A DNA stretch of 64,000 bases from NCBI RefSeq assembly GCF_028867935.1, contig NZ_JAPQNS010000008.1, positions 248,001-312,000 of the forward strand, in the 5' to 3' direction. Shown in pieces: positions 1 through 64,000 of this stretch. A program made the position numbers and the translations under genes. Source of the DNA: Flavobacterium sp. SUN052. GTDB lineage: Bacteria > Bacteroidota > Bacteroidia > Flavobacteriales > Flavobacteriaceae. Below the pieces are notes generated by a model. That model was not told where the DNA came from. It searched no databases and saw only the letters and a program-made list of their open reading frames with translations. Numbering within the stretch: position 1 is the first letter of the stretch; each line of letters starts with the position of its first letter.

Positions 1-923
1 CGTTCGCGGGCAATCTCGGCCTGGTGTTGCTGACCAGAATAGATTGCTCCTGATGAAACTGGTTCTACAGACGCTTCTATCTCATAATCGGCATCAGTTA
101 TAGCCCGTTCGTAGGGTCGAAACGTACCTTTTGACACCCAGTAGGCAGCAAGGCCAACATAAGTAGCGGCCAAACCTGCAGCGGTATAAGCGACCAATGA
201 TTTATCGGGCTTATTCCAGTGCCGGGTAGCTATACCCCCAAAACCAGCAATAAACGGTACCATAAACCACGGGTCATTTAATTGCCGGGCAATGGCATAT
301 CCTGCTGCCCCAGTGGCTGCTAGAATCCCAGCCGCCACCGGCAAATCGCGCTCATCGTCACGATCCCACAAACCAAGCGTCAGCAACGAATCTGGCGTAC
401 CAACAACGGTAGCTGCTGTGAGCCAGCCCGTATAAAGGCTGACCGGAATACGCAGATACTTCTCAGGCGCAGGAACATCAGTTTTACCAATCTCCAGGCT
501 GTGGTGCAACCCCAAGGCAGCAATCAAATTCGCCTTGGTTGTAACGTCCGAAATAACCACACTTTCGGGATTCGACTGAGCGAAAAACTTGCCAAAAATA
601 GCGTTCAGTGCAAAGCTTCTCCACCACCAGGGCATGGCTTCCTGATAGCGTGGATTGTACGCCTGTGAAGGCAGCGCCTGATGAGCTAATAGAGCGGTAA
701 GGCCGGTGTAAACCGTGCCCCAAACTGCACCAAAGGCCCAGCCCGCCGGAACGATCAAATTTTTACTAAACACCTCCTGATACTCCGTTGGCACGTCGTA
801 TTCTTGTTCGGGATCGTCTTTCCGGCTTACTCTCCGCGACCGACTGCTCGATGTGGTTGTATAAATAATACTTCCCACTGCCAACACCGCCGTGGCTATG
901 CGCCAAAAATGGGAGTTTTTCAT
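1..923 (-). CDS. TspO/MBR-like membrane protein (tryptophan-rich sensory protein family), 3' part beyond window
   Basis: The frame runs from ATG at 923 to the window edge (307 codons visible, no stop), so it is cut at its C-terminus. It opens with one hydrophobic segment and then shows PAGWAFGAVWGTVYTG, followed by ALPSQ and later SLYTGWLTAATVVG. These resemble the PAG-W-x-WG-x-IY and YLGWI signatures of the longer bacterial TspO-like membrane proteins. Several further hydrophobic stretches follow. The role is unknown; TspO relatives bind porphyrins or other hydrophobic ligands. Its start codon overlaps the stop of the upstream dehydrogenase by one base (TAATG), which implies translational coupling. 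Family membership is inferred from motifs only. Confidence 0.6.
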   Translation of the reverse strand, partial: MKNSHFWRIATAVLAVGSIIYTTTSSSRSRRVSRKDDPEQEYDVPTEYQEVFSKNLIVPAGWAFGAVWGTVYTGLTALLAHQALPSQAYNPRYQEAMPWWWRSFALNAIFGKFFAQSNPESVVISDVTTKANLIAALGLHHSLEIGKTDVPAPEKYLRIPVSLYTGWLTAATVVGTPDSLLTLGLWDRDDERDLPVAAGILAATGAAGYAIARQLNDPWFMVPFIAGFGGIATRHWNKPDKSLVAYTAAGLAATYVGLAAYWVSKGTFRPYERAITDADYEIEASVEPVSSGAIYSGQQHQAEIARE

Positions 924-2101
924 TACGCTACCGCTGTTTTTACCTTGCTCTTCAATGCATCCCAACCATCAGCCAGCGACTCTTTGGCATCGTCAAATGA
1001 GCCGTTGTGTTTCACACTCTCTTTGGTGTCGTGTTTTACCTTGTCCCAGCCGTTGGCTACCGCACTTTTCGCATCTTCGAATGCTCCGTTGTGTTTCACT
1101 TTGTCCCAATTATCGGCCACGGCACTTTTTGCATCCTCAAAAAAGCCATTGGCTTTGTGTTTCAGACGACCAGCCTTATAGCGATACCGTGCTTTTGTGG
1201 CCAGGTCGGCGTTGTTATAAGCTGTAACAAGGGCTACGCCTGCAATCACAGCGGCAGCAATACCCAGCCCAATTGCCCAGGCAGAGGTGTTACTTTCTTT
1301 TTGTTCCTCTTCTTTCGGCGTATTCATGTGGCGCATCATGCCAGCCATCGTTTCCTGGGGCGACACATACGACATTACCTCGTACGCTTTATTAAGAGGA
1401 CCACCAGGTACAACTTTAGATTTTCCGGCCATAAGCGCATTATAGCCATCTTTGGCAACCACAGCTGGATCATCTAACTGATCCTCTACATTCAATTTAG
1501 GAGCACCTGCTTCCCGGAAGAAATTAGTGTCGGTTGCATTTGGCAACAGAGCCGTAACGGTAACATTAGTGTCTTTCAACTCATTATTCAGCGACTGCGT
1601 GAAGTTGAAAACATACGCTTTTGTCGCAGCATACACCGCCATTAAGGGGAACGGCGTGATGGACACCAATGAGGCCAATTGCAGAATTTTGCCTTCGTTA
1701 CGAGCGACCATGTCTTTCAAAAACAACTTGGTCATGTGTGTTAACGTCAACACATTGAGGTGAATCAGCGATTTTTCACGCTCCCAATCGGTGTCGGTAG
1801 CGAACTTGCCATAAGTGGCTACTGCCGCATCATTCACCAATACATTAACGGTAATACCCCGGCCTGTAACTTCGTCATATACTTCCTGAGCAACGTTTTC
1901 GCGCGATAAGTCTTTACTGATAACAGTGGTTTGGACACCGTAATCCTGCTGAAAATCGTCGGCAAGTTGATTAAGTTTTTCGTCGTTGCGGGAGATCAAT
2001 ACCAGGTTATACCCGTCTTTTGCGAACAGCTTAGCCAATTCCTGACCAATGCCGCTGGAAGCTCCTGTAATCAGAGCTGTTTTTCCTGCTTCTGAATTCA
2101 T
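923..2101 (-). CDS. Membrane-anchored SDR family oxidoreductase with C-terminal helical repeats
   Basis: Residues 1-260 are a classical short-chain dehydrogenase. They hold the cofactor loop TGASSGIG (12-19), an NDAA variant of the NNAG motif near 90, and the catalytic set S144, Y157, K161. At 392 residues it is about 130 longer than the usual family length. The extra part has a transmembrane segment at about 274-295 and then three amphipathic repeats of the form FEDAKSAVA-x2-WDKVKH (about 320-388). The enzyme is therefore probably tethered to the membrane, with a soluble helical tail like stress-related YtxH or apolipoprotein-like repeats. The substrate is unknown. It is coupled to the downstream TspO-like gene. 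Confidence 0.85.
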   Translation of the reverse strand: MNSEAGKTALITGASSGIGQELAKLFAKDGYNLVLISRNDEKLNQLADDFQQDYGVQTTVISKDLSRENVAQEVYDEVTGRGITVNVLVNDAAVATYGKFATDTDWEREKSLIHLNVLTLTHMTKLFLKDMVARNEGKILQLASLVSITPFPLMAVYAATKAYVFNFTQSLNNELKDTNVTVTALLPNATDTNFFREAGAPKLNVEDQLDDPAVVAKDGYNALMAGKSKVVPGGPLNKAYEVMSYVSPQETMAGMMRHMNTPKEEEQKESNTSAWAIGLGIAAAVIAGVALVTAYNNADLATKARYRYKAGRLKHKANGFFEDAKSAVADNWDKVKHNGAFEDAKSAVANGWDKVKHDTKESVKHNGSFDDAKESLADGWDALKSKVKTAVA

Positions 2102-2349
2102 AGTGTTGAGTATTTTAATTAGCTACTTCTTGTTTAACCCACTAACTGCCTAGATGTTTCTACAAAAAGCCTCTGTACCCTAGCAAGAATCTTTGGCAAT
2201 CTGCTTGTTTTTACGGGTTTATCCAGGGCTTGTTTTGCACTATTCCAACAAGACTGAATCTTTTTTAGCCTTTAATTCGTTATTAATCTAACAGGAGTAT
2301 AGACTTAACTGTAAGTCAACGTACTGAATACTAACAAACTATTTGACCC

Positions 2350-2523
2350 ATGCAATCAATTCATGCAAAAAGCCAGGGAGGTATATTCTCATCGGACCAG
2401 GCAAAAATTAGGATTTTTTCTAAAGAACTTCCAATCAAAGTTGTAGCCATAAATGCTAGTGTATACCAACGGTCAACCGATGCATCAACGCCATACAGCG
2501 AGAACGAAGTAAACCGCGATTAG
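2350..2523 (+). CDS. Possible small protein of 57 residues (weak)
   Basis: An ATG-initiated frame of 57 codons lies in the 607-base gap between the divergent dehydrogenase and XRE genes. It has no recognisable domain, signal or ribosome site. A terminator-like hairpin follows 55 bases after the stop, which is the only support for a transcript here. It may be chance. Confidence 0.2.
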   Translation: MQSIHAKSQGGIFSSDQAKIRIFSKELPIKVVAINASVYQRSTDASTPYSENEVNRD

Positions 2524-2578
2524 TCGCCAGCCTTCCACAAAACGAAAAAGCCGGGGTACCAGCCCCGTCAAAATACTA

Positions 2579-2616
2579 AAACTCCGATGGACTCAGGCAG
2601 ACCCATCGGAGTTTTT
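2579..2616. terminator. Rho-independent terminator
   Basis: Eleven-base arms AACTCCGATGG and CCATCGGAGTT surround a 12-base loop. The stem is followed by a T run on the + strand and bounded by A residues on the other side, so it could work in both directions. It sits about 90 bases before the XRE gene. Confidence 0.7.
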
Positions 2617-2708
2617 CGTTTCTTTGTACACATAGCGTGTGTTGGGTAGAGGGCTGGGGTAGTACAGTCCTCAAATCCGCAATTTAAAATTCAAAATCCG
2701 AACTTCCC

Positions 2709-4187
2709 TTGTCCCTCCAATCCGATCATATCCGACTGCTATTTGGCCTTAAACTCCGCCAGCTCCGAATCGACAGGGGTATGTCGGTAAGCGAACTGGC
2801 CCAGGCTTCCGGAATGGCCGTTTCGTACATTTCCGAGATTGAAAAGGGGCGTAAATACCCCAAAGCGGATAAAATATCAGCTCTGGCTAATGCCATGCAG
2901 GTGGATTACGACACACTGGTGTCACTGAAGTTGAGCAAGAAACTCGAACCCATTTCGGATCTTCTCCGCTCCAAGTTCCTGACCGAAATTCCACTCGAAC
3001 TATTTGGCATTGACCCGTCTGATCTGCTTGAACTGCTAGCCGAAGCCCCCGCCAAAGTGAGCGCTATGATCCGAACATTCATGGACATTGCCCTCAGCTA
3101 CAACATGAGCGTGGAGCGGCTGTACATGACTATGCTCAGGTCGTACCAGGAACTACACGACAATTATTTTGAAGACATTGAAGTTGACGCCGACCGTTTT
3201 CTGACCGAATTTGCCCCCGCCAATACCTATGTGTCGGAGGGCTTGCTGACCAACCTTCTGAAAACCCGTTACGGCACCAGTATTCAGCCCTTCGATCCTG
3301 ATTCACAACCCGAATTGGCTTCATTGCGGTCTATTTACCGACCCGAAAAAAAAGTTTTGCACCTTAATGGGCGGTTAGCTCCTCAGCAACGAACTTACGT
3401 GTTGGCTCGCGAAGTGGGCTTTCAATATCTCAACCTCAAAGTGCGGCCCTTCGCCTATGCCTTTGTTGAAGCCGACTCGTTTGAGCAGGTGCTGAATAAT
3501 TATAAGGCCTCTTATTTTGCAGGCGCTATCCTGATTCGGCGCGACATGCTGTTGGCCCGCATAACGGCCCTTTTTGCCCGCTCAACCTGGGATAACGACG
3601 ATTTCCTGAACCTGATCAACGACTGCCAGTCTACACCGGAGCGTTTCTTCTACCGACTTAGCAACATCTTGCCCAAGTACTTCGGGATTGATCAGTTGTT
3701 TTTTTACCGATTTAACAACACGGCGGGCGAGAACGTCTTTCACCTTACCAAAGAAATGCACTTGTCGCGCTCGCAGGGGCCGCGCGGCATTGTCGATGAG
3801 CACTCCTGCCGTCGCTGGATTGCCCTGACGATTCTTCAGGAATTGTCGTTTCTGCAACGGCATAAGAATTTTGAAGGGTCGCTTTGTCGCGCCCAACTAT
3901 CGACCTACGCCGATACGGGGCAGCAATACCTGATTGTGTCGGTGGCGCACCCCCACCGACCCACAGCGCAGGAGAACATGAGCGTATCGATGTGTTTTCC
4001 GGTGAATGACACCCTCCGCACCAAAATGCAGTTTCTGTCTGACCCTTCAATTCCGCATCGAATTGTCAACGAAGCCTGCGAGCGGTGCGGCATCTTTGAT
4101 TGTAAAGAGCGGGTAGCCGCCCCGATTGTTCTCCAGAAACGCCGTCAGCAAGACGCGATGAAAGCAGCCATGGGGCGGTTAGCCTAA
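2709..4187 (+). CDS. XRE family regulator, ScfR/RamB-like, with degenerate IrrE-type domain
   Basis: An N-terminal helix-turn-helix (residues about 14-68) contains the typical SYISEIEKGRKYP recognition stretch. A long middle domain and a C-terminal cysteine-containing DUF2083-like segment (CERCGIFDCKERVAAP) follow, the layout of short-chain-acyl-CoA regulators such as ScfR and RamB. Where related proteins carry the IrrE/ImmA HExxH motif, this one reads LAREVGFQYL, so the metal-dependent peptidase function is probably lost. The start is taken as TTG 2709: a stop lies in frame at 2685 and the next ATG would cut into the helix-turn-helix. The target genes are unknown; a regulator of acyl-CoA or carbon metabolism is likely. 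Confidence 0.85.
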   Translation: MSLQSDHIRLLFGLKLRQLRIDRGMSVSELAQASGMAVSYISEIEKGRKYPKADKISALANAMQVDYDTLVSLKLSKKLEPISDLLRSKFLTEIPLELFGIDPSDLLELLAEAPAKVSAMIRTFMDIALSYNMSVERLYMTMLRSYQELHDNYFEDIEVDADRFLTEFAPANTYVSEGLLTNLLKTRYGTSIQPFDPDSQPELASLRSIYRPEKKVLHLNGRLAPQQRTYVLAREVGFQYLNLKVRPFAYAFVEADSFEQVLNNYKASYFAGAILIRRDMLLARITALFARSTWDNDDFLNLINDCQSTPERFFYRLSNILPKYFGIDQLFFYRFNNTAGENVFHLTKEMHLSRSQGPRGIVDEHSCRRWIALTILQELSFLQRHKNFEGSLCRAQLSTYADTGQQYLIVSVAHPHRPTAQENMSVSMCFPVNDTLRTKMQFLSDPSIPHRIVNEACERCGIFDCKERVAAPIVLQKRRQQDAMKAAMGRLA

Positions 4188-4219
4188 TCTTTTTTTGAAT
4201 ATGCTGTTACTTTTCGGCT

Positions 4220-4247
4220 ACCCAGGCACATTAACAGTTGCCTGGGT
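4220..4247. terminator. Hairpin after the XRE gene
   Basis: Perfect nine-base arms ACCCAGGCA and TGCCTGGGT with a 10-base loop lie 32 bases after the XRE stop. There is no T run, so this is a transcript-end hairpin rather than a canonical terminator. Confidence 0.45.
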
Positions 4248-4322
4248 GGTCATCGTGTTATTTAACTACATCCCAAGTCTATAACCACACTATTTAAAAA
4301 CGGCTCTATCCACACTATTTGA

Positions 4323-4371
4323 AGCCGGAAACCACTAACTGCTTCAGGAATCAGGGGTTTCCGGCTTTTTT
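4323..4371 (+). terminator. Rho-independent terminator overlapping the 3' end of the opposite gene
   Basis: Arms AGCCGGAAACC and GGTTTCCGGCT are followed by TTTTTT on the + strand, so this ends transcription from the XRE gene. Its right arm lies inside the last codons of the convergent 851-residue gene. Confidence 0.7.
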
Positions 4372-6906
4372 GGGTTCAAGCAAGGCCGTAATATGAGGCC
4401 ACAGTGTTTTAACCCGTACCATAATCTCCTGTTGATTCAAACAGGTAGGCATCCGTAATGCCTCTAGCAGTAAGCTGCGGTCTTCAAGAATAGCTTTAAT
4501 ATCCTCAACGAGCTGATCAACGCTGTGATCCCAGCCCAAGTCAGTCATCATAAAGTCCTGTTGAACAGCTTCCACATCCAGATGACGTGCGCTCAGTTTA
4601 ACTCCCGCGAATTGTTCGGCAGCAAAACCCATTTTGAATGACTCACTCAAATGAGTTTTAATTTCCTGAACCCGGTCAATGGCATTCTCCTTGAACTTGA
4701 GGGCTTCTTCATCGTTCTGACCATTTTTATTCTGAGCCAAAATTTTTCTTTCTTCCTCTGTTTTCAGGTAATGCCGCTGAGCCAGATAACAGGCAGCATA
4801 AAACCCAACGCGCCTGAACTCCTTTTGGCGAGGTCGAAATGGACGGTCTGGGACTGCTTCCATACGGAGTGAACGGTTTGCAGCACCTTCCATAAACGAA
4901 AGTAAGCCACCATAGTACTGATCGTCGTGATCAAACGTATCGACATTGCCTATACGAAGGCGAGTGTTCAACCTCTGAAATTCTGTTGGAATTGGTGGGT
5001 TCAACCCCTTTCCCCTCTTTTTTTCTTCGTCTCGGGTTGGTATGAGGACAGCAGCAAACGCTTCAACCCTGCCGTCGAGTGCCCGCGACAGTACTCCAAA
5101 TAAACGCTTGAATTTTGCCGGATGCGCTACTTTACCGCTTTCGCTGATGGTAAACAAAAGCGTGCCTACAAACGAATTATAGCCTTGTTTAAACCGGATC
5201 AATAACTCCCGATTATTCGTTAACTCAGCAACACCGTGCCACTTGGCATCTTCCCGAACCAGTACAGTGCTCCCATCCTCTTCAATCAATAACTGGTATT
5301 TTTTAGTTGAGTAAGGGTCCGAGCCCAGGCGTTCGCCAATAAAGCAATAGTAATTCCCTGCCCAGTTGAACGCGGTTGGGCGCTCGTTTGTCTCCACGGC
5401 CTCGACTAATAAACTCGGGACAAAGCTATCCGTCATAGGGCGTTCTTCATCAGCTACAGACTTGCCAGCCAATACAGCCAGATACTGATTGCCGCCTTCA
5501 TACATTCGGAAATCAGCAATTGATAAATGCTGAATGATAGCTTCCGAAACGATTTCATGGGGAGTTTGCGTGTTCTGAACCAGCTTTTGTAAAATCACCC
5601 GGCCAGCTACCGGGTGCTTCAAATCGCGACTTAATCCGCTTACAAGTCCTACCAAACAGGCCGCCCCGCTTATGGTCTGTTGCTCTGGTCGAAATAAATA
5701 CAGCTGACGGAATAGATCCTCCTCAGGCTGATAATCTAATTTAATGCGAATGCTTTTGCCGATATAATCGAAACTACCGTAATACTCGCGCCGATTTGAA
5801 TGATTTTCGTATTTACAAACAACCCTCCACGACGGGGTCACCTCTAAACGAAACAGGATCACTTTACGGTTGTTATGGCCAATTGTATACCCCTGATAAA
5901 CGCCGACGTATTGATCAATTAACCTGGCTTCCTCGGCAAACGGTATGTTTCGAATAGTTCCATAAACCTTGCGCTTCACATCGAGCCGCTGATTATCCAG
6001 AAAGTAATTGATTTCAATTGGCAACGCGTACCGTTGTGCCTGTCCATTCAACGAAGGAGAAATACTATCTGGGCCTCCGGTTTCTATGACCGCGAGATCA
6101 TTAATTTGGTAAGTCTGGATGTGAATCATAGCCTCTGACATTGTCCTCATCCGTCGCCATACCATAATACCGGCCGTAGCTTCTCGGGGCCTCCTATGGG
6201 CAGTGCTGTAGGTGCCCATCAAATACCCATTTCTGGGTTCGCTATAATTAAGGGTTATCTGCGTTCGTACAAAAACATTGTCAATAGGCATACTATCTTC
6301 CAACCATAGGTAGAGCAGCCCTCCACTCACCTCACCCTGAATCGTTTTAAGTGCAATAGGGGGAGTACTAGCGTATAACAAAGTAACAGCTGTTTGGCTC
6401 CAATCGGGCTCTCTCTGTTCATCCAAGGAGACCTGTACGACACCATAGCCGACGTGTTCGTCCCGTTTTTCGTCTTTGTGTCGCCAATAGTAAGCCAGAT
6501 AGACCTCCTCATTGGGGTTGTCAATAGCCACCGAATAAAGTTCTTTGCCATTGGCGCAAAACAAGATCGCATTGCGCTGAAATACTATCGTCAGATTCTT
6601 TTCTGGGTAGCCAATGACAAATAGCAAACACATCTCAATTTGTTTCCGGCGAATAAACCGTCGGCTGCTATCTGCCTTGTCGCGAGTGTCGTGACCACGA
6701 AATACCTCAGCTAACTCATTGATGCTAAGTGTAGCTGACGGCTTCTCCTTTAATTGCTTGAATCGGAAGTTGCTCTGGTACTCATCTCCAATACTATCTC
6801 TGGTTACCTCAACCTGGTCCTGGAATTTAGACAGGGCAGCGCCCATATGAAAACGCTGATCGCTCTGTTGATAAGTCTTTGCCTCGCCCAAGTGCTTTTC
6901 CAGCAA
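4351..6906 (-). CDS. Large protein of unknown function with three internal repeats
   Basis: I do not recognise this 851-residue protein. No signal peptide or membrane segment is visible. Residues of about 120-250, 330-440 and 512-625 look like three diverged copies of one beta-rich module. Each ends in a G-x-x-S-x-[AL]-x(5-8)-A-[GA]-x-[IV] pattern (GTYSTAHRRPREATAGIMV, GLVSGLSRDLKHPVAGRVI, GVLSRALDGRVEAFAAVLI). The C-terminal 150 residues are charged and helical. The first usable start is TTG 6906, but the frame stays open and protein-like to about 6985 without ATG or GTG. The real start may therefore be an unusual codon, or the 5' end may have been lost. It is convergent with the XRE gene. 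Confidence 0.75.
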   Translation of the reverse strand: MLEKHLGEAKTYQQSDQRFHMGAALSKFQDQVEVTRDSIGDEYQSNFRFKQLKEKPSATLSINELAEVFRGHDTRDKADSSRRFIRRKQIEMCLLFVIGYPEKNLTIVFQRNAILFCANGKELYSVAIDNPNEEVYLAYYWRHKDEKRDEHVGYGVVQVSLDEQREPDWSQTAVTLLYASTPPIALKTIQGEVSGGLLYLWLEDSMPIDNVFVRTQITLNYSEPRNGYLMGTYSTAHRRPREATAGIMVWRRMRTMSEAMIHIQTYQINDLAVIETGGPDSISPSLNGQAQRYALPIEINYFLDNQRLDVKRKVYGTIRNIPFAEEARLIDQYVGVYQGYTIGHNNRKVILFRLEVTPSWRVVCKYENHSNRREYYGSFDYIGKSIRIKLDYQPEEDLFRQLYLFRPEQQTISGAACLVGLVSGLSRDLKHPVAGRVILQKLVQNTQTPHEIVSEAIIQHLSIADFRMYEGGNQYLAVLAGKSVADEERPMTDSFVPSLLVEAVETNERPTAFNWAGNYYCFIGERLGSDPYSTKKYQLLIEEDGSTVLVREDAKWHGVAELTNNRELLIRFKQGYNSFVGTLLFTISESGKVAHPAKFKRLFGVLSRALDGRVEAFAAVLIPTRDEEKKRGKGLNPPIPTEFQRLNTRLRIGNVDTFDHDDQYYGGLLSFMEGAANRSLRMEAVPDRPFRPRQKEFRRVGFYAACYLAQRHYLKTEEERKILAQNKNGQNDEEALKFKENAIDRVQEIKTHLSESFKMGFAAEQFAGVKLSARHLDVEAVQQDFMMTDLGWDHSVDQLVEDIKAILEDRSLLLEALRMPTCLNQQEIMVRVKTLWPHITALLEPKKAGNP

Positions 6907-7193
6907 TGCTTTTAATTCTCTGCCCGCCTGGAGCCACTCCGTACTCGAATCAATAATTTGGTCTAGGATATAGCCGGTTAAGAATTAAGCAATAAAGTAA
7001 AAAATGGGCATTTGCAAAAATAGGGACCTGAGCAGTGGGATTCTGGACGATCATGGTGAATGAGACAGGGAGAGTTTTGATCCATCAGCGACGCAGAAAG
7101 AACCGTTTCACATGGATTATCTGACTAGCTGCTGAGACTGGCTGCCATGCCCCAACAGCTACGGTCTCACACCAAACGGGGCGAAAAACCCAA

Positions 7194-7427
7194 ATGATAA
7201 AGTCAGTTTCTACAGTACTGTTACTCGCTTTTGCGCTTGGCTGTACTAACCCCGAGGTTCCTCAACCGATCAAATCGGCCAAAGAGGTTCATGTTTCGCC
7301 CGTAGCAGTGGTCGGCTCCATAGCCGAAATGACCCGCAAAACACCAACACGCTGGAAAGGCATGTCTTTCTCAGCACAAGAAGTATCGGTTGCCGATTCG
7401 TCCGGCAACAAACCGAGGCCACAGTAG
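7194..7427 (+). CDS. Small predicted lipoprotein
   Basis: The 77-residue product has a hydrophobic N-terminus ending in FALGC, a plausible signal peptidase II site at Cys17, followed by a short polar tail. No domain is recognised. The upstream gap to the 851-residue gene (6907-7193) is divergent and holds nothing else I can name. A terminator follows directly. Confidence 0.55.
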   Translation: MIKSVSTVLLLAFALGCTNPEVPQPIKSAKEVHVSPVAVVGSIAEMTRKTPTRWKGMSFSAQEVSVADSSGNKPRPQ

Positions 7428-7444
7428 TGGGCTTGAGTAGTGAA

Positions 7445-7485
7445 TAAACCCTATCCCTTCCTATCAGGGGTAGGGTTTATTTTGT
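7445..7485 (+). terminator. Rho-independent terminator
   Basis: AAACCCTATCCC pairs with GGGGTAGGGTTT across a nine-base loop and is followed by ATTTTG. It closes the small lipoprotein gene and separates it from the CHAT gene. Confidence 0.7.
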
Positions 7486-7522
7486 AGGTTTGATTCTTCT
7501 AAACCTATATGTAAAGAATACC

Positions 7523-10339
7523 ATGAAGCGACTCATTCTCTGGCTTGTCATGGTGAGCAGTTTTAGTCCGTATACACTAGCTCAAGATAAGAGGGTTGTA
7601 AAACGCATTGAGCACTATCTGGAGGTTGCTGATGAGGCCGATGGCAAACTTTCTTTCAAAGAAGCTGCTCAATTCTATAAGAAAGCGATTGATCTGAGTG
7701 ATTCGGCCAGGCTCTCCAATTACTTGATACTAGCCTGTTTAGACGGGGCAAAATCAAAAACCAATGCAGGGTCAACCCGTGAAGCTATCCCACTTGTGCG
7801 ACGGGCCTTTCGCACTTACAAGGTCAACGGCGACCGCTCGGTTCGGCGCCAGTTCATGATTTACCACGGGTTTGCCAGTGCGTACCAAAGTGATTTTCAG
7901 TACGACTCATCCACCTACTATTTTAATCGGTGCGCCCAACTCATAGCTGCCGAACCAGATAGTTTGAATTCATTCAACAGTTACCTGTATAACTATTATT
8001 TAGACCTGTCTTACCAGGCTCAGGAAACGATGAATTACCACGAGTCTGTTACGATGAATCTGGAGGCAATTCGTCGATACAGGCTGCGCTACAAAAAAGA
8101 ACCTGATGGCAATTATAACTCGCTTGCCAAAGCTTATCTCGCCCTCGGCGATTATGTAAAAGCTGATGCGTCCTTTAAACAGGCAATCCGGCAGTACGCA
8201 GACGAGCCACTTTATGTAGCTATCATACAATGTAACCTGACAGAATCATTACTTCAGCAAAACGCCCTAAAGTCGGCTCGCCAGACTCTGAAACAGGCTC
8301 AAAAGGCCTATAAAACCTATTTTCGTCAGACCAAACAACCCGATGCAGATGTTGAACGACGATTGAAACAGAATGAGGCCGGGGTCTTGCTGGCCGAAGG
8401 AAACTTGCCAGCCGCCAAAACTGCCTTTTCAGACCTGCTTGCATTCAGCAAAATTCACTTTAGCAGGCCTTCAGCATTCCGGGTTGATGCTTACTTAAGT
8501 CTTAATAAATTGTATCAGCAGGAGGGTAATACAGATGCCGCCTTACAAGTTCTTAATGCTGCAATCCGCGAAGCGTATGGTGCCCGCGCCAAATCGTGGC
8601 AACAGGCTGCTCTTCCGCGTTCATTGGTTGCTGCGCTAATTCAGAAAGCTACTTTTCTATCAACTACGTCTTTAGACACACAAGCAAAACGGCTGGCTTA
8701 TGCTAAGGCGGCATTGAACGCGTATGAACAAGCTATAGACCTAATTTCTTTACTCCGGCGAGGAGCGTTACTACCCGAATCAAAAGCGTTTTTGGCGCAA
8801 AAGTCAGCTGGTTTATACAGCCCTGCTTTGTCACTTTGCTACGAACTGGCGCAAAATCCTGGCATGGCTTCTATCTTTCAGCAACGGGCTTTTGCTCTGT
8901 TCGATAAGCAACAAAATAGCCTGTTAGCTGACTCTCAACTCGAACAACAACTCGTTCGGCAGTACTTACCAAAACCGCTACAAACGGAATTCCGAGCCTT
9001 GAATCAACGATTGAGCCAACTTCGGCTGGTTCGCGAAGGCAGCTCCAGCTCGACTCTCGATTCTGAAATCAACAAGACGGAAACTAGCCTGATTGGATGG
9101 CAACAGCGGGTTGCAAATCAATTTCCAGAATACGGACGGGCATTCCGCCGATTTTCGCAGTTATCCCTGCTCGAATACCGTCAGCACCTGGCGGCTGGAG
9201 AGATGGTTTTGTGCTACTCCCCTACTCCAACGGGCCTGCTTGTGCTTACCCTTGGCCGGGAAGGCTGTACCTTTCGCAGGATACCCATTGCGCCGGAATC
9301 GCTTAACAAGGCCATTGCCCGCTACCGCACCGAGGTATCCCGCGACCCAGGTATTGTGGGGGCTTATAACAACCAGCCGGCAAGAGCTTTATACAAAATT
9401 TTGTTAACCCCTATCCAGGACAAGCTTCGGGAGGCAACTGCCCTTACGGTAGTGGCTCCACCCAATTGGCAAATTCCATTCGAAGCGCTGGAAAATCAGG
9501 CAGGCCGCGCCCTGATTTTTCAGGCTGATATAGCGTATCAATTCAACCTGTCGAGTCGGTTGTTAACCAACGAAAGTGAGCAACAAGCCAAACACGAAAG
9601 CCTTACGATGGCTCCGTTTGCAGCCGACACGGGTCGAGGGCCATTCCAAATGAAAACCGGTCATTTGCTGCCCCCTCTTCGGGCTTCAGTTCAGGAAGCA
9701 AATTTGTTGGGCGGGTTAAGCTGGGTTGGTCGCAAGGCCAGCAAACATCGTTTTCTGCTCGATGCACCTCAGGCTAAAATCCTGCTTCTGACAACGCACA
9801 CCTACCCTGGTGAACGAGAAACAGCTTTAGTATTCCACCCATCCGGCCGTACCGAATCTGATTATTTGTTATATCCGTCTGAATTTCAACATACTGACCT
9901 TCGCACCGTCGATTTCGCGGCTCTTTCTGCCTGTGCTACCGAAAAAGGTGTTCAACTTCCGGGCGATGGCGTTCATAGTCTAGGACGAGCGGCTGCGTGG
10001 GCCGGTGCCCGGAGTGTAACTTGTTCCTGGTTCCCAATAAATGATGAAGCTCAGGCACTACTAGGGCAGTATTTTTACCCCAAACTCACAAACGGGAAAT
10101 CAATACGGGAGAATCTGCGACAAGCCCGGCTTGACTTTCTGGCCTCGGCAGAAGGACTCCGGTACAGTGGACACCCCTTTTATTGGGCATCGACAGCTCT
10201 CTACGGGGGGCATAACGCCGTTACAACAACCTCATCCTGGCCAAGTCCCTGGCTATTTAGCCTTCTTACCTGTTTGCTGGGGCTTGCTGGCTGGGCTGTT
10301 TTCAGGCAAAAATCTCTTCCCAAAACAAGCGCGTTCTAA
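7523..10339 (+). CDS. TPR repeat protein with C-terminal CHAT (caspase-like) domain
   Basis: The start at ATG 7523 gives a clean signal peptide (MKRLILWLVMV... TLAQ); an upstream frame start at 7490 would hide it. About 450 residues of helical tetratricopeptide repeats follow. Then comes a CHAT domain, a caspase-HetF-type cysteine peptidase fold, with His759 in LLTTHTYPG and Cys804 in LSACATEKG as the likely dyad. A hydrophobic segment near the end (about 898-920) should anchor it. The domain therefore probably faces the periplasm, unlike the cytoplasmic CHAT effectors of defence systems. The gene overlaps the convergent anti-sigma-like gene by 38 bases. Substrate and trigger are unknown. Confidence 0.85.
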   Translation: MKRLILWLVMVSSFSPYTLAQDKRVVKRIEHYLEVADEADGKLSFKEAAQFYKKAIDLSDSARLSNYLILACLDGAKSKTNAGSTREAIPLVRRAFRTYKVNGDRSVRRQFMIYHGFASAYQSDFQYDSSTYYFNRCAQLIAAEPDSLNSFNSYLYNYYLDLSYQAQETMNYHESVTMNLEAIRRYRLRYKKEPDGNYNSLAKAYLALGDYVKADASFKQAIRQYADEPLYVAIIQCNLTESLLQQNALKSARQTLKQAQKAYKTYFRQTKQPDADVERRLKQNEAGVLLAEGNLPAAKTAFSDLLAFSKIHFSRPSAFRVDAYLSLNKLYQQEGNTDAALQVLNAAIREAYGARAKSWQQAALPRSLVAALIQKATFLSTTSLDTQAKRLAYAKAALNAYEQAIDLISLLRRGALLPESKAFLAQKSAGLYSPALSLCYELAQNPGMASIFQQRAFALFDKQQNSLLADSQLEQQLVRQYLPKPLQTEFRALNQRLSQLRLVREGSSSSTLDSEINKTETSLIGWQQRVANQFPEYGRAFRRFSQLSLLEYRQHLAAGEMVLCYSPTPTGLLVLTLGREGCTFRRIPIAPESLNKAIARYRTEVSRDPGIVGAYNNQPARALYKILLTPIQDKLREATALTVVAPPNWQIPFEALENQAGRALIFQADIAYQFNLSSRLLTNESEQQAKHESLTMAPFAADTGRGPFQMKTGHLLPPLRASVQEANLLGGLSWVGRKASKHRFLLDAPQAKILLLTTHTYPGERETALVFHPSGRTESDYLLYPSEFQHTDLRTVDFAALSACATEKGVQLPGDGVHSLGRAAAWAGARSVTCSWFPINDEAQALLGQYFYPKLTNGKSIRENLRQARLDFLASAEGLRYSGHPFYWASTALYGGHNAVTTTSSWPSPWLFSLLTCLLGLAGWAVFRQKSLPKTSAF

Positions 10340-11030
10340 TACGTGTCCGGTCCAGATACGTACTGGGATAATGCGGCTGATCGAGCGATTCGTACTGTTG
10401 CCAGTATTGCTGCGCTTTGGTAGTATTCCCCGTTTTCAGGTAGCAGAGCGAGAGGTTCCACCAGATTGCTTCGCGCAGATACGCGCTGATGGGAGCATTC
10501 TCCGCTTTTACATAATGCACGATAGCTTTCTCAAAATCACCGTTGGTATAAAGCGCATTTGCCATCAGAAAATCGTCTAAGGCTTGGCGTTCGCCTGGGC
10601 GGAGACTGTTGGCGGGTGTTTTCATAGCATCGCGATGCACGCCCGCGTCCAGATCGGCATTGGCAAGGCTGACTGGGCTAACGATCAGATAAACACCGCC
10701 AATAAGCAATAGCATGGCTGCCATTATAAACGACCACAATCCCACTTTTCGGGGGACGGTGCGGGCCACGATTTTGGGTTGCATAACTGGTTGTTGCGCA
10801 TCCAGTTGGCTCATTACTGTCCGAGCCATCCGAATAAGTTTGTCCTGAGCGGCCTTGTCAAGCTGAACGGCCTTATCGAGAAATGACCGCGATCGATGCA
10901 TTGCCTGCACCGTTTCGCGAAAGTCAGGGTCCTGTTCCATACGTTGTTCAATAGTCCGGCGTTGGTCGTCGGGAAGTTGATGGGTGATATATTTTTCTAT
11001 TTGTTCCAGTATCTCAATCGGCAGTTCCAT
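10302..11030 (-). CDS. Anti-sigma-like membrane protein with periplasmic TPR
   Basis: The first 90 residues are helical and resemble a zinc-less anti-sigma domain. One membrane segment follows at about 98-118, then an extracytoplasmic tail with a TPR-like unit (DFLMANALYTNGDFEKAIVHY). Its start overlaps the end of the ECF sigma gene by 17 bases, so the two are translated together. The arrangement suggests that it holds the sigma factor at the membrane and senses an envelope signal. The convergent CHAT protein is also predicted to be exported and TPR-rich. Confidence 0.7.
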   Translation of the reverse strand: MELPIEILEQIEKYITHQLPDDQRRTIEQRMEQDPDFRETVQAMHRSRSFLDKAVQLDKAAQDKLIRMARTVMSQLDAQQPVMQPKIVARTVPRKVGLWSFIMAAMLLLIGGVYLIVSPVSLANADLDAGVHRDAMKTPANSLRPGERQALDDFLMANALYTNGDFEKAIVHYVKAENAPISAYLREAIWWNLSLCYLKTGNTTKAQQYWQQYESLDQPHYPSTYLDRTRIRTRLFWEEIFA

Positions 11031-11628
11031 AATTCTTCAAGATAATATCTAGCTGCTTGCGCGAGCGGTAATACCGCATTTTGGCAGCATCCTCCGAAAT
11101 TCCAAGCAACTGCCCGATCTCCCGATGGCTTTTTTGTTCAAAATCGAAGAGCCGGATTAGTTCACCACCTGCTTTGTCAATTTTCCCAAGCAGTTGATCA
11201 ACAATAGTATCCCGCTCCCTTTCAAGTACTATATCTTCCGCACTTTGCGGCTCTTCGGCTTCTACAACGTAAGCATGGTCGCGTTCCAGTCGGCGGAGGC
11301 TTTTCTGGCGTTCGTTGCGGTATTTGTTGTGGCTTATCCGGTAGAGATACGTCCGCAGGTCGACTCCGGGCATAACGTCGTATTGATTATCCCAAACTTT
11401 CCGTAGAAACGTTTCGATAGTATCCTGAAAAAGATCATTCACGAAATGCTCATCGAAACGGAGCAGATCGCGCTGACCGTCGGCCCGAACAAAACTGGTT
11501 ACGTAGCTTTTGTGCCGGTACAACAGTCGCACGGCCCAATTGACTCGTCCGGCATCGCCCGAACGGATTGCATTTACAACATCACCATCAGTTGGTTCGC
11601 TTATCATAAGCTGGGTAAGCTTTTTCAC
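11014..11628 (-). CDS. ECF-type RNA polymerase sigma factor
   Basis: This 204-residue protein has sigma region 2 (FVNDLFQDTIETFLRKVWDN and YLYRISHNKYRNE) and region 4 with a helix-turn-helix (SHREIGQLLGISEDAAKMRYYRSRKQL). ATG 11628 is used; an internal ATG eight codons later is also possible. It is the first gene of a two-gene reverse-strand unit with the membrane TPR protein, a standard sigma/anti-sigma order. Confidence 0.9.
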   Translation of the reverse strand: MKKLTQLMISEPTDGDVVNAIRSGDAGRVNWAVRLLYRHKSYVTSFVRADGQRDLLRFDEHFVNDLFQDTIETFLRKVWDNQYDVMPGVDLRTYLYRISHNKYRNERQKSLRRLERDHAYVVEAEEPQSAEDIVLERERDTIVDQLLGKIDKAGGELIRLFDFEQKSHREIGQLLGISEDAAKMRYYRSRKQLDIILKNYGTAD

Positions 11629-11842
11629 CGGTTAATGGCACCTGACTCCTGAAAAGTAACAGGAATCCCAGAAAAGATCCCGTTGAAAATAAAGGATTTT
11701 AGAAACCAGCGTTTACCGCACTATCCTTACTCCTTCATATCTATACAAAAACAAATTTGCCCTTGACATTGCGAGAACAGTTTGGTAGGTTAGTATGCTG
11801 AAAAACAGCACCTTGTATCTTAAACCAATAAACCTTTTCGTT

Positions 11843-12265
11843 ATGGCACAAGAAGCCGTTCTGGAGCCTGAATTAGGCCCTATTTTTACTGACAAAGCGC
11901 CCTTTCAACTGCCCGAGGAGTTTCGGGAAGGCTTTGCCAAATACATTCCCTACGTTGCCGTTGTGTTGCTTCCCCTCTCTTTACTGGCCATTCTGTTCGG
12001 TGGAGGAGTAGCCATTCTCAGCGGTTTCTTCCTAAATATCCGTGTCAGCTTAGCCTTACTGGTGATGGTAGCCTCTCTAATTATTGGTGCATTGGCTATC
12101 CCAGGGCTTTTTAAACGTACCCGCGAAAGCTGGACTAAAATGTACCTTGCTGAACTGCTTTATATTCTGTCGGCTATTATTAGTTTCGACATTGTCAGCA
12201 TCATTATTTCCTTTCTGATTGGTCTGTTTATTTTGTTTCAGGTGCGCAGCAAGTACGTAAACTAA
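11843..12265 (+). CDS. Small polytopic membrane protein of unknown function
   Basis: The start is set at ATG 11843 (MAQEAVLEPE). The product of about 140 residues has a short acidic N-terminus and three to four membrane segments (YIPYVAVVLLPLSLLAILFG, LALLVMVASLIIGALAIPG, and a long hydrophobic C-terminus ending FQVRSKYVN). No family is recognised. It stands alone, with sigma genes divergent upstream. Confidence 0.6.
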   Translation: MAQEAVLEPELGPIFTDKAPFQLPEEFREGFAKYIPYVAVVLLPLSLLAILFGGGVAILSGFFLNIRVSLALLVMVASLIIGALAIPGLFKRTRESWTKMYLAELLYILSAIISFDIVSIIISFLIGLFILFQVRSKYVN

Positions 12266-12372
12266 ACCTGCCTGCGCCTATTTACTGGCTATACCGGAAA
12301 CTCGTCCCGGCTGCTCAAATTATGGGGCAGTAAGGGCGAGTTTCTCCGTTATACCAGAAACCATCTCAACGC

Positions 12373-12819
12373 ATGAAAACCAAGTCTTTTTCAAGCCGGC
12401 AACTCCTGCCTCTACTTTGCCTGAGTATTCTGTTACTGGTGCTGAATGCCTGTAGTAAGAAAGAAGAAACTGTTGTTGACCCCGATAACCCTGGCGCGGC
12501 AGTAGTAGGCAACTACACCATCGACTACTACAACGCCAACGGCACCGAATACGACGTGACGAAGTCGGGGGCCATCGGCACTATTTCTGTAGCTACTTCG
12601 GGCAAGGAGTTCGTGGAAGTTGATCAAATACTGACCATCAAAAACACCAATATTTATAACCCATTTCCGACCTCTATGCGAATCGTGAAAAGCGGGGATA
12701 AATCAGTATTGCTGCAAACGTTCGATGATAAACCCATTGGCACCATCAACAATGGTACTATGGAGATCAAACTTGTTGAAACGATTTACACAACGACCAT
12801 CCGGGCCAGGCGATTATAA
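12373..12819 (+). CDS. Predicted lipoprotein, lipocalin-like size
   Basis: The signal sequence ends in VLNAC, placing the lipidated Cys at 27, followed by charged SKKEE and an acidic linker. The remaining 110 residues are predicted beta-rich (GNYTIDYYNANGTEYDV and similar strands), as in small outer-membrane-associated lipoproteins of Bacteroidetes. Function unknown. The upstream gap (12266-12372) holds an imperfect hairpin with GAAACTCG and CGAGTTTC arms. Confidence 0.7.
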   Translation: MKTKSFSSRQLLPLLCLSILLLVLNACSKKEETVVDPDNPGAAVVGNYTIDYYNANGTEYDVTKSGAIGTISVATSGKEFVEVDQILTIKNTNIYNPFPTSMRIVKSGDKSVLLQTFDDKPIGTINNGTMEIKLVETIYTTTIRARRL

Positions 12820-12827
12820 GCCTAGCA

Positions 12828-12945
12828 AATTAGCTATAACACAGATTTACCCGCTCAGGCAGGAGGAAATGGCACAGATTTATATCGATTTCCTAACACA
12901 ATCGGTACAAATCTGTGCCATCCGTTTTATCCGTGTTGCTATCCC
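12828..12945. repeat. Intergenic imperfect palindrome with CACAGATTT words
   Basis: GGCACAGATTTATATCGATT near 12870 faces AATCGGTACAAATCTGTGCC near 12899 across a nine-base loop. An outer AACACAGAT faces ATCCGTGTT. The element fills the gap between the lipoprotein and the lactonase-like gene. Confidence 0.65.
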
Positions 12946-12960
12946 TGTAAATTGCCGTGT

Positions 12961-14799
12961 ATGACAGAACTCCTTTACCATGGCACTACCGAATCCCGGC
13001 CTGTGCAACACCTTGTTCGGGCCGGTTTGTTGTCGGCCATTTTTGAAAACGGCTTCCTTCGTACCATCCGGCTAGGCGATGAGGAGGTAATTCGGATGGT
13101 TTATTTTGCGCTTCGCGACAATCAGTGGAACACAATACCTATCCGAATTTCAAACGAACAACTTCACCTTGATGCCCAGTCGTTTCAACTGACATTTGTT
13201 TGTGGACATTATCAGCACGACACAGAAGTGATCCGCTGGCAATGTGAGATTTCTGGCGACGAAACGGGAACGATTCGGTTTTCCATCGACGGAACGGTGT
13301 TGCAGCCTTTCCTACGAAATCGGGTAGGTTTTTGCGTGCTGCATCCGATCGTCGAAACGCTTGGTCGGCCAGTTGTCATTACGCATCCCGACGGCAGCCG
13401 GTCAGAAGGTAATTTTCCGGTCTTGATTCAACCGCACCAACCTTTTCTGGAGATTGCTGCTATGCAGTGGACATTGCCCGACGGTGCCCAGGCAACGCTT
13501 TCTTTCGAAGGTGAGATATTCGAAACTGAAGATCAGCGCAACTGGTCCGATGCTTCCTTCAAAACGTACGGCACTCCCCTTCGTTTGGAACTCCCCGTGC
13601 AGCTCCAGCCTGGCGACCAAATTCGGCAGGCGGTTCAGTTGACTGTTTCCCCAGGCCAATCGCCGGTCTCTCCTACTCTAGCAACTGCATCACCCGAACA
13701 GATCCCTGTTTTTTTGCCTACTATTGGTCTGAGCCATGCGATTGACCAGCCCAAGCTAAAATCGGATGAAGCTGCCCAACTGCGAAAAATGGGCCTGAAT
13801 CATGTTCGGATTGCCCTCGATTTTGGCCGCCCCGACTGGTCCGAATGGTTGACTGTGGGCCTGAGCGAAGCCAAACGCTTGCACGTGCAGGTGGTTTTGG
13901 CCGTAACGTTTACAAATCAGTACCAAACCGAGCTGAACCAGTTGCAACAGGCTATCGAATGGTTAAACCCATCTATTTCAGCCGTTGAAGTATTCAGTTC
14001 GAACCACCCGGCCATCGATTCGACGATGCTGGCAGACATAGCGGTACCCTTAAAGAAACTGTTTTCAGGGGCCAAACTGGGTGTGGGGTCCGCTGAGCAA
14101 TTCACTGAACTCAACCGCAACCGCCCGGCTACCACCGACTCATTCGATTATCTGGTGTACGCGTTAAATCCGCAAGTTCACGCCTTCGACGATCAAACAA
14201 TTATTGAGAACTTGGCTGCTCAGTTTGACACGGTTCAAACGGCGCGCAGTTTTGCGGAAGGGCTGCCCATCCACGTTGGCCCTATAACTCTCCGGCCACG
14301 GCGCTACACCGACGCCGATCATAGGCATCCTTCCTTACTAGCCGCTGGCTGGTTAGTGGGCAGTTTGGCGTCGTTGACGTTGGCGGGGGCATCCAGCCTG
14401 ACATATTTTGAAACCAAAGGCCCGAAAGGTGTTATCGAGGGCATTGACCCGGAAACGAACCTGGGGCAAGTGTTCCCAGCGGGCCTGGTGCTCATGGCCC
14501 TAGCCGATTGGCAAGGAGCAGCTTGCCTACCAAACGAAACCTATACATCGGTAACACTAAGCAGCCTATCACTCCAACGGGCAACCACAAAACTAATTCT
14601 CGTAGCCAACCACACCTGGAACGAACAGGTCTTTTCATTTCCCGACACGTTCCCCTTACCAGCTCAGGTATGGGTGCTGGATGAAATAACAGCCCCGGCC
14701 AGTACGAAAGCGGGCGAACTCCCCATACTGATACCGGTTAATGAAAGAACAATTACGCTAAAACCCTTCGCCGTAGCCGGAATTTTGACTCAATCGTAA
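12961..14799 (+). CDS. D-apionate lactonase-like protein
   Basis: The 612-residue protein starts at ATG 12961. It carries NRVGFCVLHP, a HPDGSRSEG-like stretch, FPVLIQPHQPF and ETEDQRNWSDASFKTYGTPL, which I associate with the D-apionate lactonase (ApnL) family. A TIM-barrel-like middle and a C-terminal beta domain follow. Those enzymes hydrolyse the lactone of the branched plant sugar acid D-apionate. No other apionate genes are nearby, so the substrate is uncertain. Its stop overlaps the kynureninase start (TAATG), so the pair is co-translated. Family call from memory of motifs only. Confidence 0.55.
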   Translation: MTELLYHGTTESRPVQHLVRAGLLSAIFENGFLRTIRLGDEEVIRMVYFALRDNQWNTIPIRISNEQLHLDAQSFQLTFVCGHYQHDTEVIRWQCEISGDETGTIRFSIDGTVLQPFLRNRVGFCVLHPIVETLGRPVVITHPDGSRSEGNFPVLIQPHQPFLEIAAMQWTLPDGAQATLSFEGEIFETEDQRNWSDASFKTYGTPLRLELPVQLQPGDQIRQAVQLTVSPGQSPVSPTLATASPEQIPVFLPTIGLSHAIDQPKLKSDEAAQLRKMGLNHVRIALDFGRPDWSEWLTVGLSEAKRLHVQVVLAVTFTNQYQTELNQLQQAIEWLNPSISAVEVFSSNHPAIDSTMLADIAVPLKKLFSGAKLGVGSAEQFTELNRNRPATTDSFDYLVYALNPQVHAFDDQTIIENLAAQFDTVQTARSFAEGLPIHVGPITLRPRRYTDADHRHPSLLAAGWLVGSLASLTLAGASSLTYFETKGPKGVIEGIDPETNLGQVFPAGLVLMALADWQGAACLPNETYTSVTLSSLSLQRATTKLILVANHTWNEQVFSFPDTFPLPAQVWVLDEITAPASTKAGELPILIPVNERTITLKPFAVAGILTQS

Positions 14800-16067
14800 T
14801 GGAAAATACGCTCGTTTTTGCCCAATCACTCGATGCCCAAGACCCACTCAGGGGATTCCGCGATCGGTTCCATATTCCACAGCGGAATGGTAACGACCTT
14901 ATTTACCTGTGTGGAAACTCGCTGGGGCTGCAACCCAAAACCGCCCGGGCGGCCCTCGACCATGAGCTACAAACGTGGCAGCATCTGGGCGTAGAAGGCT
15001 GGTTCGAAAGCCTACATGAAACGACTCCGTCGTGGTTGAGCTACCACAAACGTTGCCAGGAACCCCTGGCGCACATCGTTGGCGCGACACCTGTTGAAGT
15101 TTGCCCTATGAACGCGCTGACTGTGAACCTCCACTTGTTGATGGAGTCGTTTTACCAACCGCAGGGTACCAAAACGAATATTCTGACCATTGCTGGTGAT
15201 TTCCCTTCGGACCAATACGCCCTCGAAACGCATATTCGCTCGCGTGGCCTCGACCCTGACACCACGTTGATTGAGGTAGCCGCCCGCGAAGACGGGCTTA
15301 TTTACACCGCCGATATTCAGGAAGCTATAGCAGCGCATGCCGACACGCTGGCCCTGGTGCTGATGAGCGGCCTAAACTACTATACAGGCCAGGTGTATGA
15401 CATGCAGGCAATTGCCCAAACCGCTCACAAAAACGGTTTACTGGTTGGCTTCGATTTGGCCCACGCGATCGGTAATGTACCGTTACAACTGCACGACTGG
15501 GGTGTCGATTTTGCAACCTGGTGTTCGTATAAATACCTCAACGGCGGACCGGGCGCGGTATCTGGGGTGTTTGTGCATGAACGCCACCATACTGGTTCGG
15601 TGCCCCGACTGGCTGGCTGGTGGGGCTACGATGAGGGCAAACGGTTTCAGATGACTAAAGGATTCGTTCCTATGCAAGGAGCCGCAGGCTGGCAACTTAG
15701 TACGCCCAATATTTTAGCCTTGTCGGTACACAAAGCTGCCATCGACATTACGGCTGAAGCAGGCATGGCAGCGCTGCGGCAAAAGAGCGAACAATTAACC
15801 AGTTATCTGGCGTTTGTGCTGGAACCCTTCGCCAATACAATTCGGGTGCTAACGCCTACCGAACCGGCGCAACGAGGGTGCCAGTTATCGTTATTGGTGA
15901 AGCAGAACGGAAAAGCTCTGTTTACGTACCTTACCGAACAAGGCATTATTGGCGACTGGCGCGAACCAGATTGTATCAGACTGGCCCCCACGCCTTTGTA
16001 CAATACCTTTACCGACGTGTGGCGGGTAGGCGAGGCTTTGCGGTTATTTTTCGTCGCTCAGCAGTAG
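14799..16067 (+). CDS. kynU: Kynureninase
   Basis: A PLP-dependent fold type I enzyme of 422 residues. It cleaves L-kynurenine or 3-hydroxykynurenine to (hydroxy)anthranilate and alanine in tryptophan breakdown or de novo NAD synthesis. Family signatures visible are YLCGNSLGLQPK near the start, FDLAHAIGN for the cofactor aspartate, and WCSYKYLNGGPGA containing the Schiff-base lysine. Length is normal. It is coupled to the lactonase-like gene upstream, and its 3' end overlaps the convergent TetR gene by 24 bases. No other kynurenine pathway gene is in the window. Confidence 0.95.
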   Translation: MENTLVFAQSLDAQDPLRGFRDRFHIPQRNGNDLIYLCGNSLGLQPKTARAALDHELQTWQHLGVEGWFESLHETTPSWLSYHKRCQEPLAHIVGATPVEVCPMNALTVNLHLLMESFYQPQGTKTNILTIAGDFPSDQYALETHIRSRGLDPDTTLIEVAAREDGLIYTADIQEAIAAHADTLALVLMSGLNYYTGQVYDMQAIAQTAHKNGLLVGFDLAHAIGNVPLQLHDWGVDFATWCSYKYLNGGPGAVSGVFVHERHHTGSVPRLAGWWGYDEGKRFQMTKGFVPMQGAAGWQLSTPNILALSVHKAAIDITAEAGMAALRQKSEQLTSYLAFVLEPFANTIRVLTPTEPAQRGCQLSLLVKQNGKALFTYLTEQGIIGDWREPDCIRLAPTPLYNTFTDVWRVGEALRLFFVAQQ

Positions 16068-16691
16068 CTGCTCCGACGCCTGACGCTCCTTCGTGTAGAG
16101 ATAAGCACCCCGGAAAATATTGGCCAGGGCCTTTTCGATTCGGGCCCAGCCCTCTTCTGTTTTGAGATCGATTCCGAATAACACCTTTTGTTGCTGGGCC
16201 GAGAAAGTAAGCAAAGACAAGCCACTGATTATCAAAGCGGAGAAAGCTTCACCTTCTTTCGTTCCGATAATTTTGGCCAGTTCTCCGATCATATCCCGGA
16301 GCTGTTTCTCTTTCTCAAAGGCAATTGAATTGCCGTTGCCGACGGTGTTGAGAAGATCTGCTTTCAAAAATTCCTGGGCTGCTGCGTTGTCCCGGAGCAG
16401 CCGAAATTCGGCCACCAGGTAATCGGTACAGGTTTGAAAAACCTCTTCGAGCGGAGCGTTCTTCAGATACTCTATATCAATTGGAGGAGCAGAAACAATT
16501 GGTTTTGTCTGTTGTAAATAGGCGTTCACCAAGCCATCCAGGCCACCAAAATAGCGGTAGATAAGCATTTTGTTAACCCCTGCCCTATTGGCAATCTTAT
16601 TGATTCTAAGTTGATCAAATCCTTCTGTGGCTACAATTTCGCCAACAGTCTCAATCAATCTTTGTTCTCGCTGCAACCTATTTCGCTGCAT
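16044..16691 (-). CDS. TetR/AcrR family transcriptional regulator
   Basis: The N-terminal helix-turn-helix reads IANRAGVNKMLIYRYFGGLDGL (residues about 32-53), typical of TetR repressors. The remaining 160 residues form the ligand-binding helical domain. It is convergent with kynU and shares its last 24 bases. The target is not evident; the short gap before it (16692-16800) leads to queG on the same strand. Confidence 0.9.
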   Translation of the reverse strand: MQRNRLQREQRLIETVGEIVATEGFDQLRINKIANRAGVNKMLIYRYFGGLDGLVNAYLQQTKPIVSAPPIDIEYLKNAPLEEVFQTCTDYLVAEFRLLRDNAAAQEFLKADLLNTVGNGNSIAFEKEKQLRDMIGELAKIIGTKEGEAFSALIISGLSLLTFSAQQQKVLFGIDLKTEEGWARIEKALANIFRGAYLYTKERQASEQLLLSDEK

Positions 16692-16800
16692 ATATGGGTT
16701 TTATGGTATGGTGTACAACCGAAGTTTTCGGTCGACAAAAATGCCTACTCCGCTGAGCGCGGCCAAGTAGTAACGGTGTGTCTATCCGGTTTGTTTTTGG

Positions 16801-17727
16801 CTATCCAACAAAAGTAATGTTTCGTCGCAAGCCTTCCAGCTTGGTTCGTTTTACAGCCGAACGGCGGAATAATTCGCTGAAAACTTCCTCTGTAATATCT
16901 TGCCAGTCTGTTTTAGTCATTCCTGCCAGCCGGTCGTTTGGCTGAAAAGCGGGCGTCTGATGCGGGCGGGCAAATCGATTCCAGGGGCACACATCCTGAC
17001 AGATGTCGCAACCAAACACCCAGTTCTCAAACTGTCCTTTCACTTCCTGAGGAATGGCGTCTTTCAACTCAATGGTAAAGTATGAGATACACTTGCTACC
17101 ATCCACAACGTACGGTTCCGTAATGGCATCGGTAGGGCAAGCGTCGATACAACGGGTGCAGGTGCCGCAGTAATCAGTAATAGGGCCGTCGGGAGTTAGT
17201 TCGAGGTCGAGGATCAGCTCGCCGATGAAGAAGAAACTGCCCATATCACGACTGATCACGTTGGTGTGTTTACCTACCCAACCTGCTCCCGATCGTTTGG
17301 CCCAGGCTTTGTCCATCACCGGTGCCGAATCGACAAATACCCGACCGCCAACTTCGCCAATTTCGTTCTGAATAAACGCCATGAGGTCTTTCAGTTTGTC
17401 TTTTATCACAAAGTGATAATCCTCACCATAGGCGTATTTAGAAATCTTAAGATCGTCCGGCCCTTCGGGTAGCCGCTGTTCGGGATAATAGTTGAGGAGT
17501 ACCGTTACCACCGATTTGGCCCCTTCGACCAACTTACGGGGGTCGAGCCGCTTATCGAAATGGTTGGCCATGTAGCCCATTTGTCCGTGATAATTCCGGT
17601 TCAGCCAAGCTTCCAGTCGCGGAGCCTCGTCTTCCAGAAAGTCCGCCTTCGAAATCCCACAAAAGTCGAAGCCCAGGCGGGCAGCTTCGGCTTTCAGAAG
17701 AGCAGTATGGCGTTGAACGAGCATCAT
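16801..17727 (-). CDS. queG: Epoxyqueuosine reductase QueG
   Basis: QueG performs the last step of queuosine formation in tRNA, reducing epoxyqueuosine with cobalamin and two 4Fe-4S clusters. Both cluster motifs are present ([12 protein letters not shown] and [11 protein letters not shown]), as is [12 protein letters not shown]. The start at ATG 17727 gives 308 residues, normal for the family. The frame extends 57 codons further upstream, but that stretch is unlike QueG and is not included. Divergent from grpE. Confidence 0.93.
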
Positions 17728-17941
17728 GTATTGGTTGGCAGTGATCAGTAACCGCAGGCGGCTCACTGGAAACAACAAAGTAGTATCAATGAATCCTGAA
17801 AGTCTGTACAAACCTGTAAAATCTGCTGACCTGCCCGGGCGAGCCAGCCAGTTTCCGCCATCTTGGCAGACTTTATGGCTTTGGCAATGCTTTTGCACCT
17901 ACTTTTGCACCTGAATTATGACAGATTAAGTGCGTTTAAGC

Positions 17942-18547
17942 ATGGAAAATAAAGACATTTTGGACGAAGAGACTCAACACACCAGCGGACAACCTGACAA
18001 CAACACCGCAACGGCGGACCGCGATACGTTGACAAGCGAAGAAGCGGTGAACGTTAATGGTGGCACAACCGAAGAGACGGAAGCAGAGGCCGTAGTTTCA
18101 GCTGAAGACAAAACATACCATGAGTTGGTCGAACTGAAAGATAAATACCTCCGTTTATACGCCGATTTCGAAAATTTCCGTCGGCGCACCGCCAAAGAAA
18201 AAATGGAATTGTTAGCCAATGCCAACGAAGGCATGCTGGTGGCTCTGCTACCCGTGGTCGACGATTTTGTGCGGGCAATGCAGTCTATTGAAACTACTGA
18301 AGATATTGCCGCTGTGAAAGAAGGCGTCGGGCTGATTTACCATAAACTGAACCGTACCCTCGAAAGCAAAGGCCTCAAGCCAATGACCGCTAAGGGCGAA
18401 GTTTTCAACGCCGATCTGCACGAGTCAATCACTCAATTCCCGGCTCCCAGCGATGATCTGAAGGGCAAGGTTATCGACGAAGTTGAACGGGGTTATTACC
18501 TCAATGATAAAGTGATCCGGTTTGCAAAAGTGATTGTAGGTAGCTAA
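17942..18547 (+). CDS. grpE: GrpE nucleotide exchange factor
   Basis: GrpE releases ADP from DnaK. An acidic, disordered N-terminus precedes a long coiled coil (YLRLYADFENFRRRTAKEK) and the C-terminal beta domain with the GYYLNDKVIRFAKVIVG signature. ATG 17942 is preferred over a GTG four codons earlier. dnaJ follows, and dnaK is not in the window. Confidence 0.95.
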   Translation: MENKDILDEETQHTSGQPDNNTATADRDTLTSEEAVNVNGGTTEETEAEAVVSAEDKTYHELVELKDKYLRLYADFENFRRRTAKEKMELLANANEGMLVALLPVVDDFVRAMQSIETTEDIAAVKEGVGLIYHKLNRTLESKGLKPMTAKGEVFNADLHESITQFPAPSDDLKGKVIDEVERGYYLNDKVIRFAKVIVGS

Positions 18548-18549
18548 CA

Positions 18550-18636
18550 GCGAAAGAGTAAAAGAGCGAAAGAGTGAGTATGGAACTCCAACACCTGTAC
18601 TCTCACTCTTTCGCTCTTTCACCTTTCACTCTTTGA
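18550..18636. repeat. Intergenic palindrome with GCGAAAGAG words
   Basis: AGAGCGAAAGAGTGAGTA faces TACTCTCACTCTTTCGCTCT across 17 bases, and a second, outer set of CGAAAGAGT/ACTCTTT words flanks it. It fills the whole grpE-dnaJ gap and should form a strong hairpin in the shared transcript. Confidence 0.75.
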
Positions 18637-18640
18637 AAAT

Positions 18641-19807
18641 ATGGCGACGAAACGAGATTATTACGAAATACTAGGCATCGATAAGGGAGCGTCGGCAGAC
18701 GATATTAAGAAGGCATATCGTAAGATGGCCATCAAATACCACCCCGACAAAAACCCCGACGATCCTACCGCTGAGGACAAGTTCAAGGAAGCTGCTGAGG
18801 CCTACGACGTTCTGAGCGATGATAACAAAAAAGCCCGCTATGATCAGTACGGCCATGCTGGACTTGGTGGCGCAGCGGGTGGTGGCTACGGAGCCGGTGG
18901 CCCGTCAATGGACGACATTTTCAGTCAGTTCGGCGATATTTTCGGTGATGAGTCGCCCTTTGGCAGTTTCTTCAACCGGGGTCAGGGTGGCGGAGGTCAG
19001 CGCCAACGCGTTCGTCGGGGGTCAGACCTGCGGATCAAGCTGAAGCTGAATCTTCAGGAAGTAGCCAACGGAGCCGAGAAAAAGATCAAGGTGAAGCGGC
19101 ACGTAACCTGTACCACCTGTGGGGGTAATGGCTCTAAAAACGGAACCGCTGTTCAGACCTGTACAACCTGTAGTGGCACTGGACAAACCCGCAAAGTGGT
19201 GAACACGATGCTGGGGCAGATGGTATCTACCAGCACCTGCCAGACCTGTAATGGCGAAGGCAAAATTGTGACCGATCGTTGCGAAACCTGCTTTGGAGAA
19301 GGCCGCGTACTGGAGGAGGACGTAATTCCAATCAAAATCCCCGCTGGCGTAGCCGAAGGCATTCAGCTATCGGTGGGTGGCAAAGGTAACGTACCTCCAC
19401 GCGGGGGTGTGGCTGGCGACCTGCTCATTGTGGTGGAAGAAGAGGAAGATGCTGACCTGAAACGTGACGGCAGCAACGTAGTCTATGACCTACACGTAAC
19501 GTTCCCGGATGCTGCTCTCGGCACCAGCGTAGAGGTACCAACCATCGACGGACGCGCTCGTATTACGCTGGAACCCGGTACGCAAAGCGGCAAAATTCTC
19601 CGCTTAAAGGGCAAAGGCATTAAAGAACTCAACGGCTATGGCCGGGGTGATCAACTGATCCATGTCAACGTCTGGACTCCCCGAACCTTATCGGCGGAGG
19701 AACGGTCATTACTGGAAAAGCTAAAGCTGTCGCCTAATTTCCAGCCCAAGCCTAACAAAAGCGATAAAGGTTTCTTCGAGAAGATGAAAGATTTCTTCCA
19801 CGGCTGA
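18641..19807 (+). CDS. dnaJ: Chaperone DnaJ (Hsp40)
   Basis: DnaJ stimulates DnaK ATPase and delivers unfolded clients. It shows the J domain with HPD in [10 protein letters not shown], a glycine/phenylalanine-rich linker, four zinc-binding CxxCxGxG motifs ([32 protein letters not shown]) and the C-terminal substrate domains. 388 residues is the normal length for a type I DnaJ. It follows grpE across a hairpin element, and a strong terminator ends the unit. Confidence 0.97.
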
Positions 19808-19824
19808 GAAGCCTTGAGCTATTA

Positions 19825-19870
19825 TATACAAAAAGCCCCTATACAAGATGTGTAGGGGCTTTTTGTATAA
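19825..19870. terminator. Terminator after dnaJ
   Basis: ATACAAAAAGCCCCTA pairs with TAGGGGCTTTTTGTAT. The stem contains the T run on both strands, so it is likely bidirectional. Confidence 0.85.
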
Positions 19871-19986
19871 ATAAGAATTACAGTAAATGTTTTCGGGGAA
19901 GTAGAACCTATGCCATGGGAGGTTGTACAGCGAGATTCCTAACTAAATGAGTTACTTTGGTGTTCATCAACGCAATACCATTCACC

Positions 19987-20751
19987 ATGGATAAGCGACG
20001 AGCTTCTTTTTCACTCCTTATGATGACGCTCCTGAGCCTATTTGGTTGCGGCAATACAAAATCATTGTATACCGGCACCTTCAACGGTGAACCATACGAA
20101 CTGTCGTACCATGAAACGAAGGGCTTCAGCACTAATACCATCAACTATGAAGTGAAACTTGGACGCTGGAAAGCGGTAAAGATCGACGCTCTTACTACCG
20201 ATTGGGGGCCACCTTACGCCGATGATTTATACGGTGATGCGCCCCGGGTCTACATCGACAAAAACCATACGCCCTACCGTAATGAGCTCGACAATGCTGT
20301 GCAACACGCCAGCACGATGCTCTACCTCTCACCATCACGCTTCAATCAGGATGCTTTCGCCCAGTATGCAGCTTTTATGCAAAGCGAATGGCCCAAAATC
20401 AACCGTCAATACGGGCATGTTGAATACAGCGAATTTCCGCATATAATCGGCCTTGTTTACGGCGATCAGGACGATTTTGTGCGAACGTTCAGCAGCAAAA
20501 AAGAAGGTAAAACCTACTATATTTCTGTAGAGCCAGATGGCCGCATCCGTTACGCTGCCGACGAGAAATGGGCTAATGATCAATATAGCGGCCTCTCTGA
20601 AAAAGTGCAGATGCCGGGCAAAAGGATCACTGTTGCGACGGGCAAAAACGCAGGTCTTTCGCTGGCGGAGTTAAGGAACTACAAAGACGCTGCGGGTAAA
20701 ACGTTGGGGGATTATTTTAAACTCAACGAAAAAACGTCATCGGCCGACTGA
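19987..20751 (+). CDS. Predicted lipoprotein, unknown function
   Basis: ATG 19987 gives a lipoprotein signal (MDKRRASF... LLSLFGCGN). An ATG ten codons earlier is possible but would spoil the signal. The mature part of about 230 residues has no domain I recognise; it is polar and mixed alpha/beta. It stands alone between the dnaJ terminator and a long palindrome. Confidence 0.65.
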   Translation: MDKRRASFSLLMMTLLSLFGCGNTKSLYTGTFNGEPYELSYHETKGFSTNTINYEVKLGRWKAVKIDALTTDWGPPYADDLYGDAPRVYIDKNHTPYRNELDNAVQHASTMLYLSPSRFNQDAFAQYAAFMQSEWPKINRQYGHVEYSEFPHIIGLVYGDQDDFVRTFSSKKEGKTYYISVEPDGRIRYAADEKWANDQYSGLSEKVQMPGKRITVATGKNAGLSLAELRNYKDAAGKTLGDYFKLNEKTSSAD

Positions 20752-20784
20752 CGTATGTTTTGGATACAAGGCCTGTTTGCAAAT

Positions 20785-20903
20785 TGCTGTCGCCTGTGGG
20801 CTTCGACTCCGCTCAGCCTGACGATCTACTTGGGCGTGATTACCCGATTTGACTCAACTATTGGGTCAGGCTGAGCGGAGTCGAAGCCCACGAGCGACAG
20901 CAA
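20785..20903. repeat. REP-like palindrome with CTTCGACTCCGCTCAG core, copy 1
   Basis: Two arms of 39 bases match at 37 positions. Each contains CTTCGACTCCGCTCAGCC or its complement, and outer TTGCTGTCGC faces GCGACAGCAA. It lies between convergent genes and may end transcription both ways. A second copy is at 28109-28206. Confidence 0.85.
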
Positions 20904-20977
20904 CTCAATTAAACTTACGCTCAACTGTAAAGCTCGATTTATTTACGGGGGCGACGTGCTGCTTTTCAGGTCAAACC

Positions 20978-21322
20978 TTACAAAAGCTTCCGGCCGAGTA
21001 ATACCAGTACCACGCCTAGTATTACACCAATGGCATCGGCCAGGCCGTCGAACCAGTCGAATGTGCGGCCTAGAACGGGCATAAGCCCCTGCCAGATCTC
21101 AATTAGCATGCCGAATCCACAACCCGCCAAGATGACCCAACTGGGTTTGCGGCCCGACCACATCCATAAAACGCCAAATATTAAAAATACGGCGGCATGC
21201 TGTACCTTATCATTGCTTGACAAGCTTGGAGCACCGCTGTGAGGAACAGAGCAGGCAATAAAAATGGCGATTGACCAACCAATAGCAAGCCAGAAAAACA
21301 GAGTTTGACGCGAAATACTCAT
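20978..21322 (-). CDS. VanZ-like membrane protein
   Basis: A 114-residue protein with four predicted membrane segments and the VanZ pattern (SSNDKVQHAAVFLIFG, FGMLIEIWQ, GRTFDWFDGLADAIGV). VanZ relatives are small membrane proteins, some linked to glycopeptide tolerance; the role here is unknown. It overlaps the gldF stop by four bases and ends the reverse-strand run that begins at the dihydroorotase-like gene. Confidence 0.85.
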   Translation of the reverse strand: MSISRQTLFFWLAIGWSIAIFIACSVPHSGAPSLSSNDKVQHAAVFLIFGVLWMWSGRKPSWVILAGCGFGMLIEIWQGLMPVLGRTFDWFDGLADAIGVILGVVLVLLGRKLL

Positions 21323-22035
21323 CGAAGTCGACGTGTGGTCAGAAAGAGGAAAAAGCCGGTAAGGCTAACAAAATAAACTACGTTTCGTGAGTCGATGAGG
21401 CCACGACCGAGGGCCCGGTATTGCTCATCGAAGGCAACATAGGCCAGGTAATAACCAACAGCACCCAAAGCGCCCAATCCAGCCAGCGAACTCAGGCCGA
21501 CGTAGAACAGAAAGCAAACGAAAACACCCAGTACGAAAGCGACTACCTGATTGTCATTGAGCGACGATGTCCACAAACCAATTGCAACAAACACAGCCGC
21601 CAGTAACAGCAATCCTATATAAGACCCAAAAACAGCCGCTGAGTCAATATTTCCCGGTGGATTTCCTAACTGATACAGCGAAATATAATACAGTATTGTC
21701 GGCAGAAGGGTCAGCGCAACCAGTAACCAGCAAGCCAGAAACTTGCCGCCCACAATGGCCCAGCGCCCCACGGGTTTGGTCAATAGCCATTCGAGGGTTC
21801 CGGTACGAACTTCATCGGCAATGGAGCGCATGGTGATGGCTGGCACCAAAAACAGCATGACATAGGGTGCCAGGTTAAAGAATGTTCCCATGTCGGCGTA
21901 GCCGTACTCGAGCAAACTGGTATCGGGGAACACCCACAGCATCAGGCCAATGGCCGTCAGGAACACCGCCATTATGATGTAGGCGATGGGCGAGCTGAAA
22001 AACTGGTTTATTTCTTTGCGAAAAATGGCGAGCAT
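21319..22035 (-). CDS. gldF: Gliding-motility ABC transporter permease GldF
   Basis: A 238-residue permease with about six membrane segments. It begins MLAIFRKEINQFFSSPIAYI and holds RSIADEVRTGTLEWLLTKPV, both typical of GldF. The partner GldG usually follows gldF; here a VanZ-like gene follows instead, so gldG must be elsewhere or absent. A word-repeat palindrome separates it from the DUF4199 gene upstream. Confidence 0.85.
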   Translation of the reverse strand: MLAIFRKEINQFFSSPIAYIIMAVFLTAIGLMLWVFPDTSLLEYGYADMGTFFNLAPYVMLFLVPAITMRSIADEVRTGTLEWLLTKPVGRWAIVGGKFLACWLLVALTLLPTILYYISLYQLGNPPGNIDSAAVFGSYIGLLLLAAVFVAIGLWTSSLNDNQVVAFVLGVFVCFLFYVGLSSLAGLGALGAVGYYLAYVAFDEQYRALGRGLIDSRNVVYFVSLTGFFLFLTTRRLR

Positions 22036-22039
22036 AAGT

Positions 22040-22144
22040 ACAGTGAACAGTCAACAGCGAGCAGTGAGCAGCGAACCATAAACAGTGAACAACGTTGATA
22101 GATGTTCGATGTTCACTGCCCTCTGTTCCCTGTTAGCTGTTAAA
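22040..22144. repeat. Intergenic palindrome with CAGTGAACAG words
   Basis: Tandem variants of AGCAGTGA and AACAGTGAAC fill 22040-22105 and are mirrored by GTTCACTG and CTGTTAGCTGTT on the right. The right edge supplies the last codons and the stop of the DUF4199 gene. Confidence 0.7.
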
Positions 22145-22669
22145 TGGGTCTTTTTTGCGGCTTAGTATGCCACTTACAATTAACGACAAAAGGAAGCCCC
22201 AGAATATCTGCATAAAGATTCCGGTGATAAACGTGACGCCACTAACTCCTTTCTTCGACTGATCAGCAAGGGTCTCCATCTGCTCATCGTACTTTTCTAG
22301 CTGATCATCGGGTACGTTGAAACTGGCCATAAAGTCGCGGGTTTGCGACAAGGTTTTAGCTACCGTATCAGGGTCAACAAACGTCTGATAGATCATCGTG
22401 TAGCTCGTGTCGAGCAAGCCAATAACGGCAAACATCAGCACACCCAGGCTCAGCCCCTCCGTGTAGGTCATGTACCCTCCGTTCTGCGCACGGAGTTCGC
22501 GCATGGCCATCACCAGGCCCGTAACCATGATAACCAGGGTCAGAATCGGAAAACCGAAGCTAAAATAATGACCTGTCCAATAGCGGATAGAGGTCGTCAA
22601 AATGGCAACAAGTGCCGTTAATAACCCCCATTTAAGCGCAATGCGAGCGGGGGATGGTTCCATTTCCAT
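22133..22669 (-). CDS. DUF4199 membrane protein
   Basis: 178 residues with four hydrophobic segments and a polar loop before the last pair, the DUF4199 plan common in Bacteroidetes (YWTGHYFSFGFPIL, GGYMTYTEGLSLGVL). Function unknown. It lies three bases after a second DUF4199 gene, likely an old duplication. Its final Asn-Ser-stop comes from the adjacent repeat. Confidence 0.8.
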   Translation of the reverse strand: MEMEPSPARIALKWGLLTALVAILTTSIRYWTGHYFSFGFPILTLVIMVTGLVMAMRELRAQNGGYMTYTEGLSLGVLMFAVIGLLDTSYTMIYQTFVDPDTVAKTLSQTRDFMASFNVPDDQLEKYDEQMETLADQSKKGVSGVTFITGIFMQIFWGFLLSLIVSGILSRKKDPFNS

Positions 22670-22672
22670 ACC

Positions 22673-23227
22673 TTAAGGATTAATAATGCTGTAGTCCTGC
22701 TTGCGGAAAATCAGCGAGATAATCAGCGCTGGAAAAACAGTCATAAGAGTTTTCTTGAGTAATTCGTCCCAGATCAGGTCTCCGGGTTGCGTCGCTTCCG
22801 TTTTAGCCAGTTGCTTGACAAACGCTTCTTCGCCAAACTGTTTGATAAAACTGGCTTTATCATTCACCTGAAACTCCCGCAGATCGGCAATGTAATGGGT
22901 AAAGACGCCGGGATCGATCTGGGTAACAAACAGGTAAATAAACCAGCCCGTAAGCAAGGCCGCGAGCACGTTGATTACGTAACAGATGGTGAGGCCTTCC
23001 CACAAATGCATGATCCCTTTACCTACATACTTCCGGTAATACCATGATGTGGCAATCATCGCGATCACATAGAACCCAAAATCGAGCGGGCGCAACGATC
23101 GGACGTACAACACCGACTCAACGCCGAAGGCATACAGGGCCAGAAAATACAGAATAACCAGCCCACCCGTGATGGCACCCGCAATGAGCGGAATTCGGAG
23201 TAGCGGTTGTGCGAAAAAATTGATCAT
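22673..23227 (-). CDS. DUF4199 membrane protein
   Basis: 184 residues with the same four-segment plan as its neighbour (MHLWEGLTICYVINVLAALL matches the conserved middle). A charged loop of about 50 residues precedes the last segment. Two bases separate it from the dihydroorotase-like gene, so it is in the same operon. Function unknown. Confidence 0.8.
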   Translation of the reverse strand: MINFFAQPLLRIPLIAGAITGGLVILYFLALYAFGVESVLYVRSLRPLDFGFYVIAMIATSWYYRKYVGKGIMHLWEGLTICYVINVLAALLTGWFIYLFVTQIDPGVFTHYIADLREFQVNDKASFIKQFGEEAFVKQLAKTEATQPGDLIWDELLKKTLMTVFPALIISLIFRKQDYSIINP

Positions 23228-23229
23228 GT

Positions 23230-24549
23230 TTATAAACCAGTCAACCGCCCGGCGCGGATAGTACCTACTACTTGTCCGGTAAAGGTCTGACCAAGGAATG
23301 GCGAATTTTTTGATTTCGATAGGGACCGACTAAATGTCCATGTCGATGTTGGGTCGAACAGGGTCAGCGTGGCCGGTTGTCCTTCGGCAATGGTTACGGC
23401 AGGTAGGCGTAGAATTCGGCGCGGATTTACGGCCAGTGCATTGACCAGCTGGCTCAGTGGCAACCCGGCATTGTGCGACATAACAGCACCAAAAACCGTT
23501 TCGAGACCCGTGATGCCAAACTCGGCATGGTCAAACTCAACTTGTTTGCTCTCATCGTCCTGAGGACTGTGATCCGATACAATAGCGTCGATGGTTCCAT
23601 CGGTTAGCCCTGCCCACAAGCCCTCCACATCAGCACGCGAGCGGAACGGCGGGTTCACTTTCAGATTGGTGTCAAAATCAGCCATTGCCGAATCATCGAA
23701 TACCAATTGATGAGCCGTCACATCGCAACTAACAGGCAAGCCACGTTTTTTCGCATCCCGTATTAAGTCCACGGAGGAGGCCGAAGAAATGCAGGAAAAA
23801 TGAAGCAGTGGCGTTCGTTTAGTCCTATTCGCTTGGCTTTGTTCCTTTCCTGCCTTACTCCCTTCTCCTTCCAAAACGTAGGCCAGCAAGCGCAAATCGC
23901 GCTCGATCATTAGCTCCTCGGCCATAGCGGGCATGCCTTTCAGGCCCAGCAGCGTACTTTGAACGCCCTCGTGCATCTGCCCAAAGATGGTAAGACCCGT
24001 TTCCTCTGGGCGATTCATAAGCAACCCGCCAAACGGACGAAGGTATTGGAGCGTTTTAAGCAACAGATCAGCATTTTGCAGCGGATGTTCTCCGTCTGAA
24101 AACGCAACGGCACCAGCATGATGTAGGTCGATCATGTCGGTGAAGTCGGCTCCTTTGGTGCTTTTAGTGATAGCCGCTATCGGGTGAACCATCACCGGTT
24201 GCCCCTCGGCCATGCGACTGACGTAGCCCAGCGTATCTTTCGAATCCACCACTGGACTGGTGTTGGGCAATACGGCAATATCCGTAAAACCACCGGCCGC
24301 AGCGGCCCGGCAAACGCTGGTAATGTCTTCTTTATGCTCAAACCCGGGATCACCCGCCGACACACGCATGTCGACCCAACCCGGCGACACGTGCAGATCA
24401 GGTTTATCAACAACTTGACAACCGTCTGGAGCGTCTATAGATTCGGCAATTTGGCGCACCAACCCGTTGTCAATAAATACATCACGCACTAACCCGTTAT
24501 AGGCCGATTGCGGGTCGATGATGCGCGCAGAACGAAGGAGAATTTGCAT
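23230..24549 (-). CDS. Dihydroorotase-like amidohydrolase lacking the HxH metal motif
   Basis: The 439-residue protein follows the type I dihydroorotase plan. It has a PGWVDMRVSAGDPGFEHKED region, AVLPNTSPVVDS, NPPFRSRADVEGLW and DAIVSDHSPQDDE near the end. The first metal motif, normally DxHxH, reads VDMRVSAGD (residues about 59-67), so two zinc ligands are missing. Such proteins may be non-catalytic partners of aspartate transcarbamoylase or a diverged enzyme. It heads the operon with DUF4199, gldF and vanZ genes. Confidence 0.8.
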   Translation of the reverse strand: MQILLRSARIIDPQSAYNGLVRDVFIDNGLVRQIAESIDAPDGCQVVDKPDLHVSPGWVDMRVSAGDPGFEHKEDITSVCRAAAAGGFTDIAVLPNTSPVVDSKDTLGYVSRMAEGQPVMVHPIAAITKSTKGADFTDMIDLHHAGAVAFSDGEHPLQNADLLLKTLQYLRPFGGLLMNRPEETGLTIFGQMHEGVQSTLLGLKGMPAMAEELMIERDLRLLAYVLEGEGSKAGKEQSQANRTKRTPLLHFSCISSASSVDLIRDAKKRGLPVSCDVTAHQLVFDDSAMADFDTNLKVNPPFRSRADVEGLWAGLTDGTIDAIVSDHSPQDDESKQVEFDHAEFGITGLETVFGAVMSHNAGLPLSQLVNALAVNPRRILRLPAVTIAEGQPATLTLFDPTSTWTFSRSLSKSKNSPFLGQTFTGQVVGTIRAGRLTGL

Positions 24550-24557
24550 AATACCCT

Positions 24558-24586
24558 AAAAAAAAGGCCCCTGCTGGAGCCTTTCC
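24558..24586 (-). terminator. Terminator after gcvH
   Basis: Read on the - strand, AAAGGCTCC and GGGGCCTTT form a stem followed by eight T residues, 20 bases after the gcvH stop and just before the next gene start. Confidence 0.8.
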
Positions 24587-24604
24587 TTTATTATAAAAAT
24601 GAGC

Positions 24605-24988
24605 TTACTGCCCAATAAGTTCTGTGTAGGCTTCCATAGTGAGCAGATCGTCGCTAAGGGCAGCGTCGGCGGGTTTCACTTTCACAATCCAGCCCCGGTC
24701 ATACGGATCGGTGTTAACCAGTTCGGGAGATTTTTCAATCTCGGTGTTCACTTCCAGCACTTCTCCATCGATAGGCATGAAGAGATCCGAAACCGTCTTA
24801 ACGGCCTCTACTGAGCCAAACACGTCGCCTTTGCTCAACGATTGACCCACGGTATTAATGTCCACGTAAACAATATCGCCAAGTTCGTGCTGGGCGAAAT
24901 CGGTAATCCCAACAATCGCCTTACCATCGGCGTCTAGTTTGATCCACTCGTGATCGGCGGTGTATTTCAGTTCCTGGGGAAAGTTCAT
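24605..24988 (-). CDS. gcvH: Glycine cleavage system H protein
   Basis: The lipoyl carrier of the glycine cleavage system. 127 residues, with the lipoylated lysine in [12 protein letters not shown] (K64), the [10 protein letters not shown] start and the GWIVKVK end motif. Length is normal. The other gcv genes are not in the window. Divergent from the monooxygenase gene. Confidence 0.96.
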
Positions 24989-25136
24989 TGATCAGACGAT
25001 GTTTGCCCCGCAAAATACGGCAGAGCAGGCGTGAATTGCAAACGGATAGCGGTGTTGGTTTGTTCGGAATTGGCCAAAGTGTACATTCGTAGAAAATCGT
25101 TTTCTCCTGCGTCGAACAATTTCACTACGACAAATC

Positions 25137-26639
25137 ATGACTAAGCCCGACGTTGATGTAGCCATTATTGGAGCTGGGTTTGCAGGCCTGGGAGCCGCCA
25201 TCAAGTTGCTGCAAACCGGGCGCAAGTCGTTGGTGGTGTTCGAGCGGGCTGATGAAGTGGGCGGCACCTGGCGTGAGAATACCTATCCCGGTTGCGCCTG
25301 CGATGTAGCATCGCACTTGTATTCGTTCTCGTTTGCGCCCAATCCAAACTGGTCACGGAAGTTTTCGCCCCAACCCGAAATTCTGGCGTACCTCAAAAAC
25401 TGTGTTGAGCAGTATGGTTTGCGGCTATACATTCGCTACAACACCGACATTATCCGAACCGAGTTCCTGGCCGATCAGGCATGCTGGCAACTCACAGACC
25501 GGACGGGTAACGTACTCACCGCCCGCGTCGTAGTTAGTGCAATCGGTCCGCTCAATCGGCCCAGCGTACCCAAACTGAACGGTTTGGATGTGTTCAAAGG
25601 CAAAACGTTTCACTCCGCTCAGTGGGATCACTCCGTTGATTTGGCGGGGAAGCGGGTAGCCGTAATTGGCACCGGAGCCAGCGCGATTCAGATTGTGCCG
25701 GAACTAGCCAAAACAGTCAGTCAATTGTATGTTTTCCAGCGAACAGCACCCTACGTGACTCCCCGCCAGAATACCAGTTATTCTTCCTTCTGGCAGGGTA
25801 TTTACCGGCGCTTTCCAGCTGTGCAAAAAGCGCATCGACATGTTCAATACTGGCTCAATGAACTCGTTGGCATGGCCTTTTTGGGCAATGAAACCATCAA
25901 CAAAGTTGCCACTGCTCAATCACGCAAACATCTCGAAGCTTCCATCAGCGACCCCGAACTCCGCCAGAAAGTTACCCCCGATTACAAAATTGGCTGTAAG
26001 CGGGTGCTGGTGTCTGATGATTATTACCCAGCGCTCAACCGCCCCAATGTAGAACTTGTTACCGACCGCATCACCGAACTATCCACCACCGATATTGTCA
26101 CGAGTGATAGTACCGAGCGCCCCGTCGACGTTATTATTTTCAGTACCGGTTTCGTAGCGGCCGACATTATCTGTGACCTGCATATTACCGGGCTGGCGGG
26201 CCGTAGTTTATATGGCGAATGGCTCAAAACTGGCCCCGAAGCTTACATGGGCATGACCGCCGAGGGCTTTCCCAATCTGATTTTTCTGGTGGGTCCAAAT
26301 ACAGGGTTGGGGCACAACTCGATTGTCCACATGATTGAGTCGCAGGTTGCTTACCTGCTCGATTATCTCCGACTACTCGATCAGGCGGGCGAAGATGCCT
26401 ATCTCAACGTGAGACCTGACGTGCAACGCGCCTATAACCACGAGATTCAGGAGCAACTGCGTGGCACCGTCTGGTCGTCGGGCTGCCAGAGCTGGTATAT
26501 CAGCCAAACGGGCCGCAACACAACTATCTGGCCCGGTCTAACGGTTACGTACCGCAAACTCACCCGCCGGGTAAAACCGGAAGCGTATGAGGTCAGGAAG
26601 GCTGTGAATCGTGAAACAGCAGATACAATAACGGGGTAA
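25137..26639 (+). CDS. FAD-dependent monooxygenase, Baeyer-Villiger type
   Basis: The 500-residue flavoprotein has the FAD motif GAGFAGLG (17-24), GGTWRENTYPGCACD, the second nucleotide motif GTGASAIQ, and FKGKTFHSAQWD between them. The last fits the Baeyer-Villiger fingerprint FxGxxxHxxxW[PD]. It probably oxidises a ketone to an ester with NADPH and O2; the substrate is unknown. Its stop directly abuts the end of gldD on the other strand. Confidence 0.85.
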   Translation: MTKPDVDVAIIGAGFAGLGAAIKLLQTGRKSLVVFERADEVGGTWRENTYPGCACDVASHLYSFSFAPNPNWSRKFSPQPEILAYLKNCVEQYGLRLYIRYNTDIIRTEFLADQACWQLTDRTGNVLTARVVVSAIGPLNRPSVPKLNGLDVFKGKTFHSAQWDHSVDLAGKRVAVIGTGASAIQIVPELAKTVSQLYVFQRTAPYVTPRQNTSYSSFWQGIYRRFPAVQKAHRHVQYWLNELVGMAFLGNETINKVATAQSRKHLEASISDPELRQKVTPDYKIGCKRVLVSDDYYPALNRPNVELVTDRITELSTTDIVTSDSTERPVDVIIFSTGFVAADIICDLHITGLAGRSLYGEWLKTGPEAYMGMTAEGFPNLIFLVGPNTGLGHNSIVHMIESQVAYLLDYLRLLDQAGEDAYLNVRPDVQRAYNHEIQEQLRGTVWSSGCQSWYISQTGRNTTIWPGLTVTYRKLTRRVKPEAYEVRKAVNRETADTITG

Positions 26640-27236
26640 CTAATGGCGCCACTTCAGCGTCTGGAGCATGTGCTGCATGTCTTTTCGGATGTATTGAATC
26701 ACGGGCGCCAGCGAGTCATTAGCGGTGGCCGTGTTGAAATAAAGCGCCCCCCGCAAAAAATTGGTAGTGGTATCTGTAGTGATAAATTGTACCTGACTGG
26801 GAACGTCTCCCTCCAAATCAATAACGTTGGCCCACAATCCCGACGGTAATTTCTGAATCTGCTCTCTAATTTCGGTAGCCTTAATCTTGTGTTTTCCGAC
26901 CAGCTTATACGAATCCTGCAACAGGCCTCTCAGTCGAGCGGGGTCGTTCAGAACGGGTTTGTAGGTCAGCTGAACAGTAGCATGAAAGGTCGGGTAATCG
27001 ACGAATATCCAATGTGGTTCAGCACGGGCGAAGGTATCGGGCAACACACGGGCAATCCGGTTCACTTCAAACAGGTATGGATGTTCCGGGGCAATACTCA
27101 CGTAACGATGTGGGGGCAAGTCGATGCGAGGGTAGCCTTTAGGTTTGGGAATGTAGTCGGCATCAGCAGAAGATGTTGACGAGGAGCCACAGGCAGTCAG
27201 GCCTAGAAGGCCTACAAAGAGCAACGACTTTAACAC
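26640..27236 (-). CDS. gldD: Gliding motility lipoprotein GldD
   Basis: A lipoprotein signal (LLGLTACGSSS, Cys16) is followed by YIPKPKGYPRIDLPPHRY, the GldD signature. 198 residues is the family length. GldD supports gliding and type IX secretion in Bacteroidetes. It is abutted by the convergent monooxygenase gene. Confidence 0.88.
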   Translation of the reverse strand: MLKSLLFVGLLGLTACGSSSTSSADADYIPKPKGYPRIDLPPHRYVSIAPEHPYLFEVNRIARVLPDTFARAEPHWIFVDYPTFHATVQLTYKPVLNDPARLRGLLQDSYKLVGKHKIKATEIREQIQKLPSGLWANVIDLEGDVPSQVQFITTDTTTNFLRGALYFNTATANDSLAPVIQYIRKDMQHMLQTLKWRH

Positions 27237-27273
27237 AGTAGTGAGGGGATTGATACGCCTTGTAGAAACGAAA

Positions 27274-27297
27274 AACCCGGCTGTTTCGTGCCGGGCT
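27274..27297 (-). terminator. Terminator after the 96-residue hypothetical gene
   Basis: On the - strand AGCCCGGC and GCCGGGTT pair and are followed by TTTTCG. Confidence 0.7.
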
Positions 27298-27305
27298 ATT
27301 CATTT

Positions 27306-27596
27306 CTAGGTTTTAACTTCTTCCATTTCCTCCTCTTTCACCGGCTGCCCCATAAGCGTAGCAAAGCGGTTCACGTTGAACGTCGGTTCAAACCATATTT
27401 CTCCCAGTACCGGGTGCTTTACGGGCACGTCGGGATTCTTGATTTCGTTAAGCAGCACCCCCGTTTCACCGTGTGTGTGCCGCTTAATCATCCGAATCGA
27501 ATAAAGCTGGTCTTTCTTAGGCGTTTGAACACCAAATTCGGCGTAGAAAGCCAGCACCGGAGCCGGAAATTTATCGTTAATGCAAATGACTTCCAT
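27306..27596 (-). CDS. Hypothetical protein, 96 residues
   Basis: A soluble small protein with no signal or membrane segment (MEVICINDKFPAPVLAFY...). The C-terminus is rich in Glu. I do not recognise a family. It follows the DUF2442 gene by 26 bases on the same strand and has its own terminator. Confidence 0.6.
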   Translation of the reverse strand: MEVICINDKFPAPVLAFYAEFGVQTPKKDQLYSIRMIKRHTHGETGVLLNEIKNPDVPVKHPVLGEIWFEPTFNVNRFATLMGQPVKEEEMEEVKT

Positions 27597-27622
27597 TGTA
27601 TGAACTATGTAATCTGTATCTC

Positions 27623-27913
27623 CTAGTTGGGCAAGCTTTCTTTTTGGTAACTGGCACTATTGTCGAAACGGACATCGTTGACACCCATAAAATCATTAAT
27701 ATGATAAACCTCATCATCTCCGGGAAACATCAATGCTATTCCATCGGCAATATGATATTTCCGTCGTTGCTCTGATGTCAGTTTCGCAATATTGGGAAAG
27801 CGACTCAGCGGCACCGATAGAATACGACCATCTTCCAGATTAATCGTCAAAAAATCGTGCCTACGAAACGAGACGCGATCTATCTGAGGTTTTGTGGATC
27901 GAAAACTTGTCAT
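27623..27913 (-). CDS. DUF2442 family protein
   Basis: The stretch NLEDGRILSVPLSRFPNI followed by TSEQRRKYHIADGIALMFP matches the DUF2442 pattern. This small beta-rich domain is often encoded beside DUF4160 in toxin-antitoxin-like pairs. No intact DUF4160 is adjacent; a small unrecognised frame lies upstream instead. Confidence 0.75.
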   Translation of the reverse strand: MTSFRSTKPQIDRVSFRRHDFLTINLEDGRILSVPLSRFPNIAKLTSEQRRKYHIADGIALMFPGDDEVYHINDFMGVNDVRFDNSASYQKESLPN

Positions 27914-27919
27914 ATTTAT

Positions 27920-28087
27920 CTACAGATTTATGGTCTTCATAGTACCAACTTGGGCAAATGTCTGAATTGACTTCTCAAACGTGCTTTTGTGTTTCTGTAA
28001 CAGTTTAAGCGCGGTATTGATTTCCTTATCAGACAAATCGCACGAAACAAATACCCTGTAGATGAACACTTTAGGACAAGGCTGCAA
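27920..28087 (-). CDS. Small unrecognised frame upstream of DUF2442, possibly a gene remnant
   Basis: From TTG 28087 a 55-residue frame reads like protein (KVFIYRVFVSCDLSDKEINT, then an amphipathic helix) and stops seven bases before the DUF2442 start. There is no ATG, and the open frame runs upstream into the CTTCGACTCC palindrome at 28109. It could be a partner gene with a TTG start, or one whose 5' end was replaced when the palindrome arrived. Confidence 0.35.
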   Translation of the reverse strand: MQPCPKVFIYRVFVSCDLSDKEINTALKLLQKHKSTFEKSIQTFAQVGTMKTINL

Positions 28088-28108
28088 TTGACTGATATTT
28101 CTAATTTG

Positions 28109-28206
28109 ATTGCTGACGCATAGGCCTTCGACTCCGCTCAGGCTGACTGGAAACGCTCAAAATAGTCGTCAGCCTGAGCGGAGTCGAAGGCCTATGCGTC
28201 AGCAAT
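28109..28206. repeat. REP-like palindrome with CTTCGACTCCGCTCAG core, copy 2
   Basis: Two perfect arms of 39 bases enclose a 20-base loop. The core matches copy 1 at 20785-20903, but several arm positions differ and change together on both arms, so pairing is kept. It lies downstream of the AIM24 gene. Confidence 0.88.
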
Positions 28207-28219
28207 TGCAACCATTTTT

Positions 28220-28996
28220 TTAGTCCAGCAACCCGCCGAGTTGCCCCAGCACTGAGCCACTTTCTTTGTGAGCCTGGCCACCGTAGGGAGCCAAACGCTG
28301 CACCAGTTTAGAGATTGGCATCGACTGAATCCACACGCGACCAGTTCCACTGAGAGTAGCCAAAAACAGGCCCTCCCCGCCGAAGATCATGCTCTTTAAA
28401 CCACCTGACCGCTGAATATCGAAGTTCATCTGGGGTTCGTAAGCCACTACGCAACCTGTGTCGATACGCAGAGTTTCGTTGTTTAGTTGCCGCTCGATCA
28501 CCACGCCACCGGCATGAACGAATGCCATGCCATCGCCCTGAATTTTCTGCATGATAAAACCTTCACCACCGAAAAAGCCCGAACCTAAACGCTGGTTGAA
28601 GTGGATACTCATACGGGTTCCCATAGCGGCACACAAAAACCCGTCTTTTTGAACAATTAAAGAATTGCCGTAAATATTGGCCAGATTAATAGGCATCACT
28701 GTACCCGGATAGGGAGCTGCAAAGGCCAGCTTACGCTTAATACTTGCCCGGTTGGTGAAATGCGTTATAAACAACGACTCCCCCGTAATCAGGCGCGAAC
28801 CCGCCTGAAGCAACTTACCCATCAACCCTTGGTTGGGTTGCGATCCGTCGCCCATTTTGGTTTCAAACTGGATGCCGTCTTCCATAAACAGCATCGACCC
28901 TGCTTCGGCAATTACCGTTTCGTTCGGGTCCAGTTCAATCTCGACGATCTGAATGTCTTCGCCGATAATCTTGTAATCAATTTCGTGTGAGTACAT
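28220..28996 (-). CDS. AIM24/TIGR00266 family protein
   Basis: A 258-residue all-beta protein with glycine-rich [22 protein letters not shown] and SMLFMEDGI, typical of the AIM24 (TIGR00266) family. Bacterial members have no settled function. It is separate from the small DUF genes upstream by 12 bases on the same strand. Confidence 0.88.
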
Positions 28997-29008
28997 TTGG
29001 TTTGGGGT

Positions 29009-29269
29009 TTACTTGAGTGGTTCAATCGTGGCAAGCGGTTGATATGCTTTTGCTAATTCCCAGTTTGAAGTTAATTCTTCTTGATGACTTGCTGCCTATT
29101 CAATTACCATCCCCAACGCACGAGAAGGTATTCTTCCATCAATAACACGTAAATCACTGATAGATATTAGACACTCATCGCCACCATATTTTGCATGAAA
29201 ATGCGGTGGGTTATGGTCATCAAAATACATGGCAATTATAATTCCGAAGAAACGGCTAATTTGTGGCAT
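29009..29269 (-). pseudogene. DUF4160 gene interrupted by an amber codon
   Basis: From ATG 29269 the frame reads MPQISRFFGIIIAMYFDDHN then PPHFHAKYGG, a clear DUF4160 domain. It stops after 57 residues at TAG 29096-29098. Reading on in the same frame gives AASHQEELTSNWELAKAYQP and LATIEPLK to TAA 29009. That is the normal DUF4160 C-terminus, where a conserved Trp sits at the stop position. One G-to-A change in TGG explains this. Either the gene is freshly broken or the short form is used. The start overlaps the DUF2442 stop by 14 bases. Confidence 0.8.
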
Positions 29270-29540
29270 ACAGCGATTGATTCTGTTTCCACTCCTCAAA
29301 AGAAATTCCTTTGATTGACAGATATGCATTCAGTGGATCAATGTCCAAATCATCGTTCCAGGCAATAGCACCACTTTCACTGATATATGCCTGAAAAAAT
29401 AAGTCGTTATCGTCCCACGCGTTGAATACACCTCTACTGGCTAGCTTCGATACATCTAATTCTCCTGACGTACCGTCGTCGAACGTCAACTTAATAATAT
29501 ACTTTCTGGGTACGTCAACGCTCACTAGTTCAGGCCTCAT
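29256..29540 (-). CDS. DUF2442 family protein, partner of the adjacent DUF4160
   Basis: The preferred start is ATG 29540 (MRPELVSVDV), ten codons inside a longer frame from 29567. Features are KYIIKLTFDDGTSGELDVSK and AIAWNDDLDIDP, typical of DUF2442. It overlaps the DUF4160 start, the usual pairing for these small genes, which are suspected to act as toxin-antitoxin-like modules. Confidence 0.75.
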   Translation of the reverse strand: MRPELVSVDVPRKYIIKLTFDDGTSGELDVSKLASRGVFNAWDDNDLFFQAYISESGAIAWNDDLDIDPLNAYLSIKGISFEEWKQNQSLYATN

Positions 29541-29544
29541 GCGT

Positions 29545-29829
29545 TTATCGTTTAGTCGGTTCGTCATCTAAATCCAACTCGTCATCTAAATCCAACTCGT
29601 CGTCGGGCAGTTCATCCTCGGCGGGCGTTTCTCCTCTAAGCGTTTTGAGATCATCGCGGTGGCGAAGTTTTTTGTCGTCAACCGTCTTATTCAGAAACTG
29701 ATTGATTTTGTCGATGTCGTAGCTGGTCGTTATTTCGCCGAACGAATTAATCTGAATATCAAAGCCTTCAAGATCTTTGTGAACGCGCGGCTTTTCGTTT
29801 TCGTCGAGGTTTGGTTTCTTCTTGGCCAT
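29545..29829 (-). CDS. Acidic hypothetical protein
   Basis: 94 residues, lysine-rich at the start and very acidic at the end. The C-terminus contains a perfect six-residue duplication DELDLD encoded by an 18-base tandem repeat. No domain recognised. It is the first gene of a three-gene reverse unit with DUF2442 and DUF4160. Confidence 0.6.
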   Translation of the reverse strand: MAKKKPNLDENEKPRVHKDLEGFDIQINSFGEITTSYDIDKINQFLNKTVDDKKLRHRDDLKTLRGETPAEDELPDDELDLDDELDLDDEPTKR

Positions 29830-29951
29830 GATTGGGCGCGGTTTGTGCGTTTGTCTGGTAACTTAACGCACAGGTAGGTTCAGGGGTTTAGCAAACGTAA
29901 GGTTAGTTGTCATTAGCACTCTATCGTTTGTTGTTCAGCGGGGCATGAAAA

Positions 29952-29991
29952 GTCCGACGTTCCAAAACTATATGACTTCAGAACGCCGGAC
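29952..29991 (-). terminator. Terminator after gltX
   Basis: On the - strand GTCCGGCGTTC and GAACGTCGGAC pair (one G-U) and are followed by TTTTC, 20 bases after the gltX stop. Confidence 0.7.
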
Positions 29992-30011
29992 AATGGGAGT
30001 TGTGTAAACGG

Positions 30012-31541
30012 TTAATTAAGCCGTTCCAACGCCTGTTCTAATCGGACGAGCGTTTCATCGCGTCCAATTATTTCCATTGTCAGCATCAGGTCGGGGCCGG
30101 TGCCGGAACCCGTTAGGGCAAGGCGCATAGCCTGCATAATTTTGCCTTGCTTGATACCCGCTTGCTGCACTGCTTCTGACAGCGTATGCTTTATTTGCTC
30201 GGCCACAAACTCTCCTTCGTATGTTTGCAAGGCAGCGTGAAAGGCCTTGACCGCCGTTTTGGCATCGTCGTTCCACTTGGCCGTTGCAATAGCTTCGTCG
30301 TAGGTTTCGGGCGTATAGAAAATAGTGCGGGCTTCGGGGAATATCTCACTGGCAAAACTCACGCGTTCTTTCAACAAAGCCACAATCTTTGTCGCTTTTT
30401 CTATTGAGCAATCGAATCCGGCCGCTGCGGCATCACGCTGCACTGTCGGCGCCAGATCAGCGTTGGCCTGTTGGCGAATGTACTGGTGGTTGAACCATTT
30501 GGCTTTCTCAATATCGAACCGTGCGCCCCCCTTGTGAATCTGCTCGATAGAAAACGCGTCAATCAGTTGGTCCATCGAAAACAATTCCTGCTCCGTACCG
30601 GGGTTCCAGCCAAGAAACGCCAGGAAGTTGATCAGGGCTTCGGGCAGGTAGCCATCTTCGCGGAAGCCGCGCGCCACAATGCCCGAGAACGGATCAGTCC
30701 ATTCGAGTGGGAATACCGGAAAACCACCCAGATCAGCGTCGCGCTTGCTGAGTTTGCCGTTGCCTTCGGGCTTTAACAATAGGGGCAAGTGCGCAAACTG
30801 AGGCATGGTATCGGCCCAGCCCAAATAACGATACAGGAGTACGTGCAAGGGTGCCGACGGCAACCATTCTTCGCCCCGAATCACGTGAGTGATGCCCATC
30901 AGGTGATCATCGACAACGTTGGCGAGGTGATACGTTGGCAGACCGTCAGACTTGAGCAACACTTTGTCGTCAATTGCCGACGAATGCACATTGACCCAGC
31001 CACGAATAAGGTCATTCAGGCGAACTTCTTCTTTGCGGGGCGTTTTAAGCCGGATCACATAAGGATCACCCGCATCTATCCGCGCCTGCACATCGGCAGC
31101 TGGCAGGGTGAGCGAGTTTTTCATCTGCATCCGCGTGATGGCATTGTACTGAGCCGCCGGCGCATTGGCCTCTTCGAGCCGCTTCCGCATGGCGTCCAGC
31201 TCATCAGGGGTGTCGAATGCATAATAAGCCTTTCCTTCGTCTACGAGCCTGAAAGCCTCTTTCTGGTAAATGTCTTTGCGCTCCGACTGGCGATAAGGAG
31301 CATCAGGTCCACCCACGCTTTGTCCTTCGTCAATCTGGATACCAACCCAGCTAAGCGCTTCGATAATATACTCTTCGGCACCGGGCACAAACCGATTCTG
31401 GTCAGTATCCTCGATACGAAGAAGCATTTTTCCACCCATTTTTCGGGCGAACAGGTAATTATACAGGGCCGTTCTTACTCCCCCAATGTGCAAAGGCCCG
31501 GTGGGGCTAGGAGCAAAACGGACGCGGACAGAATTTGACAT
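30012..31541 (-). CDS. gltX: Glutamyl-tRNA synthetase
   Basis: Class I aminoacyl-tRNA synthetase charging tRNA-Glu. The HIGH-type motif is PSPTGPLHIGG near residue 11, and the KMSKS-type motif is KLSKRD near 265. 509 residues is typical. ridA lies two bases upstream, so they share a transcript. Confidence 0.97.
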   Translation of the reverse strand: MSNSVRVRFAPSPTGPLHIGGVRTALYNYLFARKMGGKMLLRIEDTDQNRFVPGAEEYIIEALSWVGIQIDEGQSVGGPDAPYRQSERKDIYQKEAFRLVDEGKAYYAFDTPDELDAMRKRLEEANAPAAQYNAITRMQMKNSLTLPAADVQARIDAGDPYVIRLKTPRKEEVRLNDLIRGWVNVHSSAIDDKVLLKSDGLPTYHLANVVDDHLMGITHVIRGEEWLPSAPLHVLLYRYLGWADTMPQFAHLPLLLKPEGNGKLSKRDADLGGFPVFPLEWTDPFSGIVARGFREDGYLPEALINFLAFLGWNPGTEQELFSMDQLIDAFSIEQIHKGGARFDIEKAKWFNHQYIRQQANADLAPTVQRDAAAAGFDCSIEKATKIVALLKERVSFASEIFPEARTIFYTPETYDEAIATAKWNDDAKTAVKAFHAALQTYEGEFVAEQIKHTLSEAVQQAGIKQGKIMQAMRLALTGSGTGPDLMLTMEIIGRDETLVRLEQALERLN

Positions 31542-31542
31542 A

Positions 31543-31908
31543 TTAAACGGCTATCACCGAAATTTCAACATTGACATCTTTGGGCAAGCGGGCAACTTCG
31601 ACAGTTTCGCGGGCGGGGAATTCGCCGGTGAAGAACGAACCGTAGACTTCGTTGATCGCCACGAAATTATTCAAGTCTTTCACGAAAATAGTGGCTTTAA
31701 CTACGTTGCTGTAGTCTTTACCCGCCGTTTTCAGAATGGCTCCGATGTTTTCCATTACCTTGCGGGTCTCGGCCTGAATATCGCCGAGTGGAGCCAGATC
31801 AATCGCTATCTGGCCGGATACGAACAAAAAACCGCCCGCCTGTACAGCCTGGCTATAAGGCCCAATGGCTGCTGGGGCCTGATCGGTATAAACAATTTGC
31901 TTGGACAT
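31543..31908 (-). CDS. ridA: RidA family enamine/imine deaminase
   Basis: 121 residues with IGPYSQAVQAGGFLFVSGQ and the C-terminal ARETVEVARLPKDVNVEI, where the conserved Arg binds the substrate carboxylate. RidA hydrolyses reactive 2-aminoacrylate-type intermediates from PLP enzymes. Upstream of gltX in the same unit and divergent from the glycosyltransferase-like gene. Confidence 0.93.
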   Translation of the reverse strand: MSKQIVYTDQAPAAIGPYSQAVQAGGFLFVSGQIAIDLAPLGDIQAETRKVMENIGAILKTAGKDYSNVVKATIFVKDLNNFVAINEVYGSFFTGEFPARETVEVARLPKDVNVEISVIAV

Positions 31909-31951
31909 ATCTTTTTAAAATAAGTCGCAAAGTTACGACTGAAACCACCTC

Positions 31952-32545
31952 ATGCAGGACTACCATTTACTCATCTTCGTGAAAAATCCGGTGCCGGGTA
32001 CCGTCAAAACCCGAATCGCCCGCACGGTGGGTAACGATCGAGCCGTTGAAGTGTATCGGCACCTGCTTGCTTACACCCAACAGATTACTAGAGATCTCAA
32101 CTGGAAACGTGTTGTTTACTACGGTGATTTCATAAACTCGACTGACGGCTGGAGCGGATACGAAAAAAAGCTGCAAACCGGTGCCGACCTCGGCGAACGA
32201 ATGTTAAATGCCTTTACCCAGCAATTTGCTACTGGCGCAACCCGCGTCATTATTATTGGTAGTGATTGTCTGGCCATTCGGGCCGAGCATCTGAGACAGG
32301 CCTTTCGAGCCTTAGATACCGCTGATGTAGTCATTGGCCCCGCCACTGATGGGGGTTATTATCTGTTGGGCATGAATCAGTTACACCCGTTTATATTTCA
32401 AAACAAGCCGTGGAGCCAACCCGAGTTGTTGGACCAGACACTCGATGAATTAAAACAGAACAACCTCACCTGCACGTTATTAGAAAAACTAACCGACATC
32501 GACGAGTGGAATGATTATGTCCAACAAGGCGGGGTGACGGCGTAA
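31952..32545 (+). CDS. DUF2064/TIGR04282 glycosyltransferase-like protein
   Basis: 197 residues with LLIFVKNPVPGTVKTRIA at the start and VIGPATDGGYYLLGM, both marks of the TIGR04282 group (GT-A fold, linked in some species to arsenosugar synthesis). The real substrate is unknown. Convergent with the WYL regulator. Confidence 0.85.
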   Translation: MQDYHLLIFVKNPVPGTVKTRIARTVGNDRAVEVYRHLLAYTQQITRDLNWKRVVYYGDFINSTDGWSGYEKKLQTGADLGERMLNAFTQQFATGATRVIIIGSDCLAIRAEHLRQAFRALDTADVVIGPATDGGYYLLGMNQLHPFIFQNKPWSQPELLDQTLDELKQNNLTCTLLEKLTDIDEWNDYVQQGGVTA

Positions 32546-32554
32546 GATAATTCC

Positions 32555-33580
32555 TTAAACCGTCTGGGCGTTCGCATACCGCCCTGCTGCCTGCGACAGT
32601 CGTTCGGCAATGCGTTGGCGAAGCGGTTCGGGCGATAATACTTCTATGCCATCCCCAAACGACAACAGATCTTTTTCGAGTTCGTAGTTGTGCTGCACAC
32701 AAAGACATAGCTCAATATCGCCGTTGTCGTGCCGCCGTTCGACCCGCTGGGAGTGGTGAAATGGTTTGGTTTCGATATACGGAGCCTGTTTTGCCTCTAC
32801 CCAAAGGCGCACTGTGCGGGGACGGAGCGTGGGGCTAACCGTAACACCGATAGCATCCCGATAATACGCTTCGGGATCATGGCCGGGGTTGGGGCGATAC
32901 GCAAGATCGGGAGCAGTGGCCAGATCGAGCATCCGGTCGAGGGCCAGGTGGGTGATGGCATCGCGCTGCCCCTGGACACCCACCGCAAACCAGCGATTTC
33001 GAAACTCTTTGAGCCACCAGACATGAAATGGTATCACTTGTTTCTCCTTCGCCGTGAATGACTGATAGGTAATCCAGATGACCTGTTGTTGCACCACTGC
33101 CCGGTAAAGTGGGTCCAGAAAAGCAAGTCCACGCAGGTTCTCGTTTTTTTCAAAGTCGATCACCGCCATACCCTTACCAGATGCCGAAAAAACGTGTGCC
33201 TCCAACTTTTGTACCACACCCGATAAATTCTGAAAATGAGAAAAGCCCTTGAACTGCTTCAAAACATCCACCGCTTCGCTGATTTGGCTCAAATCGTGGC
33301 CTGATAGTGGCCCGTTAGTGATGCTATAAGTTGGGTCGTCGTAGGTGTAAAACTTCTTTTCGATAACCACAATGGGCGCATTGTAGCCCAGCTTATCGCT
33401 CCGCATCATCTGAATATCGGCCTGAATAGTCCGGCGGCTGATTTGAGCAATTCCCTCATACTCGAATAAGGCTTCGGCGACTTTCTCAATCAGCGCATCG
33501 AGCGTCCATTTGCGAAACCGGTTGGTCAGGCAGCTATCGATGGCGCGATAGCGAATCAGGGCGTTTCGGTTAGCGGGCAT
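32555..33580 (-). CDS. WYL domain transcriptional regulator
   Basis: 341 residues with an N-terminal winged-helix region (about 20-75, ISRRTIQADIQMMRSD) and a WYL domain (IWITYQSFTAKEKQVIPFHV, WFAVGVQG). WYL proteins are ligand-sensing dimers that often control phage-defence and nucleic-acid-damage genes. This one is divergent from the Ro/TROVE gene with a 160-base gap that carries an inverted repeat, so it probably regulates the RNA-repair locus and itself. Confidence 0.9.
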   Translation of the reverse strand: MPANRNALIRYRAIDSCLTNRFRKWTLDALIEKVAEALFEYEGIAQISRRTIQADIQMMRSDKLGYNAPIVVIEKKFYTYDDPTYSITNGPLSGHDLSQISEAVDVLKQFKGFSHFQNLSGVVQKLEAHVFSASGKGMAVIDFEKNENLRGLAFLDPLYRAVVQQQVIWITYQSFTAKEKQVIPFHVWWLKEFRNRWFAVGVQGQRDAITHLALDRMLDLATAPDLAYRPNPGHDPEAYYRDAIGVTVSPTLRPRTVRLWVEAKQAPYIETKPFHHSQRVERRHDNGDIELCLCVQHNYELEKDLLSFGDGIEVLSPEPLRQRIAERLSQAAGRYANAQTV

Positions 33581-33621
33581 GAGTATTAAAAAATATTTCT
33601 GAAAATTTCTCGATTATTTTT

Positions 33622-33648
33622 CAACTACGCAAATACCCTGCGCAGTTG
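33622..33648. promoter_or_regulatory. Candidate WYL operator between the divergent WYL and TROVE genes
   Basis: CAACTACGCA and TGCGCAGTTG form inverted half-sites (nine of ten match) with a seven-base spacer. It is 42 bases before the WYL start and 92 before the TROVE start, suited to control both. Binding is inferred, not shown. Confidence 0.45.
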
Positions 33649-33690
33649 GGCTAAACCTTTGCATTGTCGGAAGGGAAAACTTCACCCCGG

Positions 33691-33715
33691 CCCCTCTCCT
33701 TCACAAGGAGAGGGG
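33691..33715. repeat. CCCCTCTCCTT palindrome in the TROVE leader
   Basis: Perfect 11-base arms CCCCTCTCCTT and AAGGAGAGGGG with a three-base loop lie 24 bases before the TROVE ATG. The same core is found at about 60654-60678. It would fold in the TROVE mRNA leader. Confidence 0.7.
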
Positions 33716-33739
33716 GGAAAACGGGCGACAACTACCACA

Positions 33740-35287
33740 ATGCGATTCAACTCATTCAGCAAAACAGCAACTCTCAACCCTCAGACGGTTAACCATGCCG
33801 GTGCCAAAGCGTATGCGCTCTCGCCCGAAATGGAACTATACTCGGCGGTGGTCACGACCATGCTGACCGATTCGTTCTACGAAAAAGCAGATGAGCGGCT
33901 GACTCGGATTCAGGCGTTGGTTGGACAGGTGAATCCCTTACTTGTGGCCCAGCTGGCCGTGTATGCTCGTGAGCAAATGTACCTTCGCACCGCCCCTATT
34001 GTGCTGATTGGCGAGTTAGCCAAAATTCATAATGGCGATGATCTGGTGAGCCGGACTATTGCCCGCGTGGTTCAGCGCCCCGACGAGATTACGGAGTTGC
34101 TGGCCTACTACCAGAAAACGAACGCTCGCACTGAGGTCAAAAAACTGAACCGGCTCTCGAAACAGGTACAGCGTGGTTTGGCCCTATCGTTCAATCGATT
34201 CGATGCCTATCAGTTTGCCAAATATGATCGGGCCACGGCAGTTCGATTACGCGATGCCTTGTTTTTGGTTCACCCCAAAGCGAAAGACGATGCCCAGCAG
34301 CTTGTTTTTGATCAGCTTACGAACCGAACACTGACTACGCCTTACACCTGGGAAACCGAGTTAAGTGCGTTGGGGCAGCAGTCTTTTCAAACCGAAGCCG
34401 CTAAAAAAATGGCCACTCAGGCGAAATGGCACGAACTGATCGACAGCGGCCGACTCGGATATATGGCTACCTTACGAAACCTGCGCAATATGCTCGAAGC
34501 CGACATCGACATTACCCACCTAAAAACAGTGTGCAAAACATTGGCTGACGAGCGGGCTGTGAGCAAAGCGAAGCAGTTTCCGTTCCGGTTTCTGGCGGCC
34601 TACCGCGAAATGAGTGCTATTGCTACAGAATACCAACGGCAAGTGCAACTCATCAACTACGCTTTGGAAGACGCAGTTCGGATCAGCACCGCCAATCTAC
34701 GAGGGTTCGGTGCCGACACCCGTGTGGTGGTTGCCTGCGACGTGTCGGGGTCGATGCAGAAGCCAGTATCGGCCAAGAGCAAAGTCCTGTTGTACGACAT
34801 CGGTCTGTTGCTGGGAATGCTGTTGAAAACCCGCAGCAAAAACGTGGTAAGCGGTATGTTTGGCGATCGCTGGCAAATCGTTGACTTGCCTACACAGGGC
34901 GTGTTGGCCAACGTCGATGCGTTTTATAAGCGTGAGGGCGAGGTGGGCTATTCGACTAACGGCTATCTGGTTCTGGAAGACTTGATCAAGCGCAAACATG
35001 CAGTTGATAAAGTCATGTTTTTCACCGACGTTCAGTTGTGGGATTCCACAACGAACAACCAGTCTATCAAGAACACGGTACAGACTAAGTGGCTTCAGTA
35101 CAAGCAGTTGTTCCCGAAGGCCAAACTGTATCTGTTCGATTTGGCGGGTCATGGCACCACGCCAATTCAGACAAAAGCGAACGATGTGTTTCTAATCGCG
35201 GGTTGGTCCGACAAAGTTTTCGATGTGCTTCAAGCTATCGAAAACGGCGAGGATTCACTGGCAGACGTGACTAAAATTGTGCTTTGA
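33740..35287 (+). CDS. Ro60/TROVE domain RNA-binding protein
   Basis: ATG 33740 (MRFNSFSKTATLNPQ) gives 515 residues, the usual Ro60/Rsr length; an upstream extension in frame overlaps the leader hairpin and is excluded. Residues 1-320 form the HEAT-repeat TROVE ring that in Ro60 binds Y RNA outside and misfolded RNA ends inside. Residues about 328-510 are a von Willebrand A domain with the MIDAS motif DVSGSMQ starting at Asp334. It is divergent from a WYL regulator and followed by four Y RNA-like modules, an RNA ligase and a polynucleotide kinase. That strongly suggests a Ro ribonucleoprotein in RNA quality control. Confidence 0.93.
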   Translation: MRFNSFSKTATLNPQTVNHAGAKAYALSPEMELYSAVVTTMLTDSFYEKADERLTRIQALVGQVNPLLVAQLAVYAREQMYLRTAPIVLIGELAKIHNGDDLVSRTIARVVQRPDEITELLAYYQKTNARTEVKKLNRLSKQVQRGLALSFNRFDAYQFAKYDRATAVRLRDALFLVHPKAKDDAQQLVFDQLTNRTLTTPYTWETELSALGQQSFQTEAAKKMATQAKWHELIDSGRLGYMATLRNLRNMLEADIDITHLKTVCKTLADERAVSKAKQFPFRFLAAYREMSAIATEYQRQVQLINYALEDAVRISTANLRGFGADTRVVVACDVSGSMQKPVSAKSKVLLYDIGLLLGMLLKTRSKNVVSGMFGDRWQIVDLPTQGVLANVDAFYKREGEVGYSTNGYLVLEDLIKRKHAVDKVMFFTDVQLWDSTTNNQSIKNTVQTKWLQYKQLFPKAKLYLFDLAGHGTTPIQTKANDVFLIAGWSDKVFDVLQAIENGEDSLADVTKIVL

Positions 35288-35334
35288 GGTGCTGTCAGGT
35301 CGCAACGGCGAACCGTTCTAGCCTGACAGCACCT
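35287..35334. terminator. Hairpin after the TROVE gene
   Basis: Thirteen-base arms AGGTGCTGTCAGG and CCTGACAGCACCT start at the TROVE stop codon. They enclose a second small stem (AACGG/CCGTT). It probably marks the 3' end of the TROVE mRNA, eight bases before the first RNA module. Confidence 0.65.
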
Positions 35335-35341
35335 TATGAAA

Positions 35342-35589
35342 ACAGGTGCCGTAGTACAGCGTTATCGCTCCGGCGCCCCGGTTCGCTTCGGACGATGGGG
35401 TCGCGGGTTCGAGTCCCGCCACCGGAACTAAATCATAGCGTTAGTTTGCTTCGGACGATGGGGTCGTGCCGGGGGCGCGTCCGCCTTCGAGTCCCGCCAC
35501 TGGAACGAATTTGATAAATTCCAATATTCCGGTGTAGCTCAGTTGGTTAGAGCACATAATCACGCTGTCCGTTTGTTGCCCTGTTTTTT
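35342..35589 (+). ncRNA. Y RNA-like module A (permuted tRNA mimic, longest)
   Basis: Ends pair as ACAGG (35342-46) with CCTGT (35580-84), followed by a T run. Inside, AGCG-TTAT-CGCT forms a small hairpin. A T-arm follows (GCGGG, loop TTCGAGT, CCCGC at 35403-35419). The acceptor 3' strand CACCGGAA is at 35420-27 and the acceptor 5' strand TTCCGGTG at 35527-34. Then come TA and a D-arm GCTC/GAGC with loop AGTTGGTTA. Thus the tRNA 3' half precedes the 5' half. Between them lies a second, decayed copy of the 3' half (CACTGGAA at 35498-35505), so the module is about 110 bases longer than C or D. Conserved flanks are GGTGCCGTAGTA and CCGTTTGTTGCCCTG. Confidence 0.8.
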
Positions 35590-35599
35590 GTAATTGTTT

Positions 35600-35741
35600 C
35601 GGGATGCCGTAGGAAGGAGTTACTTCGTCGCCAATGAAGGGGGTGGACCAGCGTAGTTCACGAAAATTGAACAGGGCTGCGCCGTTCGAGTCGGCAAGAC
35701 TAAGCCCCCAACTCCAATCCGTTTGTTGCTCCCCAGTTTTT
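35600..35741 (+). ncRNA. Y RNA-like module B (divergent)
   Basis: It shares the flanks of the other modules: GATGCCGTAGGAAGG at the 5' side and TCCGTTTGTTGC at the 3' side, then a T run. The outer stem changes to GGGA/TCCC. A perfect T-loop hairpin GCCG-TTCGAGT-CGGC and a D-like arm GTTC/GAAC are present. Here the D-like arm comes first and GGGGG/CCCCC strands flank both, so the internal order differs from A, C and D. It may have been rearranged. Confidence 0.6.
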
Positions 35742-35877
35742 GCAGGTGCCGTAGGAAAGGGTTCCTTCGTCCTAATCCTGAGGTTGTGGGTATAGAGGCC
35801 CGCCGTTGGGGTAACCCAGCGTAGCTCAATACAGAGCACAGGAAAAAAGTCCCTTTTCGTTTGTTGCCCTGCTTTTT
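35742..35877 (+). ncRNA. Y RNA-like module C (acceptor stem capped by GUAA)
   Basis: Ends pair as GCAGG (35742-46) with CCTGC (35868-72), a covarying version of the outer stem of A and D. A local AAGG/CCTT hairpin follows GCCGTAGG. The tRNA mimic is T-arm GTGGG/CCCGC (35786-35803), acceptor strands CGTTGGG and CCCAGCG closed by the GNRA tetraloop GTAA (35811-14), then TA and D-arm GCTC/GAGC (35824-35837). The closed acceptor end means it cannot be an amino-acid-accepting tRNA. TTTTT follows the 3' end. Confidence 0.8.
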
Positions 35878-35894
35878 AGTTTATATTTCATTAT

Positions 35895-36030
35895 ACAGGT
35901 GCCGTAGTAAAGCGATACTTCGATGCAGTCGCGGGTTCGACTCCCGCCATCAGAATAGGTTTTTATGATTCTGGTGTAGCTCAGTTGGTAGAGCACAAAA
36001 CACGCTGTCCGTTTGTTGCCCTGTTTTTTT
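35895..36030 (+). ncRNA. Y RNA-like module D
   Basis: Ends pair as ACAGG (35895-99) with CCTGT (36020-24), followed by seven T residues. T-arm GCGGG, loop TTCGACT, CCCGC lies at 35931-47. Acceptor strands CATCAGAAT (35948-56) and ATTCTGGTG (35968-76) are joined by an 11-base loop. Then come TA and a D-arm GCTC/GAGC with loop AGTTGGTA (35979-94). The 5' and 3' flanks match module A closely. It ends three bases before the RNA ligase ATG, so RNA processing and ligase expression may be linked. Confidence 0.82.
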
Positions 36031-36033
36031 ACC

Positions 36034-37083
36034 ATGACTACCTTCATTAACACCCTCGCTCCTGCCCTTCGTCAGCATATTGCCGACGGATTTGTGATCG
36101 TTCGGCAGCATCCCACGGCCGAGTTGTATATTCTGAACTACGCGGCCAAAACCCAATACGAACGGGTTTGGGATGAGTACACCCTAGCTTGCCGGGGCCT
36201 GATTCTGAACGGGCAGGGACAGGTGGTAGCTCGCCCGTTTCCAAAGTTCTTCAATCTCGACGAGGTGGTGGTAACAGGCGAAATCCCGGCGCTACCCGAC
36301 GAGCCGTTTGTGGCTTACGAAAAACTCGACGGATCGCTGGGAATTTTGTACTGGATCGACGATACCCCGTTTATTGCAACTCGCGGTTCGTTTATGAGCG
36401 ATCAGGCGCAGTGGGCTACCAACCTGCTCCACACGCGCTATGCCCACGTACTACCCCTACTCGATCGCTCAAAAACGTACTTGTTCGAGATTATTTACCC
36501 CGAAAACCGGATCGTTGTCCATTATGGCGACCGTCAGGATTTGGTGCTTCTGGCTGTAATCGACACCGAGACCGGCGCCGAGTCCATTGACCTTCCCGAT
36601 CTGGGTTTTACCTTGGTGCGCCGGTTCGATGGGTATACCGACATGGATGCCATTCGGGCAGTGCAAATTGATAATGAGGAAGGGTTTGTAATTCGGTTTG
36701 CGTCGGGATTGCGGGTAAAGGTTAAGTTTGCCGAATATGTGCGGCTTCACCGGATTCTAACGCAGGTTTCGACGCGCAACATCTGGGAATATTTAGCGAC
36801 TAACCAGCCGTTCGACCTGATTTTGGACCGAGTTCCCGATGAGTTTTACGACTGGGTGAAGCAGACGTCTAGCGAGTTGATAAGCCGGTATCAGGCCATC
36901 GAATCGGAATGTCGTGAGGTGTTTCGGGTGCATGAATCGCGCAAGGAAACGGCGCTGTATTTTCAAACCCAACGGTATCCAGCCGTGCTGTTTCTGATGC
37001 TCGACAAGCGTGACTATTCGCCAGCCATCTGGAAACTGCTCCGCCCTGCCTATGAGCGGCCCTTTAAAACGGGTCAAGAATAG
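36034..37083 (+). CDS. T4 Rnl1-like RNA ligase
   Basis: ATG 36034 gives 349 residues. Nucleotidyltransferase motifs are in order: motif I KLDGS with the AMP-accepting Lys97, FEIIYPENRIV (motif IIIa), EEGFVIRF (motif IV) and KVKFAEYVRLHR (motif V). This is the T4 RnlA (Rnl1) pattern, whose Lys is residue 99. T4 Rnl1 seals tRNA broken in the anticodon loop after Pnkp has healed the ends, and a Pnkp homologue follows here. ATP-dependent joining of 3'-OH and 5'-phosphate RNA ends is expected. Confidence 0.92.
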   Translation: MTTFINTLAPALRQHIADGFVIVRQHPTAELYILNYAAKTQYERVWDEYTLACRGLILNGQGQVVARPFPKFFNLDEVVVTGEIPALPDEPFVAYEKLDGSLGILYWIDDTPFIATRGSFMSDQAQWATNLLHTRYAHVLPLLDRSKTYLFEIIYPENRIVVHYGDRQDLVLLAVIDTETGAESIDLPDLGFTLVRRFDGYTDMDAIRAVQIDNEEGFVIRFASGLRVKVKFAEYVRLHRILTQVSTRNIWEYLATNQPFDLILDRVPDEFYDWVKQTSSELISRYQAIESECREVFRVHESRKETALYFQTQRYPAVLFLMLDKRDYSPAIWKLLRPAYERPFKTGQE

Positions 37084-37166
37084 TCATTTACTGCGCGGTC
37101 ATTTCTGGTCATTAAGGAAAACAATAATGACTATAAATGACTGCGTAGCGAATGACAACAAATGAC
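37083..37166. repeat. GTCATT/AATGAC mirror element, copy 1
   Basis: Three GTCATT words spaced by 9 and 4 bases are mirrored by AATGAC words spaced by 4, 9 and 4. It fills the ligase-kinase gap, and its last words contain the annotated kinase ATG. A related element lies at 48836-48920. Confidence 0.75.
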
Positions 37167-38132
37167 ATTCCTATGCAACATCTCCTCATTCTCATTGGCA
37201 TCAGCGGTAGTGGCAAATCGACATTCGCCAAACAGTTTGTGCAGGATAATCCAACTTACCTGCGCCTAAACCGCGACGATTTGCGTCGAAGTTTGGTGCC
37301 AGTACCACTGGGTGAATACTGGAAATGGGACGAAAAACGAAAGAACCGCATTGAGCGTCTGGTGTCGGAGTTAGAGAAATCGGCTCTGCTATCGGCTTTA
37401 GAAAGTGGCTGGAATGTGGTCATGGACAACACGCATCTCCGGCAGCGATACATTAATGATCTCCTGAAACTGATTGACAAACAGGCTTCGACCAAACGAC
37501 CGATTGACGTTACGTTTCGAGTTTTTGATGTACCACTCGAAACGGCAATTTCGCGCGATCTACTACGTACCGATGTTGTCAGCGAACCCGTCATTCGCCA
37601 CCAGCACAGCCGGTTGATGATGCTAAAAAAACAATTCGATACAACGCAGCGGCTGGCTTTCCCAACTGTCCACGCTAGCGCTGACCCGATGACACAGGAT
37701 ACTACTTTACCCAAATGTATCCTGGTCGACATTGACGGAACAGCGGCCAAAATCCATGACCGCTCCCCTTTCGATTGGTCAAACGTGGGGCGCGACAAAC
37801 CCAACACGCCGGTTCTAAACTTGGTGCGGGCCATGCGGGATGCGGGTTATGCCGTGGTTTTTTTGTCGGGTCGCGACAGTGCCGCCCGCACCGAAACGGT
37901 GAGTTGGCTACACCGTCACCTCGGCTGGACAGAAGGTCCCGACTATGTTTTGTTCATGCGGGCGCGCAACGACATGCGTAAGGATTCGATTATTAAACGC
38001 GAATTGTTCGATGCCCACATCCGGGGCCGTTACTTTGTCGAACTTGTTCTGGACGACCGCGATCAGGTAGTATCGCTTTGGCGACGCGACCTCGGCCTTA
38101 CGTGTTTGCAGGTAGATTATGGCGATTTTTAA
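37152..38132 (+). CDS. T4 Pnkp-like polynucleotide 5'-kinase/3'-phosphatase
   Basis: The N-terminal kinase has P-loop GISGSGKST (16-24). The C-terminal half is a HAD phosphatase with DIDGTAA (nucleophile Asp193), FLSGRDS and the final DDRDQVVSLWRR, an arrangement nearly the same as phage T4 Pnkp. The enzyme removes 2',3'-cyclic phosphate or 3'-phosphate and phosphorylates 5'-OH ends, making substrates for the ligase upstream. ATG 37152 lies in a repeat element; ATG 37173 (MQHLLILIG) is an equally good start. No methyltransferase domain is present, unlike bacterial Pnkp-Hen1. Confidence 0.93.
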   Translation: MTTNDIPMQHLLILIGISGSGKSTFAKQFVQDNPTYLRLNRDDLRRSLVPVPLGEYWKWDEKRKNRIERLVSELEKSALLSALESGWNVVMDNTHLRQRYINDLLKLIDKQASTKRPIDVTFRVFDVPLETAISRDLLRTDVVSEPVIRHQHSRLMMLKKQFDTTQRLAFPTVHASADPMTQDTTLPKCILVDIDGTAAKIHDRSPFDWSNVGRDKPNTPVLNLVRAMRDAGYAVVFLSGRDSAARTETVSWLHRHLGWTEGPDYVLFMRARNDMRKDSIIKRELFDAHIRGRYFVELVLDDRDQVVSLWRRDLGLTCLQVDYGDF

Positions 38133-38149
38133 CAGACAAGCTAACGCCT

Positions 38150-38917
38150 GTGTTTCAATTCAAACAGTTTACCGTTCATCAAGACCAGACCGCTATGAAG
38201 GTCTGCACCGACGCTTGTACGTTCGGTGCTTATACAACACCTGAGCGGCTTTCGCTGCCAACGGCTTCGCCCGCCATTCTTGACATTGGTACGGGGACGG
38301 GTTTGCTGGCTCTGATGGCCGCTCAAAATTACCCCACTGCTCAGATTGATGCGGTCGAGATCGACAATGATGCTTACGTTCAATCTGTCGAAAACGTAAA
38401 AAATAGCCCCTTTGTCTCTCGGGTTCAGGTCCACAAGGCAGCTATTCAGGATTACCGTCCCGCCCACTGCTACGATCTGATTCTGACAAATCCTCCCTTT
38501 TTTACCAATCATCTCCGCTCACCCAATGCGGCCACCAACCGGGCGCTTCATACGGACTCGCTGTCTTTTCCCGACTTGGTTACGGCTGTCAACAGGCTTC
38601 TGGAACCTAGTGGGCAATGGTGGGTCCTGCTACCTCCTTACCAAGCTGAACAGTTAACTGAATTAGCCGCAACAGCCGGCTTGTTTCCGTTTGAGCAGTT
38701 GCAGCTTCGGCACAATGCCCGCAAAGCCCCATTTCGGTACATTACGGGCTATTGGCGAGATGACATCTCTCAAAACGAAATCGGGGCCGCCCGGCGGTCA
38801 TCTCTTACCGCCCAAGTCCTGACTATTTACGAACCCGACGGCAGTGGCCAATCCTCACGCGAACGCTACACCGATGCCTTCCGCCAACTTCTCCGGCCTT
38901 TTTACCTGATTTTTTAG
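38150..38917 (+). CDS. tRNA1(Val) adenine-37 N6-methyltransferase-like (TrmN6/YfiC)
   Basis: GTG 38150 gives FQFKQFTVHQDQTAMKVCTD at the N-terminus, the conserved start of YfiC/TrmN6. An SAM motif DIGTGTGLLALM and the catalytic NPPF (in LTNPPFFTNH) follow. E. coli TrmN6 methylates A37 of tRNA-Val. It begins 17 bases after the kinase stop, so it may belong to the same transcript, which would fit a tRNA-related operon. Confidence 0.88.
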   Translation: MFQFKQFTVHQDQTAMKVCTDACTFGAYTTPERLSLPTASPAILDIGTGTGLLALMAAQNYPTAQIDAVEIDNDAYVQSVENVKNSPFVSRVQVHKAAIQDYRPAHCYDLILTNPPFFTNHLRSPNAATNRALHTDSLSFPDLVTAVNRLLEPSGQWWVLLPPYQAEQLTELAATAGLFPFEQLQLRHNARKAPFRYITGYWRDDISQNEIGAARRSSLTAQVLTIYEPDGSGQSSRERYTDAFRQLLRPFYLIF

Positions 38918-38939
38918 ACCTTTGCGGACAAAATGCTCA

Positions 38940-39040
38940 ATAATGGAAATTGTATAATGACTAGTGCCCCAAACGACGCCAATTACCGAGTCATGGCTGG
39001 GCACAGAATGGCATTATAAATTGTTCATTATCCATTACAC
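38940..39040. repeat. Intergenic palindrome with AATGGATAATG words
   Basis: AATAATGGAAATTGTATAATG is mirrored by CATTATAAATTG and CATTATCCATT. An inner TAGTGCCC/GGGCACA pair closes the loop. It fills the gap before the glycosyltransferase gene. Confidence 0.6.
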
Positions 39041-39049
39041 ATTCGCTAA

Positions 39050-40018
39050 ATGGCTGATTTGCAACTTACCATTCTGATACCGCTTTACAACGAAGACGAG
39101 TCGCTGCCCGAACTGCACGACTGGATCGTTCGGGTGGTTACAGAACACAACTATACTTACGAAATACTATTTGTTGACGATGGCTCTACCGACCGCTCCT
39201 GGTCGGTAATCGAAGGGTTGTCCACCCGGAATCCCGACCATGTTCGGGGCATTCGGTTTGGGCGTAATTATGGAAAAACAGCCGCTTTACAGGTGGGTTT
39301 CAAAGCCAGCCAGGGTAAGGTGGTCATTACAATGGACGCCGACCTGCAAGACAGTCCCGACGAGATTCCTGAACTGTACCGGATGATTACCCAGGACGGC
39401 TACGATCTGGTATCGGGCTGGAAAAAGAAGCGTTATGATCCCCTGACAAAAACCATTCCTACCAAACTCTTCAATGGGGTGTCACGCTGGGTGTCAGGCG
39501 TGAATCTGCACGACTTCAACTGTGGCCTGAAAGCCTACAGGCAACCCGTTGTGAAGTCGTTTGATTTGTACGGCGAAATGCACCGTAATCTGCCTATTGT
39601 GGCCAAATGGAACGGTTTCGGGCGAATTGGCGAGAAAGTAGTGCAACACCGCGCCCGTCAATATGGCGTCACAAAATTCGGCTTAAGTCGGTTTATCAAC
39701 GGATTTCTCGATCTGCTGGTAATCGCTTTTATGCACCGATTCAGCAAGCGCCCCATGCACTTTTTCGGAGGATTTGGTACGCTCTCGTTCTTTGTCGGAA
39801 CGATCATGTCCATCTACCTGATTGGCCTGAAACTGTACAATATTTCGCAAGGCTTACGCTTTCGCAACGTCACCGATAATCCGTGGTTTTTCTTTGCGCT
39901 GGTCGCCATAATCCTGGGCGTCCAGCTATTTTTGGCGGGCTTTCTGGGCGAGCTGCTCATCCGGCAAAACCACTCCAGAAGTGAAGATTATTTGATTGCT
40001 GAACAGATTGGATGCTAG
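39050..40018 (+). CDS. Family 2 glycosyltransferase, DPM1/GtrB-like
   Basis: The GT-A domain starts LTILIPLYNEDESLPEL, with VDDGSTDRS and the metal-binding MDADLQDSPDE. Two C-terminal membrane segments (about 235-255 and 270-300) follow. This is the plan of polyprenyl-phosphate sugar transferases such as GtrB. It probably charges undecaprenyl phosphate with a hexose for envelope glycans. It stands alone between two palindromes. Confidence 0.9.
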   Translation: MADLQLTILIPLYNEDESLPELHDWIVRVVTEHNYTYEILFVDDGSTDRSWSVIEGLSTRNPDHVRGIRFGRNYGKTAALQVGFKASQGKVVITMDADLQDSPDEIPELYRMITQDGYDLVSGWKKKRYDPLTKTIPTKLFNGVSRWVSGVNLHDFNCGLKAYRQPVVKSFDLYGEMHRNLPIVAKWNGFGRIGEKVVQHRARQYGVTKFGLSRFINGFLDLLVIAFMHRFSKRPMHFFGGFGTLSFFVGTIMSIYLIGLKLYNISQGLRFRNVTDNPWFFFALVAIILGVQLFLAGFLGELLIRQNHSRSEDYLIAEQIGC

Positions 40019-40029
40019 GGTAAGCAAGT

Positions 40030-40112
40030 ATTTAGTGATTGGGTAATTAGATATTGGCCTGCACCTCATTTACCTGATTACCCGAATTACCATTTTCCCC
40101 TACTCTACTACC
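40030..40112. repeat. Intergenic partial palindrome with GGTAATT words
   Basis: TTGGGTAATTAG on the left is mirrored by CTGATTACCCGAATTACC on the right. It occupies the gap before the GNAT gene and belongs to the same class as the other word-repeat elements. Confidence 0.5.
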
Positions 40113-40114
40113 TA

Positions 40115-40567
40115 ATGATCCAAATCCGCCCGGCTACAGAAGCCGATATTCCCCAGGCGTTCGGTTTAGTGACCGAACTTGCCGTTTACGAACTAGCCGC
40201 CGACCAGGTGACCAACTCCGCCGAGCAAATGCTCGAAGATGGTTTTGGGCCTAATCCACTTTTCGGTCTCATTGTAGCCGAAGACGATGAAACAGGACGG
40301 CTGATTGGAATTGCCTTGTATTATTTCCGGTACTCAACCTGGAAAGGTAAACGGCTCTATCTGGAGGACATTATTGTAACGGAAAGTTACCGGGGCATGG
40401 GCATCGGGAAACTGCTGCTCGACGACACTATTGAAACGGCTCGTCAGAAAGGCTGTACCGGTATGATGTGGCAGGTGTTAGACTGGAACAAACCCGCCAT
40501 TGGGTTCTACCAGCAGTTCGGCACCCGTTTCGACGACGGCTGGACCAACTGCCATCTGGATTTTTAG
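40115..40567 (+). CDS. GNAT family N-acetyltransferase, diamine-acetyltransferase-like
   Basis: 150 residues, with the LYLEDIIVTESYRGMGIGK acetyl-CoA loop and a MWQVLDWNKPAIGFYQQFG motif close to spermidine/diamine acetyltransferases. The substrate is likely an amine but is not proven. Convergent with the zinc peptidase across a GC-rich palindrome. Confidence 0.85.
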   Translation: MIQIRPATEADIPQAFGLVTELAVYELAADQVTNSAEQMLEDGFGPNPLFGLIVAEDDETGRLIGIALYYFRYSTWKGKRLYLEDIIVTESYRGMGIGKLLLDDTIETARQKGCTGMMWQVLDWNKPAIGFYQQFGTRFDDGWTNCHLDF

Positions 40568-40578
40568 GAAACTCAACT

Positions 40579-40667
40579 GACCCCACCCCAACCCCTCCCC
40601 GTTAGGGCGGGGCTAAAAATGCTCAAACTTAAGTCCCTCCCTAACCGGGAGGGGTTGGGGTGGGGTC
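40579..40667. repeat. GC-rich REP-like palindrome with CCCCAACCCCTCCC core
   Basis: GACCCCACCCCAACCCCTCC is mirrored by GGAGGGGTTGGGGTGGGGTC, with CCCGTTAGGGCGGGG-type small stems inside. It sits between convergent genes and may end both transcripts. Confidence 0.8.
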
Positions 40668-40670
40668 TCT

Positions 40671-41534
40671 TTACTGCAAATTGGCGTCTTCGTTGCTGTT
40701 GAACGTGTCGCCTTGGTTGATGTCGCCGGTTTTATAGCCTTTTTTGAACCAGTATACCCGTTGAGCTGAGGTGCCGTGCGTGAAACCGTCGGGCACGACG
40801 TAGCCCTGCGTTTCTTTCTGGATTCGGTCGTCTCCGATGGAATTGGCGGCATTGAGCGCTTCCTCAATGTCACCCGCTTCAATCATACCGTTGTTACGCG
40901 CCCATACGCCCGCCAGAAAATCGGCCTGCAACTCCAGACGAACCGACAACTGATTTGCTTCGCGTTTGCCCGCCTGCTGCTGGGCATTATGTACCTTGTC
41001 CATAATACCCAGTTGATCCTGCAAATAGTGGCCTACCTCGTGCGCCACTACGTAGGCCATGGCAAAGTCGCCGGGAGCCTTAAACCGTTCTCGAAGTTCG
41101 TCATAAAACGAGAGATCAATGTATAGTTTTTTGTCACCGGGGCAGTAGAACGGGCCCGAGGCCGCCGAGGCAGTGCCGCATCCCGACTGTGTCCGATCCC
41201 GAAACAGAACCAGGGTTGGTGGACGATATTGCTGCCCCTTTTCAGCCAGAATCTTTGTCCAGACGTCTTCTGTTGATCCTAAAACTACGCGGGTAAACTT
41301 GGCGGCTTCGTCATCGGGCTGTGGCCCATCGGGTGCCTGTGCGCCAGGCATTGTTTGACTTTGATCGGCATCACCGCCCTGATTCATCACCTGCGAGGGG
41401 TCTCCTCCCAACAGAAACACAATTACGGCAATAACAATAGTGCCGATGCCTCCACCGATAGCCAAACCTCCTCCACCGCTGCTTCCCCGGCGATCTTCTA
41501 CATTCTCGCTTTCGCGACCTCCCAGCCAACGCAT
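40671..41534 (-). CDS. YpfJ-like neutral zinc metallopeptidase
   Basis: A short cytoplasmic N-terminus, a membrane segment (about 25-45), a Gln/Asp-rich linker, then a peptidase domain with HEVGH (in VVAHEVGHYLQDQLG). The downstream RLELQADFLAGVWA holds the third ligand, and SAQRVYWFKKGY stands near the end. This fits the YpfJ/KPN_02809 family. The substrate is unknown. 287 residues is normal. Confidence 0.9.
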   Translation of the reverse strand: MRWLGGRESENVEDRRGSSGGGGLAIGGGIGTIVIAVIVFLLGGDPSQVMNQGGDADQSQTMPGAQAPDGPQPDDEAAKFTRVVLGSTEDVWTKILAEKGQQYRPPTLVLFRDRTQSGCGTASAASGPFYCPGDKKLYIDLSFYDELRERFKAPGDFAMAYVVAHEVGHYLQDQLGIMDKVHNAQQQAGKREANQLSVRLELQADFLAGVWARNNGMIEAGDIEEALNAANSIGDDRIQKETQGYVVPDGFTHGTSAQRVYWFKKGYKTGDINQGDTFNSNEDANLQ

Positions 41535-41613
41535 ATTTTCTTGTTCGGTTAAGTGTATGTTCTAGTTTCAACAGCAATACTACCCAGAATCACATAACTA
41601 CAAAAATGGCACA

Positions 41614-41722
41614 TTGGATTTCGGATTTTAGATTGGGGATTTCGGACTTCCCTCAGTCAGACTTATTTTCCCTAACCTCACTACCCCGCGGTCATAAATC
41701 CGAAATCCCCAATCCGAAATTC
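41614..41722. repeat. Intergenic palindrome with GGATTTCGGA words
   Basis: GATTTCGGATTTTAGATTGG with GGATTTCGGA on the left is mirrored by AAATCCGAAATCCCCAATCC plus GAAAT on the right, across about 47 bases. Similar AATCCG words lie at 2672-2702. It separates the zinc peptidase start from the end of the propeller gene. Confidence 0.7.
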
Positions 41723-41725
41723 CTT

Positions 41726-42508
41726 TTATCCTTTTGTGCGGTAAAGTGTACCGTCTTCAACCACATACAGCATACCATCCATAGCCACAATCATGGTGAC
41801 ATCTTTAAGCAAGCCACGCTCTCCTACCTGTTCGTAGTTGCCATTCATATCGGTTTTATACAGGGTTCCGTCTTTTTCCACACTCCACAAAAATCCCTGA
41901 TCGCCTACCATCGCTACAGTATTTTCCCAATCGCCTTTTTTACCTACCTGCTCCCAGCGCATGGCCCGAATGTTGGTCCGATACAGTGTGCCATTTTCAA
42001 CTGTCCAGAGATAGCCGCCCATTGACTCAAGCATATCAGCATCGCCAAATTCGCCATTACCACCAACTTGCTCCCAGGTACCGTTTTTGGCTGTTTGATA
42101 CAGCGTTCCGTTGGTTTCGATACTGTAGAGTTTACTGTTCATGGATACCATCGCGACCGTCTCTTTCCAGTCTCCGGTTTTACCAACCTGTTTCCACGAA
42201 ACCGTTTCGGGGTTAGTGCGATAAAGAGATCCATCCTCAACCGTCCAGATTTCTCCATCCATCGCAATCAGCACATCGACATTATCGAATTCCCCTTTTT
42301 TACCTATTTGCTCGTAATTCCCCTGTTTATCCGTTTTGAATAGCGTTCCATTTGCTTCGATGCTGTAGAGATGGCCGTTCAGCGCCACTACATCAATGGT
42401 ATTTTCCCAATCGCCTTTCTTACCAACTTGTACCCATCGCTGGGCAGTAACAACTTGAAAAGCAGAGCTAAGCAGGCAAATCAAAACACTAATAACAATA
42501 GTTTTCAT
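41726..42508 (-). CDS. Exported six-repeat protein, tectonin-like beta-propeller
   Basis: After a signal peptide (MKTIVISVLICLLSSAFQVV, then TAQ) the protein consists of six units of about 40 residues. Each has the pattern W-x-QVGKKGDWENT...L-[YW]-[ST]-[IV]-E-x-[ND]-G-[TS]-L-[YF]-[KR]-T. This closely resembles tectonin/TECPR propeller repeats, which bind sugars or LPS. Six units would close one propeller. The repeats are very similar to one another, so expansion is recent or strongly conserved. Ligand unknown. Confidence 0.75.
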   Translation of the reverse strand: MKTIVISVLICLLSSAFQVVTAQRWVQVGKKGDWENTIDVVALNGHLYSIEANGTLFKTDKQGNYEQIGKKGEFDNVDVLIAMDGEIWTVEDGSLYRTNPETVSWKQVGKTGDWKETVAMVSMNSKLYSIETNGTLYQTAKNGTWEQVGGNGEFGDADMLESMGGYLWTVENGTLYRTNIRAMRWEQVGKKGDWENTVAMVGDQGFLWSVEKDGTLYKTDMNGNYEQVGERGLLKDVTMIVAMDGMLYVVEDGTLYRTKG

Positions 42509-42819
42509 TTAGAACAGTACGTAGAACACAATTAACAGGTCAGCTCCTCCATGAAGCATACTGGTGTTTTTCGGGGCTAAATGTAAGACTACTAATATCG
42601 TTCATCAACCTACAATCAGATAGAGTTGTACACAGACGAAGACAACAAGATTACGCTCAACAGGCTGTAACCAGAGGGAAGACAGAGAAAGCAAGGCGAC
42701 ACTTGGTATTGTTAAGAGAAAGCTGCCCATAAAACAGATTTCATACTACTAATGCAGCACTCCTCGACTTGGACCTCTCAAGACAGTAATTTTGGACTTT
42801 TCACGAAAGTTGGCTGGCC
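42509..42819. other. Intergenic region without visible gene
   Basis: Divergent spacer of about 310 bases between the propeller gene and the AT-rich dehydrogenase. I see no frame, tRNA or hairpin in it apart from the palindrome that follows. It must contain both promoters. Confidence 0.5.
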
Positions 42820-42848
42820 TTATTATGTTGAGCTTTGCAACATAATAA
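42820..42848. promoter_or_regulatory. Perfect AT-rich palindrome upstream of the dehydrogenase, candidate operator
   Basis: TTATTATGTTG and CAACATAATAA are perfect 11-base arms around AGCTTTG. The right arm ends eight bases before the ATG. It could be an operator for the AraC regulator encoded downstream, or an mRNA hairpin that limits translation. Confidence 0.5.
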
Positions 42849-42856
42849 TCTAGACA

Positions 42857-43894
42857 ATGGAAAATTTAGAAACAGTATTAGTGACAGGCGGAACAGGTTT
42901 TGTAAGTGGACATATTATTCTTCAATTACTCCAAAAAGGTTACCGCGTTCGAACTACGCTTCGCTCATTAACCAGTAAAAACAAAGTAGTTGAAACGCTA
43001 CAAGCCAACGGAATCACCGCACTTGATAAACTTTCATTTGTGGAAGCCGAATTGACAAAAGACGATAATTGGAACGAAGCCATGAAGGGCTGTGCCTACG
43101 TACTAAGCGTAGCATCTCCGGTGTTTTTTGAGATTCCAAAAGATGAAAGCGAAGCAATGCGGCCATCAGTTGAAGGAACACTTCGTGTATTGAAATTTGC
43201 ACGAAATGCGGGTGTGAAACGTGTGGTAATGACATCAAGTTTTGGTGCACTAGGTTTTAGCCATACCGATAAAAACACAGAAACAACAGAATCTGACTGG
43301 ACGGATCCGAATTTAAAAGGCTTATCTGCGTATGAAAAGTCAAAAGGTTTGGCAGAACGTGCCGCCTGGGATTTTATTAGGAATGAAGATAGCGGGTTAG
43401 AATTAAGTGTCATCAATCCTGTCGCTATTTTGGGGCCTTCTTTAAGCGCGCACGTTTCTGGCAGTTTTGATATTCTCAAACATTTGCTAGACGGCTCAAT
43501 GAAAGCAGTGCCAAATATACCTCTGAATATTATTGATGTGAGAGATGTGGCTGATTTGCATATTCGTGCTATGACAAATCCGAAAGCAAATGGGCAGCGT
43601 TTTATTGCATCAGCAGATGGACAAATATCGATGCCAGAAATCGCTAAGCTGATAAAAAATAAAAAACCTGAATTAGCGACGAAAGTTTCTTTAAGAACGG
43701 TACCAGATTGGCTTATTCACGTTGCTGGCTTATTTAGTGCACAAGCAAAAACAGGATCAATGTTTTTAAAAGTGAACCGCCGGGTGAGCAATGATAAAGC
43801 GAAGAAGATTCTGGGCTGGACACCAATCGCAACGACCGAACAGGCAATCCTTGCTTCATTAGAAAGTATAATTAATTATAACATTGTGCAATGA
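42857..43894 (+). CDS. NAD(P)-dependent dihydroflavonol-reductase-like (extended SDR)
   Basis: 345 residues, cofactor motif TGGTGFVSGH (10-19), catalytic YEKSK near 156, and INPVAILGP after it, as in aldehyde/dihydroflavonol reductases of the extended SDR group. The gene is clearly richer in A and T than its surroundings, as is the AraC gene it overlaps by four bases (ATGA). The pair was probably acquired together from another Bacteroidetes lineage. Substrate unknown. Confidence 0.88.
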   Translation: MENLETVLVTGGTGFVSGHIILQLLQKGYRVRTTLRSLTSKNKVVETLQANGITALDKLSFVEAELTKDDNWNEAMKGCAYVLSVASPVFFEIPKDESEAMRPSVEGTLRVLKFARNAGVKRVVMTSSFGALGFSHTDKNTETTESDWTDPNLKGLSAYEKSKGLAERAAWDFIRNEDSGLELSVINPVAILGPSLSAHVSGSFDILKHLLDGSMKAVPNIPLNIIDVRDVADLHIRAMTNPKANGQRFIASADGQISMPEIAKLIKNKKPELATKVSLRTVPDWLIHVAGLFSAQAKTGSMFLKVNRRVSNDKAKKILGWTPIATTEQAILASLESIINYNIVQ

Positions 43895-44688
43895 TAGACA
43901 AAGAAAAAGTACTCGAAACAGAAACGCTATTGGAGCAATTTATTCCTGATCACATCTTTTTGTATATAGCAAAAGGAATAATACATTGCTATGATGGCAA
44001 TAAAACTTACACTTTCAAAGCAGGAGATTACGGTATTGCCCTGAAAAATCGCTTAGCCAGGTATAAAATCGAAAATGAGAACGGCAAGTTTGAATACATC
44101 CTATTCTGTTTTGATGAAGTGTTTCTCAGAAATTTTCAGGAAAAACACAAAACAACTTCTAAAAACCTAAGAATGATGGATACGTTTTTGAAAATTCAAC
44201 CAAACAGATTGATACCTAACTTCATTTATTCGTTAAAACCATATTCCGATAGTGCGGGAACGATTGACAGGGCATTTGAAGATATAAAATATGAAGAACT
44301 GCTGATTATTCTATTAAAAAACCAGCCAGAGCTTGCTGGTATATTCTTTGATTTTAGAACACCTGAAAAAATAAATCTTGAAGAATTTATGAATCGAAAT
44401 TATTCCTTTAATGTACCTATAGATCGGTTTGCCTTTCTAACCGGACGAAGTTTGTCAGCATTCAAACGAGATTTTAAGGCAATATTTAACGATACGCCAA
44501 GTCATTGGCTGATAAAAAAGCGACTACAAGAAGCCTATTTTCTCATTGATAAAAAGCGCAAAAAACCTGCTGATATTTACCTTGATTTAGGCTTTGAAAC
44601 CTTATCGCACTTTTCTTTTGCTTTTAGAAAACAGTTCGGTTTAACATCAACCGAGTTAAAAGATCAGAAGAAAAGTATTAGCCTCTAG
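43891..44688 (+). CDS. AraC family transcriptional regulator
   Basis: 265 residues. An N-terminal cupin-like sensing half is followed by the C-terminal double helix-turn-helix (DRFAFLTGRSLSAFKRDFKA and DLGFETLSHFSFAFRKQFG). It overlaps the dehydrogenase by four bases and shares its AT-rich composition. It probably controls the pair through the upstream palindrome. Confidence 0.9.
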   Translation: MIDKEKVLETETLLEQFIPDHIFLYIAKGIIHCYDGNKTYTFKAGDYGIALKNRLARYKIENENGKFEYILFCFDEVFLRNFQEKHKTTSKNLRMMDTFLKIQPNRLIPNFIYSLKPYSDSAGTIDRAFEDIKYEELLIILLKNQPELAGIFFDFRTPEKINLEEFMNRNYSFNVPIDRFAFLTGRSLSAFKRDFKAIFNDTPSHWLIKKRLQEAYFLIDKKRKKPADIYLDLGFETLSHFSFAFRKQFGLTSTELKDQKKSISL

Positions 44689-44755
44689 ATTCAAGCAATG
44701 CTCGTCTATCCAGGCGGTTCATTATTTGGCAAAAATTACAGTTGGCTTCGACTGA

Positions 44756-44896
44756 TCAAAAAATTTTATAAGTAATCTGTTCGCAGAAAAAGCGATAAAT
44801 GGATTAGACAGCCCATCAAGAATTTGGGCTATTAGCGGAATGTTCTTCCTTTCGGTAAGTTTTGCAATATTCTTTATCGGATTTTCAGCAAGAGTC
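44756..44896 (+). pseudogene. Fragment of an AT-rich membrane-protein gene
   Basis: In frame from 44756 the sequence reads SKNFISNLFAEKAINGLDSP and RIWAISGMFFLSVSFAIFF then IGFSARV. That is a convincing membrane-protein segment with no start codon and no proper end. The frame then runs into the reverse-strand acetyltransferase gene. It looks like the broken tail of the AT-rich segment that carries the dehydrogenase and AraC genes. Confidence 0.5.
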
Positions 44897-45889
44897 AGCC
44901 AATTTTCCAGTGTCGGGCCATATATAGCGCAGGATAATGCCGTTTTCTCCAAGAATAGCTTCCTGGTTAATCGCCCCTAAACCATCGTAAAATGCCCTCG
45001 CAGTGTGGTTCTTCTCATATACCCACAAGAAAAAGGACGACTCTGCATCCTGTTCTTTCACCCACTCAGCAGCCCGTTTCATTAGCTGCCGGCCAATACC
45101 CCGCCCTTTGTACGGGCTGGATACATGCAGGTTATCCAGCAATGCTCCGTACGTTGGATCGCTGTCCGTGACTACACAGGCAAAACCCACCAGTTTGCCA
45201 TCCTCTTCAGCTACAATTACCTGTCGATTAGGTACTTGTTTGGTAAAACGCTCCTGCCAAACGGCTAGTCGCTCCCCTTCGACCTCATTGTCCAGAAATG
45301 CATCGGGCATAATTCCCCGGTACGACTCCTGCCACGACCGGGCATGCAGGGCCGCTATTTGCTCGACATCGGCAACAGTAGCAGTTCGATACGTAATAGG
45401 TTTTATCAACGATTGATGCATCACGTAAGCGTTTACAAACCCTAACGTCGCATGGCGAAAGGCATCGGGCAGTTCAGCAATGATCTGAAAGCCAAGCGAC
45501 TGCCAGAGCTTCACTGCCCGTTCGTTGGTTTTCACAACGATATTGAACTGCATAGCCCGGTAACCCAATCGGCGAGCTTCGTCCAGCGAGAACAGGGCCA
45601 TTTGTCGACCAATTCCTTTACCAGCGTGGGCGGGATGGACCATGTAGCCCGCATTGGCTACATGATCCCCCAGGCCCGGTTGATTATTTTTCAGAAAAAA
45701 CGTCCCGACTATGCCACCATCCTGCTCCGCTACGTATGAGGTTACGCCCGGACTGAGCCAGAAATCCAGCATCTCCGCCTTAGGAGTATCAGGCGAAAAT
45801 GCCCAGGTATCGCCAGTGGCCAGAATAGGCTCAATAATAGACCACAGCGATTCGCGGTCAGGTTGTGTGGCACGTCGAATGCAGAGCAT
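44885..45889 (-). CDS. Tandem-GNAT acetyltransferase
   Basis: Two GNAT domains in one 334-residue chain. The first (1-160) has HPAHAGKGIGRQMALF and the second (168-325) has SSPYKGRGIGRQLMKRA, both acetyl-CoA loops. The last residues (KLADSC) run past the usual domain end into the AT-rich fragment, so the original C-terminus may have been altered. Its start overlaps the maltose phosphorylase stop by one base. Substrates unknown. Confidence 0.85.
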   Translation of the reverse strand: MLCIRRATQPDRESLWSIIEPILATGDTWAFSPDTPKAEMLDFWLSPGVTSYVAEQDGGIVGTFFLKNNQPGLGDHVANAGYMVHPAHAGKGIGRQMALFSLDEARRLGYRAMQFNIVVKTNERAVKLWQSLGFQIIAELPDAFRHATLGFVNAYVMHQSLIKPITYRTATVADVEQIAALHARSWQESYRGIMPDAFLDNEVEGERLAVWQERFTKQVPNRQVIVAEEDGKLVGFACVVTDSDPTYGALLDNLHVSSPYKGRGIGRQLMKRAAEWVKEQDAESSFFLWVYEKNHTARAFYDGLGAINQEAILGENGIILRYIWPDTGKLADSC

Positions 45890-48213
45890 TAACTTACCGA
45901 TTCAATCTTCACCGTTTCATGCTCGCCCCCGTTCACGGTCAAAGACTTACCATGAATATAAAGCGTGATTGGTTGTTGCGAGAAGTTCTCCACCGTCACG
46001 TTCTGTTGGGTTGTTGTTACCTGAATCAAGGCCCCTCTGAACCGAATCTTGAACGCCAGCGATTGCCAGCCTTCAGGACAGTATGGACTGAAGGAGAGTT
46101 CGCCTGCTTTGCTGACTCGCATACCACCGAATCCCTTCACTACGGCCAGCCAGGTGCCTGCCATTGAGGTGATGTGGCAACCATCTTCGGTATCGTTGTT
46201 GTAATCGTCGAGGTCCAGGCGGGCCGTGCGGAGGTACATTTCGTAGGCTTTCTCCTTCATGCCCAGAACCGATGCCTGAATCGAGTGAACACAGGGCGAC
46301 AGCGACGATTCGTGGACGGTCATCGGCTCGTAGAAATCGAAATTGCGTTTGAGTGTGTCTATATCAAACTCATCTTCAAAGAAATATAAGCCCTGCAATA
46401 CGTCGGCTTGCTTGATAAAGCACGAGCGCAGAATCCGATCCCACGACCAGTTTTGATTCAATGGCCGCTGCCCTTTCGGAATGTCCGAAACGGGCATCAG
46501 ATCTTTGTCCAAGAAGTCGCTTTGTTGCAAAAATACCTGTCGTTCCTCGTCGTACGGGAAATGCATGTTATCGACAATGTGCTGAGCATTAACCACTTCT
46601 TTCTCTTCCCGGAAGTGAATTCGCTCGCACAAATCAGCGTACTTATCAGGGTCAAGTGATTTTACCTTACTTACAGTTTCAATCGTATACCGGAGTGTCC
46701 AGGCGGCAATGTAATTGGTGTACCAGTTGTTGTTAACGTTGTTTTCGTATTCATTTGGCCCCGTCACGCCCAACATTACATACTGCTTTTTAGCTTCCGA
46801 CCAGTTCACCCGCTGACTCCAGAAACGACTAATCGCAATCAGCACCTCCAGACCATATTCTGCCAGGTATTGCTCGTCGCCGGTGTAGCGAACATAGTCG
46901 TAGATGGCATAGGCAATAGCCCCATTCCGGTGGATTTCCTCGAAGGTGATTTCCCACTCGTTGTGGCATTCCTCGCCGTTCATAGTCACCATCGGATAGA
47001 GAGCAGCGCCAGCCTTGAAACCGAGCTTTTGCGCGTTCTCAATGGCTTTTTGCAGCTGCTTATACCGGTAAACCAGCAGGTTACGCGCTACTTTCTGATC
47101 AGCTGTAGCCAGATAAAACGGAAGGCAATAGGCTTCGGTATCCCAGTAAGTGCTTCCGCCGTATTTCTCACCGGTAAAGCCTTTGGGGCCAATGTTAAGC
47201 CGCTCGTCTTCGCCGGTGTAGGTCTGATTGAGCTGGAAAATATTGAATCGAATACCCTGTTGCGCGGCATCATCGCCTTCAATCAGAATATCGTTCATTT
47301 TCCACTTATCGGCCCAGGCTTGCTTCTGCTCGAACAGCATTTTCTCGAAGCCCTTCCGCGACACCCGCTGAATATACAGATGCGCCGATTTAATGATCTC
47401 GTCGGAGTCGTAATTCAGCGACGACAAGTTTACGGCGTACTTGACAATGGCAGTCTCCTGCCCCTGCTGGCAATCGAGCGTCATGCGGTTGGCCACGTAT
47501 TTTTCGTACTTGATTGGCTGCGACTGGTAATCAATTTTTACCCCATCCTGCTCAATCTCCACGCACATCCCCGTTGCCACGTGAAAGCCCGTTTTGCGCG
47601 TTCTCAGTTCAATATACGCTTCGCCGTAGCCGGTTTCCTTGCGCACTTCGTCCCAAAATGTTTCATCGTAGTTCGCGTCCTTGTTGCGGATGGCTCCGTC
47701 GAGATAGGGCGTAATAGTAATCTTCGCGTCGAAATTGAGGGGAGTCAGGGCATACCGAATAACGCCAGCCTCATCGTCGACGATGGAGCAAAACCGCTTG
47801 CTCACAACCTTCAATTCTTTACCGCTTTTCAGTTTCGCCACAAACGAGCGTTCGAGGTAGCCCTCCTGCATGTTGAGCACCCGCCGAAAATCGCGAACCT
47901 CACACTGGTTCAGATCGAGCGTCTCGTATTCAACATCGATGTCGATGCCAATCCAGTTGGTGGCATTTAGTACCTTGGCGAAGTATTCCGGGTAGCCGTT
48001 TTTCCACCAGCCAACGCGGGTTTTGTCGGGATAATAAACCCCTGCCACATAGTTTCCCGGCAGGGTTTTGCCCGAAAATTTCTCTTCGAAATTACCCCGT
48101 CCACCCATTCGGCCATTGCCGAGGCTCATCAGGCTTTCCGTAATCTCGTTATGTTCACGGTGAAATCCCTCTTCGACAATATTCCAGGGATCACTAGCTA
48201 TATACTGTTTCAT
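45889..48213 (-). CDS. Glycoside hydrolase family 65 maltose phosphorylase-like
   Basis: 774 residues. The motif GVTGPNEYENNVNNNWYTN carries the general acid Glu at about residue 488, nearly the position known for Lactobacillus maltose phosphorylase (Glu487). GPKGFTGEKYGGSTYWDTEA is also typical. The expected reaction is maltose plus phosphate to glucose and beta-glucose 1-phosphate. A beta-phosphoglucomutase gene follows nearby upstream on the same strand, which supports this. Trehalose or kojibiose phosphorylase cannot be excluded. Confidence 0.9.
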   Translation of the reverse strand: MKQYIASDPWNIVEEGFHREHNEITESLMSLGNGRMGGRGNFEEKFSGKTLPGNYVAGVYYPDKTRVGWWKNGYPEYFAKVLNATNWIGIDIDVEYETLDLNQCEVRDFRRVLNMQEGYLERSFVAKLKSGKELKVVSKRFCSIVDDEAGVIRYALTPLNFDAKITITPYLDGAIRNKDANYDETFWDEVRKETGYGEAYIELRTRKTGFHVATGMCVEIEQDGVKIDYQSQPIKYEKYVANRMTLDCQQGQETAIVKYAVNLSSLNYDSDEIIKSAHLYIQRVSRKGFEKMLFEQKQAWADKWKMNDILIEGDDAAQQGIRFNIFQLNQTYTGEDERLNIGPKGFTGEKYGGSTYWDTEAYCLPFYLATADQKVARNLLVYRYKQLQKAIENAQKLGFKAGAALYPMVTMNGEECHNEWEITFEEIHRNGAIAYAIYDYVRYTGDEQYLAEYGLEVLIAISRFWSQRVNWSEAKKQYVMLGVTGPNEYENNVNNNWYTNYIAAWTLRYTIETVSKVKSLDPDKYADLCERIHFREEKEVVNAQHIVDNMHFPYDEERQVFLQQSDFLDKDLMPVSDIPKGQRPLNQNWSWDRILRSCFIKQADVLQGLYFFEDEFDIDTLKRNFDFYEPMTVHESSLSPCVHSIQASVLGMKEKAYEMYLRTARLDLDDYNNDTEDGCHITSMAGTWLAVVKGFGGMRVSKAGELSFSPYCPEGWQSLAFKIRFRGALIQVTTTQQNVTVENFSQQPITLYIHGKSLTVNGGEHETVKIESVS

Positions 48214-48244
48214 TCAGTTTATCACAGGTTGTAATCAATACTAA

Positions 48245-48826
48245 TTAGTTGTGTAACGCTGGGGTCATCCCGGCTTTCACCCGCATTGCCTGGGCCATAT
48301 GCCGCTCGGTATGAGCTACCAGCATGATTACCATGTCGCCCACACGAATTTTGAGCCAGCTACCAAACAAGGTCGAAGTTGTATCGCGGTTCCAGTCCAG
48401 GTAGACAGCTTTGTCGAGCAGGGAAAGGAGCAGTGTTTGCAGTTCTACAAACTGCGCCATCACATCGGCGGGGTCGAGTTCCGTAGCAGGGCGCGGCCGT
48501 ATCATACCCGGAGCCGGAAATTTTGTTTTTGATTTAGGATCGACAATTCGGATCAATAGCCGCCCCACCCAACCCGATTCGATCACCTGATCGTCGGGAC
48601 TGTGCTGCACCAGTCCCAGTTTATCGATCTTATGCTGCAATTGCCGGATATAAAACCGCTCGGCCAGATTCAGGTGTTGCAGGCATTCAACAATGCTCCA
48701 GCCGCCGTTGACTGGCTTAGTGCGTAGTTGTTCAGCGGTTAAGGGGCGAAATTCCCGTTCAACCGTATCGAGAACCTGCATCAAACGCTGTTGCAATTCG
48801 GTGGAGGTTGTTAGTTTAGTTGCCAT
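48245..48826 (-). CDS. DinB-like four-helix protein
   Basis: The start at ATG 48826 (MATKLTTSTE) gives 193 residues; a longer frame would be encoded by repeat DNA. Conserved metal-binding histidines of the DinB/YfiT fold are suggested by VECLQHLNLAERF and LVAHTERHMAQAMR. Function is unknown; some relatives are thiol transferases. It lies between the maltose phosphorylase and phosphoglucomutase genes. Confidence 0.8.
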   Translation of the reverse strand: MATKLTTSTELQQRLMQVLDTVEREFRPLTAEQLRTKPVNGGWSIVECLQHLNLAERFYIRQLQHKIDKLGLVQHSPDDQVIESGWVGRLLIRIVDPKSKTKFPAPGMIRPRPATELDPADVMAQFVELQTLLLSLLDKAVYLDWNRDTTSTLFGSWLKIRVGDMVIMLVAHTERHMAQAMRVKAGMTPALHN

Positions 48827-48835
48827 ATGCTTCGT

Positions 48836-48920
48836 GTCATTGGTAGTCATTCGCTTCGCGTCATTAATTGTCATTTGTAGTAGTTAATTGCAATGTGATC
48901 AGTGACGCGAAGCAAATGAC
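48836..48920. repeat. GTCATT/AATGAC mirror element, copy 2
   Basis: Four GTCATT words with spacers of 4, 8 and 4 bases face GTGACGCGAAGCAAATGAC. It fills the DinB-pgmB gap and reaches the pgmB stop codon. The word and spacing match the element at 37083-37166. Confidence 0.7.
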
Positions 48921-49594
48921 TAATACCCCATTCCCTGCGCCCGTTCCACAGCCGACAGTAGTTCGACAACGGTCAGGTGTTCAAGCGATGGAATAACTAA
49001 ATCGGCCTGAGTGAGAACGTCGGGCGATCCGATCCCTACCGCAAACATACCGCCCCGCTTGGCCGCTTCGATACCGGCAACCGCATCTTCAAACACCACG
49101 CACTGAGCGGGCTCGAGACCCAATTCAGCGGCTCCTTTCAAAAACACTTCGGGATCGGGCTTGCCATTGGTAATTTTATTTCCGTCGATGATCGCGTCGA
49201 AATCCTCCAGCATACCAATGCGCTCCAGAATCAGTCCGGCGTTTTTACTGACCGAACCGAGTGCGGTACGAATGCCTTGTTGACGCACCTGTTGGAAAAA
49301 GCCCTCGACACCCGGCAGAATATCGTTGGGGGTCATATGGCTGACCAATTCCAGATACCACTCATTTTTTTTGGTGGCCAACTCCAATCTACGTTCTTCA
49401 GTAAGCGTAACTCCTCCGTGAGCCAGAATCAGATTCAGAGAGTCCATCCGGCTCACACCTTTGAGCGTCTCGTTGAAGTCATGCGAAATATCGAACCCTA
49501 AGTCGTTGGCCATCCGTCGCCAAGCCTGGTAATGAAACACGGCGGTATCGACGATAACCCCGTCTAAATCAAACAAAAAACCGCTAATGGGCAT
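48920..49594 (-). CDS. pgmB: Beta-phosphoglucomutase
   Basis: ATG 49594 (MPISGFLFDLDGVIVDTAVF) gives 224 residues, the normal size. The HAD nucleophile motif DLDGVIVDT, the cap motif LKGVSRMDSL, GSVSKN and VFEDAVAGIEAA are all present. It converts beta-glucose 1-phosphate to glucose 6-phosphate, the step after maltose phosphorylase. Confidence 0.93.
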   Translation of the reverse strand: MPISGFLFDLDGVIVDTAVFHYQAWRRMANDLGFDISHDFNETLKGVSRMDSLNLILAHGGVTLTEERRLELATKKNEWYLELVSHMTPNDILPGVEGFFQQVRQQGIRTALGSVSKNAGLILERIGMLEDFDAIIDGNKITNGKPDPEVFLKGAAELGLEPAQCVVFEDAVAGIEAAKRGGMFAVGIGSPDVLTQADLVIPSLEHLTVVELLSAVERAQGMGY

Positions 49595-49764
49595 GTAGTT
49601 AACAGGTTGTATGAATCGCAAAGTAACAAAACTTACGTGGCAGAGATGCCATTCTCTTCGGAAAGATGTCAACGCTGACCCAGCCAAAAGTCCTTGGAAC
49701 TTAATGCCAGTGTTCGGGTTTATGCAGTTGAATTAGTCGAAAACAATACTAAAACACAATTGTC

Positions 49765-50079
49765 ATGGCCTTTGAAGCAACTGACGCAAATTTTAATGAA
49801 CTGATTAACTCAGATAAGCCTGTACTGGTAGATTTTTGGGCAGAGTGGTGTGGACCTTGTAAAATGATTGGCCCCGTTGTTGAAGAACTCGCCAAAGAAT
49901 ATGATGGCAAAGCTGTTATTGCCAAAATGGATGTTGATCAGAACGCTAAGGTTCCGATGCAGTTCGGTATCCGCAGTATTCCAACCCTGATGGTTTTCAA
50001 AAACGGTCAAATGGTTGATAAAGTGATTGGTGCCGTTGCCAAATCAGTTTTGGAGCAAAAATTACAAGCCGCTTTGTAA
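49765..50079 (+). CDS. trxA: Thioredoxin
   Basis: 104 residues with the active site WCGPCK and the cis-proline loop IRSIPTLMVF. A general disulfide reductant. Divergent from pgmB and closed by a strong terminator. Confidence 0.96.
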   Translation: MAFEATDANFNELINSDKPVLVDFWAEWCGPCKMIGPVVEELAKEYDGKAVIAKMDVDQNAKVPMQFGIRSIPTLMVFKNGQMVDKVIGAVAKSVLEQKLQAAL

Positions 50080-50093
50080 GCGAAGGCTTTTCG

Positions 50094-50142
50094 TATAGCA
50101 AGAAGCCCCGCTCGGTTGTCCGAGCGGGGCTTCTTGCTATAG
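50094..50142. terminator. Strong bidirectional terminator after trxA
   Basis: A 22-base perfect stem, beginning TATAGCAAGAAGCCCCGC and mirrored, with a TTGT loop. It lies between the convergent trxA and methyltransferase genes. Confidence 0.85.
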
Positions 50143-50149
50143 AATCTGT

Positions 50150-50803
50150 TTAAACCGTCAGTTCATGTACCGCTAACGGCCGGAGCACCTTGATTCGCCA
50201 GCCATTTTTTTCTGTTTCAACCAGACTACCATCAACCACTACAAATGCCTGTTCGATTTGCGCCCATTTCCGCTCACTATCGGCATGCGGTCCTGTGTTC
50301 ATCGAAATAATGAGCAGGCCGTCCGGTTTAAGCATGGGTGCATACTGCATCAACAGCTTATCGACCATTGGCTTGAGATAATAAATGGCCTCGTTGAAAA
50401 TAATAACGTCGAATGTTTTGTCGGTTTGAAAATCGTTCATATCGACTGCCTCGAAGTGGGTTCGAACGTCACCAAAGCGCTGCTTCGCCAATTTAATAGC
50501 CACATCAGCCACATCTGTTCCCAGATAAGAGTCATAATGATTGGTCCCGATTCGATGGGCCAATATGCCTTCGCCACAGCCAATCTCTAAAATCGCTGGT
50601 TTATCAGGTTTCAGAAATTGAACATACCCAGCCAGCACGCTAAAACGCGCTAACTCGTCTAAATTTTCGAGTCCATTCCAGAGGCCTTTTTCGTATTGAT
50701 AATTCCACCGGGAACGATCTGTACGCAATATTTTTCGTTGGAAGAACGACGTTAGGCTCCATAACGGCCCCTTACTCCTTTGGGCTGATAGATTTGCGCT
50801 CAT
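50150..50803 (-). CDS. Class I SAM-dependent methyltransferase
   Basis: 217 residues with the SAM motif ILEIGCGEGILAHRI (about 71-85), the acidic LGTDVAD end of strand 2, and FDVIIFNEAIYYL. The substrate is unknown; the fold resembles small-molecule methyltransferases. It stands alone. Confidence 0.85.
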   Translation of the reverse strand: MSANLSAQRSKGPLWSLTSFFQRKILRTDRSRWNYQYEKGLWNGLENLDELARFSVLAGYVQFLKPDKPAILEIGCGEGILAHRIGTNHYDSYLGTDVADVAIKLAKQRFGDVRTHFEAVDMNDFQTDKTFDVIIFNEAIYYLKPMVDKLLMQYAPMLKPDGLLIISMNTGPHADSERKWAQIEQAFVVVDGSLVETEKNGWRIKVLRPLAVHELTV

Positions 50804-51074
50804 TTTGTACGTATGATTGGTGGTTGCCTAATAAGTTAATAAAACTTATTCAAATGATTGCTTTACAAAATTTATTGATTGTAAAATACAAATCTATGAT
50901 AGCTATACTATCATAGCATTAGAAAGGTATTAATCATTTAGGGATATAGTATTCCGTAAAACAGGTCTATACTTCGGTTTGCCCGGTGTTATCCTTATTT
51001 TTGCGGTTCGATTTACCCCGGTATCGCCAACCAGTTGTTTGGTGGCCTCTTTTCACCGCTACGTATCTTACCAA

Positions 51075-52109
51075 ATGTCGCAAAACGTTAAAATCGGCCT
51101 GTTTATCGCCGTGTCGGTTATCACTACCACCTTCTCCTTCTATTTCTGGCAGGTTTTTCGCACCCCCAACATCAACCTCGAAGGTGAAAAAACCTTCGCG
51201 CTATTGGTCCCCAAGGGCGCTACGTTCGATAATGTGCTCGACTCTTTGAAGAAAAATAATATGCTCAATGATGAGCAGTCGTTCCGGTTTTTGTCGAAAC
51301 TCATGAAATACAATGAGAACGTGAAAATGGGTCGTTACGAACTCAAGCCAGATCTGGGCAACTACGAAGCCATCAAAAAACTTCGAAGCGGTAGCCAGGA
51401 CCCGCTCACGGTTACGTTCAATAATATTCGGCTTCGGCAAGACCTTGCCCAGCGGCTCGGTGCCCGGTTTGCGTTTGGCCCCGACTCGTTAGGAAAATAC
51501 CTCGACAACCCAGCCGTTTGTAAGGAATACGGTTTCGACACAACCACCATCGTTTGCTTGTTTATTCCGAACAGCTACGAGATGTTCTGGACGATAAAGC
51601 CCAAAGCCCTGCTCGACCGGATGGCCGTGGAGTACAAGAAATTCTGGACGCCTGAGCGCCAGCAGAAAGCCAAAGCTCTGAACATGACCCAATCGCAGGT
51701 GCAGACATTGGCATCGATTGTGCAGGGAGAAACCAACAAAACCGACGAGCAACCCCGTGTGGCGGGCGTTTATATAAACCGGCTGGAACGCGGTATCAAA
51801 CTAGAAGCTGACCCAACGGTTATTTTCGCCCTTCGCGATTTCGGTATCCGGCGGCTCCTCACCCGGCAGCTCGCAGTGGATTCACCCTACAATACGTATC
51901 GGTATCAGGGATTACCACCCGGCCCCATCAACCTGCCTTCAATCTCAGCCATCGACGCCGTATTGAACGCCGAGAAACACGATTACCTGTTCTTTGTGGT
52001 TGATGCTCGCTTCAACGGTTATCATACGTTCTCCAAAACCCTTACCGAACACCTCGCCAATGCCCGCCTGTATCAGCGCGCTCTGACCGAGCGAAAGATT
52101 ATGAAGTAG
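51075..52109 (+). CDS. mltG: Endolytic transglycosylase MltG
   Basis: The start at ATG 51075 (MSQNVKIGLFIAVSV) puts the single membrane anchor at the N-terminus; a longer frame from 50979 lacks support. A LysM-like part precedes the YceG domain with the catalytic Glu in IVQGETNK and LPPGPINLPS. MltG cuts nascent peptidoglycan glycan strands. ybgC follows after a repeat. Confidence 0.93.
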   Translation: MSQNVKIGLFIAVSVITTTFSFYFWQVFRTPNINLEGEKTFALLVPKGATFDNVLDSLKKNNMLNDEQSFRFLSKLMKYNENVKMGRYELKPDLGNYEAIKKLRSGSQDPLTVTFNNIRLRQDLAQRLGARFAFGPDSLGKYLDNPAVCKEYGFDTTTIVCLFIPNSYEMFWTIKPKALLDRMAVEYKKFWTPERQQKAKALNMTQSQVQTLASIVQGETNKTDEQPRVAGVYINRLERGIKLEADPTVIFALRDFGIRRLLTRQLAVDSPYNTYRYQGLPPGPINLPSISAIDAVLNAEKHDYLFFVVDARFNGYHTFSKTLTEHLANARLYQRALTERKIMK

Positions 52110-52220
52110 CAGTTGGCAGTAAACAACGAGCAGTGAACAACAAGCAGTAAATCATGCTCACTGCCTACTTCCACTGCTCACTGCTCACTGCTCACTGCTT
52201 ACTGCCACTGCCAACTCTAC
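52110..52220. repeat. Intergenic palindrome with AGCAGTGA words
   Basis: GTTGGCAGTAAACAACGAGC and repeated AGCAGTGAACAA words on the left are mirrored by CACTGCTCACTGCTCACTGC and CAGTTGGCAGT-type complements on the right. It spans the whole mltG-ybgC gap. The same word type appears at 22040-22144. Confidence 0.75.
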
Positions 52221-52224
52221 TATT

Positions 52225-52644
52225 ATGTTCTCTTTTCTCGTTCCTGATATTCGCGTGCGCTACGCCGACACCGATCAGATGGGTTATGTGTATTACGGAA
52301 ACTACGCCCGGTTTTACGAAATTGGGCGTGTTGAAGCCCTGCGAAGCATTGGCTTTCATTACAAAGAAATGGAAGCGTCGGGTGTGATGATGCCGGTTTA
52401 CGAAAATCACTCGCGTTACCTGCAACCCGCCCGCTACGACGATCTGCTCAACATCACCATCACGATTCCCACTCTGCCCAAGGCCCGAATCATTTTCCAG
52501 TCGGCCATCCGTAACGAAGCAGGCGTGTTGTTGAATACCGGCGAAACAACGTTGGTTTTCCAACGACGCGATAACGGTCGGCTTTGTGCAGCCCCGGACC
52601 CCCTGCTTCAGGCGCTCAAACCTTTTTTTACCGGTACAGTTTGA
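52225..52644 (+). CDS. YbgC-type acyl-CoA thioesterase (4HBT)
   Basis: 139 residues of a hotdog fold with the active-site stretch YADTDQMGYVYYGNYARFYE, where Asp is the expected nucleophile or base, followed by SRYLQPARYDD. It likely hydrolyses short acyl-CoA or acyl-ACP thioesters. Downstream of mltG in the same direction. Confidence 0.9.
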   Translation: MFSFLVPDIRVRYADTDQMGYVYYGNYARFYEIGRVEALRSIGFHYKEMEASGVMMPVYENHSRYLQPARYDDLLNITITIPTLPKARIIFQSAIRNEAGVLLNTGETTLVFQRRDNGRLCAAPDPLLQALKPFFTGTV

Positions 52645-52677
52645 TTTTGGGTAGATAAGCCTCCAACCTCCCTACTT

Positions 52678-53619
52678 ATGTTTGAAAAGCTAATGAGTTT
52701 GCCGGCTCTTTCGAGGGTGCAGGTTTGGATGCACAATCATCGCCCCTTCGATTCCAAGGTGACTACCTGGTATGAGTTTATTCAAAAGATGATTCATAAG
52801 GTGTCGGGCAACGACCTCAGCGAACGAGCTGCTGCGGTATCGTTCAACCTGATCCTGGCGGTTTTTCCGGCAGTCATCTTTCTGTTTACCCTGATCCCGT
52901 TTATTCCCATCAACAACCTGGAAGCGGAGTTGATGCTGCTGCTTCGGAAGACCATTCCGGCGGGTACGTATGACACCGTTGATACCACTATCCGGGACAT
53001 TATTGGTCGCCAGCGAAGTGGTGTTTTATCGTTTGGTTTTTTAGCGACTATATATGCCGCAACGAACGGCATGGTGGCCCTAATGAACGCCTTTAATTCA
53101 TCCAATGAAATGCCCGACAAAAGGGGATTTTTCAAGATTAGATTAGTGGCTCTTGGGTTAACATTTTCATTTGGCCTAGCCATTATCTTAGCCATTATTG
53201 TGCTCTTAGTGGGGGGTATTGTGACGGATTATTTACTCCACTTTGGTGTATTTAATAATGTTGTTTTTACTTACTTACTGAATATTGCCAGGTATTTATT
53301 AGTTTTTGCGGTGTTCGTTGGCGTCGTTTCGGTTATCTATAAATATGGCACAGATGTAAACATGAAATGGGCTTTTGTAACACCCGGCTCTATTACGGCC
53401 TCTGTATTAATTGTTTTAACAACGCTCATATTTTCTTATTATCTATCTAATTTTGGATCTTACAATAAGGTGTATGGATCAATTGGCACGCTGATTGCGC
53501 TAATGGTTTGGATCAATTTGATAGCCCTTTTAGTGGTACTGGGCTTTGAAATGAACGTTTCTTTATATAATCTCGAAGGCGAGAAAAATCCGCGGGAGGC
53601 ATCGAAAATAGCTAAGTAG
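52678..53619 (+). CDS. YihY/BrkB family membrane protein
   Basis: 313 residues with six membrane segments and the family marks ERAAAVSFNLILAVFPAVI and YGSIGTLIALMVWINLIAL. Function is unknown. From about 53100 onward the gene uses far more A/T-ending codons than in its first 400 bases, a within-gene shift that could mark a recombination joint or the bias of membrane-segment codons. Confidence 0.88.
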   Translation: MFEKLMSLPALSRVQVWMHNHRPFDSKVTTWYEFIQKMIHKVSGNDLSERAAAVSFNLILAVFPAVIFLFTLIPFIPINNLEAELMLLLRKTIPAGTYDTVDTTIRDIIGRQRSGVLSFGFLATIYAATNGMVALMNAFNSSNEMPDKRGFFKIRLVALGLTFSFGLAIILAIIVLLVGGIVTDYLLHFGVFNNVVFTYLLNIARYLLVFAVFVGVVSVIYKYGTDVNMKWAFVTPGSITASVLIVLTTLIFSYYLSNFGSYNKVYGSIGTLIALMVWINLIALLVVLGFEMNVSLYNLEGEKNPREASKIAK

Positions 53620-53669
53620 AATGGCACTGGCAGTTTTCCGAAAAACCGCCATAACTCGCTTAAAAACGA

Positions 53670-53703
53670 CAAACGCCATTCTAATCGTGTAGAATGGCGT
53701 TTG
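53670..53703. terminator. Hairpin after the yihY-like gene
   Basis: CAAACGCCATTCTA and TAGAATGGCGTTTG form a perfect 14-base stem with a six-base loop. There is little T run on the + strand. The region 53704-53966 after it holds no gene I can see; it is AT-rich and should carry the promoter of the next gene. Confidence 0.65.
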
Positions 53704-53966
53704 CAAACCCTAACCCATAAAATGTGATTGATTGATTTTCCTGAGTGACGGTTAGTCAGATTCAAGAAGCAATCTTACCATATACCTGTAAAAATCGTGC
53801 CAGAAATTTTCGATTTTGAGAAAAATAAATTTTCGCTCCGTTTCCTAAGAAATTTCGGCCCTTTTTCTATTAAGCCTATAGTTTTGTCCCCGTTTAACTG
53901 TCCTCTTTTCGTCAATTCACCAGTAATCATCTTTGCATAGATCTATAGTTTGCCTCCCTATTTACT

Positions 53967-54998
53967 ATGCTTTCTGTCACAAATCAGACATCGACCCTAC
54001 CGATGGGGCCTTATCTTAACCAGATGAAGCCCTGGGTGACGGTCATTTGTACGTGTTTCAATCACGAATCGTTTATCGATATTGCCCTGAATTCAGTGGT
54101 CAGTCAGGCATATCCAAATGTGCAGTTGATTGTCATAGATAATGCCAGTTCTGACCGAAGCGCCGACCGAATTAAAGCCTTCGTGCAGGCGCATCCGTCC
54201 GTTATATTTATTCAGAATTCCCAAAATGTTGGCTTGTGCCGCGCCTTCAATCAGGGCCTCAAACAAGCCAAAGGTCAGTATGTAATTGACCTATCTGCCG
54301 ACGATGTCTTATTGCCCGAATGCCTTGCCAATCAGGTTCGATGTTTTGAACAGCTTTCCCCCGATTATGCCGTCGTATTCAGCAATGCAGCGTACATAGA
54401 TAGTCGTGGTCGGTTTCTGGCACACCATTATCCGGTGAACGAGCAGCATCAGGCAGTGGACTCCGTTCCGTCGGGTAATGTGTTCCAGAACATTTTGGAG
54501 AAATACTATATTTGTACGCCCACCATGATGATGCGTCGGTCGGTACTCGATGAACTGGGCGGCTATGACGAATCGCTTGCTTTCGAAGACTTTGATTTTT
54601 GGGTTCGCTCGGCCCGGCATTATGCCTATGCATATCTGGACGAGGTGCTGACCCAAAAACGCCGGTTACCCCATTCGCTGTCGATGCAGATACTTGACCC
54701 CAATAATCGTCTGCTAACGTCAACCCTCAACGTATGCTACAAAGCGTTCGATCGCTGTCAGACTCCCGAGGAGTACCGTGCGTTAGCTGGACGAGTGCGG
54801 CAGTTTATCCGAAAATCGTTTTACGCCGAACAATTTGAACTCACTCAAAAGTTTGGCGAACTTCTGAGCCATATAGAAAGCCCCGGATTATTGACTACAG
54901 GTATTCTTTTACTCAACCGGCTACACTTACCAGTCAACGCACTTTATCAACGCTATATCAAACTAAACCATAAACAGTGGAACCCAATCGAGGGTTGA
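53967..54998 (+). CDS. Family 2 glycosyltransferase
   Basis: A GT-A domain begins [20 protein letters not shown], with [10 protein letters not shown] and the metal-binding [10 protein letters not shown]-terminal helical part without membrane segments follows. It probably adds a sugar to an envelope or secreted glycan. 343 residues. Seven bases separate it from the next gene. Confidence 0.88.
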
Positions 54999-55005
54999 GG
55001 TATGT

Positions 55006-55626
55006 ATGCCTGCTGAATTCATTCACATTCACCCCGAAAGTCCCGAAGAACGCAAGATTCTTCATGTTGTATCGGCACTGCGCGACGGAGCCGTAGTGAT
55101 CTACCCTACCGATACCATTTATGGCATGGGGTGCGATATTCACAATGCACGCGCCGTGGAGCGGGTGGCGCGAATTAAGGGGATTAAACCCCAGAAAAAC
55201 GACTTTTCGTTTATCTGCTACGACCTCAGTCATATTTCCGACTATGCCCGGGTTGATAATGCGACGTTCAAGATTATGAAACGGGTGTTACCTGGCCCCT
55301 ATACGTTCATATTAGACGCTAATAACCACGTTCCCAAGCTGCTCAATACCAACAAAAAAACAGTGGGTATACGTGTTCCTAATCATGCGATTCCGCGCCG
55401 GTTGGTGCAGGAGCTTGGAAACCCAATTATTACTACCACTATCCGTGACGACGACGAGATTATAGAATACCCTACCGACCCTGAAATCATCTTTGAACGC
55501 TTTCAACACCTGGTCGATATTGTCATCGATGGGGGGTATGGGGGCAATGTTCCATCGACCGTTGTGCGGGCCGTAGGAAGCGAGGTTGAATTGATTCGGG
55601 AAGGTTTGGGTGAAGTCGATTTTTGA
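55006..55626 (+). CDS. YciO/YrdC family protein (threonylcarbamoyl-AMP synthase-like)
   Basis: 206 residues with [17 protein letters not shown] near the start, the [16 protein letters not shown] active-site stretch and TVGIRVPNH. The variant pattern and length fit YciO rather than TsaC/Sua5. YrdC proteins make threonylcarbamoyl-AMP for t6A in tRNA; the YciO role is less settled. Overlaps the next frame by four bases only if its longest start is used. Confidence 0.88.
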
Positions 55627-55691
55627 GTCCAGCCAATTTAATCCACCTGCTAATTAGAAATAATTGCGGGCGGTTCGTATTTTTCGGCATT

Positions 55692-56723
55692 ATGTTGAAG
55701 TATTCTATCGCTGCATCCCTGCTCACTACCCTATTTTTAGCCGGATGCCAATCAAGTTCCAAACCGACCGAGGCCAACATCGCCAGCCCGGATTCTGCTC
55801 AAAAGCCGGTTTCTACTACCACTGCCTCTGTTTCGGCTGCTGCCGACACGGCTCAGGCTAGCACCGGCGAACCACTTTCTCCCATTGACTCACTGGGTCT
55901 GATTGGGCCCAAAATCACCGGAGCTATCTTACCCAGTAAGCGAATTATAGCTTATTACGGTAATCCACACTCAAAAAAAATGGGTGCACTGGGTGAGTAT
56001 CCGAAAGAGGAGATGCTACAGCGATTAGACAATCAGGCGAAGGAGTGGGCAAAAGCAGATTCGTTGCCTACGCAGGTGGCTCTACACCTGGTGGCCACCT
56101 CAGCACAGGGCGCTCCCGGCAAAGATGGATATTATCGGATGCGGATGAGCGATAAGACTATTCGGAAGGTGATCCGGTGGGCAGGCGAACATGATGCCAT
56201 CTGTTTTCTGGATATTCAACGTGGATTGGCTCCGCTTGGCCCTGAACTGGAATACATGCGTAAATACCTGGAACTACCCTACGTACACCTCGGTATCGAC
56301 CCAGAATTTTCGATGGTAACGGGAGCAAAACCCGGAACTAAGATTGGTAGCTACGATGCTGCTGACGTGAACAAAGCTGTGGAGTTTCTGAGCGATATAG
56401 TGAAGAAAAACGACCTGCCCCCCAAAATTCTGGTGGTTCACCGCTTCACTCAGGGTATGATTAAGAACTACAAGAACATTAAACTGAATCCGAATGTGCA
56501 GATTGTGATGCACATGGACGGCTGGGGACCTCCATCACTCAAAACTGACTCGTATCGCGATTACATCGTGAAAGAACCTGTGCAGTACACTGGTTTCAAA
56601 TTATTCTATAAGAACGATCTGAAAAAAGTGGACATGCGCTCGAAACATAAAGCCCCTCACCTGATGACGCCGGACGAGGTGTTGGCCCTCACGCCAAAAG
56701 TCTTGTACGTGCAGTATCAGTAA
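55692..56723 (+). CDS. Predicted lipoprotein with TIM-barrel-like domain
   Basis: ATG 55692 gives a lipoprotein signal with LFLAGC (Cys19), then a Ser/Thr/Ala-rich linker of about 45 residues. The following 270 residues are mixed alpha/beta (RIIAYYGNPHSKKMGALGEY, ICFLDIQRGLAPLGPELEYM, HLGIDPEFSM) and suggest a barrel-type glycosidase-like fold. I do not recognise the family. Exported to the periplasm or outer membrane. Confidence 0.65.
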   Translation: MLKYSIAASLLTTLFLAGCQSSSKPTEANIASPDSAQKPVSTTTASVSAAADTAQASTGEPLSPIDSLGLIGPKITGAILPSKRIIAYYGNPHSKKMGALGEYPKEEMLQRLDNQAKEWAKADSLPTQVALHLVATSAQGAPGKDGYYRMRMSDKTIRKVIRWAGEHDAICFLDIQRGLAPLGPELEYMRKYLELPYVHLGIDPEFSMVTGAKPGTKIGSYDAADVNKAVEFLSDIVKKNDLPPKILVVHRFTQGMIKNYKNIKLNPNVQIVMHMDGWGPPSLKTDSYRDYIVKEPVQYTGFKLFYKNDLKKVDMRSKHKAPHLMTPDEVLALTPKVLYVQYQ

Positions 56724-56740
56724 ATAGTATTTGACATAAA

Positions 56741-56783
56741 AAAGGGGGCTGACGCATGGAATTTGCGCGTCAGCCCCCTTTTA
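56741..56783. terminator. Bidirectional terminator between convergent genes
   Basis: AAAGGGGGCTGACGC faces GCGTCAGCCCCCTTT across an 11-base loop, with A and T runs on the outer sides. Confidence 0.8.
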
Positions 56784-56809
56784 CTTAACCGATTATATAC
56801 AATTCAGTC

Positions 56810-57418
56810 CTACCGTTGCGTACCGAAATCAGTGACCCAGTAGTGCTTGTAAGGTGTACTGGCACCATATCCGTAACCCACACCAACTTCCTTGAAATTT
56901 GGGCTCATAATGTTGGCGCAGTGGCCAGGCGATTTGAGCCATCCATCAACCACAGCGCGGGTAGTGGCGTAGCCAGCCGCAATGTTTTCGCCCGCAGCAC
57001 GCCAGATATACCCTTCGCGGGTCATGCGATCCCAAGGCTGCGACCCATCGCGGCCCGTATGGCTGAAATAGTTGTACGTAGCCATGTCAACTGCGTGCTT
57101 ATCGGACGCCAGATTGAGTTTGGCGTTGAGTTGCAGGGGCGTAGTGGCCGGATACGTAGTTGATCCACACAAACACGACTTGGCACGGGCCTGATTCAAA
57201 TACGTCAGAATCTCCTGCTGTTGCTGGGTTGTGGCAGCTGCCACACGCGCACTACCAGTTTCGGTTGACCCGCTGGTTACTGGAGCATCATTGCCAACTT
57301 TCGAGATGGACGAAGCAACAGGCACGGGTTGTTGTTCAATGTTTTTTTCCTGATCGGACTGACACGCGACCGCAAAACACATGAGGGAGGCTACGTAGGC
57401 CAAAACGGTTCTTTTCAT
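56810..57418 (-). CDS. CAP/SCP domain lipoprotein
   Basis: The start at ATG 57418 (MKRTVLAYVASLMCFAVAC) gives a lipoprotein signal with Cys19. After a polar linker comes a CAP domain with LNLASDKHAVDMATYNYFSH, NIAAGYATTRAVVDGWLKSP and GHCANIMSPNFKEVGVGYG, including the conserved histidines. Bacterial CAP proteins are exported and of diverse or unknown function. 202 residues. Confidence 0.88.
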   Translation of the reverse strand: MKRTVLAYVASLMCFAVACQSDQEKNIEQQPVPVASSISKVGNDAPVTSGSTETGSARVAAATTQQQQEILTYLNQARAKSCLCGSTTYPATTPLQLNAKLNLASDKHAVDMATYNYFSHTGRDGSQPWDRMTREGYIWRAAGENIAAGYATTRAVVDGWLKSPGHCANIMSPNFKEVGVGYGYGASTPYKHYWVTDFGTQR

Positions 57419-57548
57419 AAAACAATTGAATTTATTTTCATGTGTAGAACGCCCGTTCGACAAACATAGTATCACATAAAATACTTAGTCTATAAATTTA
57501 ATTACTTATTCATTATTGGCGCGTTGAAACTCAGATGAATGAGTATTT

Positions 57549-58337
57549 TTATTTTTTCCTGACTGTCTTCCCCGAATTGATCATGTAACCAATCTTGACT
57601 CCTCCGGCCAAACTGGGTTTGAGAAGCGTGCCTTTAAAAGGTTCGTAACGGGTTTCACTCAAGTCTTCTTTATCAATCGCACGAAGTCCGGGGCCACTTG
57701 TTTGTCGGACACTAATAATGCGGAAACCAAGCCCTACATAGACATCAACGATAAACTGTGGTTTTTTGCCCGGTTTGCCCAAGTTTGCCTGGTAGCCAAG
57801 TTTGGCATGAAGTCCATATACATTTCTCGTAACGCGCGTTATACCTGGGATAAATTGAGTTTGGGGTGAAAATGAGCCAGTTGAAGGTATAGTTTGCGTA
57901 GTGAAGCCGGGTCTTTTATGTTCAAGTTGCTTAAATAATAGTTCACCGGCAGCATAAGGTCCAGACAAACCCGCTTCCGCTTTATACTTCCGAAGAAAAC
58001 CAGGACTGAAATAATAACGAATTTCGGTTCGTGAACGAAACGTCGATTTGGGAACTGCTAAATAGAACCAATCCCAATCTTTACGACGAAGCGGGTCAAG
58101 CGATTGCCAGCCGTAGCCTATCTCCTGCTGAATAGACCATTTGGGACGCAAGGGTATCTCGACCGCTGCCTGCACTGTTGGGTCGATGTCAACCAAACTC
58201 AACGGAGCTAGTTTAAAAACCGGACTCTGAGTTGCGACCACCGGTTTTGGTGTCGATTCCAGAGGAACATAGCTAATTGAATCCTGCCCAAAGGCTAAAG
58301 CAGGTAACATCATTAACGGGAGAAGAAAGTTTTTCAT
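57549..58337 (-). CDS. Exported beta-rich protein, DUF3575-like
   Basis: A signal peptide (MKNFLLPLMMLPALAFGQ) is followed by alternating strands ending in GGVKIGYMINSG, the look of a small outer-membrane barrel. Start at ATG 58337, five codons inside the longest frame. It is 14 bases after a similar gene (58352-59137), probably a diverged duplicate with the shared pattern PLSLVDIDPT / PLSAIDIEST-like near the start. Confidence 0.65.
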   Translation of the reverse strand: MKNFLLPLMMLPALAFGQDSISYVPLESTPKPVVATQSPVFKLAPLSLVDIDPTVQAAVEIPLRPKWSIQQEIGYGWQSLDPLRRKDWDWFYLAVPKSTFRSRTEIRYYFSPGFLRKYKAEAGLSGPYAAGELLFKQLEHKRPGFTTQTIPSTGSFSPQTQFIPGITRVTRNVYGLHAKLGYQANLGKPGKKPQFIVDVYVGLGFRIISVRQTSGPGLRAIDKEDLSETRYEPFKGTLLKPSLAGGVKIGYMINSGKTVRKK

Positions 58338-58351
58338 AGCACATAAACTCA

Positions 58352-59137
58352 TTAAAACGCATACCCAATCTGAACGCCAAATGCCAGGCTTGGATAGCGC
58401 CCGGCCTGTAATGAAAAATCAGATGTTCGGTCCCAATTCCGGGTGAATGTTGCCGGACGGGCATCTTCATACTCAGGAACACCCCGTTGCTCAAACCAGC
58501 GAGCCCGCAAACCGAGGCCAAAGTAATAGTCGATCAGCAGCCGGTTGTTCGTTTCGGATAATCGAATGGCCGACTGACGGCCAAGTTTCAAATGCCCACC
58601 GATCACATAACGCAACGCCCGGGCCGAGTAACTCTCAAAAAACTGGCAGTTTCCATTGTCACAACCCCGTTCCAGAACTCCGTCGAAATGGGCGTTTGCC
58701 TGTTTGTAAAACGTTTCAATGGCCACATACGAGCCTAGAGGCTTACTGATGGTGAGCGGATAAGGCCGCAACCGATTTGCCGGGCGGGTACGGTTAAGAT
58801 ACATCCGGCCTTCGAGCTGCGCCCGCCAGATTTCGCGGTCCGGCGCACTGCTGTTGTTGTTTGGCCAGAGCTGGATAGCCCGATTACCGTAGGCCAACCC
58901 GCCCTGCATGCTAAACCTCCCGCCCAACAATCGCTCCACATCAACTCGATATATACTTTCAATATCAATAGCTGAAAGCGGACTGAACTTAACCACCCAA
59001 TGAGCGCCCTGTTTCGTACCCTCAACTTTCAGCGTATCAGCGGTTTCAAACGAGAAATTGGTCGGCATCTGAGCCGCGCTTTGTTGAGCTATACATAACC
59101 AGGCAATGCCAATTAAACCCTTGACAATATGGCTCAT
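58352..59137 (-). CDS. Exported beta-rich protein, probable outer-membrane barrel
   Basis: Signal peptide to about residue 22 (LCIAQQSAAQ). Then repeated amphipathic strands and a C-terminal SLAFGVQIGYAF, with final Phe as in outer-membrane barrels. It overlaps the LVIVD gene by four bases, so these envelope genes form one operon (60455 to 57549). Function unknown. Confidence 0.65.
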   Translation of the reverse strand: MSHIVKGLIGIAWLCIAQQSAAQMPTNFSFETADTLKVEGTKQGAHWVVKFSPLSAIDIESIYRVDVERLLGGRFSMQGGLAYGNRAIQLWPNNNSSAPDREIWRAQLEGRMYLNRTRPANRLRPYPLTISKPLGSYVAIETFYKQANAHFDGVLERGCDNGNCQFFESYSARALRYVIGGHLKLGRQSAIRLSETNNRLLIDYYFGLGLRARWFEQRGVPEYEDARPATFTRNWDRTSDFSLQAGRYPSLAFGVQIGYAF

Positions 59138-59901
59138 AGAATAGGGTCGATGGGCAGTTTGCTAAGGAGTTTGAGTTCCTTACGGTCGGCGTAGCTATAC
59201 TGATAGATTCCGTCTTTGCCGGTCACAATCAGCACATCACGGCTTGGAATAACATCGTACGAGCGCACATCGGTAATGTGTTGGAGCAGTTTTGGGTCGG
59301 TCGGGTTGTTGAGATCGAACATTTTCAGGCCGGAATCGCCTTCACACACGAATAACACGTTCCCGTCAACACCTAAACCGTGCGGATTAAGCATGGGCAC
59401 CGATTTCAGAATACGGGGTGCTGCGAGGTTGCTCACGTCGATAATGTCGAGCACGTTGGTATTGGTGATGTTTCGGCAGGCCGTTCCGCTGCGGAGCGTA
59501 ACGTAGGCCAGATCACCCTGCACCACCACCGGGTCGCAGCTCATCACGTGGTTATACCTGGACAGGAAACGGGGGTCGCCCTCACGGGTGGCATCGTAGA
59601 TAATTAAGCCAGTTTGAGTGCCGATAAACAGGTTGCCCCGGTATGGGAAAATGGTTTCCACTCCGAAACCAAGTTTAGTTTCTTTACCGGGTGTTGGGTT
59701 TTTGCTGTTGCTCACATCGTAAGCTCGTAACGTGGTGCTGCTTACCAAATACAGTGTATTACCGGCTACGGTAAATCGGGCCATAGAGCCGCCCGTACCA
59801 GCGCCTGCCGATACCGCACTATCGCTTTTGCTGACACCAAGTTCTGAACAGCCATAGACCGCAGTTAGCAGGATTATAAGGCAGATAGATAAGTTTTTCA
59901 T
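59134..59901 (-). CDS. LVIVD-repeat lipoprotein
   Basis: ATG 59901 gives a lipoprotein signal (LLTAVYGC). The rest has propeller-like repeats such as LRAYDVSNSKNPTP, VLDIIDVSNLAAPRILKSV and LKMFDLNNPTDPKLLQHI, which match the LVIVD repeat. It is probably an outer-membrane-associated scaffold or binding protein. Paired with the related gene five bases upstream. Confidence 0.8.
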   Translation of the reverse strand: MKNLSICLIILLTAVYGCSELGVSKSDSAVSAGAGTGGSMARFTVAGNTLYLVSSTTLRAYDVSNSKNPTPGKETKLGFGVETIFPYRGNLFIGTQTGLIIYDATREGDPRFLSRYNHVMSCDPVVVQGDLAYVTLRSGTACRNITNTNVLDIIDVSNLAAPRILKSVPMLNPHGLGVDGNVLFVCEGDSGLKMFDLNNPTDPKLLQHITDVRSYDVIPSRDVLIVTGKDGIYQYSYADRKELKLLSKLPIDPIL

Positions 59902-59906
59902 GGAGT

Positions 59907-60455
59907 TTATCGCCAGCATTTTACGTCTTTATTATCACTCTTTTGCCAGCCCACAACGAGCCCCTTGTCTGAATCGGGACACTCAAACCGAACGTTTTGC
60001 ATGGGTGGATAAGCTGTTTTTGGGTAGGCGTTTTCAATGCGTTTTACCAGGCGCACATTGGTCGGGTCAGCCACGTTGAGCGCCACTAGATCAACCACAT
60101 TATCAGCATAGAGTATGCTGTCTTTAATGGCTAGTTCACGCGAGCCGGGAATACTCACAAACGATAGTTTTACCGGTTTTTCGGGGTTCCGATTATCCAC
60201 AATATGAATGCCGTAGCCCACTTCATTCACAAACAGAAAGCCGTCTTTAATGTAGATTTTGCCCGCCTGACGAATGGCCCGTGGTGCAAGGGTCTGGATG
60301 TTACGGGCTACCTCATACGAACTATAAATAGGCCGGTACACATCGCGGGTGTCGGGTGCTGTATCGGTCGGGCTGACGCGGTTGTTATTACAGCCATCCA
60401 GCAACAGCAACCCTACCAATAGCAGGCCAGGGAGGTTAATTTGTAGAGAAGGCAT
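59907..60455 (-). CDS. LVIVD-like lipoprotein, short
   Basis: 182 residues with LLLLDGC as lipidation site (Cys22) and repeats GIHIVDNRNPEKPVKLSFV and LVALNVADPTNVRLVKRI. It is shorter than its neighbour, with perhaps three repeats; it may complete a propeller with it. First gene of the four-gene envelope operon. Confidence 0.75.
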   Translation of the reverse strand: MPSLQINLPGLLLVGLLLLDGCNNNRVSPTDTAPDTRDVYRPIYSSYEVARNIQTLAPRAIRQAGKIYIKDGFLFVNEVGYGIHIVDNRNPEKPVKLSFVSIPGSRELAIKDSILYADNVVDLVALNVADPTNVRLVKRIENAYPKTAYPPMQNVRFECPDSDKGLVVGWQKSDNKDVKCWR

Positions 60456-60537
60456 AGAGTTGGTAAGGATTGTTCAGTACGAGGATACAAAATAAGGTTG
60501 AAGGGTTGGAATCGGGGCAGAAAATTTATCTTTGTAC

Positions 60538-60690
60538 CTCACCCCTGGCCGACCCGTCGGACCGCCCTCGCCTTCGCAAGGCGAGGGCGGTATCAAAGTC
60601 CAACTGGTGTTCATTAAGTCGTCCTGAACAATCAATGTTTGGCTGGTAAGGCTCCCCTCTCCTTCACAAGGAGAGGGGCTGGGGGTGAGG
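60538..60690. repeat. Composite REP-like element with two hairpins
   Basis: CCGCCCTCGCCTT/AAGGCGAGGGCGG (about 60562-60590) and CCCCTCTCCTT/AAGGAGAGGGG (about 60654-60678) lie inside outer CCTCACCCC/GGGGGTGAGG arms. It fills the spacer before the carboxylase gene. The second hairpin equals the one before the TROVE gene. Confidence 0.75.
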
Positions 60691-60709
60691 TTATAACAAA
60701 CAGCTCCGC

Positions 60710-62266
60710 ATGGATACCATCAGTAAACCAACTAAAACAGAAACCCTTGATCGTAAGAATGCCGAAGCCCTGCTGGGTGGTGGGCAAAAACGCATCGACG
60801 CCCAACATAAAAAAGGCAAACTGACCGCCCGCGAACGCATCGCCTTATTGGTAGACGAGGGCTCGTTTGAGGAGATGGGCAAATTCGTGATGCACCGTAC
60901 CAAAGACTTTGGTATGGACAAAGAATACTATCTCGGCGATGGGGTTGTAACGGGTTACGGTACTGTTGATGGCCGGTTGGTGTATGTATACGCGCAGGAT
61001 TTCACCGTTTTTGGTGGGGCTTTGTCGGAGACTCACGCCGAGAAAATCTGCAAGCTCATGGACCTCGCCATGCAAAACGGCGCGCCCATTATTGGTCTGA
61101 ACGATTCGGGTGGTGCCCGGATTCAGGAGGGGGTCTTGTCGCTGGCGGGGTATGCCGATATTTTTTACCGCAACACGCGGGCCTCGGGCGTGGTGCCGCA
61201 GATTTCGGCTATTATGGGGCCCTGCGCGGGTGGAGCGGTGTATTCGCCTGCTATCACTGATTTTATTCTGATGGTCGAAAACACAAGCTATATGTTTGTG
61301 ACGGGCCCCAACGTAGTAAAAACTGTAACGCATGAGTCGGTAACGTCGGAGGAACTGGGCGGAGCCAGTACGCACAGTACCAAGTCGGGTGTAACACACT
61401 TTGCCTGCGCTAACGAGTTGGCCTGTATCCAGAACATCAAACAGTTGCTGAGCTACATGCCTCAGAACTGTGAAGACGACCCGTTTATGGCGCCGTATGA
61501 GGCATCTGATGAGATGCGGCCAACCCTGGATTCGATCATTCCCGACAATCCTAACCAGCCCTACGATATGCGGGAGGTAATTGAGGAGTTGGTGGACGCC
61601 GGGAGTTTTATGGAAGTGCACAAAAACTTCGCCGAGAATATTGTGGTAGGTTTCGCCCGGATAGGTGGCCGCAGCATCGGCGTGGTTGGCAACCAACCAG
61701 CGGTTCTGGCGGGTGTTCTCGACATTAACGCCAGCACCAAAGCCGCCCGGTTTGTTCGATTCTGCGACTCGTTTAATATTCCGCTGCTGGTCTTAGAAGA
61801 TGTTCCCGGCTTTTTACCCGGTACCGATCAGGAGTGGAACGCCATTATTACCAACGGAGCCAAATTACTATATGCGTTCTGCGAAGCCACAGTACCCCGT
61901 GTTACGGTTATTACCCGCAAAGCCTACGGTGGTGCCTATGATGTGATGAATTCCAAGCACATTGGAGCCGACCTTAACTATGCCTGGCCTACGGCCGAGA
62001 TTGCTGTGATGGGTGCGAGTGGAGCCGCTGAAATTATTTTCAAACGTGAAATCGCCGAAGCAGAAGATCCGCAAGCCAAGTTGCAGGAGAAAGTAATGGA
62101 GTACACCGATAAGTTTGCCAACCCCTACCGTGCTGCTCACCGGGGCTACATCGACGAGGTGATTTACCCCCACGAAACCCGCCATAAATTGATTCGGGCC
62201 TTCAAAATGCTCGAAAACAAAGTGGCCACCTTACCCAAGAAAAAACACGGAAATATCCCGTTATAA
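60710..62266 (+). CDS. Acyl-CoA carboxylase carboxyltransferase subunit (propionyl-CoA type)
   Basis: 518 residues of two crotonase-like halves. The oxyanion segments [12 protein letters not shown] and [12 protein letters not shown] lie in the first half, and [15 protein letters not shown] and [18 protein letters not shown] in the second. This is the PccB/beta subunit pattern. It transfers carboxyl from biotin to an acyl-CoA, most likely propionyl-CoA to give methylmalonyl-CoA. The biotin carboxylase subunit is not in the window. Confidence 0.93.
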
Positions 62267-62273
62267 GCCTTGT

Positions 62274-62807
62274 ATGGAAGAACTACTTGACTACGTTTTC
62301 CGGGAACTGGAAGCACGGGGAATCGACTATATGTTGTCGGGAAGCGTAGCCATGAATATCTACACGGTACCGCGTTTCACCCGCGATGCAGACATTGTGA
62401 TTGAGTTACGAGAAGAGAACTTTGCAACCTTCAGCGAAATTTTCGCTAACCGGGCCAATTATTTTCATCGCGAAAGTGCTGCTGCTGAAGTACGCCGGAA
62501 AGGAATGTTCAATGTGATTGACTGGGAAAGTGGTCTCAAGATTGACTTTGTTGTAAAAAAGAGCGACCCGTTTAGAGAAATAGAGTTTGCAAGGAGACAA
62601 CGACGAAAAGTTGTGGATGAACTAGAAGGCTGGGTTGTAACAGTTGAAGATTTGATACTAGCGAAATTAATATGGATTCAAGAGGTTCAACCCGCTCAAC
62701 AGTTAACAGATATTCAGGTTCTTCTTCGTGACAATTCAGATATAGACCGTTTGTACATTGAAAACTGGATCAAAAAGCTGAATTTAAAAACATTCGATTT
62801 ACTCTGA
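62274..62807 (+). CDS. Nucleotidyltransferase-fold protein (DUF6036-like)
   Basis: 177 residues, with the substrate loop MLSGSVAMNIY (GS motif) and metal residues in TRDADIVIE (DxD-like), followed by LKIDFVV. The family covers antitoxin/toxin-like and defence-associated nucleotidyltransferases as well as unknown ones. Two bases separate it from the next small gene, which points to a two-gene module. Function unknown. Confidence 0.75.
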   Translation: MEELLDYVFRELEARGIDYMLSGSVAMNIYTVPRFTRDADIVIELREENFATFSEIFANRANYFHRESAAAEVRRKGMFNVIDWESGLKIDFVVKKSDPFREIEFARRQRRKVVDELEGWVVTVEDLILAKLIWIQEVQPAQQLTDIQVLLRDNSDIDRLYIENWIKKLNLKTFDLL

Positions 62808-62809
62808 TT

Positions 62810-63070
62810 ATGAACGACACTCCCGAACACGTATGGCAGCTTTATCTTGACTTTTTCAATAAGAAACCAGATGCTGAGCGCTTCAAAATTGGCTTTGAGA
62901 TGATGAAAACTGGCCGTAAAATGGTCGAGACGGCTCTCCGGCAGCAACACCCGGAGTGGTCGGCAGCGGAGTTGAAAGTAGGGGTTTTCAAACGAATGTA
63001 CCGCCCCGATTTTACACCAGAGCAGTTGGAGATCATTGCCGAGTCTTATTTGAAAACACAAAATCATTGA
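62810..63070 (+). CDS. Small helical protein paired with the nucleotidyltransferase
   Basis: 86 residues, all helical, no signal (GFEMMKTGRKMVETALRQQH, then HPEWSAAELKV-like residues). It directly follows the nucleotidyltransferase gene, as partner proteins in toxin-antitoxin-like or defence pairs do. I do not recognise the family by name. Confidence 0.65.
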   Translation: MNDTPEHVWQLYLDFFNKKPDAERFKIGFEMMKTGRKMVETALRQQHPEWSAAELKVGVFKRMYRPDFTPEQLEIIAESYLKTQNH

Positions 63071-63081
63071 TTAGGAGTCTT

Positions 63082-63192
63082 ATGTCGTCACCTCGTCCGC
63101 AGGGCAGTGTAGCCCGCACGTTTATTATTGGTTTCCTAATCATTTTCGGACTGGCGCTGCTCGTTGGCTGGCTGTCGTCTGTGTTTGCCTAA
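63082..63192 (+). CDS. Tiny single-pass membrane protein
   Basis: ATG 63082 encodes 36 residues: a basic N-terminus (MSSPRPQGSVARTF) and one membrane helix (IIGFLIIFGLALLVGWL). It follows the small helical gene by 11 bases in the same direction. It is a plausible real microprotein, role unknown. Confidence 0.5.
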   Translation: MSSPRPQGSVARTFIIGFLIIFGLALLVGWLSSVFA

Positions 63193-63266
63193 CGTTATAA
63201 GCAGGCAGACATCATTGCCTTTTCATAAATCTCCTATCTTTTTTCTCTCAGCGTAGGGGTAACCGC

Positions 63267-63941
63267 TTGCTCAGTGGTCTTAAAAGCGAAACCACGAAAA
63301 CCGGAAACGGTGTAGCTTTGCAGGGGACTATTCTACAATCGGTGCAGTTGACAGATCAGCAAACTCTCGACGCCATTCGGGAGGGCAATGAGCGAGTGTT
63401 CGAGGCCGTATTCCGCGAACATTACGGTGCCCTGTGTCAGTATGCCTGTAACATTCTGCGCGATCGCGACGATGCCGAAGAAGAGGTGCAGGCACTGTTT
63501 CTGGCTTTCTGGGAACGGCGTGAAACAATTCTGATCAGTACCTCCCTGAAAGCCTATCTGTATCGGTCGGTACACAACCGCTGCCTGAACCGGATCAAAC
63601 ACCTGTCTATTCGCGATGAACACCGGCAACACGTTACCTACGTGGGTGAAGCACCTACGCTCTCGCCAATGGATGCACTGGCTGGGCAGGAGTTGGGCGA
63701 GCGTATCGATGAAGCCATGAAACAACTCCCCGAACAGTGCCGACGGGTATTTTACCTAAGCCGTTTTGAGGAGTTGCGGTACGGCGAAATTGCTGAGCGG
63801 TTGGGTATTTCGGCCAAAACAGTAGAAAACCAGATTGGAAAGGCCCTGCGAATTTTACGCCTAGAACTAGCTGATTTTCTGGGGTTATGGTTAATCGTTT
63901 ACCAAACCTGCAAGGTCTTCGAAACCGTGCAGGTGTTATAA
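63267..63941 (+). CDS. ECF-type sigma factor, Bacteroidetes FecI-like
   Basis: Region 2 (VFREHYGALCQYACNILRDR, LKAYLYRSVHNRCLNRIK) and region 4 (LRYGEIAERLGISAKTVENQ) are clear. No ATG is in a good place: TTG 63267 is used, with GTG 63342 or TTG 63348 as shorter choices just before QLTDQQTLDAI. The last 12 codons are encoded by a palindrome and look like a late addition. A FecR-like anti-sigma gene follows after 10 bases. Confidence 0.9.
   Translation: MLSGLKSETTKTGNGVALQGTILQSVQLTDQQTLDAIREGNERVFEAVFREHYGALCQYACNILRDRDDAEEEVQALFLAFWERRETILISTSLKAYLYRSVHNRCLNRIKHLSIRDEHRQHVTYVGEAPTLSPMDALAGQELGERIDEAMKQLPEQCRRVFYLSRFEELRYGEIAERLGISAKTVENQIGKALRILRLELADFLGLWLIVYQTCKVFETVQVL
63906..63934. repeat. 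Palindrome within the 3' end of the sigma gene
   Basis: ACCTGCAAGGT faces ACCGTGCAGGT with a CTTCGAA loop. This type of element is normally intergenic. Here it supplies the codons for the sigma factor tail. Confidence 0.6.
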
Positions 63942-63951
63942 TAACAAGACA

Positions 63952-64000
63952 ATGTCTGACGAATTGCTCGGCAAATACATAACCGGAGAAGCCACCGCCG
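63952..64000 (+). CDS. Start of a FecR-like anti-sigma factor, cut by window end
   Basis: Only 16 codons are visible (MSDELLGKYITGEATA). The opening matches FecR-type anti-sigma factors, which usually begin with a short helical region of this kind and follow FecI-like sigma genes. The rest lies outside the window. Confidence 0.6.
   Translation, partial: MSDELLGKYITGEATA

What the first reader, a model, noticed from the sequence alone, without database searches (positions are those of the whole stretch)
35342..36030. Four tandem Y RNA-like modules with circularly permuted tRNA mimics between the Ro60 homologue and an RNA ligase
Seen directly: four units of 136-248 bases share GRTGCCGTAG at the 5' side and CGTTTGTTGC followed by a T run at the 3' side. 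Their ends pair and covary (ACAGG/CCTGT in A and D, GCAGG/CCTGC in C, GGGA/TCCC in B). Units A, C and D hold a tRNA 3' half (T-arm, acceptor strand) placed before a tRNA 5' half (acceptor strand, TA, D-arm GCTC/GAGC). Known: bacterial YrlA RNAs bind Ro proteins and mimic tRNA in this permuted way. A four-copy array wedged between TROVE and T4-type RNA repair genes is not something I know as described.
Basis: partly seen in the sequence, partly recalled or inferred. Interest (0 to 1): 0.95.

Follow-up and report, generated by a model that had tools for sequence, protein, structure and literature searches.

The report
Y RNA array beside Ro60
Next to a bacterial relative of the human Ro60 protein lies a row of four small RNA genes, three of them built like tRNAs with their halves swapped, and such rows turn out to be the usual arrangement at the Ro60 loci sampled from this bacterial phylum, commonly close to RNA-repair genes.

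Summary
Covariance models built only from other genomes recover the four units: A, C and D as YrlA-type Y RNAs with a permuted tRNA domain (E 1.7e-19, 1.1e-20, 4.8e-26) and B as a second type resembling the Deinococcus Y RNA (E 3.8e-11). In the training alignment 30 of 35 pairs show two-sided changes. The locus is WYL regulator / Ro (TROVE) / four Y RNAs / T4-type RNA ligase / Pnkp. In a phylum sample, 25 of 27 other TROVE loci have at least two unit matches and 20 of 27 an RNA-repair gene nearby. No Y RNA reached the Rfam gathering score in any stretch scanned. The most surprising lead lies outside the window: in six Aquimarina/Dokdonia arrays the first Y RNA carries a copy of the helix-69/70 stretch of 23S rRNA, 27 of 27 bases in five and 24 of 25 in one. 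Expression, Ro binding and function are untested.

The parts
32555..33580 (-). WYL-domain transcription regulator, divergent from the TROVE gene
   Evidence: Pfam WCX 1.7e-16 and WYL 8.1e-10; PADLOC WYL 7.7e-26; a tblastn homologue in 13 of 25 loci of the similarity set and 12 of 27 phylum-sample loci
33740..35287 (+). Ro60 homologue: TROVE domain plus vWA domain with DVSGS metal-site motif
   Evidence: PF05731 E 2.6e-28; solved TROVE proteins 9l5y and 9kop at 94.8 bits; motif read from the translation
35288..35333 (+). hairpin between the TROVE stop codon and unit A, possibly a processing site (inferred)
   Evidence: GGTGCTGTCAGG...CCTGACAGCACC, -31.9 kcal/mol for 35288-35341
35338..35588 (+). 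Y RNA unit A, YrlA type with permuted tRNA domain; enlarged by an internal duplication and GC-rich insertions
   Evidence: model R1 78.1 bits, E 1.7e-19; duplication, self-match E 7.8e-9
35596..35741 (+). Y RNA unit B, second type: basal Ro stem, GGGGG/CCCCC region and a T-arm-like hairpin, not permuted
   Evidence: model R2 50.3 bits, E 3.8e-11; conserved in Fibrella forsythiae L023:6541-6683
35738..35876 (+). Y RNA unit C, YrlA type; permuted T-arm, acceptor and D-arm stems kept, elbow loop bases lost
   Evidence: model R1 82.4 bits, E 1.1e-20; homologues in L023 and L019
35891..36028 (+). Y RNA unit D, YrlA type with complete permuted tRNA domain
   Evidence: model R1 102.1 bits, E 4.8e-26; Rfam YrlA 35.0 bits; strict permuted-tRNA hit
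36034..37083 (+). T4 Rnl1-type RNA ligase; motif KLDGS present; 5 bases lie between the end of unit D and its start codon
   Evidence: PF09511 E 2.4e-17; 79% and 77% identical homologues after the Fibrella arrays L019 and L023
37152..38132 (+). T4 Pnkp-type polynucleotide kinase (P-loop GISGSGKST) and 3'-phosphatase (DIDGT)
   Evidence: HAD_PNKP E 5.4e-53 and AAA_33 E 2.1e-16; homologues at 75% and 72% in L019 and L023

Best explanation
The region encodes an array of four Y RNAs for the adjacent Ro protein, most likely made as one precursor with the ro, ligase and kinase genes and then cut into single RNAs. Each RNA closes into a basal stem whose single-base bulge and conserved GYCGUA / UUNUUGCC element is the likely Ro-binding site. 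What the stem carries differs. Unit B carries a T-arm-like hairpin like the Deinococcus Y RNA and would tether Ro to PNPase. Units A and D, and in stem form C, carry a permuted tRNA elbow closed at the acceptor end, which would occupy or recruit tRNA-handling proteins and gate the Ro ring. Induced through the WYL regulator under RNA damage, Ro with its Y RNAs would sort damaged tRNA and rRNA between decay (Ro/PNPase) and re-ligation (Pnkp heals the ends, the Rnl1-type ligase seals). Shown here: anatomy, conservation, covariation, gene order. Inferred: transcription, processing, binding, damage response, division of labour.
For: Units found by models that contain no window sequence. 30 of 35 pairs of YrlA-type units and 16 of 28 of B-type units with at least one two-sided change. 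Perfect P1 plus P2 pairing in 64 of 92 units against 8.6% of swapped strands. The 5' core occurs 92 times after TROVE in 23 of 25 loci and twice in 596 kb of background. Gaps of -4 to 14 bases between window units leave little room for separate promoters. Three relatives of B match Rfam Deinococcus_Y_RNA (38.8-41.6 bits); of that RNA, PMC6181284 (passages read) says that two hairpins, one like a T-arm, bind PNPase. All 17 aligned YrlA-type units have the elbow bases yet 17 different acceptor strands. RNA-repair gene in 20 of 27 phylum-sample TROVE stretches.
Against: No RNA-seq, Northern or binding data. No unit reaches the Rfam gathering score. B itself has no Rfam Deinococcus_Y_RNA hit even at E 10, and 3 of the 6 loci scanned gave none at E 0.1. 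Folding energies of A, B and D are ordinary. In the pairing script only C of the window scored perfectly; for B and D it picked wrong 3' sites with 10 and 9 of 11 pairs. C has lost T-loop and D-loop consensus bases. In the whole-genome search A and B score only about 30 bits, below a chance join of two tRNA genes at 43.1. The association with repair genes was counted without a random-gene control. The Rnl1/Pnkp pairing is a minority variant.
Confidence: 0.6

Rival explanations
1. Cis-acting RNA: the units, above all D, control expression of the ligase and kinase from the same transcript, for example by folding over the ligase start region or by serving as processing sites, rather than acting as free Ro-bound RNAs.
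For: Only 5 bases separate unit D from the ligase start codon, and the array sits inside what looks like one operon.
Against: In the related loci the gene after the array differs from locus to locus, and in both Fibrella loci the ligase starts about 70 bases after the last unit. The conserved features are those of trans-acting Y RNAs. In the viral-contig loci L107 and L108 and in L026 units lie before TROVE.
Confidence: 0.12
2. Decoys or competitive inhibitors for tRNA-cleaving toxins or phage anticodon nucleases, with Ro serving only to stabilise them; the linked ligase and kinase mend the real tRNAs.
For: Linked repair enzymes; clusters of ordinary tRNA genes near several arrays (L004, L020, L022; L131, L138). 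The Salmonella authors offer the decoy idea for YrlA (PMC7790460, passages read).
Against: The permuted mimic has no anticodon arm, the usual target. The acceptor strands of A, C and D begin none of the 37 host tRNAs and their arm pieces match at best 19/24 or 22/25, so no particular tRNA is copied. PMC7790460 (passages) detected no YrlA fragments and concludes that it is not a substrate of the nuclease there.
Confidence: 0.17
3. Remnants of tRNA genes or a tRNA-derived repeat with no function of its own.
For: Unit A is duplicated and partly degenerate.
Against: Two-sided covariation in basal stem, T, acceptor and D stems across genera; R1's only full-length matches at E 1e-3 or better in the 8.1-Mb genome are the four units (the next full-length one, E 0.016, was not examined); regular position beside TROVE.
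Confidence: 0.03

Closest known systems
YrlA-type bacterial Y RNA (Rfam RF02553; Salmonella rsr-yrlBA-rtcBA operon)
   Same: Beside Ro, basal stem from both ends, permuted tRNA domain, linked RNA-repair genes (PMC7790460 and PMC8394870, passages read; consensus seen)
   Different: Four units instead of two; below Rfam's gathering score; core GYCGUA...UUACUUCG in place of CGAAUG...CUA; WYL regulator instead of RtcR; T4-type Rnl1 plus Pnkp instead of RtcB plus RtcA
Deinococcus radiodurans Y RNA (Rfam RF01053)
   Same: Unit B and its relatives share the basal stem, the UUACUUC segment and a T-arm-like hairpin; relatives L093, L095 and L096 match at 38.8-41.6 bits
   Different: Below the gathering score of 80; unit B itself gives no Rfam hit; its first hairpin is irregular
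Phage T4 Pnkp / Rnl1 tRNA repair
   Same: Same two enzyme families with catalytic motifs, side by side; the T4 pathway itself is recalled
   Different: Chromosomal, and joined to Ro and Y RNAs; no anticodon nuclease among the six proteins of the neighbourhood scanned

Membership tests
YrlA-type bacterial Y RNA (units A, C, D) | Encoded beside a Ro60/TROVE gene | tested here: met
   PF05731 E 2.6e-28, its stop codon about 50 bases upstream of unit A
YrlA-type bacterial Y RNA (units A, C, D) | Ends pair in a basal stem with a conserved bulged Ro-binding element | tested here: met
   P1, single bulged base, two core pairs (17 GC; 11 CG and 6 UA in the 17 training units), P2
YrlA-type bacterial Y RNA (units A, C, D) | Permuted tRNA domain: T-arm, acceptor strands, D-arm | tested here: met
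   D by strict finder; A and C by model R1. C has the stems but not the elbow loop bases
YrlA-type bacterial Y RNA (units A, C, D) | Reaches Rfam RF02553 gathering score (69 bits) | tested here: not met
   D 35.0, C 21.1 bits, A no YrlA hit
YrlA-type bacterial Y RNA (units A, C, D) | Bound by Ro and modified by TruB/Dus enzymes | not testable with these tools
   Needs pull-down and modification mapping
Deinococcus-type Y RNA (unit B) | Basal Ro stem plus two hairpins, one T-arm-like | tested here: inconclusive
   Stem and T-arm hairpin GCCG TTCGAGT CGGC present, model R2 50.3 bits; the first hairpin is irregular in B
Deinococcus-type Y RNA (unit B) | Match to Rfam RF01053 | tested here: not met
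   No hit for B at E up to 10; relatives of B in L093, L095 and L096 hit below gathering
T4-type RNA repair | Rnl1-family ligase and kinase-phosphatase with intact motifs | tested here: met
   PF09511, AAA_33 and HAD_PNKP; KLDGS, GSGKST, DIDGT read from translations. Activity not tested
rsr-yrl-rtcBA operon | RtcB/RtcA ligase-cyclase with RtcR regulator | tested here: not met
   The adjacent genes are WYL, Rnl1 and Pnkp

The most novel reading that the evidence does not exclude
Bacteroidota Ro loci encode a modular display library: one conserved Ro handle repeated head to tail, carrying a Deinococcus-like PNPase tether and several baits that mimic different parts of the translation machinery, namely tRNA elbows with private acceptor stems and, in Aquimarina and Dokdonia, the helix-69/70 stretch of 23S rRNA. 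Ro would thereby be matched to several classes of damaged RNA or of RNA-handling enzymes at once.
Probability: 0.35. Interest if true: 0.85.

Novelty: new variant of a known kind. Interest (0 to 1): 0.64.

Why it matters
Work on bacterial Y RNAs rests on very few species (PMC7790460, passages, names D. radiodurans as the only one with studied function), with one or two Y RNAs each as far as I recall. The loci here show that tandem arrays of diverged Y RNAs beside Ro are the rule in the Bacteroidota loci sampled, that no Y RNA in the stretches scanned reached Rfam's curated score, and that the handle is constant while the displayed domain changes. That gives direct, testable comparisons: which RNA pairs Ro with PNPase, which with repair enzymes, and whether a Y RNA can mimic rRNA as well as tRNA. 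The window's own case joins Ro and Y RNAs to a T4-type healing and sealing pair, so Ro could be tested in repair and not only in decay.

Tried and rejected
Minimum free energy as proof: rejected, since A, B and D do not clearly beat shuffles. Rfam at gathering score: no Y RNA hit in the eight loci scanned that way, and all Y RNA matches lie below gathering (best 62.8 of 69, L102). The idea that each mimic copies a particular host tRNA: best matches 19/24, 22/26, 18/24, 22/25, 14/25 and 14/23 to 37 host tRNAs. A possible extra unit elsewhere in the genome (C34:304965): read, no 5' core seen, and R1 does not list it. R1 hits elsewhere in the genome: the best one (43.1 bits) lies across two adjacent tRNA-Lys genes; eight others overlap tRNA genes; three weak ones (C12 twice, C23:249527) were not examined. 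Model R2 was not run over the whole genome. Other rRNA mimicry in the arrays: apart from the helix-69/70 match only weak matches to E. coli rRNA, E 0.009 or worse. Extended 23S homology beyond 27-30 bases in the Aquimarina/Dokdonia unit: only weak, scattered matches. ARAGORN calls inside Y units (L005, L006:6945, L007:3807) were discounted as artefacts. PADLOC: only the WYL regulator matches among four proteins. 16S was not found in the own genome.

Full report
1. What is in the window. Between the stop codon of a TROVE (Ro60) gene (33740-35287) and the start of an RNA ligase gene (36034) lie four units in tandem. Pfam names the neighbours: TROVE E 2.6e-28 with weaker Ro60 vWA hits, RNA_lig_T4_1 E 2.4e-17, kinase AAA_33 plus HAD_PNKP E 5.4e-53, and a divergent WYL regulator. 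The catalytic motifs KLDGS (ligase), GSGKST and DIDGT (kinase-phosphatase) and the DVSGS metal site of Ro are visible in the translations. ARAGORN finds no tRNA in the window.

2. Is the array more than chance? Single-sequence folding does not settle it: z-scores are -0.59 (A), -1.07 (B), -3.26 (C) and -1.09 (D). Comparison does. A protein scan brought 24 related TROVE loci from named records, several of them metagenome bins. A pattern for the 5' core occurs 92 times in the stretches after TROVE in 23 of 25 loci (window included) and twice in 596 kb of remaining sequence and opposite strands. For those 92 units the variable outer (P1) and inner (P2) helices pair perfectly in 64, against 8.6% when strands are swapped between loci; mean scores are 0.96 and 0.85, because the search takes the best site. 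In that script only C of the window is perfect; for B and D it chose wrong 3' sites, and A is not caught by the pattern because its core is interrupted.

3. Two kinds of unit. I aligned 17 YrlA-type units from 13 loci, leaving out the window and Fibrella. RNAalifold finds P1, a single bulged base, two core pairs, P2, T stem, acceptor stem and D stem: 35 pairs, 30 with at least one two-sided change. The model R1 finds D (102.1 bits, 4.8e-26), C (82.4, 1.1e-20) and A (78.1, 1.7e-19) in the window; the next hit has E 0.29. A second model, R2, from 10 first units of other arrays (16 of 28 pairs with two-sided changes) finds B (50.3 bits, 3.8e-11) and, weakly, D (30.9 bits). Three of those ten units (L093, L095, L096, close to one another) match Rfam Deinococcus_Y_RNA at 38.8-41.6 bits (gathering 80). 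The Deinococcus consensus itself contains GGUUACUUC and a T-arm hairpin. Over 56 loci R2 at 55 bits or more occurs in 22, once in 21 of them and twice in L009 (my count; ten of the 22 were training loci, and the window's B falls just below that cut). So an array typically has one tether-like unit, when it has any.

4. State of each window unit. D is complete. A carries an internal duplication (self-match E 7.8e-9) and GC-rich insertions, yet keeps stem and acceptor pairing; in the whole-genome search it scores only 30.3 bits over a shorter span. C has homologues in both Fibrella loci with compensating stems, but its T loop reads TATAGAG and its D loop lacks GG, so the elbow contacts of a real tRNA are not expected. 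B is conserved in F. forsythiae. All 17 units of the YrlA-type alignment have TTCRA (most were picked, which required it) and GG in the D loop (not required), with 17 different acceptor strands. The acceptor strands of A, C and D begin none of 37 host tRNAs, and their arm pieces match at best 19/24, 22/26 or 22/25. So the elbow, not the identity of a tRNA, appears to be what is displayed.

5. How general is it? R1 and R2 together give 107 units in the 25-locus set (24 loci with at least one, 21 with at least two; matches to the tRNA domain alone, R1 matches above E 4e-4 and R2 matches above E 1e-4 were left out; two units lie about 3 kb from the array). This set was chosen by similarity to the window's protein. 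In an independent sample of 395 Bacteroidota genomes 28 have TROVE, one of them the window's own. With about 6 kb on either side where contigs allow, R1 finds matches at E 1e-3 or better in 25 of the 27 others, at least two in each of the 25, and at least two full-length ones in 24. The two without are L139, whose shorter stretch L099 gave one weak match of E 0.0044, and L143, which is the locus L103, in which I read classic YrlA-type cores by eye. A repair gene lies in 20 of the 27 stretches: RtcB 17, RlaP 1, Rnl1 with Pnkp 1, another RNA ligase 1; WYL in 12. Ten of these repair proteins, mostly the weakest, were checked with Pfam and all ten confirmed. No control with random genes was run; that a gene present about once per genome should lie so near by chance is unlikely, but this is inference. 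The Rnl1/Pnkp pair was seen only in the window, two Fibrella loci and L125. Clusters of ordinary tRNA genes lie near several arrays: L004 17, L020 7, L022 3, L131 6, L138 3. Four viral-contig loci also carry units.

6. A unit that mimics rRNA. In six loci (four Aquimarina, two Dokdonia) the first unit has a span of about 190 bases between its P2 strands. In it CGTAACTATAACGGTCCTAAGGTAGCG matches 23S rRNA positions 1903-1929 of E. coli with 27 of 27 bases in five loci and 24 of 25 in L017; the name helix 69/70 is recalled. The 23S contigs of the two hosts looked at have the same sequence. In the alignment of the six units 8 of 64 predicted pairs have two-sided changes, three of them in P2; P1 is invariant. 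Outside the 27-30 bases no convincing rRNA homology was found. The junction pattern occurs in 4 of 66 and 2 of 18 held genomes of the two genera, by position the same six loci, and in 1 of 397 genomes drawn from the family, that one being G300 itself. Folding is ambiguous: RNAalifold prefers another pairing for this segment. In L017 one change would turn a G-U into an A-U pair of a helix-69-like stem, and the other breaks a pair of the alternative fold; this fits mimicry but proves little. Ro of Deinococcus acts in rRNA maturation and decay (PMC4726728 and PMC6181284, passages read), which makes the mimicry plausible.

7. How it would work. Gaps of -4 to 14 bases between window units argue for one precursor cut into pieces. 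Ro would hold each RNA by the bulged stem. By analogy with Deinococcus, B would hold PNPase, since PMC6181284 (passages read) says that two hairpins, one like a T-arm, bind its KH and S1 domains. A and D would present a tRNA elbow; PMC8394870 (passages read) reports TruB and DusA acting on YrlA. The Pnkp and Rnl1-type enzymes would heal and seal broken tRNAs. All these steps are inferred.

8. Known or new. Bacterial Y RNAs near Ro with tRNA-like domains are known. Chen et al. 2014 (PMC4201824) is not held; I recall its abstract saying that likely Y RNAs lie near Ro60 in more than 250 species and that at least one per species has a tRNA-like domain, so more than one per locus was expected. In the listings of nine searches and the passages read I saw no description of long arrays, of Rnl1/Pnkp beside Y RNAs, or of rRNA mimicry by a Y RNA. 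The key reviews and Burroughs and Aravind 2016 are not held, so this absence is weak. I file it as a new variant of a known kind.

9. Caution on the host. The tool's kinship table seems to put the window's genome in the same family as Aquimarina (the genome-size lists agree), while its locus proteins are nearest Fibrella: ligase, kinase and WYL 72-79% to both species, TROVE 71% to F. forsythiae but only 52% to F. aquatilis. TROVE of its five supposed genus mates is 58-60% identical. Statements about the own family (2 of 299) should therefore not be used.

Noticed in passing
L013:6597-6822, L014:2731-2952, L015:6622-6849, L017:6588-6814, L018:6585-6806, L024:6754-6981: First Y RNA unit carries a copy of the helix-69/70 stretch of 23S rRNA (27/27 bases in five loci, 24/25 in L017).
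   Followed up: partly
L004:2515-3728 and 7475-9451; L020:3939-4746; L022:3826-4053; L131:4326-5160: Clusters of divergent ordinary tRNA genes beside or mixed with Y RNA units; in L022 one has a CTA anticodon.
   Followed up: partly
L102:2317-3138, L103, L104: Tandem units with the classic YrlA core (GAATGC...ACTACATG...CTCGTCGCC) in distant Bacteroidota loci, seen by eye; Rfam hits up to 62.8 bits in L102.
   Followed up: partly
window 40573-40673: Long GC-rich inverted repeat between a GNAT-like gene and a converging gene; it draws several spurious microRNA matches in Rfam.
   Followed up: no
window 35288-35333: Strong hairpin without a T run between the TROVE stop and unit A, possibly a processing site.
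   Followed up: no
window 36029-36034: Only 5 bases lie between unit D and the ligase start codon, so cutting out D would leave a nearly leaderless mRNA.
   Followed up: no
L107:4569-4916, L108:4785-4994, L110:62-623, L026:4825-4963: Viral or proviral contigs with Y RNA units; in L107 and L108, and in the alphaproteobacterial locus L026, the units lie before the TROVE gene.
   Followed up: partly
L019: Fibrella aquatilis has a TROVE protein only 52% identical to the window's although its ligase is 79% identical, as if ro had been exchanged within the locus.
   Followed up: no
G000 (own genome): Kinship labels of the genome tool do not fit the protein similarities of the window.
   Followed up: partly
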